A DNA stretch of 64,000 nt, taken from the NCBI GenBank assembly GCA_013042915.1, contig JABDPF010000048.1:1-64000 (forward strand). Reading direction: 5' to 3'. Each line of letters starts with the position of its first letter. The stretch's first letter is position 1. Source of the DNA: Lysobacterales bacterium. GTDB lineage: Bacteria > Pseudomonadota > Gammaproteobacteria > Xanthomonadales > SZUA-36. This document shows, piece by piece, positions 1 to 64,000 of the stretch. A program made the position numbers and the translations under genes. The notes below the pieces were generated by a model that worked only from the letters and a program-made list of their open reading frames with translations, was not told where the DNA came from and made no database searches.

Positions 1-48
1 GGTTTCGCCGTCGAACACGCGGGCATGGTTGAGGGAAATCGTCTTCAT
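1..48 (-). CDS. N-terminus of an unidentified protein, cut by the window edge
   Basis: An ATG at 48 on the minus strand opens a frame that runs off the window. Only 16 codons are visible (MKTISLNHARVFDGET). The short strand ending in ARVFDG resembles the N-terminal beta segment of amidohydrolase-family enzymes, but 16 residues cannot establish a family. There is no strong ribosome binding site, only a weak GAAGT just upstream. If real, it is divergent from the ATP synthase operon. Confidence 0.35.
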   Translation of the reverse strand, partial: MKTISLNHARVFDGET

Positions 49-124
49 GCTACTTCAAAGGTAACAATTTTTTTGGGCAGACGCGGAATTGCTGCGTTCC
101 GTGCGGTAACAAGGCGCGGGTGCG

Positions 125-221
125 GTATACCCCTTTCCAGGGGCGTATGAGCCCTGGATGGGCTCATTTCGAGCGCCACAGGGATGTGCCCGCCAGGGAG
201 CGTCCCCTGGAAGGGGTATAC
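125..221. repeat. Nested extragenic palindrome (REP-like element)
   Basis: Outer arms 125-143 and 204-221 are inverted copies (GTATACCCCTTTCCAGGGG against its complement with one A missing). Inside the loop, ATGAGCCC (147-154) and GGGCTCAT (160-167) form a perfect 8-bp hairpin. The rest of the loop (CGCCACAGGGATGTGCCCGC) is also partly self-complementary. This looks like the complex extragenic palindromes scattered in gammaproteobacterial genomes; no second full copy was seen in this window. It lies in the gene-free stretch 49-442, which otherwise holds only a weak promoter candidate before atpI. Confidence 0.7.
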
Positions 222-335
222 GGCAGCACGGGCTGGTTTAAAAAATCATGCCGGCGCAGACCTTGATTTGCCTGAAGAACGGCTATCGGGCATCGACTAA
301 ACCCGCTTTAATAATGTGAATTAACAAAAACCACG

Positions 336-365
336 TTGCCCCTAAACTTTACGAAATGCTAAACT
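336..365 (+). promoter_or_regulatory. Weak promoter candidate for the atp operon, with a 9-nt direct repeat
   Basis: TTGCCC (336-341), an 18-nt spacer and TAAACT (360-365) give a 4/6 plus 4/6 match to a sigma-70 promoter about 75 nt before atpI. The nonamer CTAAACTTT occurs twice (342-350 and 359-367), a 17-nt period overlapping the -10 candidate. The match is weak and could be chance. Confidence 0.25.
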
Positions 366-442
366 TTGATGTCTTTGGCCGCGCATGGTCCGCGATTCGT
401 ACAAGTCGGTCGCGGGAACGGTAGGGGCCAAAGAGCGGGAGA

Positions 443-799
443 GTGCTGAAAGGTTCACTCAAAAGCTTGAGAATCCAGTCGCTTGTCGCATTTGCGCTGG
501 TTCTCGTATCGCTTCTGGCAGGCCCCGTGGCGGCGTATTCGTCGCTGTTCGGAAGCCTTGCCGTGTATCTGCCCGGGTTGCTTTTCACCGTCATGGTGAT
601 GAGAAAACTGGGGAGCGACAGCACCACCTTCCTGCGCACGGCCGTACTCGCCGAGTTTGGCAAGCTGACGCTGACAGCGGTTTTGTGCGCGGTGGTGTTC
701 ATCTGGGTGAAACCGCTGGCGCCGGGATTTTTTTTCCTCGGCATGATCGGCGTGTTGGTAGCGGGCTGGATTGGGCTGGCGCTCCTGTTCCAGGAGTGA
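443..799 (+). CDS. atpI: ATP synthase subunit I (AtpI)
   Basis: A 118-residue hydrophobic protein with four predicted membrane segments (roughly residues 11-31, 36-54, 66-87 and 93-114). Length, hydropathy and position as first gene of the atp operon fit AtpI, the non-stoichiometric protein that helps assemble the c-ring. The start taken is GTG at 443 (MLKGSLKSLRIQS); GGGAGA lies very close upstream, so the exact start is uncertain. atpB follows after 128 nt. Identification rests on position and membrane pattern because AtpI is poorly conserved. Confidence 0.8.
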   Translation: MLKGSLKSLRIQSLVAFALVLVSLLAGPVAAYSSLFGSLAVYLPGLLFTVMVMRKLGSDSTTFLRTAVLAEFGKLTLTAVLCAVVFIWVKPLAPGFFFLGMIGVLVAGWIGLALLFQE

Positions 800-900
800 C
801 ACAGAGGGGCTCCAGGTCGCGCGCTTTGGCCGCGAACCAGCCTTCAGGGATCGATAAAGAATTGGGCACCGCGGGCGCCGCAAGGCGTTCGCCGTAATGA

Positions 901-1965
<1,065 letters not shown>

Positions 1966-2026
1966 CGAGTTTTTGAGTAGTAGCGTTGGATTTCAACGGT
2001 TTTAATTTTTTAACTGGCAATTCTGA

Positions 2027-2311
<285 letters not shown>

Positions 2312-2389
2312 AGCCGGCTGCTTCGAACCGGGCCGGGCAACCGGGCCGGGTAACCGAACAACCTAACGACGTTGGGAACGAGGTAAGGC

Positions 2390-2860
2390 ATGAACATCAA
2401 TGCCACTTTGATTTACCAGTCCATCGCGATGCTGATCTTCGTGTGGTTCTGCATGAAGTTCCTCTGGCCGCCGCTGATTAAGGCGCTGGACGAACGCCGC
2501 GAGCGCATCGCCGAGGGCCTGGCGGCCTCCGACAAGGCCGAAAAGGAGTTGGAAGCCGCCAAGGTGACCGTTGATCAGCAGATCAACGAGGCACGCGAAA
2601 AAGCCGGCGAGATCGTCGACAAGGCCCACGAACGGCACAGCCAGATCGTGGACCAGGCCAAAGACGATGCGGTCGCCGAGCGGCAACGCCAGGTAGCGGC
2701 GGCGGAAGCGGACATCGTGCAATCGGCAAACCAGGCGCGCGAAGAGCTTCGCTCGGACGTGGCCAGCCTTGCCGTGCTCGGCGCTGCGAAGATTCTTGAA
2801 AAAGAAGTCGACTCGCAGACGCACCGGGAATTGCTCGACAAGTTGATCGCCGAAATCTGA
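2390..2860 (+). CDS. atpF: F-type ATP synthase subunit b
   Basis: A 156-residue peripheral-stalk subunit: one N-terminal membrane helix (about residues 5-26, ending at the FLWPPL motif), then a long charged, heptad-like helix (about 35-140) that dimerises as a coiled coil and binds delta at its C-terminus. The length equals the usual 156 residues. An AGGTAAGG precedes the ATG, and the gene sits between atpE and atpH as expected. Confidence 0.97.
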
Positions 2861-2879
2861 CGGCTGACGGGACAATGGC

Positions 2880-3416
2880 ATGAGTAGCTTAACGACACTG
2901 GCGAGACCCTACGCAAAAGCCGCTTTTGAGCTGGCCCAGGGTGATCAGGCCCTGGCGCGCTGGGACGACATGCTCGGGCTTGGTTGCGCCTTGGTCAGCG
3001 AGGAATCCCTGGCCGACTTGTTGACCAACCCGGAAGTCGAACGTGGAACAATCATCAGCCTGGTCGCAGACGTGGCCGGCGATGCGTTTGATGACCCGTT
3101 CAAACGCTTTCTGGGCGTGCTCGCGGAGAACGATCGCCTGCCCCTGCTGCCGCAGGTGTGGGAATTGTTCCGCGAATTCCGCGAGGAGGCCGAGAACCGG
3201 TTGTTCGTTCGGGTCGTGTCCGCAGTGGCGCTGGACGAAGATCAGTCCGCCCGCTTGAAAGAGGCGCTGGCGCGTCGGTTCGAGCGTGAAATCGAGCTGA
3301 AAAACGAGGTCGACGGTGAGGTCATCGGCGGCGCCATCGTGTACGCCGGCGACCAGGTGATCGACGGTTCTTTGCGCGGCCGGCTGAACAAGCTGTCCAA
3401 CAGCCTGGCTCCGTAA
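2880..3416 (+). CDS. atpH: F-type ATP synthase subunit delta
   Basis: A 178-residue delta subunit (OSCP family) linking the b-dimer to the alpha3beta3 head. It opens with the typical LARPYAKAAFELA helix, and its C-terminal domain carries the family segment GGAIVYAGDQVIDGSLRGRL near residues 150-170. It starts 19 nt after atpF. No unusual features. Confidence 0.97.
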   Translation: MSSLTTLARPYAKAAFELAQGDQALARWDDMLGLGCALVSEESLADLLTNPEVERGTIISLVADVAGDAFDDPFKRFLGVLAENDRLPLLPQVWELFREFREEAENRLFVRVVSAVALDEDQSARLKEALARRFEREIELKNEVDGEVIGGAIVYAGDQVIDGSLRGRLNKLSNSLAP

Positions 3417-3481
3417 ACCGAGCCATACGAATGATTTGACAAGGTCGCCGCGGAAGGGGCGGCCAAATGGGAAAAAAGACG

Positions 3482-5026
3482 ATGCAGACGACACTGAATC
3501 CATCTGAAATCAGCGAATTAATCAAAAAACGCGTAGCAGACCTTGACGTTTCGGCCGAAACGCGTAACGAAGGCACGGTGGTCAGTGTCTCGGACGGTAT
3601 TGCCCGCATCCACGGCCTGGAAGACGCGATGCAGGGCGAGATGATTGCGTTTCCCGAGAATACGTTCGGCCTGGCGCTCAACCTCGAGCGTGACTCGGTC
3701 GGCACCGTAATCCTGGGTGACTATGAGCACATCACCGAGGGCGACACCGTCAAGTGCACGGGTCGAATCCTCGAGGTGCCCCATGGCCGCGGCCTGCTGG
3801 GTCGCGTGGTCGACGCCCTCGGAAACCCGATCGACGGTCAGGGCCCCATCGACAACGACGGCTTCGCCCCGATCGAGAAGGTCGCGCCGGGCGTGATCTG
3901 GCGTAAATCGGTCGACCAACCGCTGCAGACTGGCCTGAAGTCGATCGACGCGATGGTGCCGATCGGCCGCGGACAGCGAGAACTGATCATCGGCGACCGC
4001 CAAATCGGTAAATCCGCCATCGCAATCGACACGATCATCAACCAGGTGGGTACGGGCATCAAGTGCATCTACGTGGCGGTCGGCCAGAAGCAGTCCACCG
4101 TTGCCAACGTGGTCGCCAAGCTCGAGGAGCACGGCGCCATGGAGCACACGGTCGTGGTCAACGCGTCCGCTTCGGAGTCCGCAGCGATGCAGTACATCGC
4201 GCCGTATTCCGGATGCACCATGGGCGAGTACTTCCGTGATCGCGGTGAAGACGCCCTGATCATCTACGACGATCTGACCAAGCAGGCCTGGGCGTACCGC
4301 CAGGTGTCCCTGCTGCTGCGTCGCCCGCCGGGCCGCGAAGCCTACCCGGGTGACGTGTTCTACCTGCATTCGCGTCTGCTCGAGCGCGCCGCGCGGGTCA
4401 ACGAAGAGTACGTCGAGAAGTTTACCGACGGCAAAGTCACCGGCCAGACCGGCTCACTCACCGCGCTGCCGATCATCGAGACCCAGGCGGGCGACGTGTC
4501 GGCCTTCGTTCCGACCAACGTGATTTCGATCACCGATGGCCAGATCTTCCTCGAGACCGACATGTTCAATGCCGGTATTCGTCCCGCCATGCATGCCGGC
4601 CTGTCGGTCTCGCGTGTGGGTGGCGCCGCCCAGACCAAGGTCATCAAGAAGCTTGGCGGCGGTATCCGACTGGCGCTGTCGCAGTACCGCGAGCTGGCGG
4701 CCTTCGCGCAGTTCGCCTCCGACCTCGACGAGGCGACCCGCAAGCAGCTCGATCGCGGTCAGCGAGTTACCGAGCTGATGAAACAGAAGCAGTACAACCC
4801 GAAGTCGGTCGGCCAGATGGCCGTCTCGCTGTACGCCGCCGATCGCGGTTACCTGGACGACGTCGAATTGGACACGATCAATGACTTCGAGGTGGCCCTG
4901 CTCGACCACGTTGCATCCAGCCACGGCGATCTGCTGGAAACGCTGAACGGCGGCGCCTGGAACGATGACCTGGATGCGCAACTAACGGGTGTGCTGGACG
5001 ATTTCAAAGCAACGGGGTCCTGGTAA
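3482..5026 (+). CDS. atpA: F-type ATP synthase subunit alpha
   Basis: The non-catalytic nucleotide-binding subunit of F1. From ATG 3482 the product has 514 residues and begins [18 protein letters not shown], aligning with E. coli AtpA. An in-frame ATG at 3467 has a better Shine-Dalgarno (GGAAGGGG), so five extra residues are possible. The Walker A segment is GDRQIGKS (about residues 171-178), where the usual form is GDRQTGKT: a Thr-to-Ile plus Thr-to-Ser variant. The arginine-finger region and the DELSEN-type C-terminal features are otherwise ordinary. Confidence 0.98.
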
Positions 5027-5031
5027 GAAAC

Positions 5032-5056
5032 GGGGTCAGAGTAGCGGAGCTGCTCC
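5032..5056. repeat. Half-copy of a GGGGTCAG-type extragenic palindrome
   Basis: GGGGTCAGAGT (5032-5042) directly after atpA is followed by a small perfect hairpin CGGAGC-T-GCTCCG. The 11-mer is nearly the same as one arm of the full palindrome at 29963-29993 (GGGGTCAGGGT). It lies in the 63-nt atpA-atpG gap and may affect translation or mRNA stability. Confidence 0.45.
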
Positions 5057-5089
5057 GATCCTCCGAGATCCACAGAAAGCGAGAAAACT

Positions 5090-5953
5090 ATGGCAGGCGG
5101 AAAAGAAATCACCACCAAGATCCGGAGCATCGAGAACACCCGAAAGGTGACCTCGGCGCTAGAGATGGTGTCAGCCAGCAAGATTCGCAAATCTCAGGAC
5201 TTGATGGCCGAGACGCGGCCGTACGCGAAGATGATTCGGCGGGTGATGGGCCATCTCAGCAAGGCGCGTCCCGAGTACCGGCACCCGTTCACGATGGGCC
5301 GCGAGCAAACGAACAAGGTGGGCTACATCATCGTTTCGACCGACCGCGGCCTGTGCGGCGGTCTGAACACCAACTTGTTCAAAATGATTCTGGCCGACAT
5401 GGCCGAATGGAAATCCAAGGGCGCCGATGTCAGCGCCGTCACGCTGGGGAAAAAGGCGTCCGCGTTTTTCAAGAACATCAAGGTCGACATTGCAGCTCAT
5501 GCCAGCGACCTGGGCGAAAAACCGCAGATCGAGGACTTGATCGGCTCGATCAAGGTGATGCTGGATGCCTATCGCAAGGAAGAGATCGACCTCGTGTACA
5601 TCGTGTACAACCGTTTCGAGAACACAATGTCCCAAAAGCCGGTACTGGAGCAGTTGCTGCCCTTGCCGGAGACCGATGACGACGAAGTCCAGGACATCTG
5701 GGATTACATCTACGAGCCGGATGCCGAAACGCTGCTGGACACCGTCATCACCCGCTACATCGAGGCCGACGTGTACCACGCGGTGCTGGAAAACCTCGCA
5801 TCGGAGCACGCCGCGCGCATGATCGCGATGAAGAACGCAACCGAGAACGCGGGCGAGTTGATCGACGAATTGACCCTGGTCTTCAACAAGGCCCGGCAGG
5901 CGGCGATCACTCAGGAAATTTCGGAAATCGTCGGCGGCGCGGCCGCCGTATAA
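5090..5953 (+). CDS. atpG: F-type ATP synthase subunit gamma
   Basis: The 287-residue central rotor shaft. The N-terminal helix ([20 protein letters not shown]), the central conserved [16 protein letters not shown] near residues 82-97, and the C-terminal helix ([28 protein letters not shown]) are all present. These two long helices form the coiled coil inside the alpha3beta3 head. It lies between atpA and atpD in the standard order. Confidence 0.98.
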
Positions 5954-5962
5954 ACGAATAGT

Positions 5963-5983
5963 GTAGGAGCGACGTCAGTCGCG
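5963..5983. repeat. REP-like TGTAGGAGCG element
   Basis: TGTAGGAGCGACGTCAGTCGC contains the hairpin GCGAC-GTCA-GTCGC. The form TGTAGGAGCG-n-CGCGA is a familiar short extragenic palindrome of pseudomonads and related gammaproteobacteria. It sits in the atpG-atpD gap. A degraded relative (TGTAGGGGCGAAGAAGGTCGCG) occurs at about 15694-15715, after the HMG-CoA lyase gene. Confidence 0.5.
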
Positions 5984-5988
5984 AATGA

Positions 5989-7419
<1,431 letters not shown>

Positions 7420-7442
7420 ACTCCGGTCTCAGGATACCGCTC

Positions 7443-7868
7443 ATGAAGCACACCATCCAATGTGACATCGTTTCCGCGCAGGAGGAGATTTTCTCCGGCG
7501 AGGCCTCGATGGTGTTCGCCACCGGCTCGGTCGGCGAGCTGGGCATCAGCCCGCGCCATGCGCCATTGATCACGCAACTCAAGCCGGGCCCGGTGCGCGT
7601 CAAGCAGCCCGACGGGGAAGAGGCCTTCTTCTTCGTCGGCGGGGGCATCCTCGAAGTCATGCCGCACCTGGTCACCGTCCTGGCCGATACCGCCGTGCGG
7701 GCGGATGACCTGGACGAGGCGGCTGCCGTACGCGCGAAGGAGGAAGCCGAGCGTGAGCTGGCCGACCAGACCGGCGAAATCGAGGTGGCCGAGGCTCAGG
7801 CCCGCCTGCTGGAGGCCGCCGCCCAGTTGCGCGCCCTGCAGCAATTGAGAAAGAAAGGCGCACGTTAG
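7443..7868 (+). CDS. atpC: ATP synthase subunit epsilon, copy 1
   Basis: A 141-residue epsilon subunit. The N-terminal beta-sandwich (about residues 1-86) shows the family landmarks [25 protein letters not shown] and [17 protein letters not shown]. The C-terminal helical hairpin ends [15 protein letters not shown], close to E. coli. Epsilon ties gamma to the c-ring and inhibits hydrolysis. The more canonical of two tandem epsilon genes; the second begins 34 nt downstream. Confidence 0.96.
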
Positions 7869-7902
7869 AATCCACTGAATCCCTCAAAAACGCGAGTTCC
7901 AG

Positions 7903-8331
7903 ATGCAATGTGACATCGTTTCTGCCCGTAAAACCGTTTACTCCGGCGAAGCGAAGCTGATCGTTGCTCCCGGGGCAGCGGGAGAGCTAGGCATCACGCC
8001 GCGTCACGCACCCTTGATGACCACCCTGCTGCCCGGCGCCGTTCGCGTCATCGAACCGGACGGCAAGGAAGTTCCGGTCTTGATCGGAGGCGGCATCATC
8101 GAGGTGATGCCCCACATGGTGACGGTGCTGGCGGACTCCGCTGCCCGTGCGCACGACTTCGATGAATCTGCTGCCCGCCGCGCAAAGGAGCGCGCGCAGC
8201 GCGTCATCGACGGAACCGGCGGAGCGTCGGAGGGTATGGATATCGCCGAGGCCAAGATCATGCTGAAGGACACCATCGAACAGCTGAGGGCGCTGGACCG
8301 ATGGCGCAAGCAGGTCGAGCATCGCAAATAG
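7903..8331 (+). CDS. atpC: ATP synthase subunit epsilon, copy 2 (tandem paralogue)
   Basis: A 142-residue second epsilon. It keeps the beta-sandwich landmarks (CDIVSARKTVYSG, GELGITPRHAPL, GGGIIEVMPHMVTVLAD) and differs mainly in the C-terminal hairpin. A longer glycine-rich turn (DGTGGASEGMD, about 106-116) separates the helices, and the last helix reads LKDTIEQLRALDRWRKQ. The frame is intact with no sign of decay. The divergence in the inhibitory C-terminal part suggests altered regulation rather than simple redundancy; this is inference. Last gene of the operon, convergent with sbtB. Confidence 0.93.
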   Translation: MQCDIVSARKTVYSGEAKLIVAPGAAGELGITPRHAPLMTTLLPGAVRVIEPDGKEVPVLIGGGIIEVMPHMVTVLADSAARAHDFDESAARRAKERAQRVIDGTGGASEGMDIAEAKIMLKDTIEQLRALDRWRKQVEHRK

Positions 8332-8363
8332 ATCAGGGGGCCTTGCTTCGGGGGCGCGTTGCG

Positions 8364-8675
8364 TCAGAACCGCTCCGCTCGTAACACCCCGCAGTCCGAT
8401 ACCGTGACCACCCCGATATGGTTCTCCACAAGGTCAAAAGCCGCGTCCAGCAAGGCGTCCAGCCGGTCGGGCCGAATGACGGAGACGAACTGCACCATGC
8501 CGCCTGATAGACCCACCTGGCCTTCGCTGCTCCAACGCCCGGAACGCCCGCTGCCACCCAGCACGGGAACGATGGTGTAACCGGTCACGCCGGCCTTGCC
8601 GAACGCTTCTTCCAATCGTCGGCGCATCGGTGCCTCGATGATGATCGTCACGCGTTTCGCATGATGGGTTTTCAT
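8364..8675 (-). CDS. sbtB: PII-like regulator of bicarbonate transport (SbtB/CPII type)
   Basis: A 103-residue PII-superfamily protein with the ferredoxin-like beta-alpha-beta repeat. A glycine/serine-rich stretch (LGGSGRSGRWSS, about 39-50) stands where PII proteins have the T-loop. It lacks the uridylylation-type T-loop tyrosine of GlnB/GlnK and ends SDCGVLRAERF. Its ATG follows the sbtA stop by a single nucleotide (TGA C ATG), so the two are surely co-transcribed. In cyanobacteria SbtB binds adenine nucleotides and gates SbtA; a carboxysome-associated relative (CPII) is known in chemoautotrophs. Role assignment is by family and neighbour. Confidence 0.85.
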   Translation of the reverse strand: MKTHHAKRVTIIIEAPMRRRLEEAFGKAGVTGYTIVPVLGGSGRSGRWSSEGQVGLSGGMVQFVSVIRPDRLDALLDAAFDLVENHIGVVTVSDCGVLRAERF

Positions 8676-8676
8676 G

Positions 8677-9654
8677 TCAGAAGCCTCCTCTGGCCACCAG
8701 GGCCAGTGCGTAGTAGATTGGGATGCCCACCGCCAGGTTGAACGGGAAGGTCACGCCCAACGACAGTGTCAGGTAGATCGAGGGATCTGCCTCCGGCATG
8801 GCCACGCGCATCGCTGCCGGCACCGCGATGTAGGAAGCACAGGCGGCCAGGATCATCAGGAGTATGGTGCCGCCCAGGCTCAGGCCCAGCAAAGAGGCCG
8901 CGCCCAGCCCGGCCAGGCTTCCCAGCAAGGGCATGACGATACCAAACGCGATGACCCCCATGCCCAGCGAGGCGCGAGTCCGGCGCAGTCCACGGCCGGC
9001 TATCAGGCCCATGTCGAGCAGAAACAGGCACAGCACGCCCTGGAACGGCGCACCGATAAAAGGTTGAATTTTCTGCATGCCGTCCTGGCCGGTGATCCAA
9101 CCGATCGCGAACGCGCCTACCAACAGCACGATGGACCCGTTCAGCAGGATTTCGCGCAGCAAATTGGCGTCGAACCGGCTCTCGCCGCCCCGGGACACGA
9201 TCCACAGGGCGGAAAGAATAGCAGGCGCTTCCATCACGGCCGCCACGGCGACCATGTAACCTTCGGCGTCCACACCACGTTGGGCAAGCAGTGACGACCC
9301 GGCCAGGAATGTGACGATCGAGATGGAACCGTAATGCCCGGCAACCGCCGCGGCGTTCAATCGGTCCAGCCGGCTCATCAGGCGCAGCAACGCAAACGCG
9401 ACGAAAGGCAGCACCGCGGAGAGCGCGACTCCGGCCAGCAGGGTTGCGCCCAACGTCGCATCCAGGCCGTGCCCGGCAACGCTGACGCCGCCTTTGAAAC
9501 CGATCGCGAACAGGAGGTAGATCGACAGGGCCTTGGCTGCCGCTTCCGGGAACGTCAGATCGGACCGCGCGAGCGCGGCAAGAAGACCCAGCACGAAGCT
9601 CAGGATGATCGGAGAGAGGAGGTTTTCCGAAGCCAGGGAGAGAATGTCCGACAT
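8677..9654 (-). CDS. sbtA: Sodium-dependent bicarbonate transporter, SbtA family
   Basis: A 325-residue membrane protein with about ten hydrophobic segments in two inverted halves, recognisable as the SbtA/DUF897 family (MSDILSLASENLLSPIILSF at the N-terminus, long-chain Leu/Gly-rich helices, and a soluble stretch around residue 170). Cyanobacterial SbtA imports bicarbonate with sodium. Being directly upstream of sbtB and divergent from a carbonic anhydrase supports an inorganic-carbon role. It starts at ATG 9654. Substrate is inferred from family and context; no Rubisco or carboxysome genes are in the window, so the carbon may feed anaplerotic carboxylation or pH control. Confidence 0.88.
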   Translation of the reverse strand: MSDILSLASENLLSPIILSFVLGLLAALARSDLTFPEAAAKALSIYLLFAIGFKGGVSVAGHGLDATLGATLLAGVALSAVLPFVAFALLRLMSRLDRLNAAAVAGHYGSISIVTFLAGSSLLAQRGVDAEGYMVAVAAVMEAPAILSALWIVSRGGESRFDANLLREILLNGSIVLLVGAFAIGWITGQDGMQKIQPFIGAPFQGVLCLFLLDMGLIAGRGLRRTRASLGMGVIAFGIVMPLLGSLAGLGAASLLGLSLGGTILLMILAACASYIAVPAAMRVAMPEADPSIYLTLSLGVTFPFNLAVGIPIYYALALVARGGF

Positions 9655-9827
9655 GATGATCCGTCATTCTTGGTCAGGTGGAGAATCATACCACCCTACC
9701 TCCCGGACTTTGCCTTGCGCCGCCTCGTGAGGAAACCCTGTCTGGTTTTGATTTATCATGACGGCGGAACGGGCCTACCGCTGAATGCGGTCACCTGTTG
9801 GAGCACTCGAAGCAGGCAAAGGATTTC

Positions 9828-10442
9828 ATGACCGTGATGTCACCTCCCGAGACACTTCACCATTTGCAGGAAGGCAATCGCCGCTTCGTTGAGGGTCGGT
9901 GCTCGCGCAACGTGAGCCAGGGGCACCATGGGTGCGCCGAAGCGTTCCAGGGCCGGGCGCCGCTGGCCATCGTGCTGGGTTGCTCGGACTCACGTGTGCC
10001 GCTGGAGTTGATCTTTGACCAGGAATTCGGCGACCTTTTTCTGATCCGCGTGGCGGGCAGCGTGGCCGCGCCGTCGCAACTGGGCAGTATCGAATTTGCC
10101 GTGCAGCGATTCGATACGCCGCTGGTAGTGGTACTGGGGCATACCCGGTGCGGGGCCGTGGAGGCCACCCTGGAGCAGGCCCTCTCGTCATCGCAAGACT
10201 GTCCGCCCAACCTGGGCGTCATCTCAGATCTCATAAAACCGTCGGTCGACTCGGTGCTGAAAATGCGGCACGGAGCGAATCGGGAAATACTCCTGGACGA
10301 GGCGGTGCGCGCCAACACGAGCGCCACGGTCGAACGTCTGCCGAGCGCGTCCGAAATGTTGGCAGACCGCCAGTCCAAAGGTCGTTTGGCCGTGGTGGGT
10401 GCGCATTATTCACTGCAAACCGGGACCGTGGAATTTTTCTGA
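9828..10442 (+). CDS. Beta-class carbonic anhydrase
   Basis: Interconverts CO2 and bicarbonate. From ATG 9828 (AAAGGA five nt upstream, better than the TTG at 9798) it has 204 residues. Zinc ligands are Cys52 in GCSDSRVP, His105 and Cys108 in GHTRCGA, with the Asp54/Arg56 dyad present, so it should be active. It is divergent from sbtA-sbtB across about 170 nt, forming a compact inorganic-carbon cassette. Confidence 0.95.
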   Translation: MTVMSPPETLHHLQEGNRRFVEGRCSRNVSQGHHGCAEAFQGRAPLAIVLGCSDSRVPLELIFDQEFGDLFLIRVAGSVAAPSQLGSIEFAVQRFDTPLVVVLGHTRCGAVEATLEQALSSSQDCPPNLGVISDLIKPSVDSVLKMRHGANREILLDEAVRANTSATVERLPSASEMLADRQSKGRLAVVGAHYSLQTGTVEFF

Positions 10443-10522
10443 ACGCGTCCAGAATCCACCTTTCAGGCGCGCAAATGCTAATATGTGGCCAACGGAATGA
10501 TCAAATCAGGACAGGGAACGCC

Positions 10523-10987
10523 ATGAACAAACTACTCACCTTGCTTGCCACAGCCGTTTTCGCGGTCGTGATTTTCCCGTCTTTTGCCGATGCGCAAAGC
10601 GAAAAAATGTACTCGTACACTGACGAAAACGGCACTGTCGTTTTCACGGACAAGAAGCCTCAGGGACGCGACGTGGCGTCTCAGTCCATCCCGCCGGGAC
10701 CGCCGCCCCAGGGTGGTAACCCTTACGCACAGCCGGAGCCCGATTCCGAGCTTTCGTCAGCACAGGAGCGGCGTGACGAAATTGCACAGAACCGCATTCA
10801 ATCCCGGGAAGCACAGGCCCAGCGGCAGGTGCAGTGCGCCGCATTGGCGAAGGAAGTCGCGCGGCTCGAACCCAACCGCCGGGTGTTTTACACCAACGAT
10901 GCCGGCGAGACCGTACGCATGGATGACGTCGAACGTGTCAACAAGGTGGCCGAGCTCAAGAGACAGATTGCCGCCAATTGTCGCTGA
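10523..10987 (+). CDS. Secreted DUF4124-type protein
   Basis: A 154-residue protein with a clear signal peptide (cleavage after FADA, about residue 24) and the N-terminal YSYTDENGTVVFTDKKP strand pair typical of DUF4124 periplasmic proteins. This is followed by a Pro-rich linker and a charged C-terminal helix with a repeated tract RVFYTNDAGETVRMDD. An AGGGAA Shine-Dalgarno supports ATG 10523. The family is common in gammaproteobacteria with unknown function. Same strand as the following YbaN-like gene. Confidence 0.8.
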   Translation: MNKLLTLLATAVFAVVIFPSFADAQSEKMYSYTDENGTVVFTDKKPQGRDVASQSIPPGPPPQGGNPYAQPEPDSELSSAQERRDEIAQNRIQSREAQAQRQVQCAALAKEVARLEPNRRVFYTNDAGETVRMDDVERVNKVAELKRQIAANCR

Positions 10988-11026
10988 AACTCCGCCGGGT
11001 GAGCACCCGGCGCACGCAGCCGTGAG

Positions 11027-11395
11027 ATGACCCGGCTGCTGGGCTTCCTGTTCCTCGCGCTGGCGCTGGCCGGGGTTTTCCTCCCGCTGCTGCCCACGAC
11101 TCCCTTCGTGCTTTTGGCGGCGGGTTGTTTCGCCCAGTCATCCGAGCGCATGCATCGCTGGATATTGCAAAACCCCACTTTCGGGCCGATGGTGACCGAC
11201 TGGGAGAAGAGAAAGTGCGTTTCCCGCCGGGTGAAGGTCATTGCGATCGTATCGATGGTCCTGGTGGGCGGTGTGTCTCTATATTTCGCACTCGAAACCC
11301 TCGCCTGGCGCGTTGCCGGTGGGCTGCTGCTTTTCATCGGCGCCCTTTTTGTTCTGCGGTTGCAAACGTGCCCGGGAAATGAAAAGGCCGGCTGA
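11027..11395 (+). CDS. YbaN family (DUF454) inner membrane protein
   Basis: A 122-residue protein with the YbaN pattern: N-terminal membrane hairpin (LLGFLFLALALAGVFLPLLP), the PTTPFVLLAAGCFAQSSERM motif, and a second hydrophobic pair near the C-terminus. The function of the family is not established. The stop codon lies inside the loop of a bidirectional terminator. Confidence 0.88.
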   Translation: MTRLLGFLFLALALAGVFLPLLPTTPFVLLAAGCFAQSSERMHRWILQNPTFGPMVTDWEKRKCVSRRVKVIAIVSMVLVGGVSLYFALETLAWRVAGGLLLFIGALFVLRLQTCPGNEKAG

Positions 11396-11408
11396 GCGCC
11401 GGCCTTTT
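11382..11408. terminator. Bidirectional intrinsic terminator
   Basis: AAAAGGCCGGC (11382-11392), loop TGAGC, GCCGGCCTTTT (11398-11408). A perfect stem with a T run on both strands, placed between the converging ybaN-like gene and the secreted-protein gene. It overlaps the ybaN-like stop codon. Confidence 0.88.
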
Positions 11409-11431
11409 ACTTTCGGTATGGAACGGACCAT

Positions 11432-12607
11432 TCAGGCGCTGGGGAACGTTACCTCGAGAATCGTGACGTTTGCCGAGTCGCGCACCTCGATGATCTTGTC
11501 CCAGGGTTCGAAATCGAGGTATTCGCGATCGTCTTTTTCCGGATCACTGAATTTCAGCTTGGTCTTTTCGAAATCCACCAGCACGTCGAGGCTGCCTTCC
11601 TGTTCGCCGGCCACGAAGAAACCGTAGCTGCCCATCGGAACGCCCTTGATCTCGACCTCGAATTCGGTTTCGTTCATTTTGACTTCGTACTCGACTTCCC
11701 CTTCTGCGCCGTCGATTTGACCGGTGCTCTCGAGTTCGATGCTCACCTTTACTTTGTCGCCCTTGTCCTTGGGGCCCTTTTCCTTTTCGGCCAGGACCTC
11801 CTCACCCGAGGTCAGGTAAACCGAGCCGGACTGCCTGATTTCAATCGGACAGTCACGCGGGTCAAAGACCAGGTTGAGCTTGCCTTCCATCTCCGGGCTG
11901 CGGAACTGCGTGGCCCCTTCGCCTTCGAAGACCGTCAGGGGGCCGAGTTCGGTGTCGCAGGCGAAGATCAGGTAATCGCCGTCGGCGATGTCTTCGGCCG
12001 TTACATGGAAGTCCATTCGATCCGGGCGCTCCCAGAAACGCGCCTTGCCTTTGCCGCCCATGCCGTCGGCGGGTGGCAGCAGTTCGACTTCCAGCATCAG
12101 CGGCTTCGCGTCGCCAGGCGTGTTGTCGGAGAGGCCCCCGCTGCAGCGCGAGTTGTAGAGACTGGCCAAACGCTTGATTTCGAATTCACCCTCGATATCG
12201 CCCATCACGAATTGGGCCATACCCTTGTTGCAGTTGTGGAACCACAGGTTCAGCTCGCCGGTCACCTCAACCGGATTCAGCGATTCGGTATCGGCCTGAA
12301 GGAACCCGGCGCCCGAGGACGTGTAGAGGTCCATCAGCACCCGGTCGCCCTCCACTTCACCGATTGCCATGTACCAGGCGGTTTCCTGATCGTCGCCGTA
12401 AGTGAACCAGTAGGCTACCGCCTTCGGATCGCCGTCCTGGTCCTCCTGGTCGATGATCTGGAGCATAATGCCCTGGCTTTCATGCTGAGGCTGCTCCCAC
12501 AGCCCGGAGAAATACCGGGTGACGACGAGGTCTCCGGCAAACGCCGACGTGAGCGAAAAACTGGCGCAGACAGTTAGGAATATGGATATGAGTAAACGGG
12601 ATTTCAT
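11432..12607 (-). CDS. Secreted protein with Wenzhouxiangella-type N-terminal domain
   Basis: A 391-residue exported protein (signal peptide to about residue 24, ending TSAFAG). Residues about 32-155 form a small beta domain: GLWEQPQHESQGIMLQ, then AYWFTYGD, then LWFHNCNKGMAQF, closing with RLASLYNSRC. The same layout ends the protein at 43202-44356. The second half is acidic and beta-rich (a long Glu/Asp/Lys tract around 275-330) and not recognised. It is monocistronic, ending at the shared terminator. Probably a periplasmic or surface protein; function unknown. Confidence 0.75.
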   Translation of the reverse strand: MKSRLLISIFLTVCASFSLTSAFAGDLVVTRYFSGLWEQPQHESQGIMLQIIDQEDQDGDPKAVAYWFTYGDDQETAWYMAIGEVEGDRVLMDLYTSSGAGFLQADTESLNPVEVTGELNLWFHNCNKGMAQFVMGDIEGEFEIKRLASLYNSRCSGGLSDNTPGDAKPLMLEVELLPPADGMGGKGKARFWERPDRMDFHVTAEDIADGDYLIFACDTELGPLTVFEGEGATQFRSPEMEGKLNLVFDPRDCPIEIRQSGSVYLTSGEEVLAEKEKGPKDKGDKVKVSIELESTGQIDGAEGEVEYEVKMNETEFEVEIKGVPMGSYGFFVAGEQEGSLDVLVDFEKTKLKFSDPEKDDREYLDFEPWDKIIEVRDSANVTILEVTFPSA

Positions 12608-12837
12608 GCGGTGATACCTCTTAGCGTAGCTTCATGCAATGCGAACGGACGCATCCATGCGCCCGTTGACCCCTGTGGCCACAGTATAGCCCGGATTTGG
12701 CATAAACGCCTTTTCAGCACAATCCGACCGGTCGAGGCGAGGATCGCATTTTCGGCGGGTACTTGACCGGCGTCGTTGCTTAAACAGCGCGTGTTCTGCT
12801 CCAATACGGTAACGAAAACTCTCTTGTCGCCCTTGGA

Positions 12838-13551
12838 ATGAGCCCTGAAATCACCGTCCTGACCCTGTCGGCAGCCGCCATTGCCTTCGTGCACACGGTG
12901 CTTGGCCCCGACCATTACCTGCCTTTCGTGGCGATGGCGAGGGCGCGGCAATGGACCTTGCGAAAAACGCTGCGCATCACGCTGTGGTGCGGCGTCGGAC
13001 ACCTGGCGGGTTCCGTGCTGCTGGGTTTGCTGGGCATTGCTCTGGGCACGCAACTCGCCTCGCTGGAGTGGCTGGAGTCGATGCGCGGCAACCTGGCTGC
13101 TTGGTTGTTGATCGGTTTCGGCCTTGCCTACACGGCATGGGGCATTCGGCAAGCGTACCGTAACCGCCCCCACACGCACTGGCACCGTCACGACGGCGTA
13201 TCCCACCGCCATGTGCACACGCACCACGGCGGTCATGCACACCCCCACGTTTCACCCGCGGCCGGGCGATCCGTGGCGCCCTGGATGATTTTCATCATAT
13301 TCGTGCTGGGCCCCTGCGAGCCCCTGATTCCCCTGTTGATGTACCCCGCGGCGCGAGAGAGCACGGTGGGTGTTCTGGCGGTAACCGCCGTATTCGGTAT
13401 GGTGACCGTCCTGACGATGCTCGTTACCGTGGCCTTGGCGGTGAAAGGGCTGGAGAACATTCGCCTGCCGGCCTTTGAACGATACGCCCACGCGTTGGCC
13501 GGCAGCACCATCCTGGCCTGTGGCCTGGCGATCGTCTTTCTCGGGCTTTGA
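12838..13551 (+). CDS. Membrane metal transporter with His-rich loop (nickel/cobalt or TauE/UreH type)
   Basis: A 237-residue protein of about six membrane segments. The first helix carries HTVLGPDH, a variant of the H-x(4)-D-H motif of nickel/cobalt transporters. The loop between helices 3 and 4 (about residues 115-140) has over a dozen histidines (THWHRHDG, HRHVHTHHGGHAHPH), and LGPCEPLIPLL opens the second half. This matches UreH/RcnA-like and sulfite-exporter-like families; the His loop argues for a divalent metal such as nickel, cobalt or zinc. Direction of transport cannot be read. It stands alone; neighbours do not specify the metal. Confidence 0.8.
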   Translation: MSPEITVLTLSAAAIAFVHTVLGPDHYLPFVAMARARQWTLRKTLRITLWCGVGHLAGSVLLGLLGIALGTQLASLEWLESMRGNLAAWLLIGFGLAYTAWGIRQAYRNRPHTHWHRHDGVSHRHVHTHHGGHAHPHVSPAAGRSVAPWMIFIIFVLGPCEPLIPLLMYPAARESTVGVLAVTAVFGMVTVLTMLVTVALAVKGLENIRLPAFERYAHALAGSTILACGLAIVFLGL

Positions 13552-13642
13552 TGGCTCGCGCGGGCGGTTGATAAACGTCATTGCGGCGAGGCGGTGACAG
13601 GCAGAAACTCTTTCCGACGTTATTCCAATCCGGAGTCGAAAA

Positions 13643-14770
13643 ATGAACAACAAGCAACAGGACCTGGCCGGTCCGGGCATCAGCACCTACGAAGAAGTGG
13701 CAAAAATCCTGCCGCAGGATTATCAATCCGTTCTCACACCCAAGGAAACCATGAAGGCGGTGTACGCGGTGAAAGCCTTCATCGAGGACGGCCTCGCTCG
13801 CGAGCTGAACCTGATGATGGTTCAGGTACCGCTGATCGTCGACCGCGACAGCGGGGTCAACGACACTCTCGACCGCGACGGCTCGCGCACGCCGGTCGAT
13901 TTTCCCTGCGGCCTGGGGCTGGACAAGCCGATCGATGCCCAGGTCGTGCAGGCGGCGACCAAGTGGAAACGCATGGCGCTGAAGACCTTTGACATGGGCG
14001 TGGGCGAGGGGCTCAACACGGACATGCGCGCGGTGCGCAAGGATTACTTCCTGGATCACGACCACAGCGCCTACGTCGACCAGTGGGATTGGGAAAAGAC
14101 CATCGACAGCTCGATGCGCAACCTCGATTACCTCACGGACACCGTGAAGCGCATCTGGAAAGTCTTCGTCGGTGCCGAGAAGCACGTGCAGGACATGTTT
14201 CCGCAGTTGAGGGACGCGCGGTTCCCCAACCTGCCCGAGGAGCTGCATTTTATCCACGCCGAGGACATCCTCGAGATGTATCCCGATCTGCCGCGCAAAC
14301 AGAGAGAAACGCGCTTGCTGCAGGACTACCCGGCGGTATTCATCACCGGTATCGGCTGGCCCCTGGCTGACGGTTACCCCCATGAACTGCGCGCGGCCGA
14401 CTACGACGACTGGGTGACTGAAACCGTCTCCAAAGACGGCCGGCCCAGGCACGGCCTGAATGGCGACATACTGGTCTGGAACCACGTGACCCAGCGGCGC
14501 CACGAGCTCAGTTCCATGGGTGTTCGTGTGACCGCCAAAACACTGCTCAAGCAGCTCGAGATGTCCGACCAGATGCAGCTGGTGAATCAGCCTTACCACC
14601 AGGCCATCCTCAACGACGAGATTCCGCTCAGCATTGGTGGCGGCATCGGCCAGTCCCGTGTCTACATGCTCCTGCTGCGCAAGGCGCACCTCGGTGAAGT
14701 GGGGGTGACGGTATGGCCCAAGCAGCTGCGCGACATCTGCGCCGCGCGAAACATCCACGTTCTGCAGTAG
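13643..14770 (+). CDS. asnA: Aspartate-ammonia ligase (asparagine synthetase A)
   Basis: Makes asparagine from aspartate, ammonia and ATP using a class II tRNA-synthetase-like fold. Diagnostic segments: KWKRMALKTFDMGVGEGLNT, SAYVDQWDWEK, the RAADYDDW motif, GLNGDILVWN, ELSSMGVRV and IGGGIGQSR. At 375 residues it is longer than E. coli AsnA (330), with extra residues at the N-terminus and around 40-80. GGAG precedes the ATG. It lies 18 nt before the HMG-CoA lyase gene. Confidence 0.95.
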   Translation: MNNKQQDLAGPGISTYEEVAKILPQDYQSVLTPKETMKAVYAVKAFIEDGLARELNLMMVQVPLIVDRDSGVNDTLDRDGSRTPVDFPCGLGLDKPIDAQVVQAATKWKRMALKTFDMGVGEGLNTDMRAVRKDYFLDHDHSAYVDQWDWEKTIDSSMRNLDYLTDTVKRIWKVFVGAEKHVQDMFPQLRDARFPNLPEELHFIHAEDILEMYPDLPRKQRETRLLQDYPAVFITGIGWPLADGYPHELRAADYDDWVTETVSKDGRPRHGLNGDILVWNHVTQRRHELSSMGVRVTAKTLLKQLEMSDQMQLVNQPYHQAILNDEIPLSIGGGIGQSRVYMLLLRKAHLGEVGVTVWPKQLRDICAARNIHVLQ

Positions 14771-14788
14771 TGTAGACTCGCGCAGGTA

Positions 14789-15697
14789 ATGCCTGCGGTC
14801 ATTCTCAACGATGTCGGTCCTCGCGACGGGCTCCAGAACCAGTCAAAGGTTCTGGAGCCCATCGACCGCGTGCGCTTGGTGCACGCCCTGTTGGATTCGG
14901 GTGTCACGCACGTCGAGGCCGGCGCGTTCGTCTCCCCGCGGGCGGTGCCCGCGATGGCCGGGGCTGCCGATGTCATGGCCGGCCTGTATGACGAAGCCCG
15001 GGGTGGTGTCACTCCCGTGTTGACGTTCCTGGTGCCCAACCTGCGCGGCTACGAATTGGCGCGCGAGGCCGGTGTGCGCAGTGTCTGCATGGTGTTGTAC
15101 GGCAGCGAGCGCATGGCCGAGGCCAACGTGCAGATGAGTCGGGTGGACGCCGAGCACGCAACGGCCGAAATCCTGCAGCGCGCGCAACGGGACGGCGTCC
15201 GCGTGACCACCACGGTTGCCGTGGCGTTCGAATGCCCCTGGGAGGGGCCGACCGACCCGGGCCGCATCGCATCGCTCGCGAGCGAGTTCCTGGCCCGCGG
15301 AGCGGATGAGTTTTGCGTGGCCGACACGATCGGGGCGGCAAACCCGCGCCAGGTGCAGAAGTTGATGCAACGGCTGGCAGGCGAGAACGGCGCTGCGCGG
15401 CTGTCCTGTCATTTCCACGATACCCGGGCCATGGGCCTGGTCAACGTTTACGCGGCGCTGGAGACCGGTATCCGCAAGTTCGACGCCGCGATCAGCGGCC
15501 TCGGGGGGTGTCCCTTCGCGCCCGGCGCGTCCGGCAACGTCGCGACCGAGGACGTGGTCATGATGCTCGAGCAGATGGGGCTGTCCACGGGCATCGACCT
15601 CGATGCCCTGATGCGCGCCTCCTCCCTGGCCACCCAACTAACCGGCACCGCCCCCGGCGGTCGCGCCCGAGCGTGGCTGCAACGAGCGGACCTGTAG
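14789..15697 (+). CDS. mvaB: Hydroxymethylglutaryl-CoA lyase
   Basis: A 302-residue TIM-barrel enzyme cleaving HMG-CoA to acetyl-CoA and acetoacetate, the last step of leucine degradation. Features: NDVGPRDGLQNQ near the N-terminus (catalytic Arg/Asp), HFHDTRAMGLVNVYAAL with metal-binding histidines, and the active-site cysteine motif GGCPFAPGASGN. No other leucine-catabolism genes (liuABCDE) are adjacent, which is unusual. No clear Shine-Dalgarno; probably co-transcribed with asnA. Confidence 0.93.
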   Translation: MPAVILNDVGPRDGLQNQSKVLEPIDRVRLVHALLDSGVTHVEAGAFVSPRAVPAMAGAADVMAGLYDEARGGVTPVLTFLVPNLRGYELAREAGVRSVCMVLYGSERMAEANVQMSRVDAEHATAEILQRAQRDGVRVTTTVAVAFECPWEGPTDPGRIASLASEFLARGADEFCVADTIGAANPRQVQKLMQRLAGENGAARLSCHFHDTRAMGLVNVYAALETGIRKFDAAISGLGGCPFAPGASGNVATEDVVMMLEQMGLSTGIDLDALMRASSLATQLTGTAPGGRARAWLQRADL

Positions 15698-15755
15698 GGG
15701 CGAAGAAGGTCGCGTTTGTCCCCCACATGCTCGTGACGTTCGTTGTTTTTTTTCT

Positions 15756-16253
15756 TTAGAGCCCGCCGAGTAAGGCCTCGCCGCGTGATACGGCCATCGC
15801 GCCACTGCGCACCACCGAGATCAGCTTGCAACCTGACTCCACCCGCTTGATGAATTCTCCGACATATTCGCTGATGCCGGTGAGTTCCACCGTGAAGGCT
15901 TCCGGGCGATCGTCGAGCACCCGTGCCCCGAAATCGTCGACTGCCTCGCGAATGCCGTCGATCTGATCGGACGTGACGCAAGCCTTGAGCAGGAGCAATT
16001 CACGTTCGATGTGGTCGTCCATGGTCATGTCGGCCGTACCGACGACGTCCACCAGTTTGAGCAACTGCTGATTGATCTGCTCGATCACGGTGTCGGAGCC
16101 GCGGGTGACCAGTGTCAGTCGCGAGATATCCGGGTTCTGGGTAGGCGCCACGTTGAGCGATTCGATGTTGTAACCCCGCGTGGAGAACAACGCTGAAACG
16201 CGCGCCAGCGCGCCGGCTTCGTTGGAAACGAGAAGGGAGATGATGTGCCTCAT
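15756..16253 (-). CDS. ilvN: Acetolactate synthase small (regulatory) subunit
   Basis: A 165-residue regulatory subunit that binds valine through its N-terminal ACT domain (MRHIISLLVSNEAGALARVS, with FSTRGYNIESL). The C-terminal domain (ERELLLLKACV onward) completes the IlvH-type architecture. The start chosen is ATG 16253, which matches family N-termini; an in-frame ATG at 16265 exists. It is encoded opposite to ilvB across a 93-nt gap, whereas these subunits are normally a co-directional operon. Confidence 0.95.
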   Translation of the reverse strand: MRHIISLLVSNEAGALARVSALFSTRGYNIESLNVAPTQNPDISRLTLVTRGSDTVIEQINQQLLKLVDVVGTADMTMDDHIERELLLLKACVTSDQIDGIREAVDDFGARVLDDRPEAFTVELTGISEYVGEFIKRVESGCKLISVVRSGAMAVSRGEALLGGL

Positions 16254-16346
16254 AATGGCGACCATACTCGCGCAGAAACCGGGCTATTGCAATGCCCCGA
16301 CAATTCATCGACACTCCGGGCTTAGACTATTGAAACGACTGCGATA

Positions 16347-18176
16347 ATGAACCAGGCTATCCATCCTCTGAAAGGCAAAATCATGTCAGGCGCCGAGACC
16401 GTCGTCCAGGTGCTGGCAGACCAGGGTGTCGATGTCATATTCGGCTACAGCGGGGGCGCCATTCTGCCGACGTACGACGCGGTATTTCGCTACAACGCCG
16501 AAAACCTGCGCGAGGACGGTACTGAGCCGATGCCGCTGATCGTGCCGGCCAACGAACAGGGCGCCGGGTTCATGGCCGCCGGCTACGCTCGTGCCAGCGG
16601 CAACGTGGGCACCGTGATGGTCACGTCCGGCCCGGGCGCCACCAACACGGTGACGCCGGTGCGCGATGCGATGGCAGATTCCACGCCGTTGGTCGTGATC
16701 TGCGGCCAGGTCCCGACCTCCGCAATCGGTACCGACGCCTTTCAGGAAGCCCCGGTCAGCAGCTGTCTCGGACCGGTGGCCAAGCACACCTTCCTGATCA
16801 CGGATCCCAAAAAGCTCGAAATGACCGTGCGTACGGCCTTCGAAATCGCGCGCAGTGGCCGTCCAGGGCCGGTGGTGATCGACCTGCCCAAGGATGTGCA
16901 GAACTGGTCTGGCGAGTTCGCCGGGCGCGGCTACCTTGCCGTTCCGGGCTATCGTCAACGCTTGCACGCTGCACGGGGGAATCACCTCGAAGAAAGCGAA
17001 CTGGCCGGCTTTTTCGAAATGTTGCAGGGATCCAGCCGCCCGCTGATTTATGCCGGCGGCGGCGTGATCAACGGCGACGCCACCGAGGAGCTGCGCCGGT
17101 TCGCCGATCACTTCGGCATTCCCGTCACGACGACGCTGATGGGTATCGGGGCGGTGGACACGACGGCCCCGCTTTCGCTGCACATGCTGGGCATGCATGG
17201 CCTGGCCAGCGCCAACTACGCGGTCGAAGATTGCGACTTCCTGATTGCGCTGGGAGCCCGTTTCGATGACCGGGTGGCGGGCCTGCCCGACAAGTTCGCC
17301 CCCAATGCGCGTCACATCGCCCAGTTCGATATCGACCCATCCGAGATCGACAAGGTGAAACCCGTCGACTGGCACCACGTTGGTATCCTGAAGACCGACT
17401 TGCAGGCACTTTACGATTACGGGGTAGCGCGGGAGATCAAACCCGATTTCAGCGCCTGGCATGGCGAAATCGCGGACCTCAAGAAGCGCTACGCGCTGAA
17501 CTACGATCGGGAAAGCGAGGAGATCCAGCCGTACGCGGTGATCGAGGCAATCAACGCCATCACCCAGGGCGATGCGATCATCAGCACGGGCGTGGGTCAG
17601 CATCAGATGTGGGCCGCGCAGTATTTCGATTACAAGCACGCCCGCCTGTGGTTGACGTCGGGCAGCATGGGCACGATGGGCTACGGCCTGCCGGCCGCCA
17701 TCGGCGCGCAATTCGCGGCGCGTGACCACCTCGTGATCGACGTCGACGGCGATGCCAGTATACGGATGAACCTGGGTGAACTGGAGACGGCCACAACCTA
17801 TGGCCTTCCGGTGAAAGTGCTGGTGATGAACAACTACGGCGACGGCATGGTCCGCCAGTGGCAGAAACTATTCTACGAAGGTCGCCACATGGCCAGCGAC
17901 AAGTCGCTGCGCTCCAAAGACTTCGTCAAGACCGCGCAGGCCGACGGCTTCGAATACGCCGAGCGCCTGTCCGACCCGGGTGACATAGACCGTGTCGTCC
18001 GCGAGTGGCTGGAGTTTCCGGCCCCGGCTTTCCTGGAGGTGGTTATCGACCGCGATGCCGGCGTATACCCGATGGTTCCGCCCGGTGCCGCCTACGACCA
18101 GATGATTACCGGCGATTGGATTCCCAGCCGCGTCAAGACCGCCAAGAAAGAAGTCGACCGCAGCTCGATGTTCTGA
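16347..18176 (+). CDS. ilvB: Acetolactate synthase large (catalytic) subunit
   Basis: A ThDP enzyme that condenses pyruvate (or pyruvate plus 2-oxobutyrate) in valine, leucine and isoleucine synthesis. It has the catalytic glutamate in ANEQGAGFMA, the FAD/ThDP central domain, and the metal-binding GDASIRMNLGELETA with NNYGDGMVRQWQ. It has 609 residues from ATG 16347, or 597 from ATG 16383 (MSGAETVVQV), which has a modest AAAGG and also fits the family. Partner of the divergent ilvN. Confidence 0.96.
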   Translation: MNQAIHPLKGKIMSGAETVVQVLADQGVDVIFGYSGGAILPTYDAVFRYNAENLREDGTEPMPLIVPANEQGAGFMAAGYARASGNVGTVMVTSGPGATNTVTPVRDAMADSTPLVVICGQVPTSAIGTDAFQEAPVSSCLGPVAKHTFLITDPKKLEMTVRTAFEIARSGRPGPVVIDLPKDVQNWSGEFAGRGYLAVPGYRQRLHAARGNHLEESELAGFFEMLQGSSRPLIYAGGGVINGDATEELRRFADHFGIPVTTTLMGIGAVDTTAPLSLHMLGMHGLASANYAVEDCDFLIALGARFDDRVAGLPDKFAPNARHIAQFDIDPSEIDKVKPVDWHHVGILKTDLQALYDYGVAREIKPDFSAWHGEIADLKKRYALNYDRESEEIQPYAVIEAINAITQGDAIISTGVGQHQMWAAQYFDYKHARLWLTSGSMGTMGYGLPAAIGAQFAARDHLVIDVDGDASIRMNLGELETATTYGLPVKVLVMNNYGDGMVRQWQKLFYEGRHMASDKSLRSKDFVKTAQADGFEYAERLSDPGDIDRVVREWLEFPAPAFLEVVIDRDAGVYPMVPPGAAYDQMITGDWIPSRVKTAKKEVDRSSMF

Positions 18177-18230
18177 TCCTCACCGGCCGGGTTGGATATC
18201 ATGATGCGACAGCCGCGGCGAACAGGCGGA

Positions 18231-19043
18231 TTATTTCCTCTTTGCCATGTCGGCCGTTTTCTTGAACACCAGTCGCGGAAAAAGCCGCTTGATCCACAAG
18301 GCCTGCATTTCGAAGCCTTCACCGACCGGGATCTCCGGTTTGCCGCGACTTAGACCGTTCAGGATTACGGCGGCGCAGCGGTCCGGGTCCATGCCGCTGG
18401 CAATCGCGCTGTCCGTGTAGCCGAGTTCGCTGCCGTCGCCCTTGAGGGCATGTTCGGCGATGGCCGTTCGAATGTAACCGGGAACGATCGTGTGCACGGT
18501 GATGCCGTCGTGGACGACTTCACCGCGCAGGGCGTCGAAAAAGCCCATGACCGCGTGCTTGGCGGCGCAGTAACCGGTTCGATAGGGCACGCCGATTTTG
18601 CCTGCCACCGATGCGGTAATGGCGATCTGACCAGATGATTGCCGGATCATGGTCGGCAGGACCTCGCGGGTCAGCGCGATTTGGCCCAGCACGTCGACCT
18701 CCATCAGGTGACGATAGACGTCCATTTCGGTGTCGACGCACAATGATCGCTGGCTGATGCCCGCGTTGTTGATCAGCACGTCGATCGTGCCGCAGCGTTC
18801 CGTCACCGTGGCCACCGCTTCGGCCAGCCGTGGATGGTCCGTGACGTCCAGGGGAAGGACCAGGTGATCGGCCCCTTCCGGGTTGTGCCCGGTGCACGCT
18901 TCTCGCACACGCTCCAGTTCGTCCTTGCGCCTGGCCGAGAGCACGAGTCTCGCGCCTTCAGCCGCAAAAGCCCTGGCCAGTGCTTCGCCGATGCCGGACG
19001 AGGCCCCGGTGATCCAAACCGTTTTGTCCTGGTACACCGCCAT
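18231..19043 (-). CDS. Short-chain dehydrogenase/reductase
   Basis: A 270-residue classical SDR: NAD(P) motif TGASSGIG (residues 12-19), NNAG (92-95), and catalytic Ser145, Tyr158 and Lys162. Arg residues after the first strand (SARRKDEL) favour NADP. The hydrophobic/basic C-terminus (WIKRLFPRLVFKK) resembles membrane-associated DHRS7-like members. The substrate cannot be inferred. A GAGGGAC lies before the ATG. Confidence 0.9.
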   Translation of the reverse strand: MAVYQDKTVWITGASSGIGEALARAFAAEGARLVLSARRKDELERVREACTGHNPEGADHLVLPLDVTDHPRLAEAVATVTERCGTIDVLINNAGISQRSLCVDTEMDVYRHLMEVDVLGQIALTREVLPTMIRQSSGQIAITASVAGKIGVPYRTGYCAAKHAVMGFFDALRGEVVHDGITVHTIVPGYIRTAIAEHALKGDGSELGYTDSAIASGMDPDRCAAVILNGLSRGKPEIPVGEGFEMQALWIKRLFPRLVFKKTADMAKRK

Positions 19044-19188
19044 GGTCCCTCCTGTTGTTCAGGCCTTTATGGTACCCAAAGCACCGACGGCCTGCCCGGA
19101 GATTTCGGCCCGGCAGCCGCTGGCCGAAGCAGGGAAACAGCACTCATTTGTAGTATGCTGATGCATCGTTCCGACCCGCAGACAGGAA

Positions 19189-19683
19189 GTGAAAGTGACG
19201 GTCTCCGTTCCCGATATTTGTGACGACTACCCCGATGAAACCGCTGTATTGGAACCGCTATTCAAGGATTTCGGCGCCCGCCAGAAATTCTGCGGTGAAA
19301 TCGTCACCGTCAAGTGCTTCGAAGACAATTCACTGGTCAAGGAATTGGTTGGGCAAGAGGGAAAGGGGCGGGTGATCGTGGTCGATGGCGGGGGTTCCAT
19401 GAGGCGCGCCCTGCTCGGCGATCTGCTGGCGGGGCAGGCGGCAGCCAACGGCTGGAAGGGGTTGCTGATCAACGGTTGCGTGCGCGACGTCGAGATACTG
19501 TCTGACATCAAGCTGGGCATCAAGGCGTTGGCCGCTCATCCAGTAAAAACGGATAAGCGTGGCGAGGGCCAGGGCGACGTGCCGGTAGAGTTCGCAGGGC
19601 AAAAGATCGTTCCCGGGCGTTACCTGTACTCCGACGCCAACGGCGTGGTCGTCGCGTTGCGAGACCTCGGCGTGACATTTTAG
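19189..19683 (+). CDS. rraA: RraA family protein
   Basis: A 164-residue relative of E. coli RraA, the trimeric inhibitor of RNase E; the fold also occurs in oxaloacetate decarboxylase/HMG aldolase-type enzymes. Conserved segments include [35 protein letters not shown] and [14 protein letters not shown] start at 19189 (the GTG two codons on is equally possible). It ends 9 nt before the mechanosensitive channel gene, likely one transcript. Confidence 0.9.
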
Positions 19684-19692
19684 GAGGTTGGC

Positions 19693-20913
19693 ATGCAGGT
19701 CAAACTACCTGAACAGCAAGACCAGGCTGCCGCGGTTGACGAGGCTGCTGCCGAGGGTGCGGCGCAATCGCAGCCGGCCGAGGAACTGATCAACCTCAAT
19801 ATCGACCTGGAACCCATCCTGCCCGACCTGTTGATTCCTGCCTGGGCCTTCCTCCAGGATTATCCACTGCTGCTTGTGGTTCTGATGTTTGGCGTCGGCT
19901 ACGTGGTCGGAAAGGTCATCCAGTGGATACTCCACACCACCCTCAAGCACGCGGCTCAACGCACCAAGAGCACGCTGGACGATAAGCTGATCGACTACCT
20001 GACGGCGCCGGTCGTGCAGACGATGGTGATCCTGGCCCTGGTTGCCGCCGAGAAGTCCTTCGATTTCGGTGAGTCGGTCGATCGCTTCCTGATCCGCACG
20101 CTTTTTACCCTGCTCCTGTTCTTGTGGGGAAGGGCTTGGTTCAGGGCCATCACGCTGGCGATCAATTCCCTGGCGAAAGAAGACGACGGCAAACTGCAGC
20201 TGTTCCAACCGCGAACCCGACCGTTGTTCGAGATCGGTGTAAAGCTGTTCCTGTTCGGCATCCTGATGTGGCTTTTCATGTTGCTGTGGAACATCGACGG
20301 CACGGCCTGGCTCGCATCGGCAGGCGTTATCGGTATCGCGGTGGGCTTCGCCGCGCAGGACACCCTGGCCAACCTGATTTCCGGGGTGTCGATTATCGCC
20401 GACGCGCCGTACAAGATCGGTGACTACATCATTCTCGACACCGGCGAGCGAGGAGTGGTGACCGAAGTCGGTATGCGGTCCACCCGGCTGCTGACCCGTG
20501 ACGACGTGGAAATCTCCATTCCCAACGCGGTCATGGGTAACGCCAAGATCACCAACGAGAGCGGAGGGCCGGCGGTCGAACACCGCATCCGCGTGCCGGT
20601 CGGGGTTGCCTACGGAACCCTTCCCGAGAAAGTCATCGAAGTGTTGGAAGGCGTGGCGCGCGACAGCGACATGATCCTGAGCCTGCCGGCGCCCCGGGCG
20701 CGGATGCGCGGATTCGGCGCCAGTTCGGTGGATTTCGAACTGTTGGGGTGGATCCGGTACCCCGAACAGCGCGGACTGGCAACACACCAGGTCCTGATGG
20801 AGATCGACCGCCGTTTCAGAGAAGAGGAGATCACCATCCCGTTCCCGCAGCAGGACGTCTATATTCGCTCGTTACCCGGCGGCGAGGAGCTGCCACCGCC
20901 CGAGGAGGCCTGA
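19693..20913 (+). CDS. MscS-family mechanosensitive ion channel
   Basis: A 406-residue membrane channel with an acidic/Gln-rich cytosolic N-terminus (residues 1-45), four to five membrane helices, and the MscS pore segment ending GIAVGFAAQDTLANLISG. The beta domain (YKIGDYIILDTGERGVVTEV) and alpha-beta C-terminal vestibule follow. It releases solutes on hypo-osmotic shock. AGGAGG precedes the ATG; directly downstream of rraA. Confidence 0.93.
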   Translation: MQVKLPEQQDQAAAVDEAAAEGAAQSQPAEELINLNIDLEPILPDLLIPAWAFLQDYPLLLVVLMFGVGYVVGKVIQWILHTTLKHAAQRTKSTLDDKLIDYLTAPVVQTMVILALVAAEKSFDFGESVDRFLIRTLFTLLLFLWGRAWFRAITLAINSLAKEDDGKLQLFQPRTRPLFEIGVKLFLFGILMWLFMLLWNIDGTAWLASAGVIGIAVGFAAQDTLANLISGVSIIADAPYKIGDYIILDTGERGVVTEVGMRSTRLLTRDDVEISIPNAVMGNAKITNESGGPAVEHRIRVPVGVAYGTLPEKVIEVLEGVARDSDMILSLPAPRARMRGFGASSVDFELLGWIRYPEQRGLATHQVLMEIDRRFREEEITIPFPQQDVYIRSLPGGEELPPPEEA

Positions 20914-20916
20914 GCC

Positions 20917-22884
20917 TCAATCGAGCAGGAAGCGGCGCAAAAACAGGATCGTGGCCTGCTCGTAGATATCGCGGTTCTCCTTGCGGGCGTAGCCGTGACC
21001 TTCGTTCAGCGCCTCGATGTACCAAACCGGCCGGCCACGCAGCTTCAGCGCCATCACGATTCTCTCGGACTGGGCCGCCGGCACCCTCGGGTCGTTCCGC
21101 CCCTGCACCACCAGCAAGGGAATGTCGATCCGGTCGGCGTTGGTCAGTGGGCTGATGCTCTCGAGGAAGGCGCGCATCTCGGGGTCCCGCTCATCGCCGT
21201 ATTCGAGGCGGCGAAAAGCGCGGCGATAGTCTTCGGTGTTTTCAAGGAAGGTGACGAAATTGCTGATGCCGACGACATCCACGCCGGCACGCAGACGGTC
21301 GCTGTAGTGAACGGCCGAGGCCAGCACGATGTATCCACCGTAACTCGAGCCGTAGATCGCCACCCGGTTTTCGTCCAGTTCGGGTTGTGTCTCGATCCAG
21401 TCCAGCAAGGCGCCGATGTCTTTCACAGCGCCCTCGCGCAGCATACCGTTGTCCAAGGCCAGGTACTGGCTGTTGTAGCCCGTTGATCCGCGGATATTGG
21501 GCGCGATCACGGCGGCACCGAGTTCCGACAGCCACATCTGCGTTTTCTTGCTGAAGGCCGGACGATACTGGCTTTCCGGCCCGCCATGGACATGGATGAT
21601 GACCGGGTGCGGACCCTTGCCGGGTGGCTCGTACACGAACGCGGGCACGGTGCGCGGGCGTTCGCCCACCGTGTCGAACGTGGGATAGCGAACCAGCCGG
21701 GGCTCCACGAACGAGTCGGTGTCCAGTCCGCCCACCTCGCTGAAGGTCCACCGGGTCAGTGAACGGGAAGAGCGCGCCCGTCGACCGAGGTCCAGTACGT
21801 AGACGTCGCTGGGCGTCTGGGCGGTGCTGAGATTGAAGGCCAGACGCCGGTTATCGGGGCTGAAGGCCAGGCCGTTGATCACCCCCACCGGGATGCGCGA
21901 CACCCTGTCAAACGACTTCACGGTTGGGTTGAACAAGTACAGTCGGCTGATCCCCTCTTCGTTGGTGATGAATGCGCCACGTTTGCCGTCGGCGCTCAGC
22001 GCAAATTCGGTCACGTCCCAGGGCGTGTCCTCCGTCAGGAACTCGGTTGGGAGGGTGCTGTCCAGCGGACGGTAAGCCAGTTCCGCTGCGCGGTTCCGCT
22101 GATTTGTGATGAAGTAGAAGCCCTTGGTTTTGCGGTCGAAGCGAATCGCCTTGTTGGCGGACGGAAACTCGGGATTACCGGCCCCAAAGTACAGACTGCG
22201 GGATTCGAGATCGAGCACGTATATTCGGGAGTCATCCACGCTGATGAACTGTTGCACCAGCAACAGGCGGCCGTCGTGGCTGAAGTCCGTCGGGCCAAAC
22301 CACGAGCCGTCCGGCGCCTCGAGCAACAATTCCTCGCTTCCCGGGCGGCGGGGCTCCATCCACCAGAGGTCGTTGCTGCGACCGTTGCGTTTCGTGGACT
22401 GGAACGCCATCTTCTTGCCGTCGCGGCTCCAACGCACGAGCCGATTGCGGGATACGCCATCGGTCAGTCGGCGGATGGATCCGTCGTCCGGGTCGAACAG
22501 GAAAATCTGGTCCTGCTCGCCGCCGCCTTCATCCATGGTGATCGAGAGTTCGGCTTTACGGCCACGTCGCTCGACCTGGCCGATCGGTTCGCTGAACCAT
22601 GTCAACTGCTGGCGATACGCGCCCGGCGCCGCCACGTGGTGCAACTGGCCCAGCTCGTTGAACCGGGTACGAATGTAAAGACTGTCGCCGTCTTCGGCCC
22701 ATTCCAGGAACACGGCCGAGCGGACATTCTGGTACCGGTTGAGCCGCTCGACGAGCGCTGATGGTATCTGCGGCACGCCGCGCAGAATCAGCTGACCGTT
22801 GTTGGCGGTCCATTGCTCGTCCGTGTCCGCGAACAACGGCGGCGATGGCAGTAAGAAGAGCAGGCAAAGCAGGATGCGTTTCAT
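20917..22884 (-). CDS. Secreted S9-family prolyl oligopeptidase-like peptidase
   Basis: A 655-residue serine peptidase with a signal peptide (MKRILLCLLFLLPSPPLFA), an N-terminal beta-propeller of TolB-like repeats (about 30-370; DPDDGSIRRLTDG, FSPDNRRLAF) and a C-terminal alpha/beta-hydrolase. Nucleophile Ser in GSSYGGYI, Asp in VVQGRNDPRVP and His in LNEGHGYARKEN complete the triad. Probably a periplasmic di- or tripeptidyl peptidase. Its stop is 3 nt from that of the convergent MscS gene. Confidence 0.93.
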   Translation of the reverse strand: MKRILLCLLFLLPSPPLFADTDEQWTANNGQLILRGVPQIPSALVERLNRYQNVRSAVFLEWAEDGDSLYIRTRFNELGQLHHVAAPGAYRQQLTWFSEPIGQVERRGRKAELSITMDEGGGEQDQIFLFDPDDGSIRRLTDGVSRNRLVRWSRDGKKMAFQSTKRNGRSNDLWWMEPRRPGSEELLLEAPDGSWFGPTDFSHDGRLLLVQQFISVDDSRIYVLDLESRSLYFGAGNPEFPSANKAIRFDRKTKGFYFITNQRNRAAELAYRPLDSTLPTEFLTEDTPWDVTEFALSADGKRGAFITNEEGISRLYLFNPTVKSFDRVSRIPVGVINGLAFSPDNRRLAFNLSTAQTPSDVYVLDLGRRARSSRSLTRWTFSEVGGLDTDSFVEPRLVRYPTFDTVGERPRTVPAFVYEPPGKGPHPVIIHVHGGPESQYRPAFSKKTQMWLSELGAAVIAPNIRGSTGYNSQYLALDNGMLREGAVKDIGALLDWIETQPELDENRVAIYGSSYGGYIVLASAVHYSDRLRAGVDVVGISNFVTFLENTEDYRRAFRRLEYGDERDPEMRAFLESISPLTNADRIDIPLLVVQGRNDPRVPAAQSERIVMALKLRGRPVWYIEALNEGHGYARKENRDIYEQATILFLRRFLLD

Positions 22885-23041
22885 CGGTTCGAAGGTACGG
22901 TTCCGTCATCGAGTACGTGGCGACACATGGGTCGAACGGTCAAGCCAATCACTATAGCCGATCAAGGCGAAGTCGATAAATAGAGCGCATGGGGCGATGA
23001 GGCTATACTGTCTCGCTATCGGCTGCCAGGAACCCATACCG

Positions 23042-24409
23042 ATGAGTCAACCCCTCCACATTGTCATCCTCGCCGCGGGCGAGGGGACGCGCATGAAATC
23101 GGCTAAAGCCAAGATGCTGCAATCGCTCGGGGGGCAGCCCCTGTTAACGCATCTGTTGGAAACGGCGATGACGCTGAAGCCCGAGGGAATCCACGTGGTG
23201 GTCGGGGCCGGGTCCGAGGCCGTAAGAGACGCCTGCGCTTCCTACGAAGTGGACTGGGTGCAGCAGGAAGAACGCCTGGGCACCGGGCATGCCGTCATGC
23301 AGGCAATGCCACGGGTACCCGACGGGGCAACGGTGCTGGTGTTACTGGGCGACACGCCCCTTATCCCGACTGATTTGTTGCACGTGATGGTCGACGAGTA
23401 CCGTGCCCCCCTCGCGCTGTTGACCATGGAGCTCGACGACCCCCACGGCTACGGCCGCATCCTGCGCGATCCCGGCGGCAACATCATCGGCGTCATCGAG
23501 CACCGCGACGCCGAGCCGCACCAACACGCCATCCGCGAAGTGAATACCGGCATCATCATGGCCGATTCGGAGCGTTTGAGGGGATGGCTCGGCCGAATCG
23601 ACTGCGACAACGCGAACGGGGAATATTACCTTCCGGACGTGTTTTCCCTGGCCCGCGCCGAGAACGGCGAGATCCAGGGCATCCTGGCGCCGGACGCCAG
23701 CGATCTACAGGGCGCCAATGACCGTGCCCAGCTGGCCAGGCTGGAGCGGCGCCTGCAGCAACGACGGGCCGCCGGGCTGATGGCCGAGGGCGCGCAACTG
23801 ATCGATCCGGCGCGGATCGACATTCGCGGCAGGGTCGAGGTCGGGCGCGATGTGCTGATCGACGTCAATGTCGTGCTCGAAGGCGATGTCCACCTGGGGG
23901 ACGAAGTCATGATCGGTCCCGGCGCCGTGCTCAAGGACTGCGACCTGGCGGCGGGAACCCGCGTGCTGGCCTACAGCGTGATGGAAGGCGTTACGACGAC
24001 GGGCGCCTGCGATATCGGTCCCTTTGCACGGCTGCGCCCCGGGACCGAGCTATCGGCGGGCTGCCGCGTGGGAAATTTCGTTGAGACAAAGAACGCCCGG
24101 CTCGGGGAAGACAGCAAGGCCAGCCACCTCAGCTACCTGGGCGACAGCGAGATCGGCAGCGGCGTAAACATCGGCGCGGGCACGATTACCTGCAACTACG
24201 ACGGTGCCAACAAGTATCGCACCGTGATCGAGGACGGCGCCTTCATTGGCTCCGACACCCAGCTGGTCGCGCCCGTTACCGTTGGCCGCAATGCCACGGT
24301 GGGTGCAGGGACCACGGTGACCAGGGACGCCCCGGCCGATGCGTTGACCGTCAGCCGTTCTCGCCAGACGACCATCGAGGGCTGGAAACGGCCCACCAAG
24401 GACCGCTGA
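23042..24409 (+). CDS. glmU: Bifunctional GlcNAc-1-P uridylyltransferase / GlcN-1-P acetyltransferase
   Basis: The last two steps of UDP-GlcNAc synthesis. The N-terminal pyrophosphorylase domain has [17 protein letters not shown] (about residues 11-27) and the LGDTPLI metal site; from about residue 250 the left-handed beta-helix of hexapeptide repeats carries the acetyltransferase ([33 protein letters not shown]). It has 455 residues from ATG 23042, with AGGAA upstream. One nucleotide separates its stop from glmS. Confidence 0.97.
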
Positions 24410-24410
24410 T

Positions 24411-26246
24411 ATGTGTGGCATCGTAGGGGCGGCAGCACGCCGCGACGTGAGTGACATCCTGGTATCCGGCCTGCGGGCTCTGGAATACCGGGGCTATGAT
24501 TCGGCCGGCATCGCGATGCAGACACCCGACGGCATCAGTCGGGCCCGCACCGGGGGCAAGGTCGCGGAGCTCGAGGCCATGCTCGCCGATAATCCCAGCC
24601 GGGGCGAGTGCGGCATTGCACACACCCGCTGGGCCACCCATGGCGCGCCCACCACGCAAAACGCCCATCCTCACTTGTCCTCCGATTCGGTGGCGTTGGT
24701 ACACAACGGCATCATCGAGAACCACGAGGAATTGCGGGAAGAACTGGGCGGTGCGGGCTACCGTTTCGAGTCCGAGACCGATACCGAGGTCGTCGCCCAC
24801 CTCGTGCACCAGTTGATGAGCGAAGGGCACGATGTGTTTGGGGCGGTACGCAAAGCCGTTCACCGCCTGCGCGGCGCCTACGCCATCGCGGTCATCAGCC
24901 GGGACGAGCCCGGCGTGGTGGTGGGTGCCCGGGCCGGAAGCCCGCTGGTGCTGGGCGTCGGTTTTCGCGAGCACTTCCTGGCCTCTGACGTGCATCCGCT
25001 GCTGGCGGTCACCAACCGCTTTGTCTACCTCGACGAGGGCGACGTGGTTCGGCTGGAGTCGAGTGGTTACGAGATCCGGGATCGCGCCGACAAGCGGGTC
25101 CACCGCCCGGTCCAGGAGGCCGACATGGCGGCCGATGCCGTGCAGCGCGGGCAATACCGGCATTACATGCAGAAGGAGATTTTCGAGCAACCGCGGGCGG
25201 TGGCGGACACCCTGGAAGGGCGCATCGCGGACGGTCGTATCCTGCCGAACATCTTCGGCGTTGGCGCCGATGCTTTGTTGGAGCAGGTTCGGCAAGTGCA
25301 TATCGTGGCCTGTGGAACGAGCTATCACGCTGGCCTGGTGGCGCGTTACCAGCTCGAGGCGCTGGCGGGCATACCGTGCTCCGTCGAGGTGGCCAGCGAG
25401 TACCGCTACCGCGACCCGGTTGTGCCGCCCGACAGCCTGTTCGTCGCGATATCCCAGTCCGGCGAGACGGCCGATACGCTGGCTGCCTTGAGGCACGCGG
25501 GGGAAGCGGGCTACCTGGCCTCGCTCGTGATCTGCAATGTTCCGGAGAGTTCCATCGTGCGCGAAGCCGGCATGGTCCTGATGACCCGAGCCGGCCTGGA
25601 AATCGGGGTGGCTTCCACCAAGGCTTTCACCACCCAGCTTGCGGCACTGCAACTGCTGGTGCTCAAGCTGGCCGCCTTGTCCGGTCGCGTGGAAGCCGAT
25701 CGGCTCGAAGGTTGGATTCGGGAGCTGGCGAGTGCGCCTGAGATGCTGGAGCGGGCGCTCAAGCTCGACGACCGGATCGAGAACTTGGCCGAACATTTCG
25801 TCGAAAAGCACCACGCCCTGTTCCTGGGACGCGGCAGCCATTTCCCGATCGCGATGGAAGGAGCGCTCAAGCTCAAAGAAATCTCGTACATCCACGCCGA
25901 AGCCTATCCCGCGGGCGAACTCAAGCACGGTCCGCTGGCGCTGGTCGATCACGACATGCCGGTGGTTGCCGTTGCGCCCAACAATGCCCTTCTGGAAAAG
26001 CTGATCAGCAATATCGAGGAGGTGCGCGCGCGTGGCGGCGAGATGTTCGTGGTGGCTGACCACGAGGCGCTGTCGAGTTTCCGTGAACGACACGGAGAAG
26101 TCGTCGAGGTAGAATCCGGCGGGGCCTTGCTGGCGCCGCTTATCCTGACGGTGCCGTTACAACTCCTGGCCTATCACGTCGCGGTCCTCCGTGGCACCGA
26201 CGTGGACCAACCGCGCAACCTGGCGAAATCCGTGACCGTGGAATAG
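24411..26246 (+). CDS. glmS: Glutamine-fructose-6-phosphate aminotransferase (isomerizing)
   Basis: Makes glucosamine-6-phosphate, first committed step to cell-wall amino sugars. The N-terminal Ntn-glutaminase begins MCGIVGAA with Cys2 as nucleophile and has the HTRWATHG motif. Two SIS domains follow ([34 protein letters not shown]), and the C-terminal [13 protein letters not shown] is the conserved tail. 611 residues. No glmS ribozyme-like leader is possible, as glmU abuts it; regulation presumably lies upstream of glmU. Confidence 0.98.
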
Positions 26247-26263
26247 TTCGCGCGACCGTCGGA

Positions 26264-26390
26264 GCCGTAGGCGACCCACGGCCTGCCGTCGTTCGTTCAA
26301 GGCTTCTTGCGCGATGGGCAAACCGCCATTCGCTTCTGGCTGGTCTGCCCCGGTTGGGTCATAGGACTGATGGGCCGTTTTGACCGGCCC
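26264..26390. other. Two hairpins after glmS
   Basis: GCCGTAGG-CGA-CCCACGGC (26264-26282, one mismatch) and GGGCCG-TTTTGAC-CGGCCC (26372-26390, perfect 6-bp stem). Neither is followed by a T run, so they are weak terminator or mRNA-stability candidates rather than clear terminators. Confidence 0.35.
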
Positions 26391-26449
26391 GGCGGCGGTG
26401 GAGTACCATCTTCCTCCCCATCATGTCCTGCGCCGGGTGCAGCGAAGCG

Positions 26450-26854
26450 ATGAAAAAACGACATCACATAGAAGACGAAGCCGAGATCAACATCACACCG
26501 ATGCTGGATATCGTCTTCATCATGCTGATTTTCTTTATCGTGACGACGTCGTTCGTGAAAGAGCGTGGGCTGGAAGTATCCCGCCCCTCCAACGCGCCGC
26601 CGCAGGAGGTCAAGCAGGACAAGGGTCCGATCGTCGTGAAAATCGACGGAAGCAGTCTGATCAGTCTGAAAGGGAGGGTGCTCGAGCGCAGCGCGGTCGA
26701 GGCCAACCTGGAGCGCGAAAAAGCCGAGAAACCGGAATCCCCCCTGATCATCGCCGCACACCCCTCGGCCGAAACCGACTCGTTGGTGACCATTCTGGAC
26801 GCGGCCAAGGCGGTCGGAATCGAATCGGTCAACGTCGCGACCAGCTCGCAGTAG
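26450..26854 (+). CDS. exbD: ExbD/TolR family biopolymer transport protein
   Basis: A small energy-transducing subunit: short cytosolic N-terminus, single membrane helix with the catalytic aspartate in NITPMLDIVFIMLIFFIV (residues about 14-31), and a periplasmic alpha/beta domain. ATG 26450 (134 residues) fits the family; an upstream in-frame ATG at 26423 adds nine Cys-containing residues. No exbB/tolQ or tonB is adjacent, so its motor partner must be elsewhere. Its stop abuts the ycgL stop. Confidence 0.92.
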   Translation: MKKRHHIEDEAEINITPMLDIVFIMLIFFIVTTSFVKERGLEVSRPSNAPPQEVKQDKGPIVVKIDGSSLISLKGRVLERSAVEANLEREKAEKPESPLIIAAHPSAETDSLVTILDAAKAVGIESVNVATSSQ

Positions 26855-27124
26855 TCAACTGAATGTGCGGGTAATCAATTCCTCTACCGGCACTTTCGGC
26901 GGTAGCTGAACGAAGTAACCTGAATTTTTCAGCGCGGCCTGCACGGCTCGCGCATCCACCTGGGCGAGACGTGTATCCACATCCAGATTGAGCTGCATGA
27001 CTTCGATGGCTTGGCCGAACGATTCCAGCAGTTCCACAGGCAAGTCATCCAGCGGTTGATTGGCGCGAAGATAAAGGTAGGTGTCTTCGCGTTTCTCTGA
27101 GCGGTATACGATGCATTCGGTCAT
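26855..27124 (-). CDS. ycgL: YcgL family protein
   Basis: An 89-residue homologue of E. coli YcgL (MTECIVYRSEKREDTYLYLR at the start; later LPVELLESFGQ, NSGYFVQLPP). A small soluble alpha/beta domain typical of gammaproteobacteria, function unknown. ATG 27124 aligns with family starts; an in-frame ATG lies at 27139. Confidence 0.9.
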   Translation of the reverse strand: MTECIVYRSEKREDTYLYLRANQPLDDLPVELLESFGQAIEVMQLNLDVDTRLAQVDARAVQAALKNSGYFVQLPPKVPVEELITRTFS

Positions 27125-27275
27125 GCGTGTGATGGTCATTTGATGGTACGGCGAGTATAGCGGATCGGGCACGTTGGTCCGTTTTCGTCCGGTGCTCGGG
27201 CAAATGCTTACGTTGCGGCTATACTGTGGCCTGACCTGCAACAGATTCAAAAAAAGTAATTCAAGGAGCGTATAA

Positions 27276-27830
27276 ATGTCCCGATCCCCCTATCGTCCCT
27301 GCCTTGGCCTGGCCAGCGTTCTCATCATTCTATTGTTACCGTCGGTTGCGGCGGCGGACAACGACAAGATGATCAACGTGTCGATCACCCCCGACGGGCC
27401 CGGCCAGTACCGCCTGGATTTCGACGATTCGGAATGCCCGACCCACTGGAACGAAAAGAGGGGTTGCGTTTACCAGAAAAAGGGCTGGAACGGAAAAATC
27501 CGCTGGCGCCTGGACCGGGCTGACCATCATGAGGGTTGGAATCTCGAGCAGCTGTATTTCGGAACAAAAGAGAAGCAGTCCGGAGTGACGGGTTTCCCGC
27601 TGATGAATTGCCTGGTGGACGACTTCGGGTTTGATCCGAATGACGCCGCGACCGGCTTCGTCAGCGCTGCGACGCAGAAGGCAGGCGGGGAAATCCTGGA
27701 ATTGCGCAATGAGACCATGTGCGACGAGGAATACTTCATCTACTACAAGCTGGTGGCGCGCAAAGGAAACTTGACCGCCGAATCAGACCCGATCATTTCC
27801 AATGGCGGCCGCCCCGACCGCAACCAGTAA
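27276..27830 (+). CDS. Small secreted protein of unknown function
   Basis: 184 residues with a signal peptide (hydrophobic core LGLASVLIILLLPSVAA, cleavage near residue 26) and a compact, probably beta-rich domain. Four cysteines (near residues 49, 59, 113 and 151) could make two disulphides in the periplasm. AGGAG nine nt before the ATG is a good Shine-Dalgarno. No family recognised. Its last 29 bp overlap the start of the SLOG/SLATT-like gene in another frame, implying translational coupling. Confidence 0.75.
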   Translation: MSRSPYRPCLGLASVLIILLLPSVAAADNDKMINVSITPDGPGQYRLDFDDSECPTHWNEKRGCVYQKKGWNGKIRWRLDRADHHEGWNLEQLYFGTKEKQSGVTGFPLMNCLVDDFGFDPNDAATGFVSAATQKAGGEILELRNETMCDEEYFIYYKLVARKGNLTAESDPIISNGGRPDRNQ

Positions 27831-29580
27831 AACGGCCTTCGTGACCCCGCCGGGCAAGCGCGGTTCACAGGGGCTGTACCTGACGGTCGGTGTCACGGGG
27901 CACCGAAACCTGGTGGCGGCCGAGGTGCCGGTTCTGCGCGCCCACCTGGCCGAATTGTTTCGAGGGCTGAAGCGGGATTTCCCGGGCTTACCCCTGCAGT
28001 TGATCACGCCGCTGGCCGAGGGCGCCGATCAACTCGCTGCAGAAGTGGCTCTATCGGAAGGGGTCTCCATCGTCACGGTTCTGCCGATGGTGCAGGCCGA
28101 GTACGAGCGGGACTTTACAACCCCCGAGGCAGTATCTGCGTTCCGTGCGATGTTGGAGAAATCCGACGAGATTATCGTGTTGCCGCCCGTGAAAACCGGG
28201 TTGCAGACGCCTTACAGCGCGCACGACCGGGCTCTCCAGTATGCCCAGCTGGGCGTGTTCACTTCCGACCACACGCAGGTGCTGTTGGCGCTTTGGGACG
28301 GCAAGCCCTGTAGCAAAATCGGCGGCACCGGCCAGGTGGTCCACTACCACCTGACCGGTGTGATGGAAGGCTTTGACGGCGATCCGACTCCCGCCGGCCT
28401 GCTGGCCGACAACGAAAACGACCTCGTCTACCACCTGGTGTGCTCGCGTGACCAGGACGACGGCAGCCCGGTCGAGGGAAAAACAGCCGGCGAGGCCTGG
28501 TGGTTCAGTAGCCGCGAAGAAGTGGAGCCGTCTTATCGATTGCCGGACCTGTACCGGGAAATGCTGGGACGGCTGGAGCGCTTCGCACGCGACTGGCAAG
28601 AAAAACCGGAGGTGATTCGATCTCGTGGCTACGACCTTTTGGCCGATGCGCCGGATGCGCTGGAGAAGCCATCGGGCGCGTGGTTGACCAATACCCTGTT
28701 CCAGGTGGCCGACGGGCTGGCCATCCACTACCAGCGTCGCGTATTCGGCAGCCTGCGGGCCATGCACATGATGGCCATCCTGATGGGTGTTCTGTTCCTG
28801 GTGTACTCGGAATTCGACGGTCCGGATTACATGGTGCTGGTGTTCCTGGGCATGTTTTTCGCAGGCGTCGTTTTGTACCTGATCGGCAGCAACCACCAAT
28901 GGCACCGCAAATACCTCGATTACCGTACGCTGGCCGAGGGGCTTCGAGTGCAGCTCTACTGGAGCCTGTCGGGTGTGGTCGAAGAGGAGTGGGCCGGCTT
29001 CGCCTACGACAATTTCCTGGTCAAACAGGACGCCGATCTCGGCTGGGTGCGCCACGCGATGCGCCAGGCCAGCATGTACCGCATTCGCGGCGTGTCGCCG
29101 GATCCGGCGTGGCTCTCATGGGTAGTCGCTCAGTGGGTCGGGGATGCCAACGGGGAAGGCGGGCAGCTCCAGTACTATTCACGCAAGGAGTCTCAGAACA
29201 CGGCCCGCTTCCGCCGAACCCAACGGTTGGGGAGCCTTTGCCTCTGGATCGGCATTGCGACAGCGGCTTCGATGTATTTCCTGGGGCCGATAGCCACCGA
29301 AGATCAGCAGAATCTGCTGCTGGTTTTGATGGGTCTGCTGCCCCTGGTGGCCGGCATCTGGGATGCCTATTCACACAAGAAAGCCGAGAAAGAACTGATC
29401 AAGCAATACGGTTTCATGCGCCGGGTGTTCGGCAAGGCACAGAGACTGGTCAACGAATCAAGCGACCTCGCCTTCAAGCGGCAGGTATTGCGGGCGCTCG
29501 GGCAGGCCGCTCTGGACGAGGGTGCCGAGTGGCTGTTGATCCATCGCGAGCGACCGCTGGAACACGGGCGGTTGGGATGA
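27802..29580 (+). CDS. SLOG-domain protein with SLATT-like membrane region
   Basis: 592 residues. Residues about 25-130 form a Rossmann-like domain with VGVTGHRN (29-36) and LAEGADQLAAE (71-81), the pattern of SLOG (DprA/LOG-type) nucleotide-binding domains. Residues about 321-362 are a membrane hairpin followed by HRKYLDYRTLAEGLRVQLYW (368-387) and LGWVRHAM (413-420). A second hairpin (about 477-519) leads into a basic helical tail (KELIKQYGF to EWLLIHRERPLE). Paired 2TM units with such helices resemble the SLATT effectors that accompany SLOG and SMODS nucleotide-sensing systems. The ATG overlaps the previous gene by 29 bp without a Shine-Dalgarno; GTG 27841 is an alternative. SLOG assignment is moderately sure, SLATT less so; function is inference. 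Confidence 0.72.
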   Translation: MAAAPTATSKTAFVTPPGKRGSQGLYLTVGVTGHRNLVAAEVPVLRAHLAELFRGLKRDFPGLPLQLITPLAEGADQLAAEVALSEGVSIVTVLPMVQAEYERDFTTPEAVSAFRAMLEKSDEIIVLPPVKTGLQTPYSAHDRALQYAQLGVFTSDHTQVLLALWDGKPCSKIGGTGQVVHYHLTGVMEGFDGDPTPAGLLADNENDLVYHLVCSRDQDDGSPVEGKTAGEAWWFSSREEVEPSYRLPDLYREMLGRLERFARDWQEKPEVIRSRGYDLLADAPDALEKPSGAWLTNTLFQVADGLAIHYQRRVFGSLRAMHMMAILMGVLFLVYSEFDGPDYMVLVFLGMFFAGVVLYLIGSNHQWHRKYLDYRTLAEGLRVQLYWSLSGVVEEEWAGFAYDNFLVKQDADLGWVRHAMRQASMYRIRGVSPDPAWLSWVVAQWVGDANGEGGQLQYYSRKESQNTARFRRTQRLGSLCLWIGIATAASMYFLGPIATEDQQNLLLVLMGLLPLVAGIWDAYSHKKAEKELIKQYGFMRRVFGKAQRLVNESSDLAFKRQVLRALGQAALDEGAEWLLIHRERPLEHGRLG

Positions 29581-29623
29581 GTGCGGGGGATTGTCGCGAT
29601 CCCGGTTTTTGCCCACCGCTGCG

Positions 29624-29890
29624 TCAGGGAATATTCAGCTTTTGCCCCGGCTTGATATGGTCCGGGCTGTCGAGGATTTCGCGGTTGGCTTCGAAAATTT
29701 TCTCGTACTCGTCCCCGCTGCCGTACAATTCCTCCGCGATCTTGTACAGGGTATCCCCCGACTGAACCGTGTAGTGGCGCGCGGCTTTGGTAGCCGGCTT
29801 TGGATCATCCCTGGCTTTCCTGACGGCCGGGGTTTCCCTGGCGTCATCGCCACTGCTGAACGCGGATTTTATCTGGTCAAATATTCCCAC
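29624..29890 (-). CDS. LysM-domain protein (Kbp/YgaU-like, without BON domain)
   Basis: 88 residues from GTG 29890, chosen because AGGAGG lies six nt upstream and MGIFDQIKSAF matches the start of YgaU/Kbp proteins. An Ala/Lys/Pro linker leads to a C-terminal LysM motif (YTVQSGDTLYKIAEELYGSG, then IFEANREILDSPDHIKPGQ). E. coli Kbp has a BON domain between these parts; here it is missing. No signal peptide, so cytoplasmic, where Kbp-type proteins bind potassium; whether this short form does is unknown. Confidence 0.82.
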   Translation of the reverse strand: MGIFDQIKSAFSSGDDARETPAVRKARDDPKPATKAARHYTVQSGDTLYKIAEELYGSGDEYEKIFEANREILDSPDHIKPGQKLNIP

Positions 29891-29912
29891 GGGTCGCCTC
29901 CTTTCGTTCCAT

Positions 29913-29952
29913 AAAAAAACGGGCCTCCGGTGCATTATACAGAGGCCCGTTT
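29913..29952 (-). terminator. Intrinsic terminator of acs
   Basis: Read on the minus strand: AAACGGGCCTC, 14-nt loop, GAGGCCCGTTT, then a run of Ts (plus-strand A run 29913-29919). An 11-bp perfect stem 53 nt after the acs stop and before the LysM gene start. Confidence 0.85.
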
Positions 29953-29962
29953 GCTGAAAACC

Positions 29963-29993
29963 GGGGTCAGGGTGTAAGTGCGACCCTGACCCC
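29963..29993. repeat. GGGGTCAGGGT extragenic palindrome
   Basis: GGGGTCAGGGT (29963-29973), 9-nt loop, ACCCTGACCCC (29983-29993): a perfect 11-bp inverted repeat just after acs. A near-identical single arm occurs at 5032-5042 after atpA. This type of palindrome is widespread in intergenic DNA of related gammaproteobacteria. Confidence 0.7.
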
Positions 29994-30004
29994 GCCTGGA
30001 TCGG

Positions 30005-31951
<1,947 letters not shown>

Positions 31952-32104
31952 GGTGGCAACCTTTTCTGTTTTTGAGGATGGGCGTATTCTAGCCGCACTC
32001 AGGGCCGCATTTATTGTTCCGGATCAGTTCAATCGCGCTCCTTAGGCCACAAAGTATAGACTTCCCCTTGACTTGCGTGCTTATCCCCATCGATGAGGGT
32101 TCCC

Positions 32105-34321
32105 ATGAAGCGTTTTTTCATCATTCCTTCGGTATTGATTCTGATCGGGTGGTTCGCCCCGTCGGCCATGGCGTCACAAGCCCCGGCCGAGCCCAGGGTG
32201 GGTCTCGCGCTGAGCGGTGGCGGAGCGCGCGGCGGCGCCCACATCGGCGTGCTCGAGGCGCTGGAGGAGATGGGGATCGGGGTCGATTACATTGCCGGCA
32301 CCAGCATGGGCGCGGTCATCGGTTCGATGTACGCCAGCGGGTACAGCGCCGCGGAGATCCGTGGGGTGTTCGAAACGATGGACTGGGAATGGGCGCTCAG
32401 TGACAAGCCAGAGCGCGTGGACTGGACCATGCGAAGTAAAGAGCTCGAGTCCCAGTTTCTCGTACCCCTGCGCGTGGGGCTGAACAAGGGCAAAATCCAA
32501 CTTCCGCTCGGCGCAATCGAGGGCCAGCACCTCGACCAGGTTCTGCGCGAAATCCTGCTGCCGGTCGTCGAGACCCGGGATTTCGATGATCTGCCGATTC
32601 CATTTCGAGCCGTGGCGACCGACTTGGCATCAGGCGAGGCCGTCGTCCTGACTGAGGGCAGCCTGCCGGACGCGGTTCGCGCCAGCATGTCGGTGCCGGG
32701 TGTGTTCTCCCCGGTCGAAATCCACGGCCGACTGCTGGTGGATGGTGGAATGGCCAATAATCTGCCGGTGGACATCGTGCGGGAAATGGGGGCGGACATC
32801 GTCATCGCGGTGGACATCTCGAGCCAGATGCTCAGCCGGGAGCAGTTGACCTCGGTTCTCAGCGTGACCGAGCAGCTCACCAACTTCCTGACCCGTCGAA
32901 CCACCGAGGAGCAGATTGAACGCCTTGGTCCCGGCGACTACCTGCTCGTGCCCGACCTGGGGGGGTTCAGTTCCGCCGATTTCCTCAATGCGCCCAACAT
33001 TATCGAAAAAGGCGCCGAGGCGGCATTCCTTCCCGAATTGGCGCTGCGGGAACTGGCCGACGTAAGACCGGCAAGAACGATTGACTCCCCGGATCCCGTG
33101 GCTGGAGAAGTCACCGTGGAGTTCGTGGAACTCGACAACCGGTCTGTTTTGACGGACGACATTATCCTCTCGCGCCTCGACGTCCAACCCGGGGATACCG
33201 TGGACTTCGCAACCCTGGACCGGAACGTCGACACGATTTACGGCCTCGACGTGTTCCGCTCAGTGACCTACAGCCTCGAACAGAACGATGAGGGGGAGAC
33301 CGGTTTGAGGGTCAAGGCGCCCGCGCGGGAGTGGGGGCCCAACTACTTACAGTTCGGGCTCGAACTATCAAGCAACTTCTCGGGTGATTCGGATTTTATC
33401 CTGGGGGCGGCCTATACCCGCAACGCACTGAACCGCTTGGGTGGTGAGCTTCGCCTGATTGGAAAACTGGGGCGCGAGGACGAGCTCTCCATCGATTTTT
33501 ACCAGCCGGTGGATTCAAAGGCCAACTGGTTCACCGAGTCGGAGGTCTACTGGTCACGCGAGAACTATCGGCTGTGGGAGGGCGATCGCAACGTCGCCGG
33601 CCTCGAAGTGAGTGGTTTGGGCGGTTCGGTTGGCTTCGGGCGCAATTTCAGCACGACCGACCGGTTGCGGTTGAGCTACGTCTTCGGCCGCGGGAATCTC
33701 GAGCTGGTCACCGGTGATCCAGAATTTGCCGACCAGTACGATCAGGACCTCGAAGTGGGCGAGCTGGAATTTCAGTACATTCACGACAGCCTGGACAGCA
33801 TCTGGTTTCCCACCTCGGGAATGCAGCATCGCTTGCACTACCTGCATGCCACCGAGGGGCTAGGCGCTGACAGCGATTACCGTCAGGTCCTCGTCAACGG
33901 CACCCTGGCCTTTTCGATAGGGGCCAACACCGGAGCGCTCAACTACGAGTTGGGTTATAGCCTGGACGATGCAGCGTCGATCGAGCGCTGGTACCGCCTG
34001 GGCGGATTTGGGCGGCTTTCGGGTCTCGCGCCGGACCAGTTGCTGGGTCAGCACGTGGCGTTGGGGACGCTGGCGTTCTACCGTCGCCTGACGGATTGGG
34101 AGCGATTGTCGGCTTTCGCGGGCGCGACGATCGAAGCGGGTAACGTGTGGGACGACAGCGACAGCATCGCTGTCGATGACCTGAGGTATTCCGGCAGCCT
34201 GTTTGTCGGTGCGCAAACGCCCCTGGGCCCGGTTTATGTCGCTGTCGGTTACAGCGACAGTCACGACTTCGCCGCCTATTTCTACCTCGGTAACCCATTC
34301 CGGGTCGGGCGGTTCGACTGA
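32105..34321 (+). CDS. Patatin-like phospholipase with POTRA and outer-membrane barrel (PlpD type)
   Basis: 738 residues from ATG 32105 (GAGGG upstream; an ATG at 32093 adds four residues). Signal peptide to about residue 24. Patatin domain (about 30-300) with oxyanion loop GGGARG, nucleophile Ser in GTSMG and catalytic Asp in DGGMANN. A POTRA-like segment (about 340-400; TVDFATLDRNVDTIYGLDVF) and an Omp85/TamA-type 16-strand barrel follow, ending NPFRVGRFD. This is the type Vd autotransporter layout. The final residue is Asp rather than the usual aromatic. Expected in the outer membrane, presenting or releasing a phospholipase. Confidence 0.9.
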   Translation: MKRFFIIPSVLILIGWFAPSAMASQAPAEPRVGLALSGGGARGGAHIGVLEALEEMGIGVDYIAGTSMGAVIGSMYASGYSAAEIRGVFETMDWEWALSDKPERVDWTMRSKELESQFLVPLRVGLNKGKIQLPLGAIEGQHLDQVLREILLPVVETRDFDDLPIPFRAVATDLASGEAVVLTEGSLPDAVRASMSVPGVFSPVEIHGRLLVDGGMANNLPVDIVREMGADIVIAVDISSQMLSREQLTSVLSVTEQLTNFLTRRTTEEQIERLGPGDYLLVPDLGGFSSADFLNAPNIIEKGAEAAFLPELALRELADVRPARTIDSPDPVAGEVTVEFVELDNRSVLTDDIILSRLDVQPGDTVDFATLDRNVDTIYGLDVFRSVTYSLEQNDEGETGLRVKAPAREWGPNYLQFGLELSSNFSGDSDFILGAAYTRNALNRLGGELRLIGKLGREDELSIDFYQPVDSKANWFTESEVYWSRENYRLWEGDRNVAGLEVSGLGGSVGFGRNFSTTDRLRLSYVFGRGNLELVTGDPEFADQYDQDLEVGELEFQYIHDSLDSIWFPTSGMQHRLHYLHATEGLGADSDYRQVLVNGTLAFSIGANTGALNYELGYSLDDAASIERWYRLGGFGRLSGLAPDQLLGQHVALGTLAFYRRLTDWERLSAFAGATIEAGNVWDDSDSIAVDDLRYSGSLFVGAQTPLGPVYVAVGYSDSHDFAAYFYLGNPFRVGRFD

Positions 34322-34409
34322 ACAGTTGCCGCCCCCGCCTGGCAAGGTCGAGCGCAGCGCCGATCAAGAAGGAGGTGCGAAGTTACCGCAGCCAAACGGC
34401 ACCCATTCC

Positions 34410-34437
34410 TTGTGAAGTTGAAAAAAACGCCTATTAT
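34410..34437 (+). promoter_or_regulatory. Promoter candidate for dodecin
   Basis: TTGTGA (34410-34415), 16-nt spacer, TATTAT (34432-34437); the -10 matches 5/6 of the consensus. Transcription would start about 30 nt before the dodecin ATG. Confidence 0.5.
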
Positions 34438-34475
34438 CGAAAGTGACCGTTCCCATCATCGAAAGGAGAAAGACC

Positions 34476-34682
34476 ATGTCAGTAGCTCGCGTAACCGAAA
34501 TCATTTCCTCGTCCAGCGAGTCGTTTGAAGACGCGGTGCGCCAGGGGGTTCGCCGGGCGAACCAGACTCTCAAGGACGTTCGGGGCGCCTGGGTTGAAGG
34601 CCACAAGGTCGTCTGTGACGGCCAGGGGCACATCACCGAATACCGGGTGATCCTGAAGGTCACCTTCGTACTGAAGGACTGA
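34476..34682 (+). CDS. Dodecin (flavin-storage dodecamer subunit)
   Basis: 68 residues, the standard dodecin size: MSVARVTEIISSSSESFEDA, one helix, then three strands with the conserved GAWVEGHKVVCDGQGHITEYRV region. The tryptophan (residue 39) stacks on bound flavin in the known structures. AAAGGAGAAAG before ATG 34476 is a strong ribosome binding site. Binds riboflavin/FMN and limits free flavin damage. Monocistronic. Confidence 0.95.
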   Translation: MSVARVTEIISSSSESFEDAVRQGVRRANQTLKDVRGAWVEGHKVVCDGQGHITEYRVILKVTFVLKD

Positions 34683-34705
34683 ACAGCGAGAAAGATCGAC
34701 AGATT

Positions 34706-34738
34706 CGGGTCCGGGACGAGGGAGATGCCCGGCACCCG
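34706..34738. other. Imperfect hairpin between dodecin and the convergent gene
   Basis: CGGGTCCGGG (34706-34715) pairs with CCCGGCACCCG (34728-34738) with one bulge. No T run on either side, so only a possible terminator for dodecin. Confidence 0.3.
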
Positions 34739-34754
34739 GATGGTGCGCGGTTGC

Positions 34755-35201
34755 TTACTGGTAGCGCTCGCCCTCGAGCTCGATCCAGCCGTGTCGTCGC
34801 TGCATGCTCGAATCTCGGTGTGTGCCGCGAATGATCCCGCCTAACTCGGTCCACTGGTAGTTGCCGCGCACCGTCACGTGGTCACGCGTCGTGACCGGCA
34901 CCGGTTTTGCGACACGGTGCTTGTGCGAGACCAGAATGAGTTGGCCGTTCGACAAGCGCATCTGGAATTCCTGGTGGCCCTCGTTGCCTTCCGTCGGACG
35001 AATCGTGCGCACGACTTCGCCGTCGACCTCGACCATGATGTCCGACTGCTTGGCGTAGAAAGCTTGTGCAACGACGTGAACGCCGGGCTCGACGTCATAA
35101 CCCGGCACAGAATGCCAGGTCCAGCCCAATACGATGAATATCGCCACGGCGACAATGCCGACAGTGAGAACTGGCGATGATTTTCCCTTCTTTTTTGGCA
35201 T
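34755..35201 (-). CDS. Membrane-anchored DUF3465-like protein
   Basis: 148 residues: basic start (MPKKKGKSS), one membrane helix (about 12-28), then a periplasmic beta domain with LSNGQLILVSHKHR, DHVTVRGNYQWTELGGIIRGTHRD and a closing HGWIELEGERYQ. The latter segments resemble the DUF3465 family, a small OB-like domain of unknown role. It follows the rhomboid gene by 19 nt on the same strand, so the two probably share a transcript. Confidence 0.75.
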   Translation of the reverse strand: MPKKKGKSSPVLTVGIVAVAIFIVLGWTWHSVPGYDVEPGVHVVAQAFYAKQSDIMVEVDGEVVRTIRPTEGNEGHQEFQMRLSNGQLILVSHKHRVAKPVPVTTRDHVTVRGNYQWTELGGIIRGTHRDSSMQRRHGWIELEGERYQ

Positions 35202-35220
35202 GACGCCGCAGCTCCGTAGG

Positions 35221-35835
35221 CTAACGTTTCCAAGTCATGCCCAATCTCCAGCCCCATCGATATAGTAATACAGCGCCGAAAACCATACCACCGAGGTGCG
35301 CGAAATGTGCGATTCCCGGCATGGTTCGCGTGAATCCGAGGATCAATTCGATACCGCCATAAATCAACACAAACCACTTTGCTTTGATGGGAATAGGTAG
35401 AAATATCAAAAAGATACGATTCTCTGGCCACAACACGCCATAAGCCAGCAGTAAGCCGAAAACACCCCCCGAAGCACCGATTGTCGGATAAACACCACCT
35501 TCCATCAGTTGGACCAGTAATTGGACGATTCCAGCCCCTAGCACGCACACCCCGTAATAGAGGGCGAACCGTTGGCTGCCCCAGGCACGTTCCAGCGGGG
35601 TGCCGAACATCCAGACGGCAAACATGTTGAAAAACAGGTGGTTGAAACTGCCGTGCAGGAATCCGTACGTGATGAGTTGGAACACGGCAAACACGCCGCT
35701 TTCCAGTGGCCACAACATGAAGCCCATCGGCTGAAACCCGGTGAGGTACAGCGCCGCGCAGACGACCATGACGCCAAGCGACACCGGTGTGTCGGTCAAT
35801 GTCGATGCGCCAGGGTTGATGGGAACTCGGTTCAA
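35221..35835 (-). CDS. Rhomboid-family intramembrane serine protease
   Basis: 204 residues, six membrane helices. The catalytic serine is in YPTIGASGGVFGLL and the histidine in AHFAHLGGMVFGA; the NHLFFNMFAVWMFG helix supplies the His/Asn oxyanion residues. All active-site elements are intact. The wide spacing and ordinary HLGG motif make it a general rhomboid rather than a rhombosortase. First gene of a two-gene unit with the DUF3465-like protein. Confidence 0.93.
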   Translation of the reverse strand: MNRVPINPGASTLTDTPVSLGVMVVCAALYLTGFQPMGFMLWPLESGVFAVFQLITYGFLHGSFNHLFFNMFAVWMFGTPLERAWGSQRFALYYGVCVLGAGIVQLLVQLMEGGVYPTIGASGGVFGLLLAYGVLWPENRIFLIFLPIPIKAKWFVLIYGGIELILGFTRTMPGIAHFAHLGGMVFGAVLLYRWGWRLGMTWKR

Positions 35836-35911
35836 AGGGTCTCTCCGCTAAACCCGGATCATATTACAATAGCCGGTCACGGGTAGGTACCGCCCAGATA
35901 AGGGAGACACG

Positions 35912-36523
35912 ATGAACACAGCGCCGGGTCACATTCGACGGGTCACCGTCTATGCCTCGTCCAGCAATGCACTCGCGACCGACTACTACGCCGCCGCCGA
36001 GCGCCTGGGTGAGGTGTTGGGCAAGGCTGGCGTGGAGATCGTCTATGGCGGCGGCCGGGTCGGGCTGATGGGCGCCATGGCGGACCGGGCCCTGGCTGAG
36101 GGCGCGCACGTTCATGGCGTGATCCCGGACTTTCTCAATACCGTGGAACACGGTCATGCCGGCCTGACACGACTCGAGGTGGTCAAAGACATGCGCGAGA
36201 GAAAACACCTGATGATCGCCAACTCCGATGCCGTGATTGCGCTGCCCGGGGGCAGTGGTACCCTTGAAGAACTGCTCGAGGTGATCACGCTCAAGCGTCT
36301 GGGCCAGTTTCTCGGCCCCATCGTGATGCTCAACACCCGGGGCTACTACGACCGGCTGACCGGCTTTCTCGAGAACGCGGTGGCGGAAAGCTTCATGGCC
36401 GATCAACACCTGAAGATGTGGTCCTTGGTGGATGAACCGATACAAGTGTTGCAGGCTTTTCGGGACGCTTCCGCCTGGAGCACGGACGCGCGCCATTTTG
36501 CCGCGGTGAGAACCCCATCGTGA
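35912..36523 (+). CDS. LOG-family nucleotide phosphoribohydrolase (TIGR00730 type)
   Basis: 203 residues. Hallmarks: YGGGRVGLMGAMADRAL (about 47-63) and PGGSGTLEELLEVI (about 111-124), the phosphate-binding and catalytic motifs of LOG enzymes, formerly misnamed lysine decarboxylases. These hydrolyse nucleoside 5'-monophosphates, releasing base or cytokinin. GGGAGA precedes the ATG. Its stop overlaps the GTG start of the next gene (GTGA). Confidence 0.93.
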   Translation: MNTAPGHIRRVTVYASSSNALATDYYAAAERLGEVLGKAGVEIVYGGGRVGLMGAMADRALAEGAHVHGVIPDFLNTVEHGHAGLTRLEVVKDMRERKHLMIANSDAVIALPGGSGTLEELLEVITLKRLGQFLGPIVMLNTRGYYDRLTGFLENAVAESFMADQHLKMWSLVDEPIQVLQAFRDASAWSTDARHFAAVRTPS

Positions 36524-37374
36524 ATGACGCGAAGAAAACCGCCTACGTGACCCTGCCGCCCTCGGCCGGTATGGGCTGGCTGGCGCAAAGCCTGCGCCTG
36601 CTTCGCGAGCAGGCCGGCCGCCTTCTTCTGATCGCGATGCTGATGCAATTGCTGCTGGGCCTCGTGCAGGTGCCCTTGCTGGGCCTGTTTGTCATCCTGG
36701 CTGTGCCCGCCTTGAGCGCCGGTATCCTGGAGGCTTTCCACCGGGTGCGTGGCGGCAGATCGGCGGCGCTGGTGCTGCTGTTTCTGCCAATCGCGTCCCG
36801 CGCGCACCTGGGGCGATTCATGGCGATGGGCGCGCTGGTGATCGTGATCAGCATCGTCTGCATCTCTTTCGTGGTCGGCGCTACCACCGAGATCGACGAG
36901 GCGCTGATGCTGCGCTTGCAGCAAGGGGATATGGCGGCGTTCGAAGAGATCGACCCGACGTTCATCACCCGGCTGTTCGCCGCGTTTGCCATCAGCGTAG
37001 CCATCAGCGGAACGCTGACCTTTTTCTCTATTCCACTGGTATGGTTTTACGACCGCCCGCTGGGTGGAGCGCTTGGCGAGGGCCTGAAAGCCTTGCTGGT
37101 GAACTGGAAGCCGATGCTCGTGCTGGGGCTCGGCCTGGTGGTCATTTTCCTGCCGCTTTCCCTGCTCATCGGTCTGCTGATGCCGGTCGCACTGGGCGAG
37201 GGGATCGGTGGAATGGTTGGAATGGGGCTGTTGATGGTCATCCTGCTGCTGTTCCAGCTGCTGCTGTTCGGCACGCAATACTGCTCGTTCGCCGAGATCT
37301 ATTCTCTGCCGGCTGTGCCGGATTCTCCCACCAAGCTCGAACCGCCAGACGACGAGAGTCAGTTACTGGCCTGA
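36520..37374 (+). CDS. BPSS1780-like multispanning membrane protein
   Basis: 284 residues starting at GTG 36520 (MNDAKKTAYVTLPPSAGMGW). Six hydrophobic segments with an interruption around residues 120-150. The N-terminal motif GMGWLAQSLRLLREQAGRLL and helix pattern fit the BPSS1780 family of unknown function. Translationally coupled to the LOG gene; its last 16 bp overlap the 3' end of tatC on the other strand. Confidence 0.75.
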   Translation: MNDAKKTAYVTLPPSAGMGWLAQSLRLLREQAGRLLLIAMLMQLLLGLVQVPLLGLFVILAVPALSAGILEAFHRVRGGRSAALVLLFLPIASRAHLGRFMAMGALVIVISIVCISFVVGATTEIDEALMLRLQQGDMAAFEEIDPTFITRLFAAFAISVAISGTLTFFSIPLVWFYDRPLGGALGEGLKALLVNWKPMLVLGLGLVVIFLPLSLLIGLLMPVALGEGIGGMVGMGLLMVILLLFQLLLFGTQYCSFAEIYSLPAVPDSPTKLEPPDDESQLLA

Positions 37375-38132
37375 TCGGTCTCCTCCTCGGTGGCCTCGGA
37401 CGTTTCGCGGTGGGGCAGCAGGATGCCCGACATCAACAGGCCGATCTCGAAGAGCGCCCACATCGGCAGCGCCAGCAACGTTTGTGAGATCACGTCCGGC
37501 GGCGTCAGCACCATGCCCACTGCGAAAGCCCCCACCACCACGTAGGCCCGCATCTTGCGCAGCTTGGCGACCGTGGTCACGCCCGTCGCCACCAGGATGA
37601 TGGTGGCAATCGGCACCTCGAACGCGATGCCGAACGCGAGGAACAGCGTGATCACGAAATCGAGGTACTTGCTGATGTCGGTCATCACCGTGACGCCTTC
37701 CGGGGCGACCCGTGTGAAGAAGCCGAATACCAGCGGAAAGACCAGGAAGTAGGCAAACGCGCAGCCGGTGTAAAACAGCAGCACGCTGGTGTAGAGCAGG
37801 GGACGCGCCAATCGCTTCTCTTCGCGATAGAGGGCAGGCGCGACGAAGGCCCACAGCTGATAGATCACGATGGGGATGGCGAGGATCAGGGCCAGCAGCA
37901 GGGCAAGTTTGAACGGGGTCAGGAACGGCGAGGCGACATCGATGGCGATCATGCTGCTGCCCTCGGGCAGCACAGCCGTCAGCGGAGCGGCCAGCGTGGC
38001 ATACAGTTTTCGTGCAAAGGGCAGCAGCATGATCAGGATGATCAGCACTGCCGCGGCTGCCTTCAGCAATCGCCCCCGCAGTTCGACGAGGTGTTCGATA
38101 AAACTGAGTTCCTGGTCTTCGGGATTATTCAC
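37359..38132 (-). CDS. tatC: Sec-independent translocase TatC
   Basis: 257 residues, six membrane helices. TatC binds twin-arginine signal peptides. Family marks: FIEHLVELRGRLL near the N-terminus (the E and R of the signal-binding site), YQLWAFVAPALYREEKR, and AFGIAFEVPIATIIL. The cytosolic tail is acidic (EATEEETDQ). The start overlaps the tatB end by 8 bp. Confidence 0.96.
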   Translation of the reverse strand: MNNPEDQELSFIEHLVELRGRLLKAAAAVLIILIMLLPFARKLYATLAAPLTAVLPEGSSMIAIDVASPFLTPFKLALLLALILAIPIVIYQLWAFVAPALYREEKRLARPLLYTSVLLFYTGCAFAYFLVFPLVFGFFTRVAPEGVTVMTDISKYLDFVITLFLAFGIAFEVPIATIILVATGVTTVAKLRKMRAYVVVGAFAVGMVLTPPDVISQTLLALPMWALFEIGLLMSGILLPHRETSEATEEETDQASN

Positions 38133-38448
38133 GGTCGGGTTCGGCCTTACCCTCGGGGGCGGCCTTGTCGGAGGCTTTCAGTGGATCGAAATCCTTCGCT
38201 GCCTGCACGCCGCTTTTCAGGCTTTCGGTTGCCCCCTTGACCTCTTTTTCGAAATGGCGAAGGGGCTCCTTGAGTTCTTCGGCTCGCATCTCAGCCTCGA
38301 TCTGGCGTTTCAGGCTGAGCCAGCTGCTGCGTGCCTTACGCGCCATCCCGCCCAACGTGCGGGCGACACGGGGCAGCCGCTCCGGCCCGAGGACCATAAG
38401 GCCCACCAGAGACAGCAGCAGGATTTCGGTAAAACCTACGTCGAACAT
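38125..38448 (-). CDS. tatB: Sec-independent translocase TatB
   Basis: 107 residues from ATG 38448: MFDVGFTEILLLSLVGLMVLGPERLP is the TatB membrane helix with the conserved Glu8 and GPERLP hinge, followed by an amphipathic helix (VARTLGGMARKARSSWLSLK) and a charged, disordered tail. It lies 10 nt after tatA and overlaps tatC. Confidence 0.95.
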   Translation of the reverse strand: MFDVGFTEILLLSLVGLMVLGPERLPRVARTLGGMARKARSSWLSLKRQIEAEMRAEELKEPLRHFEKEVKGATESLKSGVQAAKDFDPLKASDKAAPEGKAEPDRE

Positions 38449-38458
38449 GGGCCGGGCT

Positions 38459-38704
38459 TCAGCCGCTGAGTTCTTTCTCGCGTGCCTCGTCCTCCGCGTT
38501 CGCCTTGGCGGCGGGTTCGGACGTGATCTGGTCGGGTTCCAGCGTTTCCTCTTCCTTCTGCTCGTCTTCCATTCCTTTACGGAAACCCTTGACGGCGGCA
38601 CCGAGGTCGCCGCCCATGTTGCGCAGGCGTTTGGTGCCGAAGACCAGTACAACGATGAGCAGCAGGATCAATAACTGCCACATGCTGATTCCACCAATTC
38701 CCAT
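38459..38704 (-). CDS. tatA: Sec-independent translocase TatA
   Basis: 81 residues: [20 protein letters not shown] membrane helix, FGTKRLR hinge, amphipathic helix with [15 protein letters not shown], acidic tail. Gln10 in the helix is typical of TatA. CGGAG precedes the ATG. First gene of tatABC; TatA polymerises to form the conducting assembly. Confidence 0.95.
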
Positions 38705-38781
38705 AAGAATACTCCGTGTTGCAGATAGGCAAGTTTAACGCAAACCGCCGCTGCGGGGTTCGCGGGGAAACTTTCCGGGGC

Positions 38782-40380
38782 TCAGAAGCGGCGGACGAAA
38801 ACCAGCCCGGTGAAAAGCAGGAGCAGCGCGGTCAGGATCAGGCCGCCGCGGCCCAGGCTCGGAATGCCCTCGAAGAAGATGGTGTTGGTCACCGTGCAGG
38901 AAAGCGTGTCGCCGCCTGGAAACAGTGGAGTCCAGTCCTGGCAGTCGCTGGTGGATTCGATGGCGCTGCTTTGAGGCATGGCCACGACCCGGCACTCTGA
39001 AGTGCCGTCCGATCGCGGTTCGACGGTGGCCGTCTGAGCGGGCGAGTCCGGTTCAACCAACCAGGACCAGGCCATCTCACCAAACTGCCACGTGCCGTCG
39101 CCTCCGAGAATATTTCGACAGCGCAGGTCGACTAAGACCTCGGCGCCGAAAAACTCGACGTCTTCACCGCCCACCCAGGTGGAGGCGACTTCGAGTTGCA
39201 CCGCCTCGGGGTAGTTGCGGATCACGCAGAGGTTTTCCTGGCCGGCCGAAACACCAGTAAACGCGCACTGGGTCTGGCTGGCCTCACAGGTGCCGGTCGA
39301 GAAGCATTCGTAAGTAGCAAAGTATTCGCCCGGGGTATCCTCCCAAACCACGCAGTCCAGCTCGCCGTCGGTGAATTCGCTGACGGTGAACGTGACCTCG
39401 GGCCCGCTGCCGGGCTGGGTGGTGATCGATTGCTGCAGCGGCAGGCCGGAAGTGCACTGTATGTTCAGTGTCGCCGGGAGCGAATCGTTTCCGTCCGCGA
39501 AGGCTTTCTGCACCGTGAACTGGGCCGTATCGCCGCCGCTGGTTGCGCAGCCGCGCGGCACGGTGATGGCGAGGCTTTCGAAGCCGGCTTCGCCTGTCTG
39601 CTGCACAGCGGATGCGTTGCCGGTCGATGTATCGAGCTTCATCACCTGGCTGGTGAGCGGCGTGCCGATTCTCGGATCGCGGCGGTCGGTGATGGCCCAC
39701 AGTTGGCCCTGGTCGTCGAATGCGAGGCCGCCTTCAGAGTAATCGCCAGCGGCCGCGCCAAGCGGTCCGATCGGTGCGGCAGTACCGGTTTCGATATCGA
39801 TCTGGAACAGGCTGCGCGAATCGACCCCTAGCTCGCTGTCGAGACCATTGCCCAGGCCGTAAAGCTGCACCGGGTTTTCCCCGTAGGCGGCGATGGCGCT
39901 GATGTTTGCTCCCAGGCTTCCTTCCGTGCCGATCAGGGTGGCTTTGCCGTCCAGTCCCAGCCGGTACAGTGAACCGCGAGTTACCGAGGTGACGTACAGG
40001 CTGCCGTCACAGGTAAACGTCATGCCGAAGTCGTTCCGGCCGCCGAAGGGCAGTCCCGAAATCACGACCTCTTCCTCGGCCAGGATGAAGCCGTTGTCGG
40101 GGTTGATCGGAAACAGCGTCATGGCCTCGTCATCGACGCCGTACAGCGTGCCGTCCGGTGCGAAGGCCAATCCCTCCACGTCGGAGCGGATGACGCCCTG
40201 CGAGTTGACGCGGCCGATGCGGGTCTCGGCCCCGGTGGCCAGGTCGATCCGGTAAAGGCTGTCGAAGGTGAGGTCATCCGGCCCGTCGGAGTTGATGCTG
40301 TAGCCCACCGGCGCCGCGGAAGCCACGGCAGTGACCGCGGACAGCAGGGACAGCATCAGCATTTTGACGATCTTGGGCAT
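38782..40380 (-). CDS. Secreted beta-propeller-like protein with IPTL-CTERM-type sorting tail
   Basis: 532 residues from ATG 40380 (signal peptide MPKIVKMLMLSLLSAVTAVASA). Residues about 30-290 look like a beta-propeller (LATGAETRIGRVNSQG, GLAFAPDGTLYGVDD, GGLAFDDQGQLWAITD). The middle part has several cysteines in short repeats. The tail GIPSLGRGGLILTALLLLFTG ending VRRF matches the tripartite IPTL-CTERM pattern: motif, membrane helix, basic end. Such tails are usually processed by an exosortase, none of which is in the window. Likely surface-exported; function unknown. Confidence 0.78.
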   Translation of the reverse strand: MPKIVKMLMLSLLSAVTAVASAAPVGYSINSDGPDDLTFDSLYRIDLATGAETRIGRVNSQGVIRSDVEGLAFAPDGTLYGVDDEAMTLFPINPDNGFILAEEEVVISGLPFGGRNDFGMTFTCDGSLYVTSVTRGSLYRLGLDGKATLIGTEGSLGANISAIAAYGENPVQLYGLGNGLDSELGVDSRSLFQIDIETGTAAPIGPLGAAAGDYSEGGLAFDDQGQLWAITDRRDPRIGTPLTSQVMKLDTSTGNASAVQQTGEAGFESLAITVPRGCATSGGDTAQFTVQKAFADGNDSLPATLNIQCTSGLPLQQSITTQPGSGPEVTFTVSEFTDGELDCVVWEDTPGEYFATYECFSTGTCEASQTQCAFTGVSAGQENLCVIRNYPEAVQLEVASTWVGGEDVEFFGAEVLVDLRCRNILGGDGTWQFGEMAWSWLVEPDSPAQTATVEPRSDGTSECRVVAMPQSSAIESTSDCQDWTPLFPGGDTLSCTVTNTIFFEGIPSLGRGGLILTALLLLFTGLVFVRRF

Positions 40381-40673
40381 GGGCGCAGGCCTTAACCTCG
40401 TAGACGGGACGCGGACCGCCATGCTATCAGAATAGATAAATAAAACAAGGTGTTAGTCGGGGTTCATTAATTTTTTCCTATCCGTGTGGCGATTAAACAA
40501 CACGTCGTCCCGAAAGACGTCCTGGCTGAATGCCGGATGTGCCGGGTAAATTACCCGATATTGCAGACCATTACGCGTTTTTCGGCCTGAGGCGTTATCA
40601 TGGAGCCCCTGCTGCGGAGCCCTCTCGCGCGGGTGATGTGGCTTTTTTACAACAGGGACATTCCGGAGTTTAA

Positions 40674-41660
40674 ATGACCGAAATCAATCAGAAAAAATGC
40701 TCGACGGGGGTTTTGCTGGCCAATCTCGGCACGCCCGATTCCCCCGAGCGAAAACCGGTTGGCCGTTTTCTCAAGGAGTTCCTGTCCGATCCCCGGGTCG
40801 TGGATTTGCCGCGATTCCTGTGGCTGCCTCTGCTGTACCTGGTCATCGTGCCCATCCGTTCCGGCCGATCGGCCGAAGCCTATCGCGAGATCTGGTGGCC
40901 CGAAGGGTCGCCCCTGCTGGTGTTGACGCGGCGTTTGGCCGAACGCCTGCTCGAAGCCGTGCCGGACGATGTGCAGGTGGAAATTGGCATGCGGTATGGC
41001 CAGCCCTCGATCCGCTCGGGCCTGGAAAAACTGCGCGCGGCCGGGATTTCGGAACTGGTGACCGTGCCGCTGTACCCGCAGTTTTCCCACACCACGACAT
41101 CGTCGATCTACGACGCGGTCGATGCGGCTCTGGAGGCTATGGACTGGAAGCCCGCGCAGCGGCGCGTCATGGATTATCACCTCGACGAGGAATGGACCTG
41201 CGCGATTGCGCAGAGCATTCATGCATATCGCGAGCAAAACGGCGCCGCGGAGAAATTGCTGTTCTCCCTGCACGGCATACCCGAGCGCTACGTGCGGCAG
41301 GGCGACCCCTACCGCGACCAGTGCGAAGCGGGTGTTCGGGCCGTGGTGGAGAAACTGGGCCTGAAAGACGACGAGTGGCTACTGACGTTCCAGTCTCGGG
41401 TGGGTCGCGAGCCGTGGCTGCAACCTTACACGGACATCACGCTCGAAGAACTGGGCAAGGATGGGGTCGGCACCGTGCAGGTGGTGTGCCCGGGTTTCGC
41501 GGTCGATTGCCTGGAAACTTTGGAAGAGATTGCGATGCAGAATCGCGACCTGTTCCTGGAGGCGGGGGGAGAGTCGCTGGATTACATTCCCGCCCTCAAC
41601 GACAGCGCCGAGCACGTTCGGGTGATGAAACACCTGGTTGAATTACCCAAAGGAGAATAA
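40674..41660 (+). CDS. hemH: Ferrochelatase
   Basis: 328 residues; inserts Fe2+ into protoporphyrin IX. N-terminal GVLLANLGTPDSPE, active-site His in LYPQFSHTTTSSIYD, FSLHGIPERYVRQGDPY, FQSRVGREPWLQPYTD and GFAVDCLETLEEI with its conserved Glu are all present. The haem it makes would serve the hexaheme cytochrome at 61.2 kb among others. It is followed after 2 nt by the DUF308 gene. Confidence 0.97.
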   Translation: MTEINQKKCSTGVLLANLGTPDSPERKPVGRFLKEFLSDPRVVDLPRFLWLPLLYLVIVPIRSGRSAEAYREIWWPEGSPLLVLTRRLAERLLEAVPDDVQVEIGMRYGQPSIRSGLEKLRAAGISELVTVPLYPQFSHTTTSSIYDAVDAALEAMDWKPAQRRVMDYHLDEEWTCAIAQSIHAYREQNGAAEKLLFSLHGIPERYVRQGDPYRDQCEAGVRAVVEKLGLKDDEWLLTFQSRVGREPWLQPYTDITLEELGKDGVGTVQVVCPGFAVDCLETLEEIAMQNRDLFLEAGGESLDYIPALNDSAEHVRVMKHLVELPKGE

Positions 41661-41662
41661 GA

Positions 41663-42220
41663 GTGAACGAATCCACCCAAGCTGTTTCAAAGGGCCCCGG
41701 CTGGGGAATCGCCTGGGGAATACTGACCATCGTCCTCGGCCTGGTGGCCATGTCCACGCCGCTGGTCTCCGGGCTGGCCGTGACGGTGTTGATCGGTTAC
41801 GTGCTGCTGGCGGCGGGTATCGCCATGCTGATCTTCGCTTTCCAGGCCCCCTCACTGGGCAAGGTGATCCTGAAGCTGCTCTTTGCCACCTTGACCGTTG
41901 TGGCCGGGCTGGCGGTCGTCTCCCAGCCGGGCCTAGCCCTGACGCAATTCACCTGGCTAGTGGGCATCGTGTTCGTCGTGGACGGCGTGATGGGTTTTAT
42001 CGTGGCCTGGAACGTCAAGCCCACAAACGGCTGGGGCTGGATGACCGCGAACGCGCTGATCACGCTGGCGCTGGGCGTAATGATCCTGAAGGGCTGGCCG
42101 GCCACTTCCCTGGTGGTGATCGGTGTCCTGGTCGGCGTGCGCCTGCTGTTTGCGGGTCTCGCGATGTTGACGATCGGTACCGTGTCTCGGCGGGTCGCCG
42201 CATCGCCGGGCGATTCCTGA
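41663..42220 (+). CDS. HdeD-like (DUF308) membrane protein
   Basis: 185 residues, GTG start with AGGAG ten nt upstream. Six short hydrophobic helices in three repeated pairs, with the WGIAWGILTIVLGLVAM and VLLAAGIAMLIFAF elements of the HdeD/DUF308 family (acid-stress-linked in enterics). Co-transcribed with hemH by spacing. Function in this organism is unknown. Confidence 0.85.
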   Translation: MNESTQAVSKGPGWGIAWGILTIVLGLVAMSTPLVSGLAVTVLIGYVLLAAGIAMLIFAFQAPSLGKVILKLLFATLTVVAGLAVVSQPGLALTQFTWLVGIVFVVDGVMGFIVAWNVKPTNGWGWMTANALITLALGVMILKGWPATSLVVIGVLVGVRLLFAGLAMLTIGTVSRRVAASPGDS

Positions 42221-42277
42221 AAATACCCCCCGCGGATCCCGTGAGATTCTGCCGGGGGCAACGCGAGGGGTTTTCAG
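42219..42277. other. Long imperfect stem after the hemH operon
   Basis: TGAAAA...CCCCCCGCG on the left pairs with CGCGAGGGGTTTTCA on the right (ends near 42277) with bulges. It lies between the DUF308 gene and a converging gene; a possible terminator with no clean T run. Confidence 0.35.
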
Positions 42278-42292
42278 GATGTTGATTCAACC

Positions 42293-42835
42293 TCACCCGC
42301 CATTTTGATTGCCATAAGGTGGCGCTGAAGGCGGCGCGGCTGGTGCGTTCTGGCTGTTACCCCGGCCGATCGGTTCCAAAGTGGTGACCAGCGCGAAATC
42401 ATCCGTTCCGTCAGGAAAAATACTGTCATCCTCCATCTCGTAAGTGATGTACAGCGTTCGCGAATCGATCTCGACCGGCGTTTCGATGACTGTTCCCGCA
42501 GGAACTCGGTTCATTGCGACGGTCTCCGGCAACACGAATAAGTCAATGAATTCCTCGACCAGTGTCACGTAATCTGATTCGGGAACTGATTCGTCGAAAT
42601 CGACCCGGACAACGGATTCCAGGAAGATGATCCCGGTCTCATCGTCGGTGACGACGGTCATGTCCGGGCTCGAGATCGAGAGCATTTCGTTATGCTGGGA
42701 GTTCGAGTCTTCCAGGCTGTCATCGATTTGCTCCCAAAGTTCGGCGGAAATGATCCCTTCGGCCATATGGTGCGCCCACAAGCCAGCGGAGAACACAAAT
42801 CCGAGGAACGTCATACTCAATGTGATTCGTTTCAT
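42293..42835 (-). CDS. Small secreted protein of unknown function
   Basis: 180 residues from ATG 42835, fixed by AAGGAGA nine nt upstream. Signal peptide MKRITLSMTFLGFVFSAGLWA; mature protein strongly acidic with histidines at the start (HHMAEGI) and a Pro/Asn-rich tail ending GNQNGG. No recognised family. Monocistronic and convergent with the hemH operon. Confidence 0.7.
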   Translation of the reverse strand: MKRITLSMTFLGFVFSAGLWAHHMAEGIISAELWEQIDDSLEDSNSQHNEMLSISSPDMTVVTDDETGIIFLESVVRVDFDESVPESDYVTLVEEFIDLFVLPETVAMNRVPAGTVIETPVEIDSRTLYITYEMEDDSIFPDGTDDFALVTTLEPIGRGNSQNAPAAPPSAPPYGNQNGG

Positions 42836-43083
42836 ATCAGCTGTCTCCTTATGATCAAGTTCAGGTATTTTTCTCCCCGCAGCGCCGCATTCTTCGCTGG
42901 CGCCGGTCGCTTCGGGGCGTTTGTCGTGGAGGAGACTGCGGGTCTGATGTTCGCGACCCTGTCTGAGAATCCTACAAAGTAACCACACCCATAAACGGAG
43001 GCATAAATTAGCATTCGGGTGATTAACCACGGCTTAAAGTCGTGGGCCGGTCCGGACTGACGGGATGCTCGATGATGAATCCC

Positions 43084-43104
43084 ACCTGAAACCTCGTTTC
43101 AGGT
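43084..43104. other. Hairpin in the 42836-43201 gap
   Basis: ACCTGAAAC-CTC-GTTTCAGGT is a perfect 9-bp stem with a 3-nt loop. It lies in the 366-nt gene-free divergent region between two secreted-protein genes. The rest of that region shows only a short direct repeat (CGTGTCGG near 43145 and 43158) and a T run near 43177; no convincing promoter was seen. Confidence 0.45.
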
Positions 43105-43201
43105 TTAGGTCATCCGTGCTTGTTACCTTGAAATTGGGCAAGGCCGTGTCGGCCCCGCGTGTCGGCACGCCGCATTCTTTTTTTGTGTTGCGAGGTGCGC
43201 C

Positions 43202-44356
43202 ATGCAAACGAGCACGTTACTTTCAGCAGTCCTCCTGGGATCGATCACCATCGTCGCTTCGGCGGTGGCGGACCCCATGGTCTACGAAACGTTCAGCGAC
43301 TATCCCGACAATGCTCTGATTTCTAAAGGCCCGGCTGGATTCGCGGTCGGCTTGGTAGGCGACTGGTCGCTCGATGCCGAGAATTTCTTTTACGTAAACA
43401 TGACCGAGGCGGATCCCGAGGCGGGCACGGGAAAGGCGGTTTACGACATGCCTTGGGATGACAATGGGCAGCGGACCGCGCAACGATCCGCATCCCCACT
43501 GCAGGTTCTGCTGCAGGAAGACGGTGACGTGCTCTATGCCGGCTTTCGCATTCAACCCGCGAGGGCCCAGGGCGTCATGTTGTTTCGGCTTGACCTCGTG
43601 CAGGTCGCCGGTGGTGGACAACCAGACCTGTCGTTCGGAATGAACGGCGGCGATTTCGTGGTAGGCAATGGAGGCGTAAACACGGACCTAACGGGCGGTG
43701 AGCCCGATACGGAAGAAATGCAGGTTGTGCTGCGGGTCGAGTATGGTGACGGCGGTGGCGGCCCCGATGATTTCGAAGTGGTTACGCTCTGGGTTGACCC
43801 GGTCGATGAGAGCAGTGTCCCGGTGATCGATTCAGCGCAGATTGACTTCCTCAATCCCGGTGGTGCGAGACTGACCGGCATCGCCATCCGGGGTGACCAG
43901 ATGGCCGGTCAACCGGCATTTTTCGATGACCTCGCGATTGGGCATGCCTTTTTGGATGTCGTCGAAGCGCCCCCGTCCGATGCACTGACGAATCATGCCG
44001 GGATGAACGGCCTGTTTTACGATCCTGACAACCCCGGCCACGGATTCAGCTTCGCGGCTCACTATCTGGGCTTCACCGTCCACTACTACGGCCACACGAA
44101 TTCAGGCGAACGCCTCTGGCTGATTTCCGAAAACCACCTCGGCGACCTCGGCTTCGGTGAGCCGTTTGAATTACAGATGTACGAAGTGCTGTCCGGACTA
44201 TTTGGGCGCCCTCAACTTCCGATCGACCACTGGGGAACCCTTACGCTCGAACTGGATGACTGTGATTCAGGTCATGCCATGTTCGACGGACAGCAGGGTG
44301 TTCTGGAGATGGACTTCGTTCGCCTCAGTGCCGTACCCGGCATCGCCTGCCAGTGA
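43202..44356 (+). CDS. Secreted protein with lectin-like domain and Wenzhouxiangella-type C-terminal domain
   Basis: 384 residues. Signal peptide to about residue 23 (ASAVA). Residues about 30-250 form a beta-rich, concanavalin-like domain (ETFSDYPDNALISKG, YAGFRIQPARAQG, FFDDLAIGHAFLD). Residues about 265-384 repeat the small domain seen at the front of the 11432-12607 product: NGLFYDPDNPGHGFSF, HYYGHTNSGERLWLIS, LELDDCDSGHAMFDG and RLSAVPGIAC. GAGGTG precedes the ATG. Probably extracellular; function unknown. Confidence 0.75.
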   Translation: MQTSTLLSAVLLGSITIVASAVADPMVYETFSDYPDNALISKGPAGFAVGLVGDWSLDAENFFYVNMTEADPEAGTGKAVYDMPWDDNGQRTAQRSASPLQVLLQEDGDVLYAGFRIQPARAQGVMLFRLDLVQVAGGGQPDLSFGMNGGDFVVGNGGVNTDLTGGEPDTEEMQVVLRVEYGDGGGGPDDFEVVTLWVDPVDESSVPVIDSAQIDFLNPGGARLTGIAIRGDQMAGQPAFFDDLAIGHAFLDVVEAPPSDALTNHAGMNGLFYDPDNPGHGFSFAAHYLGFTVHYYGHTNSGERLWLISENHLGDLGFGEPFELQMYEVLSGLFGRPQLPIDHWGTLTLELDDCDSGHAMFDGQQGVLEMDFVRLSAVPGIACQ

Positions 44357-44457
44357 ATCAACCGATTTTGATCGGCAACTCACCTCGCGGTTGGATTATG
44401 AACAGAAACTGAAACGCAATTTCAGACTCTTGTCATATCGGCCTTGTTAGTTTAAAT

Positions 44458-44481
44458 CCAGGCCCATCCCGACGGGCCTGG
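44458..44481. other. Hairpin in the 44357-44660 gap
   Basis: CCAGGCCC-ATCCCGAC-GGGCCTGG, a perfect 8-bp stem 102 nt after the preceding stop. No T run follows. The 304-nt gap also has an imperfect stem near 44524-44546 (TTCCTTGCG / CGCAAAGGAA) and the strong ribosome binding site of the next gene, nothing else. Confidence 0.4.
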
Positions 44482-44660
44482 CAAACCCCGCATAAGAACG
44501 GTTCAGGTTCTGTGGACGATGGATTCCTTGCGCGACGCAAAGGAATGCACGTTTTCGCGCACCGTGGTCCCACGAGGAGGGACAAACCAAATCTTGCTTT
44601 CGCAGCGTTCATGCTGCCTGGCCTCCTCGCGGTTCAGCGACTGTGCAGGAGGAGAATTCA

Positions 44661-47600
44661 ATGTTACGTATTAAAACTACTATGCAGGCGTTGATTCTTA
44701 TAACGCTTTGCTCGATTATCAGTCTGCCCGCGGTCACCGCCGGCTCCGAGGAGCCGGCGGCCTGGCCCGTGGTCACCGACCTGATGATGAAGAACCTCGA
44801 CGTCGATCAGCCGGATGTCTTCATGCCGATCGGCAAGGTATATTTCGTCAACTCCAGAGACCAACTCACAATCGTCATCGAGCCTGACGCACCGTACATG
44901 ATCGCGAGCGCGAACGTGCACGTCGTCCAGAATCCCAAAGATTTCGACGTTGTCCTGGATAAGAAGACCGGAAAGCCCAAAGTCGGCAAGTTCGACTTCA
45001 AGATGGACTACCTGGGCGACATGGAGACCCGGGTTGCGAGGCACGAACAGGTTGTTCCCTTCGACCATTTCAAAAAGGTCTGCTGGGGCATGAACAAGGA
45101 GCAGTGCCCTGATTTCTACGTCATCGCACAGGCTGTCCTGCAGGTGCCCGGTGATGAGGAGGGTGAGTGGGTAACTGTCCCCGATGATGCCTACGCCACC
45201 AATGGCGGCCAGTTCGACCGGTTTGATCCGGAGGGCAATGATTATCCGCACATCTGGGGCCACTACGTTTCGTATCCGAAGGCCAAGCCCATGGCGGGGC
45301 ATTTTGTCGACGCCAACGTGAACGGGCTTTCCTACGCTACCTCGACCCAGGCGGGAATCACCGCGAAGATTACCACCAGCACCGGCGAGACGGGCAAGGA
45401 CGGACAGTTCTGGTTTGTCACCGGCGAGCAGATCGGTTTCAGTATCGGTCGCCTGTTCATCGGGGACACGCTGGCCAACAAGATCATTTCACCCGTGGAG
45501 CTGTTCGATGGCGCCATCCTGGGTGAGGACGATCGGATAGCGAACCTGGCCCGCATACTGCAGGGCCTGGATGACGACGGCGTGATCGGCCGCGGCGCAA
45601 TCAGTATCGGCGCGCCCGCGGTGGCCTGCCTCGAGTCCGCGCTGGGTGAGCTCGGTCTGCTTCCGGATCCGCCATCGCCAGACGTGTTGTTCTCGGATGA
45701 CGCGATGGTGGAGGCGCTGATTGTCAAGACCATCGCGGCGTGCCAACTGGTGGGGGTCGAGCTGAGCAACATTTCCAAGGAGGAAGCACTCGAAAACCTC
45801 AATACCGGTATGCAGGCCGGCAACCTGATGAAGCGCAACGTCTCGAAGACGCCCGATCTGGCGAACGACAAGGCGAAGATCGAGATCATGCCGGTTTATG
45901 TTCCGGCACAGCGGCCCGACGGTGCGGATACCCTCGTCATGTACTACGACGAATACGGGGAGCCCATCGAAGAAACCGGTCGCATGTTTGCCAAGCCCAT
46001 CGTCGTCACCTACCTTGGCGAGGTCGAAGGCACCGGCGCGTTCGACGTGTTCGTCGCCATTTCGCGCGACGACGGCGACAGCTGGGAGCGCCGGAACATC
46101 TCCCGCACGGCCGACAAGGATTCGCTGCTGGGTTATCCGGGCAAGTCCGTGAAACCCATGCTGAAGGTCAAGGACAACATGATCTTCGTTGCCTGGACCG
46201 ACAAGTACTGCAGGGGAGGACGCCCCGGTTACGCGATCAACGTGTGCCCCGATACGGACGGTGACGGAGCGCCGAACCCCTGCGATATCTGCCGTGACCG
46301 GCACGATGAAGACGGTAATATCTACACGGAATGTGAACCGGACTACATGGGCGACGACGGCTACTGGCAGGACGACCTGTTCGGCGTGGCCGGCCCACAA
46401 CGCAGCGTGGTTTACGAGGACATCCTGGAAATCGGTGAAGTGCCCTACAGCTGTGTCTGGACCGCGCGCGGCGTGGTCGAAGAGGCGACCGGCGACGTCC
46501 AGTGGTTCAAACCCGAGCGCGTGACCTCCGGTCGCAGGGACGCCCACCAGCTGTTTGCCGGTGCCGGCCAGGATGTCGCGTTCGGCATCGTCTGGCAGGA
46601 AGACCCCAAGGGACTGAGGCCCGGCGAGGGTCACGGTCCGGGTGAAGGCTGGAGCGGCGCCAACACGCACGGCAAGACCGACATCTGGTTCAGCTACATC
46701 ACCATGAGCGATTTCGCCGAGGTCGATGTGGACTACCCAGAGGGCGGTTACGGCGAACACGAGGACCAGATCGACATGGTCGACACCGACGAAACACTTT
46801 CGGGTCGCGTCAAGGCCCTGGTGCCCATGTCACTGCCGGTCAAGATCTCCGACAACGACGTCTGCAGCCTGGAGAACATCCTGGCGCTGGGTGGTGACGG
46901 AGACCACGACGACGGCGAAGAGCACGACTTCGAGCACGACGGCCTCGGAACCCACCGCTACTGCGGCACGGTCGAGGGTATCGGCACGGCCCTGGCACCG
47001 GGTAGCAACCGGTTGTGCGCCTACACGATTCCGAAAGAAAACCCGCAGGGCGTCATCCACAATGTGTGCGTGACGCAGGACGGGCGCTACCTCGACGGCA
47101 ATACCGGTGCATCCCGGGCCAATCTCTTCTTGCAGCCTTACTGCAAGACGAAAGATCCGGACAATCCATTGAAGTGCCTCGTGAAAAGCGCCTGGGCCAT
47201 CATCGGCTACGAGGAAAGCAAGGGTGTCGGAGGGCCGCCGGAGGACGAGGACGGCTGCGGCGATGAATTGGTGGCGATCACCGAGTCGGAAGACGACGAC
47301 CACGAGGATCGCTACAAACCGGATACTGGCAAGCTCGTCATGTACCACAGCTTCAAGTTCGATGAGCCGGTCCCGGTTGCCAGCGGCGGTATCCTGAACC
47401 TCCCCGAGACCGACGAGAGCGGCAACCCGGTTTACCTGACGGAAGACCCGGCCCTCTATCAAGATCCTGACCTCTATCCCCACGGGCCTCCCCTGTTGCT
47501 GGACTGGAAGGGCGATCCGATCCTGGCCTACGATAACGCGCGCCGGGTACGCTTCGTCTCGCAGCCCAAGTCGAAGGCGGTCAAGGTCGCCGACGGTGGC

Positions 47601-48701
47601 ACCGGCACGGTGCTGGTGGCGCTCTACCGCCAGGGTGAAGAGGGTGGCGGCAAGCCCGCCGACATCTTCATGCGGCGCATTGCTTTGCCCGATAACGACA
47701 AGGGCAATCCGTACGACTTCAAGAAGTTCGGATGCGACAGATGGGTGCCGCACATGGACCTGGAGCCCTTTGAGGCTAAAGTGACGGAGGTTTGTGTCAT
47801 AGGCGCCCGGAACGTCAGCAGCGTGACGGCCGACCCGGATTACCTGTGGCAGAACCCTCTGGATCCCGAAAAGCCGGTCAAGATGCTGCGTTGGAGCTGG
47901 TCGGAAGACAACCTCGCCGACTCCTCGGCGAAGAACCCCTATACCGACTCGAAAGCCCATCGCGGAGCGCTCAATGGTGACGACCTGATCATCGGCTACG
48001 TCTGGAATGCCAACTGGGGCCGGAACGCGAACGGCAAGTACGATTTGTACGTACGCCGCTCGTTTGATGGCGGCCAGCACTGGACCACGAATCCAAGTGG
48101 TGATGCTGACAATCCGATTGAGCACCATGTCGTGTTCCGGGATCCCGTGCTCGACGAAAACGGAATCCCCATTCTCGATCCGGACAACGGCAGCCTGCTC
48201 TGGGAGGACGTCGTGGTCAGCACGAGTTACATACCTGGTGAAAACGAACCGCCGCGCAACGTTTCCAACCTGCGCAACAACCGGGTCAGCGTGCTCGAAC
48301 CACGCATCGTCAAGACGCCGGGAACGATCAAGGGCACCCCGTATCCGGAGGACAAGCAGGATATCAGCGTGTACCAGCTGGCCTACGGCCTGGAAACCAA
48401 CCGGGACCTGGACACGATGCCCGACGGCTACCCCAAGACGCCGCTGGATATTTTCTATAGCCGCACCGTGGATAAAGGTCAGCACTACCAGAGCGTGATC
48501 GTGACGCCGCAGAGCGGCAATGGCAAGCCCGAGGAAGGCTGGAACCCGCTGGCCAACAGGGAAGCGCCGGACGAAGAAGGCGCGGTGCAGATGCGCCAGA
48601 CGCCCGACGGCTCCCGGATGTACGGCATCTGGCTCGAAAAGGGCCTGCACGGCACGGACATCATGTTCCGCCGGGTCGATTATCGCGGCGCCGACGAATA
48701 A
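44661..48701 (+). CDS. Very large secreted protein (choice-of-anchor O-like)
   Basis: 1346 residues from ATG 44661, preceded by AGGAGGAG. Signal peptide to about residue 27. Around 215-300 is the module VDANVNGLSYATST ... GFSIGRLFIGDTLA ... LARILQGLDDDG, common in gammaproteobacterial surface proteins. A sialidase/exo-repeat-like region (AISRDDGDSWERRNISRTA, KPMLKVKDNMIFVAWTDKYC) follows. Cys-rich DTDGDGAPNPCDICRDRH near residue 533 looks like a calcium-binding thrombospondin-3 repeat. The overall plan recalls choice-of-anchor O proteins; that name is from memory. Very acidic. Followed after 18 nt by the HAF-like gene, clearly one operon. Function unknown. Confidence 0.75.
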   Translation: MLRIKTTMQALILITLCSIISLPAVTAGSEEPAAWPVVTDLMMKNLDVDQPDVFMPIGKVYFVNSRDQLTIVIEPDAPYMIASANVHVVQNPKDFDVVLDKKTGKPKVGKFDFKMDYLGDMETRVARHEQVVPFDHFKKVCWGMNKEQCPDFYVIAQAVLQVPGDEEGEWVTVPDDAYATNGGQFDRFDPEGNDYPHIWGHYVSYPKAKPMAGHFVDANVNGLSYATSTQAGITAKITTSTGETGKDGQFWFVTGEQIGFSIGRLFIGDTLANKIISPVELFDGAILGEDDRIANLARILQGLDDDGVIGRGAISIGAPAVACLESALGELGLLPDPPSPDVLFSDDAMVEALIVKTIAACQLVGVELSNISKEEALENLNTGMQAGNLMKRNVSKTPDLANDKAKIEIMPVYVPAQRPDGADTLVMYYDEYGEPIEETGRMFAKPIVVTYLGEVEGTGAFDVFVAISRDDGDSWERRNISRTADKDSLLGYPGKSVKPMLKVKDNMIFVAWTDKYCRGGRPGYAINVCPDTDGDGAPNPCDICRDRHDEDGNIYTECEPDYMGDDGYWQDDLFGVAGPQRSVVYEDILEIGEVPYSCVWTARGVVEEATGDVQWFKPERVTSGRRDAHQLFAGAGQDVAFGIVWQEDPKGLRPGEGHGPGEGWSGANTHGKTDIWFSYITMSDFAEVDVDYPEGGYGEHEDQIDMVDTDETLSGRVKALVPMSLPVKISDNDVCSLENILALGGDGDHDDGEEHDFEHDGLGTHRYCGTVEGIGTALAPGSNRLCAYTIPKENPQGVIHNVCVTQDGRYLDGNTGASRANLFLQPYCKTKDPDNPLKCLVKSAWAIIGYEESKGVGGPPEDEDGCGDELVAITESEDDDHEDRYKPDTGKLVMYHSFKFDEPVPVASGGILNLPETDESGNPVYLTEDPALYQDPDLYPHGPPLLLDWKGDPILAYDNARRVRFVSQPKSKAVKVADGGTGTVLVALYRQGEEGGGKPADIFMRRIALPDNDKGNPYDFKKFGCDRWVPHMDLEPFEAKVTEVCVIGARNVSSVTADPDYLWQNPLDPEKPVKMLRWSWSEDNLADSSAKNPYTDSKAHRGALNGDDLIIGYVWNANWGRNANGKYDLYVRRSFDGGQHWTTNPSGDADNPIEHHVVFRDPVLDENGIPILDPDNGSLLWEDVVVSTSYIPGENEPPRNVSNLRNNRVSVLEPRIVKTPGTIKGTPYPEDKQDISVYQLAYGLETNRDLDTMPDGYPKTPLDIFYSRTVDKGQHYQSVIVTPQSGNGKPEEGWNPLANREAPDEEGAVQMRQTPDGSRMYGIWLEKGLHGTDIMFRRVDYRGADE

Positions 48702-48719
48702 GGCGCCAAGGAGAAAATC

Positions 48720-50189
48720 ATGAAACACGGTAAATTCAGTATTACCCTCGCCGCCTGCCTGGCCCTGCTGCTCTCGGGCGGTACGGCCTGGGCGGCCAAG
48801 GGAGGCATCCCGGGCAAACCGGACAAGCCGGACCCGGGGGATGACGACCCACCGGTGACGACGGACGAGGGCGTGTATGGCTGGGTCGACGAGGAATTCT
48901 GGTTCTGGCGCTGGGGCCACATGGATGGCCCGCATGACGCCAGCTATGCCCTCGACATTTCCCGCGACGGCACGACGGCGGTCGGTGTCACCGACGTCGT
49001 CACCTTCTGGCGCGCCTGGCGCTCCGACATCGGTTGGGCCATTGCCACCGATGACGGCGTACCGCCCCTGTACAACGAACTCCAGGTGCAGGAGGACATC
49101 GGGGTCGTGGCGCCGTCGCAGCCCAGCGAGGCGCACGGGGCTTCCGACATGATCGACGGGTTCGATCTACAGACCGGTTGCACGGGGTACGACAAGGTGG
49201 CCCTGAACCTCGATTGGTGCGGTTCAACCACGGTGGGCGCGCTGAATATCGGCGAAGTCTCGTACGGAACCCAGTGGCTGTTGCCGGTACTGGACCAGGT
49301 CGATGACGGCGATTACGCGACCGTGCCCGACTTCGGTGGCGGCATCTCCGAGATGGTCGCCAAGGACGTCACTGCGGATGGCCTGATCATGGTCGGCTAC
49401 GGCAACACCAAGCGTGGACTGATGGGCTTCTACGCCGACATGACCGATCCGCTCCTGCCGGTGGTGCGTCAGTTGACCATCACCGACGTGGTCGACGGTC
49501 AGACGCTTCGGTCTAGTTCGGCCGAGGCCATTTCTTGGGACGGCACGACCATCGTCGGCTACGGGTCGACCAAGAAAGCCAACCGCGCTTTCGTGTCCAC
49601 CGTTCTTGATGCAACGACCGACCCGATTACGCTCGAAAGCATCATCCTGCCGATGATTGCAGGCGGCCAGTACGCCGAGGCCTATGCGATGACGACGACG
49701 CCGGAAGGTGTTGTCCACATCGCTGGCCGCAGCGACAGCCCCAAGGGCCCGCAGGCCTGCATCTGGTTCAAGGACACGTCGACGGAAGATGAAGAGTGGC
49801 TCGTCAAGGGCCTGGGCGGCCTGGCCACGGGTGCACCGAACAGCATCGCTACCGGGATTGCCTACCGGCCTGATTCCACAGTTGGTGATCTGATGGTCGT
49901 GGGCTACAGCGAGAGCATCCTGTACGATTCGGAAGCCTTCGTCTGGGCCGGCAACCCCGTGTTGGAGGATGACGAAATCGGCTACTTTTACGATCTCGAG
50001 TACATCCTGACCAAGACCGGCGTCGGGGAGGCTTCCTCGATGGGTTCACGGTGGATCCTGAACGAGGCCACCGGAGTATCCGCCGGTGGCGGCCGCATCG
50101 TCGGCTGGGGCACTAACCCTGAAGGCGGTATCGAGGCCTGGGTCGTCACGGGTTACCCGTATGACGAACTCGTATTCACCCACGAATGA
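48720..50189 (+). CDS. Secreted HAF-repeat-like protein
   Basis: 489 residues: signal peptide (LLLSGGTAWA, cleavage near 26), short Pro/Asp linker (KPDKPDPGDDDPPV), then repeated units of about 60-70 residues with the pattern DISRDGTTAVGVTD, DVTADGLIMVGYGNTKRG, AISWDGTTIVGYGSTKKANRA and GIAYRP-DLMVVGYS. These match the HAF extracellular repeat and would fold as a beta-propeller. AAGGAG before the ATG. Second gene of a two-gene secreted-protein operon closed by a strong terminator. Confidence 0.78.
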   Translation: MKHGKFSITLAACLALLLSGGTAWAAKGGIPGKPDKPDPGDDDPPVTTDEGVYGWVDEEFWFWRWGHMDGPHDASYALDISRDGTTAVGVTDVVTFWRAWRSDIGWAIATDDGVPPLYNELQVQEDIGVVAPSQPSEAHGASDMIDGFDLQTGCTGYDKVALNLDWCGSTTVGALNIGEVSYGTQWLLPVLDQVDDGDYATVPDFGGGISEMVAKDVTADGLIMVGYGNTKRGLMGFYADMTDPLLPVVRQLTITDVVDGQTLRSSSAEAISWDGTTIVGYGSTKKANRAFVSTVLDATTDPITLESIILPMIAGGQYAEAYAMTTTPEGVVHIAGRSDSPKGPQACIWFKDTSTEDEEWLVKGLGGLATGAPNSIATGIAYRPDSTVGDLMVVGYSESILYDSEAFVWAGNPVLEDDEIGYFYDLEYILTKTGVGEASSMGSRWILNEATGVSAGGGRIVGWGTNPEGGIEAWVVTGYPYDELVFTHE

Positions 50190-50262
50190 TCGCTCTCCTC
50201 GGCGGTCGACAGCACCTTGGGCCGGAACGACGCCGGTCTGAGAGGCCGGGCCGCCCCCACTA

Positions 50263-50297
50263 GCGAGGCGCCCCCCCCTCGGGCGCCTCGCTTTTTT
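50263..50297 (+). terminator. Strong intrinsic terminator
   Basis: GCGAGGCGCCC (50263-50273), loop CCCCCTC, GGGCGCCTCGC (50281-50291), TTTTTT (50292-50297). An 11-bp all-paired stem with a six-T tail, 74 nt after the HAF-like gene. Confidence 0.95.
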
Positions 50298-50393
50298 CAG
50301 CGTTGGCCGTGGGCGCCAGACTGCTGGACTCTGGGCGAACGAGAAGGTTGATTTATGTCAGTGCCAATTCGAGCGGAAAGTTGCAAAATATTA

Positions 50394-50426
50394 AGTTTAT
50401 TAGTGGTTTAACGGCTGCTCAATAAC
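50394..50426 (+). promoter_or_regulatory. PhoP-box-like operator and -10 before phoPQ
   Basis: AGTTTA (50394-50399), 5 nt, GGTTTA (50405-50410): two direct half-sites of the (G/T)GTTTA type at an 11-bp period, as in the PhoP box. Ten nt further is AATAAC (50421-50426), a 4/6 -10. The operator thus occupies the -35 position, as in autoregulated PhoP promoters. It lies in the 327-nt gap 50190-50516, which otherwise holds the terminator above. Confidence 0.65.
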
Positions 50427-50516
50427 ACTTGAAGAGTCCGGATTCGGCGGGAGCACAGTCGCGAAGCCACTCCCGGTATCGTGGCCTACCGTCGCCGGGA
50501 TGGATGGGGCCGTGCG

Positions 50517-51188
50517 ATGAGAGTCCTTGTCATTGAAGACAGCGTTGAACTGGCCAGGCAGATCAAGTCTGAGCTGGAGCGCTTGATGTACGTCGTGGAC
50601 GTGGCCTACGATGGCGAGGAAGGGCAGCATCTTGGCGCCACCGAACCTTATGATGCCGTGATCCTCGACCTGGGGATTCCAAAGCGTGACGGGCTGGCCG
50701 TGCTGGAGAACTGGCGTGACGGCGGGGTCGAGGTGCCGGTAATCGTCCTCACTTCGCGCAAGACCTGGCGGGAACGGGTCATGGGGCTGCGCGCCGGGGC
50801 GGATGATTACATCGGAAAACCGTTCGAGTACGAAGAACTGGAAGCGCGTCTCGAGGCGGTCATTCGCCGATCAACCGGCCACGCCACGTCCCTCGCAAGA
50901 TACGGCGGTCTTGTTCTGGACCCATCGAGTGCTCGAGTCACGTTAAACGGCGACCGGGTCGAGCTAACCGCGCTGGAGTACCGAACCCTCGGTTACCTCC
51001 TGCAACATCAGGGAGAAGTGGTCTCCAAGGCGCGTCTGACCGAGCATATCTATCATCAGGATTTCGACCTGGACTCGAACGTGATCGAGGTCCTGATCAA
51101 CCGCTTGCGGAAAAAACTGGCGCCGGGCCTGATTTACACACGCAGGGGGCTCGGATACCAACTGGGTAAGGAGAAGGAACGTGCGTAG
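50517..51188 (+). CDS. phoP: PhoP-like OmpR-family response regulator
   Basis: 223 residues from ATG 50517 (MRVLVIEDSVELARQIK; family start). Receiver domain with Glu7/Asp8, phospho-acceptor Asp51 in ILDLGIPKRDG, Thr79/Ser80 and Lys101 in DDYIGKPF. The winged-helix DNA-binding domain ends NRLRKKLAPGLIYTRRGLGYQL. Motifs and the linked kinase are closest to PhoP; the PhoP-type operator upstream supports this. The kinase start overlaps its end by 8 bp. Confidence 0.88.
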   Translation: MRVLVIEDSVELARQIKSELERLMYVVDVAYDGEEGQHLGATEPYDAVILDLGIPKRDGLAVLENWRDGGVEVPVIVLTSRKTWRERVMGLRAGADDYIGKPFEYEELEARLEAVIRRSTGHATSLARYGGLVLDPSSARVTLNGDRVELTALEYRTLGYLLQHQGEVVSKARLTEHIYHQDFDLDSNVIEVLINRLRKKLAPGLIYTRRGLGYQLGKEKERA

Positions 51189-52515
51189 GCGCTTGACGAG
51201 CCGCATCATCATACTGTCCGTTTTCTGGGTCGCCATCGCGTTGGTGGCAACGGCTGCGTTGCTGACCTGGTTGTATCGCGATCACATCGAACAGCATTAT
51301 GACGCCCACGTGTTCACACACGTCGAAGAGTTGATTGCAGACGTTACGGTGCGTCCGGACGGACAACCCTACCTGTATCGCCAGCCTACCGACCCGCGTT
51401 TTTATCGAGCGAATTCTGGCTGGTACTGGCAGGTCGTCATCGGTGGCCGGATATTGGCGAAGTCCGATTCCCTGGGCGATCGTGACTTGGATATCAGCGA
51501 ACTGAACTTCGATGAAAACCACGATGCACAGATTCTGCTCGATCCCCTGGGGCAGAGATTGCGTGCCCGGGTGGTGCACGTTATGCCCCAGAATATCGAT
51601 GAGGAAGTGACCATCGTGGCGACTGCACCGGAGATTCAGATACAAGATGACGTGGCCGATTTCGGTTGGCATATTGCGCTTGCATTCGCAGTGTTGGGGC
51701 TCGGTCTGACCATGGCGGTGCTGGTCCAAGTGTTCGTCGCCCTGCGCCCGCTGAAGGCCATTCGCGAAGCGATCGGAGAAGTCCATGCCGGTCACATCGA
51801 CCGGTTACCCCGTGATTTTCCGCTTGACGTTCAGCCGCTGGTGAGCGAGCTGAATTCTCTCATCGACCACAATGAAACGGTCCTGAAAAGGGCGAGGACG
51901 CAACTTGCCGACCTGGCGCATGTTTTGAACACGCCACTCACGGTGATTCGCAACGAGGCGCGCAGTATTCATTCGAAGCAAGGTCAGCTGATCCTGGACC
52001 AGGCACATACGATGTCAGGTGCCATCGACCATTACCTCTCCCGGGCGCGCATTTCTGGCCAAAAGAACGTCATGGGTTACCGGACCAGCATCAAATCCGT
52101 GATCGACGACTTGAGCTTCGCAATGAATCGGATCTACGAGAATCGCGACATCACCCTGGAGTTGTGCAGCAAGGGTGATTGCCGTTTTCGCGGGGAAGTT
52201 CAGGATCTGGAGGAAATGCTGGGTAACTTGTTGGACAACGCCTGCAAATGGGCGACGAAACGGGTTGAGGTCCGTTGCGGGCTGGACGGTGACCGACTGA
52301 GTATCTTCTTCGATGACGACGGTCCCGGCATCGCCGAAGAGGAACTGCAAGCTGTCACCCAGCGCGGGAAAAAGCTCGACGAGAATGCTCCCGGCTACGG
52401 CCAGGGTTTGAGCATCGTTCGGGAAATCGCCGAGCTCTACAATGGTCACCTGACACTAGGTAAAAGCGAGCTCGGCGGCCTGAGCGCTGAGCTGGAACTG
52501 CCGGCGGTCATTTGA
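51181..52515 (+). CDS. phoQ: PhoQ-like sensor histidine kinase
   Basis: 444 residues from GTG 51181. Two membrane helices (about 10-31 and 163-187) bracket a periplasmic sensor of about 130 residues, then HAMP, dimerisation helix with His247 in LADLAHVLNTPLTVIRNE, N-box EEMLGNLLDNACKWA, and DDDGPGIAEEE. The catalytic half aligns well with E. coli PhoQ (DNACKY, GQGVGLAVAREI). The sensor has only scattered acidic residues (DENHD, DID-EE), so magnesium/cation sensing is not certain. Confidence 0.87.
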   Translation: MRRRLTSRIIILSVFWVAIALVATAALLTWLYRDHIEQHYDAHVFTHVEELIADVTVRPDGQPYLYRQPTDPRFYRANSGWYWQVVIGGRILAKSDSLGDRDLDISELNFDENHDAQILLDPLGQRLRARVVHVMPQNIDEEVTIVATAPEIQIQDDVADFGWHIALAFAVLGLGLTMAVLVQVFVALRPLKAIREAIGEVHAGHIDRLPRDFPLDVQPLVSELNSLIDHNETVLKRARTQLADLAHVLNTPLTVIRNEARSIHSKQGQLILDQAHTMSGAIDHYLSRARISGQKNVMGYRTSIKSVIDDLSFAMNRIYENRDITLELCSKGDCRFRGEVQDLEEMLGNLLDNACKWATKRVEVRCGLDGDRLSIFFDDDGPGIAEEELQAVTQRGKKLDENAPGYGQGLSIVREIAELYNGHLTLGKSELGGLSAELELPAVI

Positions 52516-52543
52516 GTCCGGTACATTCGATAGCATGAACCAC

Positions 52544-52564
52544 CGCTGAAAGGCGCTTTCAGCG
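52544..52564 (+). other. Hairpin after phoQ
   Basis: CGCTGAAAG-GCG-CTTTCAGCG, a perfect 9-bp stem with a 3-nt loop, 29 nt after the phoQ stop. No T run follows, so termination here would be partial; it may instead protect the phoPQ mRNA end. Confidence 0.5.
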
Positions 52565-52733
52565 TTCGGTAACGCCCCACGTGCTACATATGGTTCAAGT
52601 GGTTGGAGGGCTTTCCTTCTCGGTTCCTGGCGCCAATCTTCAGCTACCCGTTCGCAGCCGTAAAAGAGGAGTGAAGTGAACAATCTCCTCGCAGCCAGTT
52701 ATCCTCCTGGATGGGGCATAATTGGCCACGGCC

Positions 52734-52775
52734 GGGCGCCGCACGATTCCCCCCTTCGTGCGGCGCCCATTTTAT
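52734..52775 (+). terminator. Strong intrinsic terminator in the phoQ-ilvA gap
   Basis: GGGCGCCGCACGA (52734-52746), 9-nt loop, TCGTGCGGCGCCC (52756-52768), then ATTTTATAT. A 13-bp perfect stem on the plus strand. It lies 219 nt beyond phoQ within the 379-nt gap 52516-52894, suggesting a separate short transcript or a long phoQ 3' UTR. An unlikely 68-codon frame (GTG 52676, GAGGAG upstream) runs straight through the stem. Confidence 0.88.
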
Positions 52776-52894
52776 ATCGTGGAAGTTCGCGTGTCCGACG
52801 GCGCCACGTGAGCGATGTAAAAAGCGGTGTTTTTTTAAAACCCAAGGCCATGTCGTCCGCAATAGAGCGGGCTACTGCATGAATCCGCCAGCGG

Positions 52895-54430
52895 CTACAG
52901 CGGCGCCAGGAACATCGAGTAGGCCGGGTTGCCGGCCTCTGCAATGTACCCGTAGCCGGTGCTCTGAAGAAATTCCTGGAAGCGGGCCCCGTCTTCGTCC
53001 GGCACCTGGATTCCCATCAGTACACGACCGTACTCTGAGCCGTAATTGCGGTAGTGGAACAGGCTGATGTTCCAGTCGCTCTGCATGCCGGTCAGGAACT
53101 CCAGTAGGGCGCCCGGGCGCTCGGGAAACTGGAAGCGCATGATGCGCTCGTTGTCGACCGGGGCCCTGCCTCCGACCATGTGGCGGATGTGCTGACGCGC
53201 CATTTCGTTGGCGGAGAGGTCGATCACCGGCAGGCCGTGGGCGAGCAGTTGCGCCATGATTTCCCGCTTTTCCTTAACGCCGCCCTTGAGCGCCACGCCG
53301 ACAAAAATGTGTGCTTCGCGCGGATCCGAGTAGCGGTAGTTGAATTCCGTGATGCCGCGCAGACCCACGGTTTCGCAAAAGTCGAGGAAACTGCCGGGGC
53401 GCTCGGGGATGGTCACGCCCAGCAGGGCCTCGGTCTCCTCGCCCACCGCGGCGCGTTCGGCGATGTGGCGAAGGCGCGCAAAATTCACGTTGGCGCCGGA
53501 CAGCACCGCCGCCACGGATCGGCCCTCGCCGGCCCGTTCGGCAAAGTACTTCTTGATGCCGGCCACCGCGAGCACGCCGGCCGGCTCGGCAATCGCGCGC
53601 GTGTCCTCGTAAACGTCCTGCACCGCGGCGCAGATCTCGTCGTTGTCCACGGTGATGACGTCGTCCAGCAAGTCGGCGCAGATGCGGTAGGTCAAATCGC
53701 CCGTGCGCTTGACCGCGACGCCCTCGGCGAAATGGCCGATCCGGTCCAGCGTGACCGGTTCGCCTGCCTCGAAGGCCGCTTTCATCGAGGCCGATTCCGC
53801 GGCCTCGACGCCGATGATCCGGGTTTCCGGCTGCAGGTAGCGGCTGACAATAGCCATGCCGGCCGCCATTCCGCCGCCACCGACGCACACGAACAGGTAG
53901 TCCGGTGAAGTGTGGCACTGGCGGAACAGTTCCATCGCGATCGTCGCCTGGCCGGTAATCACCTCGGGGTCGTCATAGGGGTGCACGAAGGTCAGGTTTT
54001 CGTCCTCGGCAATGCCCAGAGCGTGTTCGCATGCGGTGTCGAAATCGTCGCCGTGAATGACGACGCGGGCGCCCTGCTTTTCGACCGCGCCCACCTTGAT
54101 TTCGGGAGTGATGGCCGGCATCACGACGGTGGCGTCGATGCCCAGGTGGTTGGCGGCCATGGCCACCCCCTGGGCGTGGTTGCCGGCCGAAGCGCAGATC
54201 ACGCCGCGTTTACGCTCGTCGTCACTCAGCGAAAGCAGCTTGGCGTAAGCGCCGCGCAGCTTGAAGGAAAAAACCGGCTGCAGGTCTTCGCGCTTGATCC
54301 GGATGTCGACGCCCAGTCGCGCCGAGAGTGCCGGCATGGCCTGCACCGGGGTTTCCAGCACCAGGTCGTCGAGCCGGCACCGCATGATGCCGGGCATGAA
54401 TTTATCGAACCAGCCGTTCGCAGACCGCAT
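52895..54430 (-). CDS. ilvA: Threonine ammonia-lyase, biosynthetic
   Basis: 511 residues from ATG 54430, fixed by AGGAGG six nt upstream although it overlaps leuB by 29 bp. PLP lysine Lys57 in VFSFKLRGAY, the SAGNHAQGVA substrate loop, and the phosphate-binding GGGGMAAG. Two C-terminal ACT-like domains (IPERPGSFLDFCETVG; FPERPGALLEFLTG) confer isoleucine inhibition and valine activation. Converts threonine to 2-oxobutyrate. Last gene of the ilvD-leuACDB-ilvA operon. Confidence 0.97.
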   Translation of the reverse strand: MRSANGWFDKFMPGIMRCRLDDLVLETPVQAMPALSARLGVDIRIKREDLQPVFSFKLRGAYAKLLSLSDDERKRGVICASAGNHAQGVAMAANHLGIDATVVMPAITPEIKVGAVEKQGARVVIHGDDFDTACEHALGIAEDENLTFVHPYDDPEVITGQATIAMELFRQCHTSPDYLFVCVGGGGMAAGMAIVSRYLQPETRIIGVEAAESASMKAAFEAGEPVTLDRIGHFAEGVAVKRTGDLTYRICADLLDDVITVDNDEICAAVQDVYEDTRAIAEPAGVLAVAGIKKYFAERAGEGRSVAAVLSGANVNFARLRHIAERAAVGEETEALLGVTIPERPGSFLDFCETVGLRGITEFNYRYSDPREAHIFVGVALKGGVKEKREIMAQLLAHGLPVIDLSANEMARQHIRHMVGGRAPVDNERIMRFQFPERPGALLEFLTGMQSDWNISLFHYRNYGSEYGRVLMGIQVPDEDGARFQEFLQSTGYGYIAEAGNPAYSMFLAPL

Positions 54431-55466
54431 CGGTAACCTCCTGGGTGCGCAAACCGTCTGGGTCGAGGTCGCGGGTCAGCACGCCGTCTTCCCAGCAGCT
54501 GTAAACGCCCGCCTCCAGCGCGTCGGCGGCCTCTCCGTCGTCCAGCGAATGCCGCAGCATCATCGCGGTGGAAAGCAACATGGCATACGGGTTGGCGATG
54601 CCTTGGCCGGCGATATCCGGGGCTGAGCCGTGGATCGGCTCGTACAGGCCGAAGCGCTGTTCGTTGATCGAGGCCGAAGGCAGCAGTCCCAGCGAGCCAG
54701 ACAGCATCGAGGCCTCGTCGGAGAGGATGTCGCCGAACATGTTCTCGGTCAGCATCACGTCGAAATCGCCGGGCCGGGTCAGCAGGTGCATGGCGGCGGC
54801 GTCGACGTACAGAAATTCCAGGTCGAGCTTGGGAAATTCGGCTTCGACGACGTCGCGCACCACGATGCGCCACAGGCGGGACGTTTCCAGTACGTTGGCC
54901 TTGTCGACCAGGGTCAGGCGCCGGTCGCGCTGCATGGCGATGCGGCAGGCGGCGCGGGTCACGCGCTCGATTTCCTCGCGGGTGTAGCGGCAGACATCCT
55001 CGGCCTCGTTCTCGTTGCGCCACTTCTTGCCGAAGTAGCTGCCGCTGGTCAGTTCGCGCACGATCATCAGGTCGACGTTGACCAGGCGGTCGGGCTTCAG
55101 GGGGGAAAAATGCTGCAGGGCAGGGTGCAGCACCACCGGGCGCAGGTTGCAGAACAGGTTCAGCGCCGAGCGGATTTTCAGCAATCCGAGCTCGGGTCGT
55201 TGCTCGGCCGGCCGGTCGTCCCATTGCGGACCGCCGACGGCGCCCAGCAGGGCGGCATCGGCTTTCCGGCAGGCATCGATGGTTGTTTGCGGCAGCGGCT
55301 CGCCGGCGGCGTCCACCGCCGCGCCGCCGATCCGTTGTTCATCCAGCTCATAGGTGAAGCCCTGCACCCCGGCCAGGCAATCCAGCACCTGGGCGGCCGC
55401 GCGGTATACCTCCGGGCCGATGCAGTCGCCGGGCAGTCCAACGATGCGGTAGTGTCTATTTTCCAT
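54402..55466 (-). CDS. leuB: 3-isopropylmalate dehydrogenase
   Basis: 354 residues from ATG 55466 ([20 protein letters not shown]). Oxidatively decarboxylates 3-isopropylmalate. Conserved GAVGGPQWDD, the substrate loop LFCNLRPVVLHPAL, RELTSGSYFGKK, the metal Asp residues in FDVMLTENMFGDILSDEAS, and GSAPDIAGQGIANP. Overlaps leuD by 11 bp and ilvA by 29 bp, indicating translational coupling. Confidence 0.97.
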   Translation of the reverse strand: MENRHYRIVGLPGDCIGPEVYRAAAQVLDCLAGVQGFTYELDEQRIGGAAVDAAGEPLPQTTIDACRKADAALLGAVGGPQWDDRPAEQRPELGLLKIRSALNLFCNLRPVVLHPALQHFSPLKPDRLVNVDLMIVRELTSGSYFGKKWRNENEAEDVCRYTREEIERVTRAACRIAMQRDRRLTLVDKANVLETSRLWRIVVRDVVEAEFPKLDLEFLYVDAAAMHLLTRPGDFDVMLTENMFGDILSDEASMLSGSLGLLPSASINEQRFGLYEPIHGSAPDIAGQGIANPYAMLLSTAMMLRHSLDDGEAADALEAGVYSCWEDGVLTRDLDPDGLRTQEVTDAVCERLVR

Positions 55467-56031
55467 GCGACTCTTCGTAGCGGCGGATGTCGTCCGCACC
55501 TTGCAGGATGAAGTCCAGGGGGTCAATGCCCCGCACCAGGCAGTAGGCGGAAAACGGGTCCATCGGAAAGTCGAACCTGCCGTAACCGCGTACCTTGAGT
55601 GATCGATTCTCGATATCGATCGCCACGACGGTGTCGGGGTTATCGAGCAGCCAATTTGCGACGGCCTCATCGACCGTAATCGGCAACAGGCCGTTCTTCA
55701 GCGCATTGCCGCGAAAAATATCGGCGAAGCGGCTACTGATGACCGCCCGAAAACCGTAATCCAGCAGGGCCCACGGGGCGTGCTCACGAGACGATCCGCA
55801 GCCGAAGTTCTCACCGGTGACCAGCACCTGCTGTCGCGCCCGGTCGTGGTTCCGCAGCGGGTTGTCTGCTTTATCGCTGCCGTCCTCGTTGAAGCGCCAG
55901 GCGAAGAAACAGGCGCGGTCGAGTCCTTCTCGGCCGGTCATGGTCAGGAAGTGGGCCGGGATGATCTGGTCCGTATCGATATTTTTGACCGGCAGATTGA
56001 AGGTGCGGGATTCGATCAAGGCCCGGCTCAT
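55456..56031 (-). CDS. leuD: 3-isopropylmalate dehydratase small subunit
   Basis: 191 residues; the swivel-domain subunit of isopropylmalate isomerase. [20 protein letters not shown] near the N-terminus and [17 protein letters not shown] with the substrate-recognition loop are diagnostic. Its ATG overlaps the leuC stop (ATGA). Confidence 0.96.
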
Positions 56032-57428
56032 GGCGTGACCTCCGGCAACTCGCGCGGGTCGGTCACCCGGCCGGTCACGGCGCTGGCGGCCGCGGTCAGC
56101 GGGCTGGCCAGCACGGTGCGCACGCCCGGGCCCTGGCGGCCCTTGAAATTGCGGTTGCTGGTGCTGACCACCAGTTCGCCGGGTTGTGCGATGTCGCCGT
56201 TCATGCCCAGGCACATCGAGCAGCCCGGTTCGCGCCACTCGGCGCCGGCGGCGCGGAAAATTTCGTCCAGGCCCTCGGCTTCGGCCTGTCGCTTGGTCAG
56301 GCCGGAGCCCGGCACGACCAGGGCGCGGGTGCCGTCGGCCACCTGACGGCCCCGAAAGACCGCGGCGGCTGCGCGTAAATCCGAGAGCCTCGAATTGGTG
56401 CAGGAACCGATAAAGACCACGTCCACGGACTCACCGGCCAGCGGGCTCCCTGCCTGCAATTGCATGTAGCCCAGGGCATCCGGCTCGCCATCGGGCACCG
56501 AGCCGCCAACGCCCATCACCATTCCGGGATGGATGCCCCAGGTCACGCTGGGCTCGATGCCGGCGGCGTCGATTTCCACCAGGCGATCGAACTCGGCCCC
56601 GGGGTCGGTTTTCAGGGTTCTCCAGTCAGCCACGGCGGCGTCCCAGTTGGCGCCGGAGGGCGCCTTCGGGCGGTCCTGGAGATAGCTGAACGTGGTTTCG
56701 TCCGGCGCGATCAGGCCGGCGCGGGCGCCGCACTCGATCGACATGTTGCAAACCGTCATGCGGCCAGCCATGTCCATCGCGCGGAAGGTCGAGCCGAAGT
56801 ACTCGATGACCGAGCCGGTGCCGCCGCCGACGCCGATCCGTCCGATGATGTGCAGGATCACGTCTTTCGGGGTGACGCCCGGCTCGAGGTCGCCCTCCAC
56901 CCGGATGCCCAGTGTCTTCGGCTTGCTCTGCAGCAGGCACTGGCTGGCCAGCACGTGGCCCACCTCGGTGGTGCCGATGCCGAAGGCCAGCGCGCCGAAG
57001 GCGCCGTGCGTGGCGGTGTGGCTGTCGCCGCAGACGATGGTCATGCCGGGTTGCGTCGCGCCCATCTCCGGCCCCATCACGTGGACGATGCCGCGGTTGG
57101 GGCTGTCCCAACCGTGCAGTTCGATGCCGTGTTTTTCGCAGTTTTCGTACAGCGTCTCGACCTGGATGCGGGCCTGCGCGGTGGTCCAGTCGTATTCGCC
57201 GTGTTTGTCCGCCGGCGTGGTCGGCGTGGAATGGTCGATCGTGGCGAGGTGGCGGTCCGGGCGGCGCAGGGCGAGGCCACGGCGTTCCAGTTCGCTGAAG
57301 GCCTGCGGAGAAGTGACCTCGTGCAGCAGCTGCAGGTCGACGTACAGCACGGCCGGCGTTTCATCGGTCTCCGGCCGCACCACGTGACGCTGCCAGATCT
57401 TCTCGAACAGCGTGGAGGGCTCGCTCAT
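56028..57428 (-). CDS. leuC: 3-isopropylmalate dehydratase large subunit
   Basis: 466 residues; carries the [4Fe-4S] cluster of the aconitase-type isomerase. Cluster cysteines lie in [13 protein letters not shown] and [11 protein letters not shown], with [20 protein letters not shown] in the active site. The start overlaps the leuA stop by 4 bp. Works with LeuD. Confidence 0.97.
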
Positions 57429-58978
57429 ACCGCGGCCTTGAGGCGGTCTTCGTCGGGAAGCCGACCCTGGTGCTGCTGATGGCGGTTCATGATGCTGACC
57501 ATGGCGTGGGCGGCGGCCTCCACGATGTCGGTGGAAACGCCGGTGCCCTTGTACCGGTTGGGCCCGATCGTCGCGCGCACGGTGGCGCGGCCCTGGGCGT
57601 CGGAGCCGTGGGTGACCGCGCTGACCTGGAAGCGCTCCATGTGCAGGTCCTCTTCGAGAATGGCGCGGATCGCATTGACGATGGCGTTGACCGGGCCATC
57701 GCCCCTGCCGGTATAAATGCGCGGGGCCTGGCCGTTGTATCGCAGCTTCAGGCTGGCCTCGGCGGACTGGTCGTCGTCCACCACCTCGGTGTGGATCGAG
57801 ATCGCGTCCAGGTGCCAGGGTCCGCTCTGCTCGGTGCCCAGCACCAGGGCCTCGATGTCTTCGTCGTAAACGCTTTTCTTGCGGTCGGCCAGAGATTTGA
57901 ACTTGTCGAACAGCTCATTCATGGCCTCATCTTCCATCGAGAAACCCAGTGCTTCAAGACGCTTGCGGAAGGCGTGGCGGCCGCTGTGCTTGCCCAGCAC
58001 CAGGTTGTTCTCCGGCACGCCGACGCTCTCGGGCTTCATGATCTCGTACGTCTCGGCGTGCTTCAAAATGCCGTCCTGGTGGATACCGGCTTCGTGCGCG
58101 AAGGCGTTGCGCCCCACGATGGCCTTGTTCGGCTGAACGCGTGATCCCGTTACCGCTGATACCAGGCGGCTGGCCGGGTACAGGCGGGTCGCGTCGATGC
58201 CGGTTTCCAGGCCGTAGCGGTCGTGGCGTGTTCGCAACGCCATCACCACTTCCTCCAGCGAGGCATTGCCGGCTCGTTCGCCGATGCCGTTGACGGTGCA
58301 CTCCACCTGGCGTGCGCCGCCGTCGACCGCGCCCAGGCTGTTGGCCACGGCCAGGCCGAGGTCGTTGTGGTTGTGACAACTGAGGATGGCGTGGTCGGCG
58401 TTCTGCAAGTTATCCACGATGTACTTGAACATCTCGCGGGCCTCGCGCGGCGTGGTGTACCCGACGGTGTCCGGCACGTTCAGCGTTGTGGCGCCCGCGT
58501 CGATCGCCGCCTGGAAGAACTCGACCAGGTACTCGAGCTCGGTCCGGCAGGCGTCCTCGGCCGAGACCTCGATGTCGTCGAACCACTGCTTGCCGAACTC
58601 GACGGCCTCGACCATGCCGTCGATGATCTCCTGCTTGTCCATCTTGAGCTTGAACTCACGGTGGATCGGGCTGGTCGCGATAAATGTGTGCAGACGCTTG
58701 TGCTTACAGTTTTCCAGCGAACGGGCCACGGCTTCGATGTCGCCTTGGCGGGCTCGGGCCAGGCCCGCGATGCGGGAACCCAGGCCGAGTTCGCCGATGG
58801 CCTTGACGGATTCGAAGTCGCCCGGACTGGCCGCCGGAAAGCCGGCCTCGATGACGTCGACACCGAGTTCGTCGAGAACGCGGGCCACCTGGAGCTTTTC
58901 CTGCTTGTTCATCGAACAGCCGGGAGACTGCTCGCCGTCGCGCAGGGTCGTGTCGAAAATGGTTACGTAATTGTCCAT
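57425..58978 (-). CDS. leuA: 2-isopropylmalate synthase
   Basis: 517 residues from ATG 58978 ([20 protein letters not shown]). Condenses acetyl-CoA with 2-oxoisovalerate, first step to leucine. TIM barrel with the [11 protein letters not shown] signature and metal-binding [14 protein letters not shown]. The C-terminal regulatory domain (about 390-500) would bind leucine. A GGAGCAAGC segment lies upstream. The gap to ilvD is 20 nt. Confidence 0.97.
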
Positions 58979-58998
58979 GGGGCTTGCTCCTCGGTGGA

Positions 58999-60669
58999 TC
59001 ACTTGCTGTCGTCGTTCAGGTCGGGAAAGGCGGTCACGGCGCCCTGCGAGGCGGAAGATACGAGTTTTGCGTATTTTGCCAGCGCACCGGATGCATAGGC
59101 CGGGGGGCGTGCCTGCCACGAATCCCGGCGTGAGTCCAGATCGGCGTCGGTTTCCAGCACGCGGCGATCGACATCGATGGTCACGCTGTCGCCTTCGCGC
59201 AGCAGGCCGATCGGGCCGCGCCGGGCCGCTTCGGGCGACACGTGGCCCACCACGAAGCCGAAACTGGCGCCGCTGAAACGGCCGTCGGTGATGAGCGCCA
59301 CCTCGTCGTCCAGTTTCTGGCCGGCCAGGGCGGCGGTAACCGCCAGCATCTCGCGCATGCCGGGTCCGCCGGCCGGGCCCTCGTTACGGATCACGATCAC
59401 GTCGCCGGCCTGGATCTGCCGTGCCTGAACCGCCTCGAAGGCATCTTCTTCGCAATCAAAGACACGGGCGGGGCCGGTGAAAGAAAATTCTCCGTGCCCG
59501 GCCAACTTGGCAACGCAGCCCTCGGGAGCCAGGTTGCCATAAAGAACGCCAAAGCCCCCTCGCGCCGCCAGGGCCTTGTCGAAGTCGACGATCACGTCCT
59601 GGCCCGGCTTCTCGTCGACGTGCTCGCTTTCCTCGAACAGTGAGCGGCCGCTGACGGTCGGGGTGTCGGTAACCAGGCCCGCTCGGCGCAGCCGGTCGAT
59701 CACCAGCGGGGTTCCGCCAGCCTCGAACATGTCGGGAGCCATGTAGCGGCCGGCCGGCTTGAGGTCGCCGATGATGGGCGTTTTGCGCGAGATGGCGTCG
59801 AACTCGTCGATATCGAACGCGACGCCGGCTTCGCGCGCAATGGCCAGCAGGTGAAGCACGGCATTGGTGGAACCGGCCGTCGCGGTGGTGACGGTGGCGG
59901 CGTTGCGCAAAGAATCGAGCGAGATCATGCCGCGGGCGCTGATGCCCTCGTTGACGAGCTCGACGGCTCGCCGGCCGGCCTTGCGCACGGCATCCGGCTT
60001 GCCCGGATGAACCGCTGGAATGTCGTTCAGACCCATCGGGGAGAGGCCCAGAACCGTCATGGCCAGCGCCATGGTATTGGCGGTAAACTGCCCGCCGCAA
60101 GCGCCCGGGCCGGGCAGGGCGTCCTTCTCGATCGCGATCAACTCGCTTTCCGAAATCGTTCCCGCCGCATGGGCGCCGACCGCCTGGTAGACATCCTGGA
60201 TCGTGATCGGGATGCCCTTGTGTTTGCCGGGCATGATGGAGCCGCCGTAAATCACCAGCCCGGGAATATCCAGCCGGGCCAGCGCCATCGCTCCGGCCGG
60301 GATGGTCTTGTCGCAACCGACCATCACGACCACGCCGTCCAGGCAATGACCGCGGGTGGCCAGTTCCACCGAATCGGTCACGACTTCGCGAGACATCAAG
60401 GAGCACTTCATGCCCTCGGTTCCCATCGCGATGCCATCGGTGACGACAATGCTGCCGAATTCCACGGGCGTGCCGCCCGCCTCGCGGATGCCTTCCTTGA
60501 CGTGCTCGGCAAGGTCACGCAGGTGGATGTTGCAGGGTGTGACGTCCGACCAGGTGTTGATCACGGCGATCAGCGGCTGGGCCATTTCCTTGTCCCCCAT
60601 ACCGGTTGCCCTGAGCATGCAGCGCGCGCCTGCCCGCTCCGGTCCTTTCTTCATCTGGTCACTTTGCAT
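58999..60669 (-). CDS. ilvD: Dihydroxy-acid dehydratase
   Basis: 556 residues; makes 2-oxo acids for valine, isoleucine and leucine. The three cluster cysteines ([31 protein letters not shown]) suggest the [2Fe-2S]-type subgroup rather than the longer E. coli-type enzyme. ATG 60669 gives [19 protein letters not shown] 60654 is an alternative. First structural gene behind the attenuator. Confidence 0.96.
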
Positions 60670-60713
60670 CTTTTAATCCCGTGTCTCGCCTGTGTTTCGT
60701 TTCCTGATTGTTC

Positions 60714-60744
60714 AAAAAAAAACCCGCAATGTCGGTTGCGGGTT
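60714..60744 (-). terminator. Attenuator terminator of the ilvD-leu-ilvA operon
   Basis: On the minus strand: AACCCGCAA-CCGACA-TTGCGGGTT followed by at least seven Ts, a perfect 9-bp stem ending 45 nt before the ilvD start. The 5' arm segment ACCCGC is complementary to GCGGGT in the last codons of the leader peptide (GGG GCG GGT), giving a mutually exclusive antiterminator pairing. Confidence 0.88.
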
Positions 60745-60769
60745 TCCATGAATGCTGTGCTTTTCTGCC

Positions 60770-60835
60770 TCAGCCTGGACCCGCCCCGTCAATAAGAATA
60801 AGAAGCGCGATTGAAGCGCTGGTAAGGAGGCCCAT
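60770..60835 (-). CDS. Leu/Ile-rich leader peptide of the branched-chain operon
   Basis: A 21-codon frame, MGLLTSASIALLILIDGAGP ending G, with five leucines and three isoleucines, including the run IALLILI. It stops 25 nt before the attenuator stem. Ribosome stalling at the Leu/Ile codons when charged tRNA is scarce would favour antitermination, as in the enteric leu and ilv leaders. ATG 60835 has no obvious Shine-Dalgarno. An in-frame ATG at 60916, right at the predicted transcript start, could give a leaderless 48-residue version. Confidence 0.75.
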   Translation of the reverse strand: MGLLTSASIALLILIDGAGPG

Positions 60836-60924
60836 AAAGAGATTGCGAGCGCGCAGCCCGGCAAGTGCCGAAAAAGCTTTGGCCGCAAGGGGTGTATTTG
60901 ATTTGTGCGCGTGCATAGCGCCGG

Positions 60925-60954
60925 ATAAAACCACAGGGCTCGCGACAGTGTCAA
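60925..60954 (-). promoter_or_regulatory. Promoter of the ilvD-leu-ilvA operon
   Basis: Minus strand: perfect -35 TTGACA (60949-60954), 18-nt spacer, -10 TTTTAT (60925-60930, 4/6). Transcription would begin near 60918, about 83 nt before the leader ATG. Confidence 0.65.
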
Positions 60955-60981
60955 CCGTTTTCTTGTGCGACCCACCCGTAA

Positions 60982-61018
60982 AGCTTAACAACAGCTTAGA
61001 AAAACCTTAAAATATAAT
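60982..61018 (+). promoter_or_regulatory. Tandem AGCTTA operator and perfect -10 before the cytochrome-nqr operon
   Basis: AGCTTA (60982-60987), 5 nt, AGCTTA (60993-60998): exact direct repeats at an 11-bp period. A perfect TATAAT follows at 61013-61018 with no good -35 hexamer. Direct repeats at this period in the -35 position are typical of OmpR/PhoP-family activators; each half-site is one base from the AGTTTA half-site before phoP. From here to the cytochrome start at 61184, nothing further was recognised. Confidence 0.5.
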
Positions 61019-61183
61019 GACTTGCGAAATGCGAAGTATCCTCTCCATGACCTTGGTCAATGCTGCTGGAAGCATAAAACTCTTAGACTTTCCTCATGCC
61101 ACCCGCGCCGCGTGCAGCGGCTCAGGGTGACGCCGTAGCGAGAGAGAATTCCTGACCTGCCGGCCAGGGTTCTGTATGGGGAA

Positions 61184-61852
61184 ATGTTCCGGTTCAAACC
61201 TTTATGCCTGCTGTTCATCTGTTTTCTGGCTAACCAGCCCGACCCGCTAATGGCCGAAAGCTGGTTCAATGAGTTGCTGGTAAAACGGGCGCCCGCCTAT
61301 ACCCAGGAGGGCGCCGAGGCGTGCCTTGCCTGCCATGCCGGCGAAAAAATGCGCGCAGTCGGGCGAAGCGCGCACGGCGATCCGGACAATCCATTGACGC
61401 CGTTTGCCCTCCATGAATGCGAATCCTGCCACGGTCGCGGCAGCATCCATATTTCCCGTGCACACGGCGGAAAGGGCTATCCGCCCTTGACCATATTCGG
61501 TTACACGCGGGGCGCGGCTCCTCGTGATGAGCAGGTCGAGGCCTGCCTTGATTGCCACGCCGATGAGTCAAGTGGCATCGATGCTGTCCCCTTCGAGGGC
61601 ACGTTGCACGACAAGTGGATCATCAATTGCTCATCCTGCCACCGGGTGCACGCTGAGAATGACCCGGTGATGACCCGGCGCAACCAGGCGGAGATTTGCT
61701 TCGCCTGTCATTCCAGCAAGAAGGAAGAGCATCCAAAAGTCGGCAAACGGGTTCCCGATTTCGATCGAATGGGCTGCGCCGGCTGTCACCGTGTGCATCG
61801 GTTGCCGAAGCCCGAAAAAAATGTAGTGCAAGGTCAGGACGCCACGCCGTGA
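61184..61852 (+). CDS. Secreted hexaheme c-type cytochrome (DmsE/MtrA-like)
   Basis: 222 residues: signal peptide (LCLLFICFLANQPDPLMA, cleavage near 24), then six CxxCH haem sites at residues 47-51, 79-83, 121-125, 149-153, 172-176 and 198-202. The order and the spacer motifs (HECESCHGRG, CSSCHRVHAENDPV, AEICFACHSSKKEEH) resemble the front six haems of decahaem DmsE/MtrA proteins. Expected in the periplasm. The stop overlaps the nqrA GTG (GTGA), so the cytochrome is the first gene of the nqr operon. Its partner and direction of electron flow are unknown. Confidence 0.9.
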   Translation: MFRFKPLCLLFICFLANQPDPLMAESWFNELLVKRAPAYTQEGAEACLACHAGEKMRAVGRSAHGDPDNPLTPFALHECESCHGRGSIHISRAHGGKGYPPLTIFGYTRGAAPRDEQVEACLDCHADESSGIDAVPFEGTLHDKWIINCSSCHRVHAENDPVMTRRNQAEICFACHSSKKEEHPKVGKRVPDFDRMGCAGCHRVHRLPKPEKNVVQGQDATP

Positions 61853-63210
61853 TCGACACGATCCGAATCAAACAGGGTTTGAACATTCCGGTCGTCGGTT
61901 GTCCCGAGCAAGCGATCCATGATGGCCCTCCGATCCGTCACGTCGCCCTTTGCGGGCCGGATTACCAGGGCTTGCGACCACGAATGATGGTCCAGGAAGG
62001 CGACCGGGTCTCGTGTGGCCAGCCAATGTTCGTACACAAACACCATCCGGGTGTGCCCTATTGCGCGCCCGGTGCCGGGGAGGTCATCGCTATCCACCGT
62101 GGGGCTCGACGGGCGCTTCACTCGGTCGTGCTCCGGCTCGAAGACGAAGAATGTGGAAAACGGTTGTACCAACCGATGACCCACACTCGTATTCGCCGTT
62201 TGGAACGAGTCGAGGCAGCCGGGCGCCTTCGGGAGGCCGGTTTGTGGACCGCGTTTCGAACCCGGCCCTTCAGTGCCGTTCCTGCGGCCAACAGCGTGCC
62301 GCGCGCGATTTTCGTCACCGCCATCGACACCCGGCCTCTGGCGCCGGACCCCTGCGTGGTCACGGCCGGCCAGACCGAAGCGTTTGCAGACGGACTGAGT
62401 GTGCTGATGTCCCTGACGCCCGGATCGGTTTACCTGTGTACCGCGCCCGAGTGGGAATGGTCCGCGCCCGGGGACAGGCGGATCAGGCATGTCCGGTTCG
62501 AAGGGCCGCATCCGGCGGGACTGCCCGGAACGCACATCCATTACCTGGATCCCGTGGGTGCAGGTCGACAGGTCTGGCACGTGGGTTACCAGGACGTCAT
62601 CGCCATCGGACGGCTGTTCAGCGAGGGTGTACTCGACTTCAGCCGGGTCGTGGCCCTGGGCGGCAGTGGAATCCATCAGCCGCGCCTGGTGCGGTCGCGG
62701 CTGGGCGCATCGATTCCCGAACTTGTCGGCCGATACATGCAGGACGAGGACGGCAGCCGCTTCATTTCCGGCTCGGTACTCGGTGGACGAGCGGCACACG
62801 CCGGGCTGGCCTATCTCGGGCGATACCACGAGCAGGTCACGGTGATACCCGAGGGCGGGGATCGCCACCTGTTCGGCTGGACCGGCATTTTCCCGTGGCG
62901 GTACAGCGCGACGCGCACTTTTCTGCGGCGCCTGGGGCAGCGCAGGAAATACAACCTCACGACCGCGCAGAACGGGCGCTACAGCGGGATGATTCCGACC
63001 CGCGCGTTTGAAAAAGTGATGCCCCTGGACATCCTGCCGTCCCCCCTGTTCCGCGCGCTGCTCGTGCAAGACACGGACACGGCGCAGGCGCTGGGCTGCC
63101 TGGAACTGGACGAAGAAGACTTGGCGCTATGCGCTTTCGTATGCCCGGCCAAGATCGATTACGGCCTGGCGTTGCGTACCAACCTGCAACGTCTTGAAAA
63201 GGAAGGCTGA
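61849..63210 (+). CDS. nqrA: Na+-translocating NADH:quinone reductase subunit A
   Basis: 453 residues from GTG 61849. The chain follows NqrA throughout: IRIKQGLNIPVVGCPEQAI at the start, AAGRLREAGLWTAFRTRPFS, AIFVTAIDTRPLAPDP, FEGPHPAGLPGTHIHYLDPV, YQDVIAIGRLF, and LGCLELDEEDLALCAFVCPAK near the end. NqrA is the peripheral quinone-associated subunit facing the cytoplasm. It is coupled to the cytochrome upstream and overlaps nqrB (TGATG). Confidence 0.95.
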   Translation: MIDTIRIKQGLNIPVVGCPEQAIHDGPPIRHVALCGPDYQGLRPRMMVQEGDRVSCGQPMFVHKHHPGVPYCAPGAGEVIAIHRGARRALHSVVLRLEDEECGKRLYQPMTHTRIRRLERVEAAGRLREAGLWTAFRTRPFSAVPAANSVPRAIFVTAIDTRPLAPDPCVVTAGQTEAFADGLSVLMSLTPGSVYLCTAPEWEWSAPGDRRIRHVRFEGPHPAGLPGTHIHYLDPVGAGRQVWHVGYQDVIAIGRLFSEGVLDFSRVVALGGSGIHQPRLVRSRLGASIPELVGRYMQDEDGSRFISGSVLGGRAAHAGLAYLGRYHEQVTVIPEGGDRHLFGWTGIFPWRYSATRTFLRRLGQRRKYNLTTAQNGRYSGMIPTRAFEKVMPLDILPSPLFRALLVQDTDTAQALGCLELDEEDLALCAFVCPAKIDYGLALRTNLQRLEKEG

Positions 63211-64000
63211 TGAACGCCTTCCTGACGTCCCTGAGAACGCTGCTTGATCGTTTCGTATGGTCTTCCCACAACGTGACGCGCGTGGCGCCGCATGTGCGGG
63301 ATGCCAACAACGTGCAACGCATGTGGAACTACTTCGTGATTGCCACGCTTCCGGCATGGCTGATCGGCCTGTGGAGCCTGGGTCACCAGACAAACGTGGC
63401 ACTGTTCGACCTGCACCTCGAGAACCCTACCGGCTGGCGCGCGGCGTTCCTGGCCTGGTCAGGTATCGGCTTCAGCCCCTATGATTTCGGCGCCTGTTTC
63501 GTGCAGGGCCTGCTGTTTTTCCTGCCGGCATTCCTGACCGCCTTGCTGGTCGGCGCCCTCTGGGAGTCCCTGTTCGCCACGATGCGCAAGCGGCCGGTCG
63601 ACGAGGGTTTGCTGGCCACGGCCTGGTTGTTCGCGATGATCCTGCCCGCCACCGTGTCGATGTACCAGGTGGCGCTGGGCATGAGTTTCGGCATGGTGGT
63701 GGGTAAGCTGATCTACGGCGGGTCCGGTCGGTACCTGGTGAACCCGGCCTTGCTGGCATTGACCTTCCTGGTGTTTTCCTATCCGCACATGCTGTTTTCC
63801 GAAGGCGTGTGGGTTCCGGTTGCGAACTACGACCAGCCCACCGTGCTCGAGTTGATCACCGACGAGGGTGGGCTGACGGTGGCGTCCGCGGTTGACTACT
63901 CTTACTGGCACCTGTTTTTCGGAGACCGGCCCGGTTCGATGGGTGCGGTGTCCGCCTTTGGCGCGATCCTGGGCGCGCTGTTCCTTATCTGGACGGGGAT
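63210..64000 (+). CDS. nqrB: Na+-translocating NADH:quinone reductase subunit B, 3' end beyond the window
   Basis: The first 263 codons from ATG 63210; the gene continues past the window. Recognisable NqrB segments: APHVRDANNVQRMWNYFVIA, WLFAMILPATVSMYQVALGM, FGMVVGKLIYGGSGRYLVNP and GDRPGSMGAVSAFGAILGA. NqrB carries riboflavin and a covalent FMN at the Thr of a D-G-x-S-G-A-T motif. The aligned stretch here is ANYDQPT (205-211): Thr211 remains, but the Asp, Ser, Gly and Ala are replaced. Covalent FMN attachment by ApbE therefore looks doubtful. The N-terminus is shorter than in Vibrio NqrB. Confidence 0.93.
   Translation, partial: MNAFLTSLRTLLDRFVWSSHNVTRVAPHVRDANNVQRMWNYFVIATLPAWLIGLWSLGHQTNVALFDLHLENPTGWRAAFLAWSGIGFSPYDFGACFVQGLLFFLPAFLTALLVGALWESLFATMRKRPVDEGLLATAWLFAMILPATVSMYQVALGMSFGMVVGKLIYGGSGRYLVNPALLALTFLVFSYPHMLFSEGVWVPVANYDQPTVLELITDEGGLTVASAVDYSYWHLFFGDRPGSMGAVSAFGAILGALFLIWTG

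Follow-up and report, generated by a model that had tools for sequence, protein, structure and literature searches.

The Na+-NQR of Vibrio cholerae (nqrABCDEF) consists of six subunits, and its NqrB carries FMN on Thr236, within the motif DGYSGAT. In the same subunit, riboflavin is held by T162, N200, N203 and D346 (PMC9325719, PMC10643135). The motif that ApbE recognizes for flavinylation has been defined as D-x-x-[S/T]-G-A-[S/T] (PMC12052999). How is Na+ coupled in NQR and RNF complexes? This remains under debate, and two ideas have been set against each other: steps involving the FMN and riboflavin of NqrB, or a swing of NqrC together with a switch in NqrD/E. Structures of the V. cholerae complex have shown the NqrC swing (PMC10643135). 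Multihaem cytochromes have been described beside relatives of this complex. In Methanosarcina acetivorans, Rnf, a Na+ redox pump of the NQR/RNF superfamily, is co-encoded with a multihaem c-type cytochrome (PMC12174285), and in Desulfovibrionaceae the RNF operon includes a CbcC-like decahaem cytochrome and, in some cases, an NqrF-like FAD oxidoreductase (PMC11434368). NQR/RNF-like complexes of Actinobacteria and others contain an NqrB/RnfD-like subunit without a flavinylation site, and a one-way flow of electrons towards the periplasm has been proposed for them (PMC8238504, PMC10979944). Among open-access papers, our searches turned up none that describes a cytochrome gene inside an nqr operon.

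The window (the whole stretch of DNA analysed, 64,000 nucleotides) ends inside a + strand operon that differs from that of V. cholerae in having an additional gene at its head. This gene encodes a hexahaem c-type cytochrome of 222 amino acids (61184..61852) and is followed by nqrA (61849..63210; 453 amino acids, GTG start) and the 5′ part of nqrB (63210..64000), which ends at contig position 64391. Because nqrC, nqrD, nqrE and nqrF follow nqrB beyond the window, on a contig of 95,640 bp, the nqrABCDEF operon is complete, with the same six subunits in the same order as in V. cholerae. The products past NqrA are of 393 (NqrB), 268 (NqrC), 219 (NqrD), 202 (NqrE) and 407 (NqrF) amino acids, and all the nqr genes on the contig either overlap or are spaced by about 10 bp at most. 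The TGA stop codon of the cytochrome gene (61850-61852) overlaps the GTG start of nqrA (61849) by 4 bp, and the stop codon of nqrA overlaps the ATG of nqrB (63210) by 1 bp. The preliminary description of this DNA had reported a secreted six-CxxCH cytochrome joined to nqrA and nqrB by such overlaps, and the ORF coordinates agree with it; its term 'fused' was loose, because the cytochrome is a separate gene of the operon and there is no fused protein. It had also proposed extending the contig in search of nqrC-F, apbE and a porin; nqrC, D, E and F were recovered downstream, and apbE is present as a single copy on another contig (C4:12300-13130 of the window's genome). The closest genes upstream of the cytochrome, which by eye are leuA/leuC/leuD/ilvD-like, lie on the opposite strand.

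The NQR part of the operon is readily recognized. NqrA scores above its equivalog cut-offs, and the matches to the solved V. cholerae chains reach E-values of 2e-128 for NqrA, 7e-79 for NqrB and 2e-55 for NqrC. An RNF complex is not indicated, since the rnfC model scores only 22.6 bits against 246 and both an NqrA equivalog and NqrF are present. The locus thereby differs from the archaeal Rnf of M. acetivorans, with its RnfB/RnfC, and from the RNF core of the Desulfovibrionaceae, in both of which the cytochrome is also of another kind than the DmsE/MtrA-half cytochrome found here; loss of the RnfD flavin site was not reported for the latter group (PMC11434368). The partial, single-path NQR/RNF-like complexes are unlike it in that all six Nqr subunits are encoded here.

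A Sec signal peptide is predicted for the cytochrome at about residues 1-24 (61184..61255, + strand), with cleavage near the junction of LMA and ES, and the N-termini of all eight orthologues, seven of them from other genomes of the same family, are signal-like. The six haem sites, all on the + strand, are CLACH (C47, C50, H51; 61322..61336), CESCH (C79, C82, H83; 61418..61432), CLDCH (C121, C124, H125; 61544..61558), CSSCH (C149, C152, H153; 61628..61642), CFACH (C172, C175, H176; 61697..61711) and CAGCH (C198, C201, H202; 61775..61789). Each is invariant in the eight orthologues, as are seven further histidines (H64, H89, H94, H142, H156, H183 and H205), which is enough for six bis-His haems. 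That all these positions are invariant while the orthologues share only 40-48% identity with the cytochrome of the window speaks for function. For the same reason, a decayed decahaem is ruled out, and true decahaems, moreover, coexist with the hexahaem in several relatives.

To which cytochromes is this protein related? Both Pfam and NCBIfam group it with paired-CXXCH/NrfB-like/DmsE proteins. Paired_CXXCH is detected at 2e-16, and among the NCBIfam models DmsE (TIGR03508) fits best (3e-29), matched over profile positions 1-156 of 258 and below its cut-off; the NrfB model (TIGR03146) gives 35.7 bits against a cut-off of 166.6 and, with six haems rather than five, the protein is not the NrfB pentahaem. 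A profile of the eight orthologues aligns to residues 41-220 of the 333-residue chain A of 6r2q (E 9e-34). We take this chain to be the MtrA subunit of MtrABC; the entry labels it with the name of a different protein. From this alignment we deduced that the cytochrome corresponds to the N-terminal, six-haem half of a DmsE/MtrA protein, and the likeness to the first six haems of DmsE/MtrA suggested earlier is thus borne out. The AlphaFold model of the cytochrome is poor (pLDDT 43). Unlike the DmsE/MtrA decahaems, it has six haems instead of ten, lacks a partner MtrB/PioB porin, and its gene always accompanies nqrA.

Could the cytochrome and nqrA have become neighbours by chance? Of 61 genomes, eight have the hexahaem (E < 1e-50), and in all eight the gene that directly follows it on the same strand is nqrA. 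These eight genomes all belong to the family of the window and are spread over five genera (coded g1, g4, g6, g8 and g12); in the other family members the cytochrome gene either overlaps nqrA or stops about 5-12 nt short of it. When 299 genomes of the order were searched with the profile, the same eight were recovered at E <= 1e-102, and the next matches were decahaem-sized proteins at 1e-37. Across 369 genomes of the class, the strongest match outside the family, in a frame of 340 residues, had an E-value of 3e-46. A wide gap thus separates the hexahaems (E <= 1e-102) from the next matches (>= 1e-46), all of which are decahaem-sized, and the hexahaem was not found outside the family in these order and class genomes. 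A scan of genomes for exact peptides matched only decahaem proteins, none beside nqr, and searches of plasmids and viruses gave nothing useful. As a control, we considered 44 canonical nqr loci, two of which had less than 350 nt of upstream sequence. A haem ORF with a signal or anchor within 1 kb upstream was seen in only one of them (L199), and this ORF has four CxxCH motifs and ends 538 nt from nqr. With linkage in 8/8 against 1/44, a chance neighbourhood can be rejected; the absence of any conserved link in related genomes, which would have refuted the preliminary description, was not what we observed. The link is equally not a general property of NQR, because canonical NQRs with SGAT-type motifs occur without a cytochrome in the family (G025) and in the order (G040).

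The NqrB subunits of the linked operons depart from the canonical state at the sites of both flavins. First, the FMN-attachment motif DxxSGAT has become [AP]xYD[QL]P[T/S/M] in 8/8 linked NqrBs. In the window, ANYDQPT (residues 205-211; 63822..63842, + strand) stands at the place of DGYSGAT, and the seven readable NqrBs of the family (six in which the cytochrome is seen, and that of G026, whose contig starts inside nqrA) have [AP]xYDQP with T or S as the next residue, except in G014, where it is M. Second, among the riboflavin ligands, N200 is replaced by Y in 8/8, T162 by I in 7/8 and N203 by S in 5/8, with D346 retained. Tyr175 of the window's NqrB (63732..63734, + strand) occupies the place of Asn200 in V. 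cholerae numbering; this NqrB itself keeps T162 and N203, both of which are replaced in most relatives. By comparison, all 37 of 37 canonical NqrBs keep T/S162, N200, N203 and [DE]xx[ST]x[AP]T. Third, NqrBs of the hexahaem clade start about 18 amino acids later than that of V. cholerae, so that the N-terminal segment adjoining the quinone site, which makes up the inhibitor cavity, is missing (PMC9325719). Because YD-P, L213 and E214 are invariant in the linked clade, the old FMN motif appears to have been replaced, not merely eroded.

The other subunits have changed far less. The FMN motif of NqrC is intact (VDGLTGAT in the window's operon, D[GA]LTGAT across the linked set), the cluster cysteines of NqrD/E are kept, and NqrF retains its 2Fe-2S cysteines and its FAD/NAD domains, all as in V. 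cholerae. When columns invariant over 40-44 canonical NQRs were counted, those absent from every linked sequence numbered 27/132 in NqrB, compared with 1/146 in NqrF, 1/35 in NqrC, 5/79 in NqrD, 8/93 in NqrE and 4/91 in NqrA. As judged from sequence comparison, the change is a local one, in the output branch of NQR, and NqrB's own route for electrons to quinone looks dismantled. By its gene content (nqrABCDEF, with the FMN site of NqrC), the complex is a Na+-NQR homologue; because its NqrB lacks the expected cofactor determinants, we refrain from treating it as a confirmed NADH:quinone oxidoreductase.

Might it nevertheless be an ordinary Na+-translocating NADH:quinone oxidoreductase, in which the flavins of NqrB are bound non-covalently and the cytochrome is only co-regulated, for example as part of another respiratory branch, without contact with the complex? 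All six subunits are kept, as are the Na+ gate F338/F342 and the acidic residues E144, D346 and D397 throughout the linked NqrB clade, and there are relatives of non-covalent type among the NQR/RNF-like complexes (PMC10979944). Because the acceptor position is still Thr or Ser in 7/8 linked NqrBs and T162 and N203 persist in the window's own, non-covalent or inefficient binding of flavin remains possible. We consider this explanation unlikely on the whole: the riboflavin site has been hit as well as the FMN motif, the acceptor position is Met in G014, and the gene overlap sits at the very head of the operon.

A genome from another order of the class (G500) bears on this point further. It was the only match among the four genomes of its order that were searched, and its NqrB, with PGYDLPT and N200 replaced by Y, is the nearest outside the family. 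Here, a gene for a 95-amino-acid monohaem cytochrome c with a signal peptide, unrelated to the hexahaem, ends 84 nt before nqrA. Two unrelated periplasmic cytochromes, therefore, occupy the same position before similarly altered NQRs, which speaks against a merely co-regulated cytochrome. The preliminary description had proposed a tree to see whether cytochrome-linked sequences group together. When the motif columns are left out of the NqrB tree, the seven rows from the family are recovered as a clade (support 100/99), and together with G500 they make up a larger one (99/98), apart from all the canonical rows. In G500, a [NiFe]-hydrogenase operon lies divergently from the cytochrome-nqr operon.

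Loss of the motif is not, however, strictly tied to the cytochrome. Five more divergent NqrBs, from the same family (G001, G008, G020) and from the same class (G561, G656), have lost the FMN motif and show a changed N200. In the tree they fall into a group of their own, and no cytochrome was found next to nqrA in the four of these loci that were readable. Such lineages are compatible with an ordinary quinone-reducing complex, and they mean that loss of the motif extends beyond the loci with a cytochrome, may precede the link, and by itself is no proof that the cytochrome is the acceptor. Since RnfD also carries covalent FMN (PMC12174285), the canonical NqrB state is probably ancestral; the loss in NqrB may have come before recruitment of a cytochrome, or there may have been more than one loss event. 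The linked cases are one clade and so represent few independent events.

What could receive electrons from the cytochrome? The window's genome (2.69 Mb in 105 contigs, 96% complete) contains the complex I genes nuoD, G, H, L and M, so that reduction of quinone does not depend on the linked NQR, a further point against an ordinary NADH:quinone oxidoreductase. It also encodes an aa3-type cytochrome c oxidase, which is a place to send electrons from a reduced periplasmic cytochrome c. Neither a decahaem nor MtrB_PioB (PF11854) was matched in this genome, and hence there is no sign of an outer-membrane conduit, which we reject for this genome. The earlier suggestion of electron carriage across the periplasm in the manner of DmsE/MtrA therefore holds only in part. 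Clusters of octahaem, decahaem and MtrB_PioB do occur in G005, G022 and G026, about 15 kb from nqr in G005 and G026 (only in G005 was the porin checked against Pfam), and this suggests that the sink fed by the cytochrome may vary among family members. These clusters, and the correspondence of the hexahaem to half of MtrA/DmsE, might be taken to indicate a metal- or electrode-reducing chain running from the hexahaem into an outer-membrane MtrAB conduit. This we find very hard to credit, because the window's genome shows no such conduit and, conversely, family members without the linked NQR possess it.

The same components could be read in the opposite direction. Electrons from a periplasmic donor would then pass through the cytochrome and NqrC to NAD+, uphill at the expense of the Na+ gradient. 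Electron transfer by these complexes is reversible in principle, as stated for RNF (PMC12174285), and the divergent hydrogenase operon of G500 and the MtrAB-type conduit with octahaem in some family members would provide conceivable sources. Such reverse operation is not excluded, but it seems improbable: a decahaem and a porin were not found in the window's genome, and with an acyl-CoA dehydrogenase, complex I and an aa3 oxidase the organism looks like an aerobic heterotroph.

The explanation that we favour, with moderate confidence and in the absence of biochemical or expression data, is that this variant of Na+-NQR is a Na+-pumping NADH:cytochrome c oxidoreductase, in which NqrC delivers electrons to a periplasmic cytochrome c. 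The soluble hexahaem would be an acquired seventh component, co-translated with the complex, and the normal ubiquinone route would have been lost. Electrons from NADH are inferred to flow through the FAD and 2Fe-2S centre of NqrF and the [2Fe-2S] cluster of NqrD/E, whose sites are intact, to the FMN of NqrC at the periplasmic face, and from there presumably to the hexahaem instead of back through NqrB to quinone. More speculatively, the hexahaem could pass them through other c-type carriers to the aa3 oxidase or, in relatives, ultimately perhaps to an outer-membrane conduit. NqrB would remain the path for Na+, driven by the swing of NqrC; its translocation of Na+ is inferred. The periplasmic electron outlet envisaged at the outset is accordingly supported, and is strengthened by the loss of the FMN and riboflavin determinants of NqrB, while remaining an inference from sequence alone; of the two alternatives then left standing, NADH:cytochrome is favoured over NADH:quinone. 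It is also possible, and we put this forward only tentatively, that there is a clade of NQRs, each complete with six subunits, whose NqrB has lost both flavins and serves solely as a Na+ channel. Such complexes would be Na+-pumping NADH:cytochrome c oxidoreductases, and no fewer than two unrelated periplasmic cytochromes, the half-MtrA hexahaem and the monohaem of class I type, would have been recruited to them.

The two ideas on coupling can be told apart with a natural NQR in which the Na+ gate is kept and both flavins of NqrB are apparently absent. If the variant still pumps, the flavins of NqrB are unnecessary for coupling. If our proposal is true, these bacteria would also possess a point of entry to respiration at which NADH is connected directly with periplasmic cytochrome c, without passage through the quinone pool or complex III.

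A second, more divergent set of NQR operons, some complete and some partial, occurs both in the window's family (L070 in genome G020, L073 in G008 and L171 in G001) and elsewhere in the same class (L173 in G561 and L174 in G656). Their NqrB lacks both the FMN-attachment motif and Asn200 (V. cholerae numbering), the NqrC motif is kept wherever it could be read, and no cytochrome gene adjoins nqrA at those loci with a readable upstream region. At the locus of G500, a genome of another order, a monohaem cytochrome c gene (L168:6643-6930) precedes the altered nqr operon, and a [NiFe] hydrogenase operon encoding the small subunit, the large subunit and a cytochrome b (L168:7399-12461) diverges from this cytochrome-nqr operon. 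Several altered operons, including those of G500 (L168:85-480) and G008 (L073:5161-5721), carry a small CBS-domain protein gene downstream of nqrF (also L063:11710-12120 and L065:2654-3064); none was seen there in the window's own genome.

When 44 canonical nqr loci were read for haem ORFs within 1 kb upstream of nqrA, L199 (G492) was the sole locus to have one, a four-CxxCH ORF 538 nt upstream of the operon, with a hydrophobic N-terminal segment and NapC-like by eye.

Clusters of octahaem (Cytochrome_cB), decahaem and MtrB/PioB-porin-like genes are found in relatives (L175:9197-13987, L176:4885-9692, L177:6090-10753) and are absent from the window's genome; in G005 and G026 the cluster and nqr are separated by about 15 kb.

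The search match to the G030 cytochrome (L064:11396-12025, contig C225) was reported to contain one in-frame TGA; we took this protein as the 209-aa reading whose stop lies just before nqrA. In the cytochrome-linked NqrBs (L060, L063-L065, L002), position 141 (V. cholerae numbering), a korormicin-resistance site, is Ala, with Thr in G026; the PDB chains have Ala in 9lrr_B versus Gly in 7xk3_B.

Follow-up and report, generated by a model that had tools for sequence, protein, structure and literature searches.

Na+-NQR and the nqr operon of the window

In the known Na+-NQR, electrons pass from NADH to the FAD and 2Fe-2S cluster of NqrF, the 2Fe-2S cluster of NqrD/E, the FMN of NqrC, the FMN of NqrB, riboflavin, and finally ubiquinone (PMC9325719, PMC10643135). 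The riboflavin of V. cholerae NqrB is held by Thr162, Asn200, Asn203 and Asp346 (PMC9325719). Gly141 has a role in the quinone site (PMC10643135, PMC4014512), and paired N-terminal amphipathic helices of NqrB recruit the quinone and close over it (PMC10643135). Current models disagree on where the ion crosses: either through NqrB, whose FMN triggers Na+ translocation (PMC10643135), or through the NqrD/E pair. The cofactors of the RNF and NQR membrane subunits (RnfD/NqrB) are called strictly conserved in a 2025 review (PMC12174285); the NQR described here, whose NqrB lacks the FMN attachment motif ("motif-less"), departs from that.

The window, i.e. the whole 64,000-nucleotide stretch of DNA that was analysed, ends inside nqrB, and the remainder of the locus was taken from the same contig (G000:C52). 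The operon order is hexahaem cytochrome, nqrA, nqrB, nqrC, nqrD, nqrE, nqrF, and then a CBS-domain gene. On the forward strand, the ORF of the hexahaem c-type cytochrome (61184..61852) encodes six CXXCH motifs and an N-terminal signal-like segment. Its TGA stop (61850-61852) is overlapped by the GTG start of nqrA at 61849 (nqrA, 61849..63210, forward), and the nqrA stop in turn shares one base with the ATG of nqrB (63210..64000 in the window, continuing to 64391, forward). The six nqr subunit genes form one operon and are all recognised by family models; NqrA (NF003759, 581.6 bits), NqrC, NqrD, NqrE and NqrF each exceed a curated cut-off in the profile scan. NqrB, a 393-aa single-domain protein, matches NqrB models best, yet remains under their cut-offs (367 vs 414 bits for NF003756; 311 vs 350 bits for TIGR01937), and is therefore a divergent NqrB. 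In many loci, of canonical and variant NQR alike, the gene after nqrF encodes a protein with two CBS domains (for example at L004 9869-10282).

Flavin and quinone sites

The initial annotation had proposed that NqrB residues 205-211 (63822-63842, forward strand) read ANYDQPT in place of DGYSGAT, and both coordinates and letters are exact. The replacement is confirmed by a full-length phmmer alignment to V. cholerae NqrB (9lrr/7xk3 chain B; E 7e-79), which is gapless over residues 115-216, sets VWVPVANYDQPTVL on VWTAADGYSGATAL, and pairs T211 with V. cholerae Thr236. The covalent FMN motif of Na+-NQR NqrB, D-x-x-[ST]-G-A-[ST], is absent from this position, and no intact flavinylation motif was found elsewhere in the window NqrB. 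An alignment slip or a hidden intact motif is ruled out by the gapless alignment to a solved NqrB and by the orthologues. The motif is missing from 13 clade I and 4 clade Ib NqrBs, in which the acceptor is T, S or M. YD(Q/E)P occupies the motif position in all 13 clade I proteins, the orthologues reading VAGYDQPT, VAGYDQPS, VPGYDQPS, VEGYDEPT or VAGYDQPM, the last with a Met acceptor in a single orthologue (L052/L080). The sister group, clade Ib, reads VPGYDLPT, VPGYELPT or VPDNNLAT. Loss of the motif from NqrB is well supported. The change is well above what chance would give: D-x-x-[ST]-x-A-T persists in canonical NqrBs across many families, within the Gammaproteobacteria and outside. Where these deviate slightly (L109 with E in place of D; SGPT or SSPT in L149, L150 and L156; AGAT in several), the acceptor Thr and most of the motif are still there. 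The L149, L150 and L156 proteins, from another family of the same order, read DGFSSPT or DGFSGPT, with the Ala before the acceptor Thr changed to Pro; they keep all riboflavin ligands and might serve to test the tolerance of ApbE.

The riboflavin site is altered as well, though in the window protein only in part. Positions 162/200/203/346 read T-Y-N-D: Thr137 (63618..63620, forward) corresponds to Thr162, where the other 12 clade I proteins have Ile; Tyr175 (63732..63734, forward) replaces Asn200; and Asn178 (63741..63743, forward) corresponds to Asn203, a position taken by Ser in 5 of the 13 clade I proteins. None of the 23 motif-less NqrBs has kept Asn200, which is Tyr in each of the 17 clade I and Ib members, and Thr162 and Asn203 are replaced in many. 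The full Thr/Ser162-Asn200-Asn203 set is found in 0/23 motif-less vs 82/82 motif-bearing NqrBs (all those collected), a comparison in which the motif-less proteins, being one clade, are phylogenetically non-independent; the set is also complete in 29/29 further canonical NqrBs. Judged from these alignments, the FMN and riboflavin sites of NqrB are degenerate together. This agrees with the earlier proposal that NqrB works without covalent FMN, which the clade-wide loss of the motif and of riboflavin ligands likewise predicts.

Changes extend to the quinone site. Clades I and Ib differ throughout at Asn156 and Phe159, two positions that canonical NqrBs mostly conserve. Glu144 of the quinone pocket is largely kept (Glu in 7/13 and Gln in 6/13 clade I members), as is the riboflavin ligand Asp346, and the gate phenylalanines Phe338 and Phe342 are retained. 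Gly141, aligned with Ala116 of the window protein (63555..63557, forward), is changed in clades I and Ib too, but it is Gly in only 53/84 canonical ones and so is a weak marker of quinone-binding loss when taken alone. N-terminal to the conserved H-[VIL]-R, several clade I proteins have no more than 31-34 residues vs at least 44 in canonical NqrBs, a segment too short to hold the full pair of quinone-closing amphipathic helices.

The input half of the complex is intact. NqrC of the window operon has its FMN motif (DGLTGAT), and D-x-x-[STA]-G-A-T is kept in every motif-less locus having nqrC, for example DAIAGAT in L060 and DGIAGAT in L084. The 2Fe-2S cysteines of NqrD/E and NqrF are unchanged in 21/21 motif-less loci examined. 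The window genome encodes one ApbE, two Rnf clusters with intact RnfD motifs (DAVTGAT, DAISGAT), and complex I; flavinylation and NADH:quinone oxidation therefore need not depend on the nqr variant. The second, Rnf-like cluster (L005, G000:C85:18000-25114) is preceded by a ~1300-residue protein that, by eye, resembles a 2-oxoacid:ferredoxin oxidoreductase carrying ferredoxin-like portions.

Distribution and cytochrome neighbourhood

Orthologues at 56-70% identity occur in related genomes and in named records, from MAGs labelled Lysobacterales, Xanthomonadales, Chromatiales, Gammaproteobacteria and Desulfuromonadales, which rules out an oddity local to the window genome. More divergent motif-less NqrBs are those of L060, L084, L054/L055 and L057/L058. 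In an IQ-TREE phylogeny rooted on two RnfDs, all 23 motif-less NqrBs form one clade inside NQR (support 99/99), and a single branch likewise splits them off in an unrooted 87-row tree. Motif loss is therefore most simply one old event, and several independent losses are superfluous; the deep joins are less sure for the long branches (L054, L055, L057, L058, L060, L084). The NqrF and NqrD trees give two changes for the same label and remain compatible with a single origin. dN/dS values of 0.07-0.12 between close pairs indicate purifying selection and, together with the conservation, rule out random decay or a pseudogene. L057 and L058 (G325, G420), the earliest-branching motif-less group, read GYAGSD or GYAGSK, lack the acceptor Thr and have no cytochrome nearby. 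The L060 genome also carries a canonical NQR (L104).

Against TIGR03508, the DmsE-family (MtrA-like) decahaem profile, the window cytochrome scores 102 bits, below the cut-off, its match spanning positions 1-156 of 258 (~60%); it also matches NrfB-like and paired-CXXCH profiles. With six CXXCH motifs vs the ten of MtrA/DmsE decahaem cytochromes it falls outside the decahaem class; by sequence it is related to the N-terminal part of that family. Besides it, the window genome yielded just one paired-CXXCH protein, a 777-residue multihaem protein (L170; G000:C92, about 17125) with CXXCH motifs followed by TPR-looking repeats, which is a possible partner of the hexahaem cytochrome.

In clade I, a hexahaem cytochrome with six CXXCH immediately precedes nqrA at 11 loci, which are all those whose contig extends that far. 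Other members lie near Mtr genes. In L060 (G274:C242, 375-12485) a single strand carries mtrC-mtrA-mtrB-nqrABCDEF-CBS, encoding an OmcA/MtrC-like decahaem cytochrome, an MtrA-like decahaem cytochrome and an MtrB/PioB porin; this mtrB is split in two overlapping frames, probably because of a frameshift introduced in sequencing or assembly. Downstream of nqrF-CBS, L073 has genes for octahaem and decahaem (mtrA) cytochromes and mtrB, and in L084 a convergent mtrB-mtrA pair follows nqr. An octahaem-MtrA-MtrB cluster is located about 6-7 kb from nqr in G005, and MtrA-MtrB about 10 kb from nqr on the same contig in G026. Strong MtrB/PioB matches occur in 7/11 variant genomes vs 0/10 canonical-NQR genomes (two weak fragments). 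Among loci with enough flank, an ORF with at least five haem motifs lies upstream of nqrB in 10/17 motif-less vs 1/58 canonical loci, a count that ignores kinship; the neighbourhood association is partly shared ancestry. No multihaem cytochrome was found near nqr in clade Ib, L055, L057 or L058, and a universal cytochrome link is therefore rejected. The suggestion that motif loss might be related to the associated cytochrome fits the multihaem cytochromes or Mtr conduits of many clade members. RuBisCO large-chain genes are present in 5/8 variant genomes; the window genome has neither RuBisCO nor MtrB.

Electron path and comparison with known systems

Because everything up to NqrC is kept, later ligands are lost and a periplasmic multihaem cytochrome is gained, a new outlet at NqrC is proposed. 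The electron partner of motif-less NQR probably lies beyond the inner membrane. Electrons from NADH would enter the FAD and 2Fe-2S cluster of NqrF, and the NqrD/E 2Fe-2S cluster would carry them across the membrane to the covalent FMN of NqrC. From there they would pass to a periplasmic multihaem cytochrome, hexahaem here, rather than back to NqrB and quinone; in relatives, MtrA-type decahaem cytochromes and MtrB/MtrC conduits would be the acceptors. The return half (NqrB FMN, NqrB riboflavin and ubiquinone) would have been given up, and NqrB, predicted to lack flavin, would be retained as a docking and ion-conducting subunit. The complex might then act as a Na+-coupled NADH:periplasmic-cytochrome oxidoreductase, possibly running in reverse (cytochrome to NAD+, at the expense of the Na+ gradient) in autotrophic relatives. 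We infer the direct NqrC-cytochrome transfer, the Na+ coupling and the electron direction from the pattern of kept and lost parts. Pumping without FMN-NqrB would need the alternative NqrD/E model.

Thus the main reading is of a distinct NQR lineage that may have abandoned the quinone branch and exchanges electrons between NADH and periplasmic multihaem cytochromes, to which we give slightly better than even odds (about 0.55). Its most specific form, in which a flavin-free NqrB belongs to a Na+-coupled NADH:multihaem-cytochrome oxidoreductase that works without quinone and in some members is plugged directly into outer-membrane Mtr conduits, is more tentative and falls a little short of even odds.

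The strongest rival, itself unlikely, holds that NqrB still reduces quinone through non-covalent flavin(s), with the cytochrome as an extra outlet. FMN or riboflavin would occupy a reshaped pocket, or NqrC would swing its covalent FMN directly into it, as has been proposed for the two-subunit Nqr/Rnf-like complexes. The purifying selection on NqrB and the retention of Asp346, the gate phenylalanines and most of the fold agree with it, as do the clade Ib and other loci that have no nearby cytochrome; a precedent is an NqrB/RnfD domain that lacks the attachment site and has an apparent site for non-covalent flavin (PMC11334425). A loosely bound flavin is possible in the window protein, to judge from Asp346, the largely kept Glu144, Thr162 and Asn203. 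Against this stand the replacement of Asn200 throughout the clade and of Thr162 and Asn203 in many members, the shortened N-terminus of several clade I proteins, and the changed Asn156 and Phe159 of clades I and Ib.

A reversed flow, in which outside or periplasmic donors feed cytochrome, NqrC and NAD+ at the expense of the Na+ gradient and support CO2 fixation, is a sub-case of the main reading, and its probability, which is low, overlaps with that one. The RuBisCO and MtrB genes of the variant genomes fit such a flow, and in Desulfovibrio Rnf with a multihaem cytochrome was hypothesised as a link between periplasmic cytochrome and NAD(P)H/Fd (PMC4287179), but both genes are missing from the window genome and RuBisCO is no proof of direction.

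The initial annotation was right that the Asp and the S-G-A context are gone but overstated the Asp as an ApbE requirement, since Asp-to-Ala alone had a minor effect in one model protein (mutagenesis reviewed in PMC12052999); flavinylation is unlikely because D, S, G and A are lost together and the Thr drifts to Ser or Met in orthologues. That ApbE nonetheless accepts A-x-Y-D-x-P-[T/S] and places FMN on Thr211 is highly improbable: a Thr or Ser in most orthologues, the tolerated Asp-to-Ala change and the ApbE gene favour it, but the joint replacement of S, G and A, the Pro before the acceptor and the Met of L052/L080 oppose it, and the co-loss of riboflavin ligands would be left unexplained.

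A natural NQR that keeps all input-half cofactors but has lost the NqrB flavin sites would be a ready-made test of the redox step that drives the pump. If the outlet is a periplasmic cytochrome, it would provide a route from NADH to extracellular electron transfer that bypasses the quinone pool, of which no description was found; if the quinone-independent reading is true, it would be an energy-conserving connection at the NADH level to extracellular electron acceptors or donors. In the literature searched, which took in no subscription journals and few preprints, we found no complete NQR described as lacking the NqrB flavin sites, no nqr genes collinear with an mtr cluster, and no paper on T236 mutants or an NQR-Mtr link; an earlier description of a flavin-site-less NQR or an nqr-mtr array is possible.

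Two-subunit Nqr/Rnf-like complexes (PMC11334425) share with the variant an NqrB/RnfD-like membrane domain without flavinylation site, a flavinylated NqrC/RnfG-like partner, and a proposed one-way flow to extracytosolic acceptors. They differ in having two subunits only, with the NAD-binding domain fused to the membrane domain, whereas the variant keeps a full NQR including NqrA, D, E and F and lies outside that group. In Methanosarcina acetivorans and Desulfovibrio, Rnf, which belongs to the same superfamily of redox-driven ion pumps, likewise has a multihaem c-type cytochrome encoded alongside it (PMC12174285, PMC4287179, PMC11434368), but it takes ferredoxin; the variant is an NQR with NADH input whose NqrB flavin ligands are lost. 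With V. cholerae Na+-NQR the variant shares six subunits in identical order, the Fe-S cysteines of NqrF and NqrD/E, the NqrC FMN motif, the gate phenylalanines and, by sequence, the NqrB fold. It differs in the missing NqrB FMN motif, the loss of part or all of Thr162/Asn200/Asn203, the altered quinone pocket and the MtrA/DmsE-type cytochrome in the operon. Known MtrCAB/PioAB conduits join the inner membrane via quinol oxidases such as CymA. The same MtrB/PioB and MtrA-type decahaem components adjoin the variant nqr genes, or are collinear with them, in L060, L073 and L084, and conduit genes lie near them in G005 and G026.
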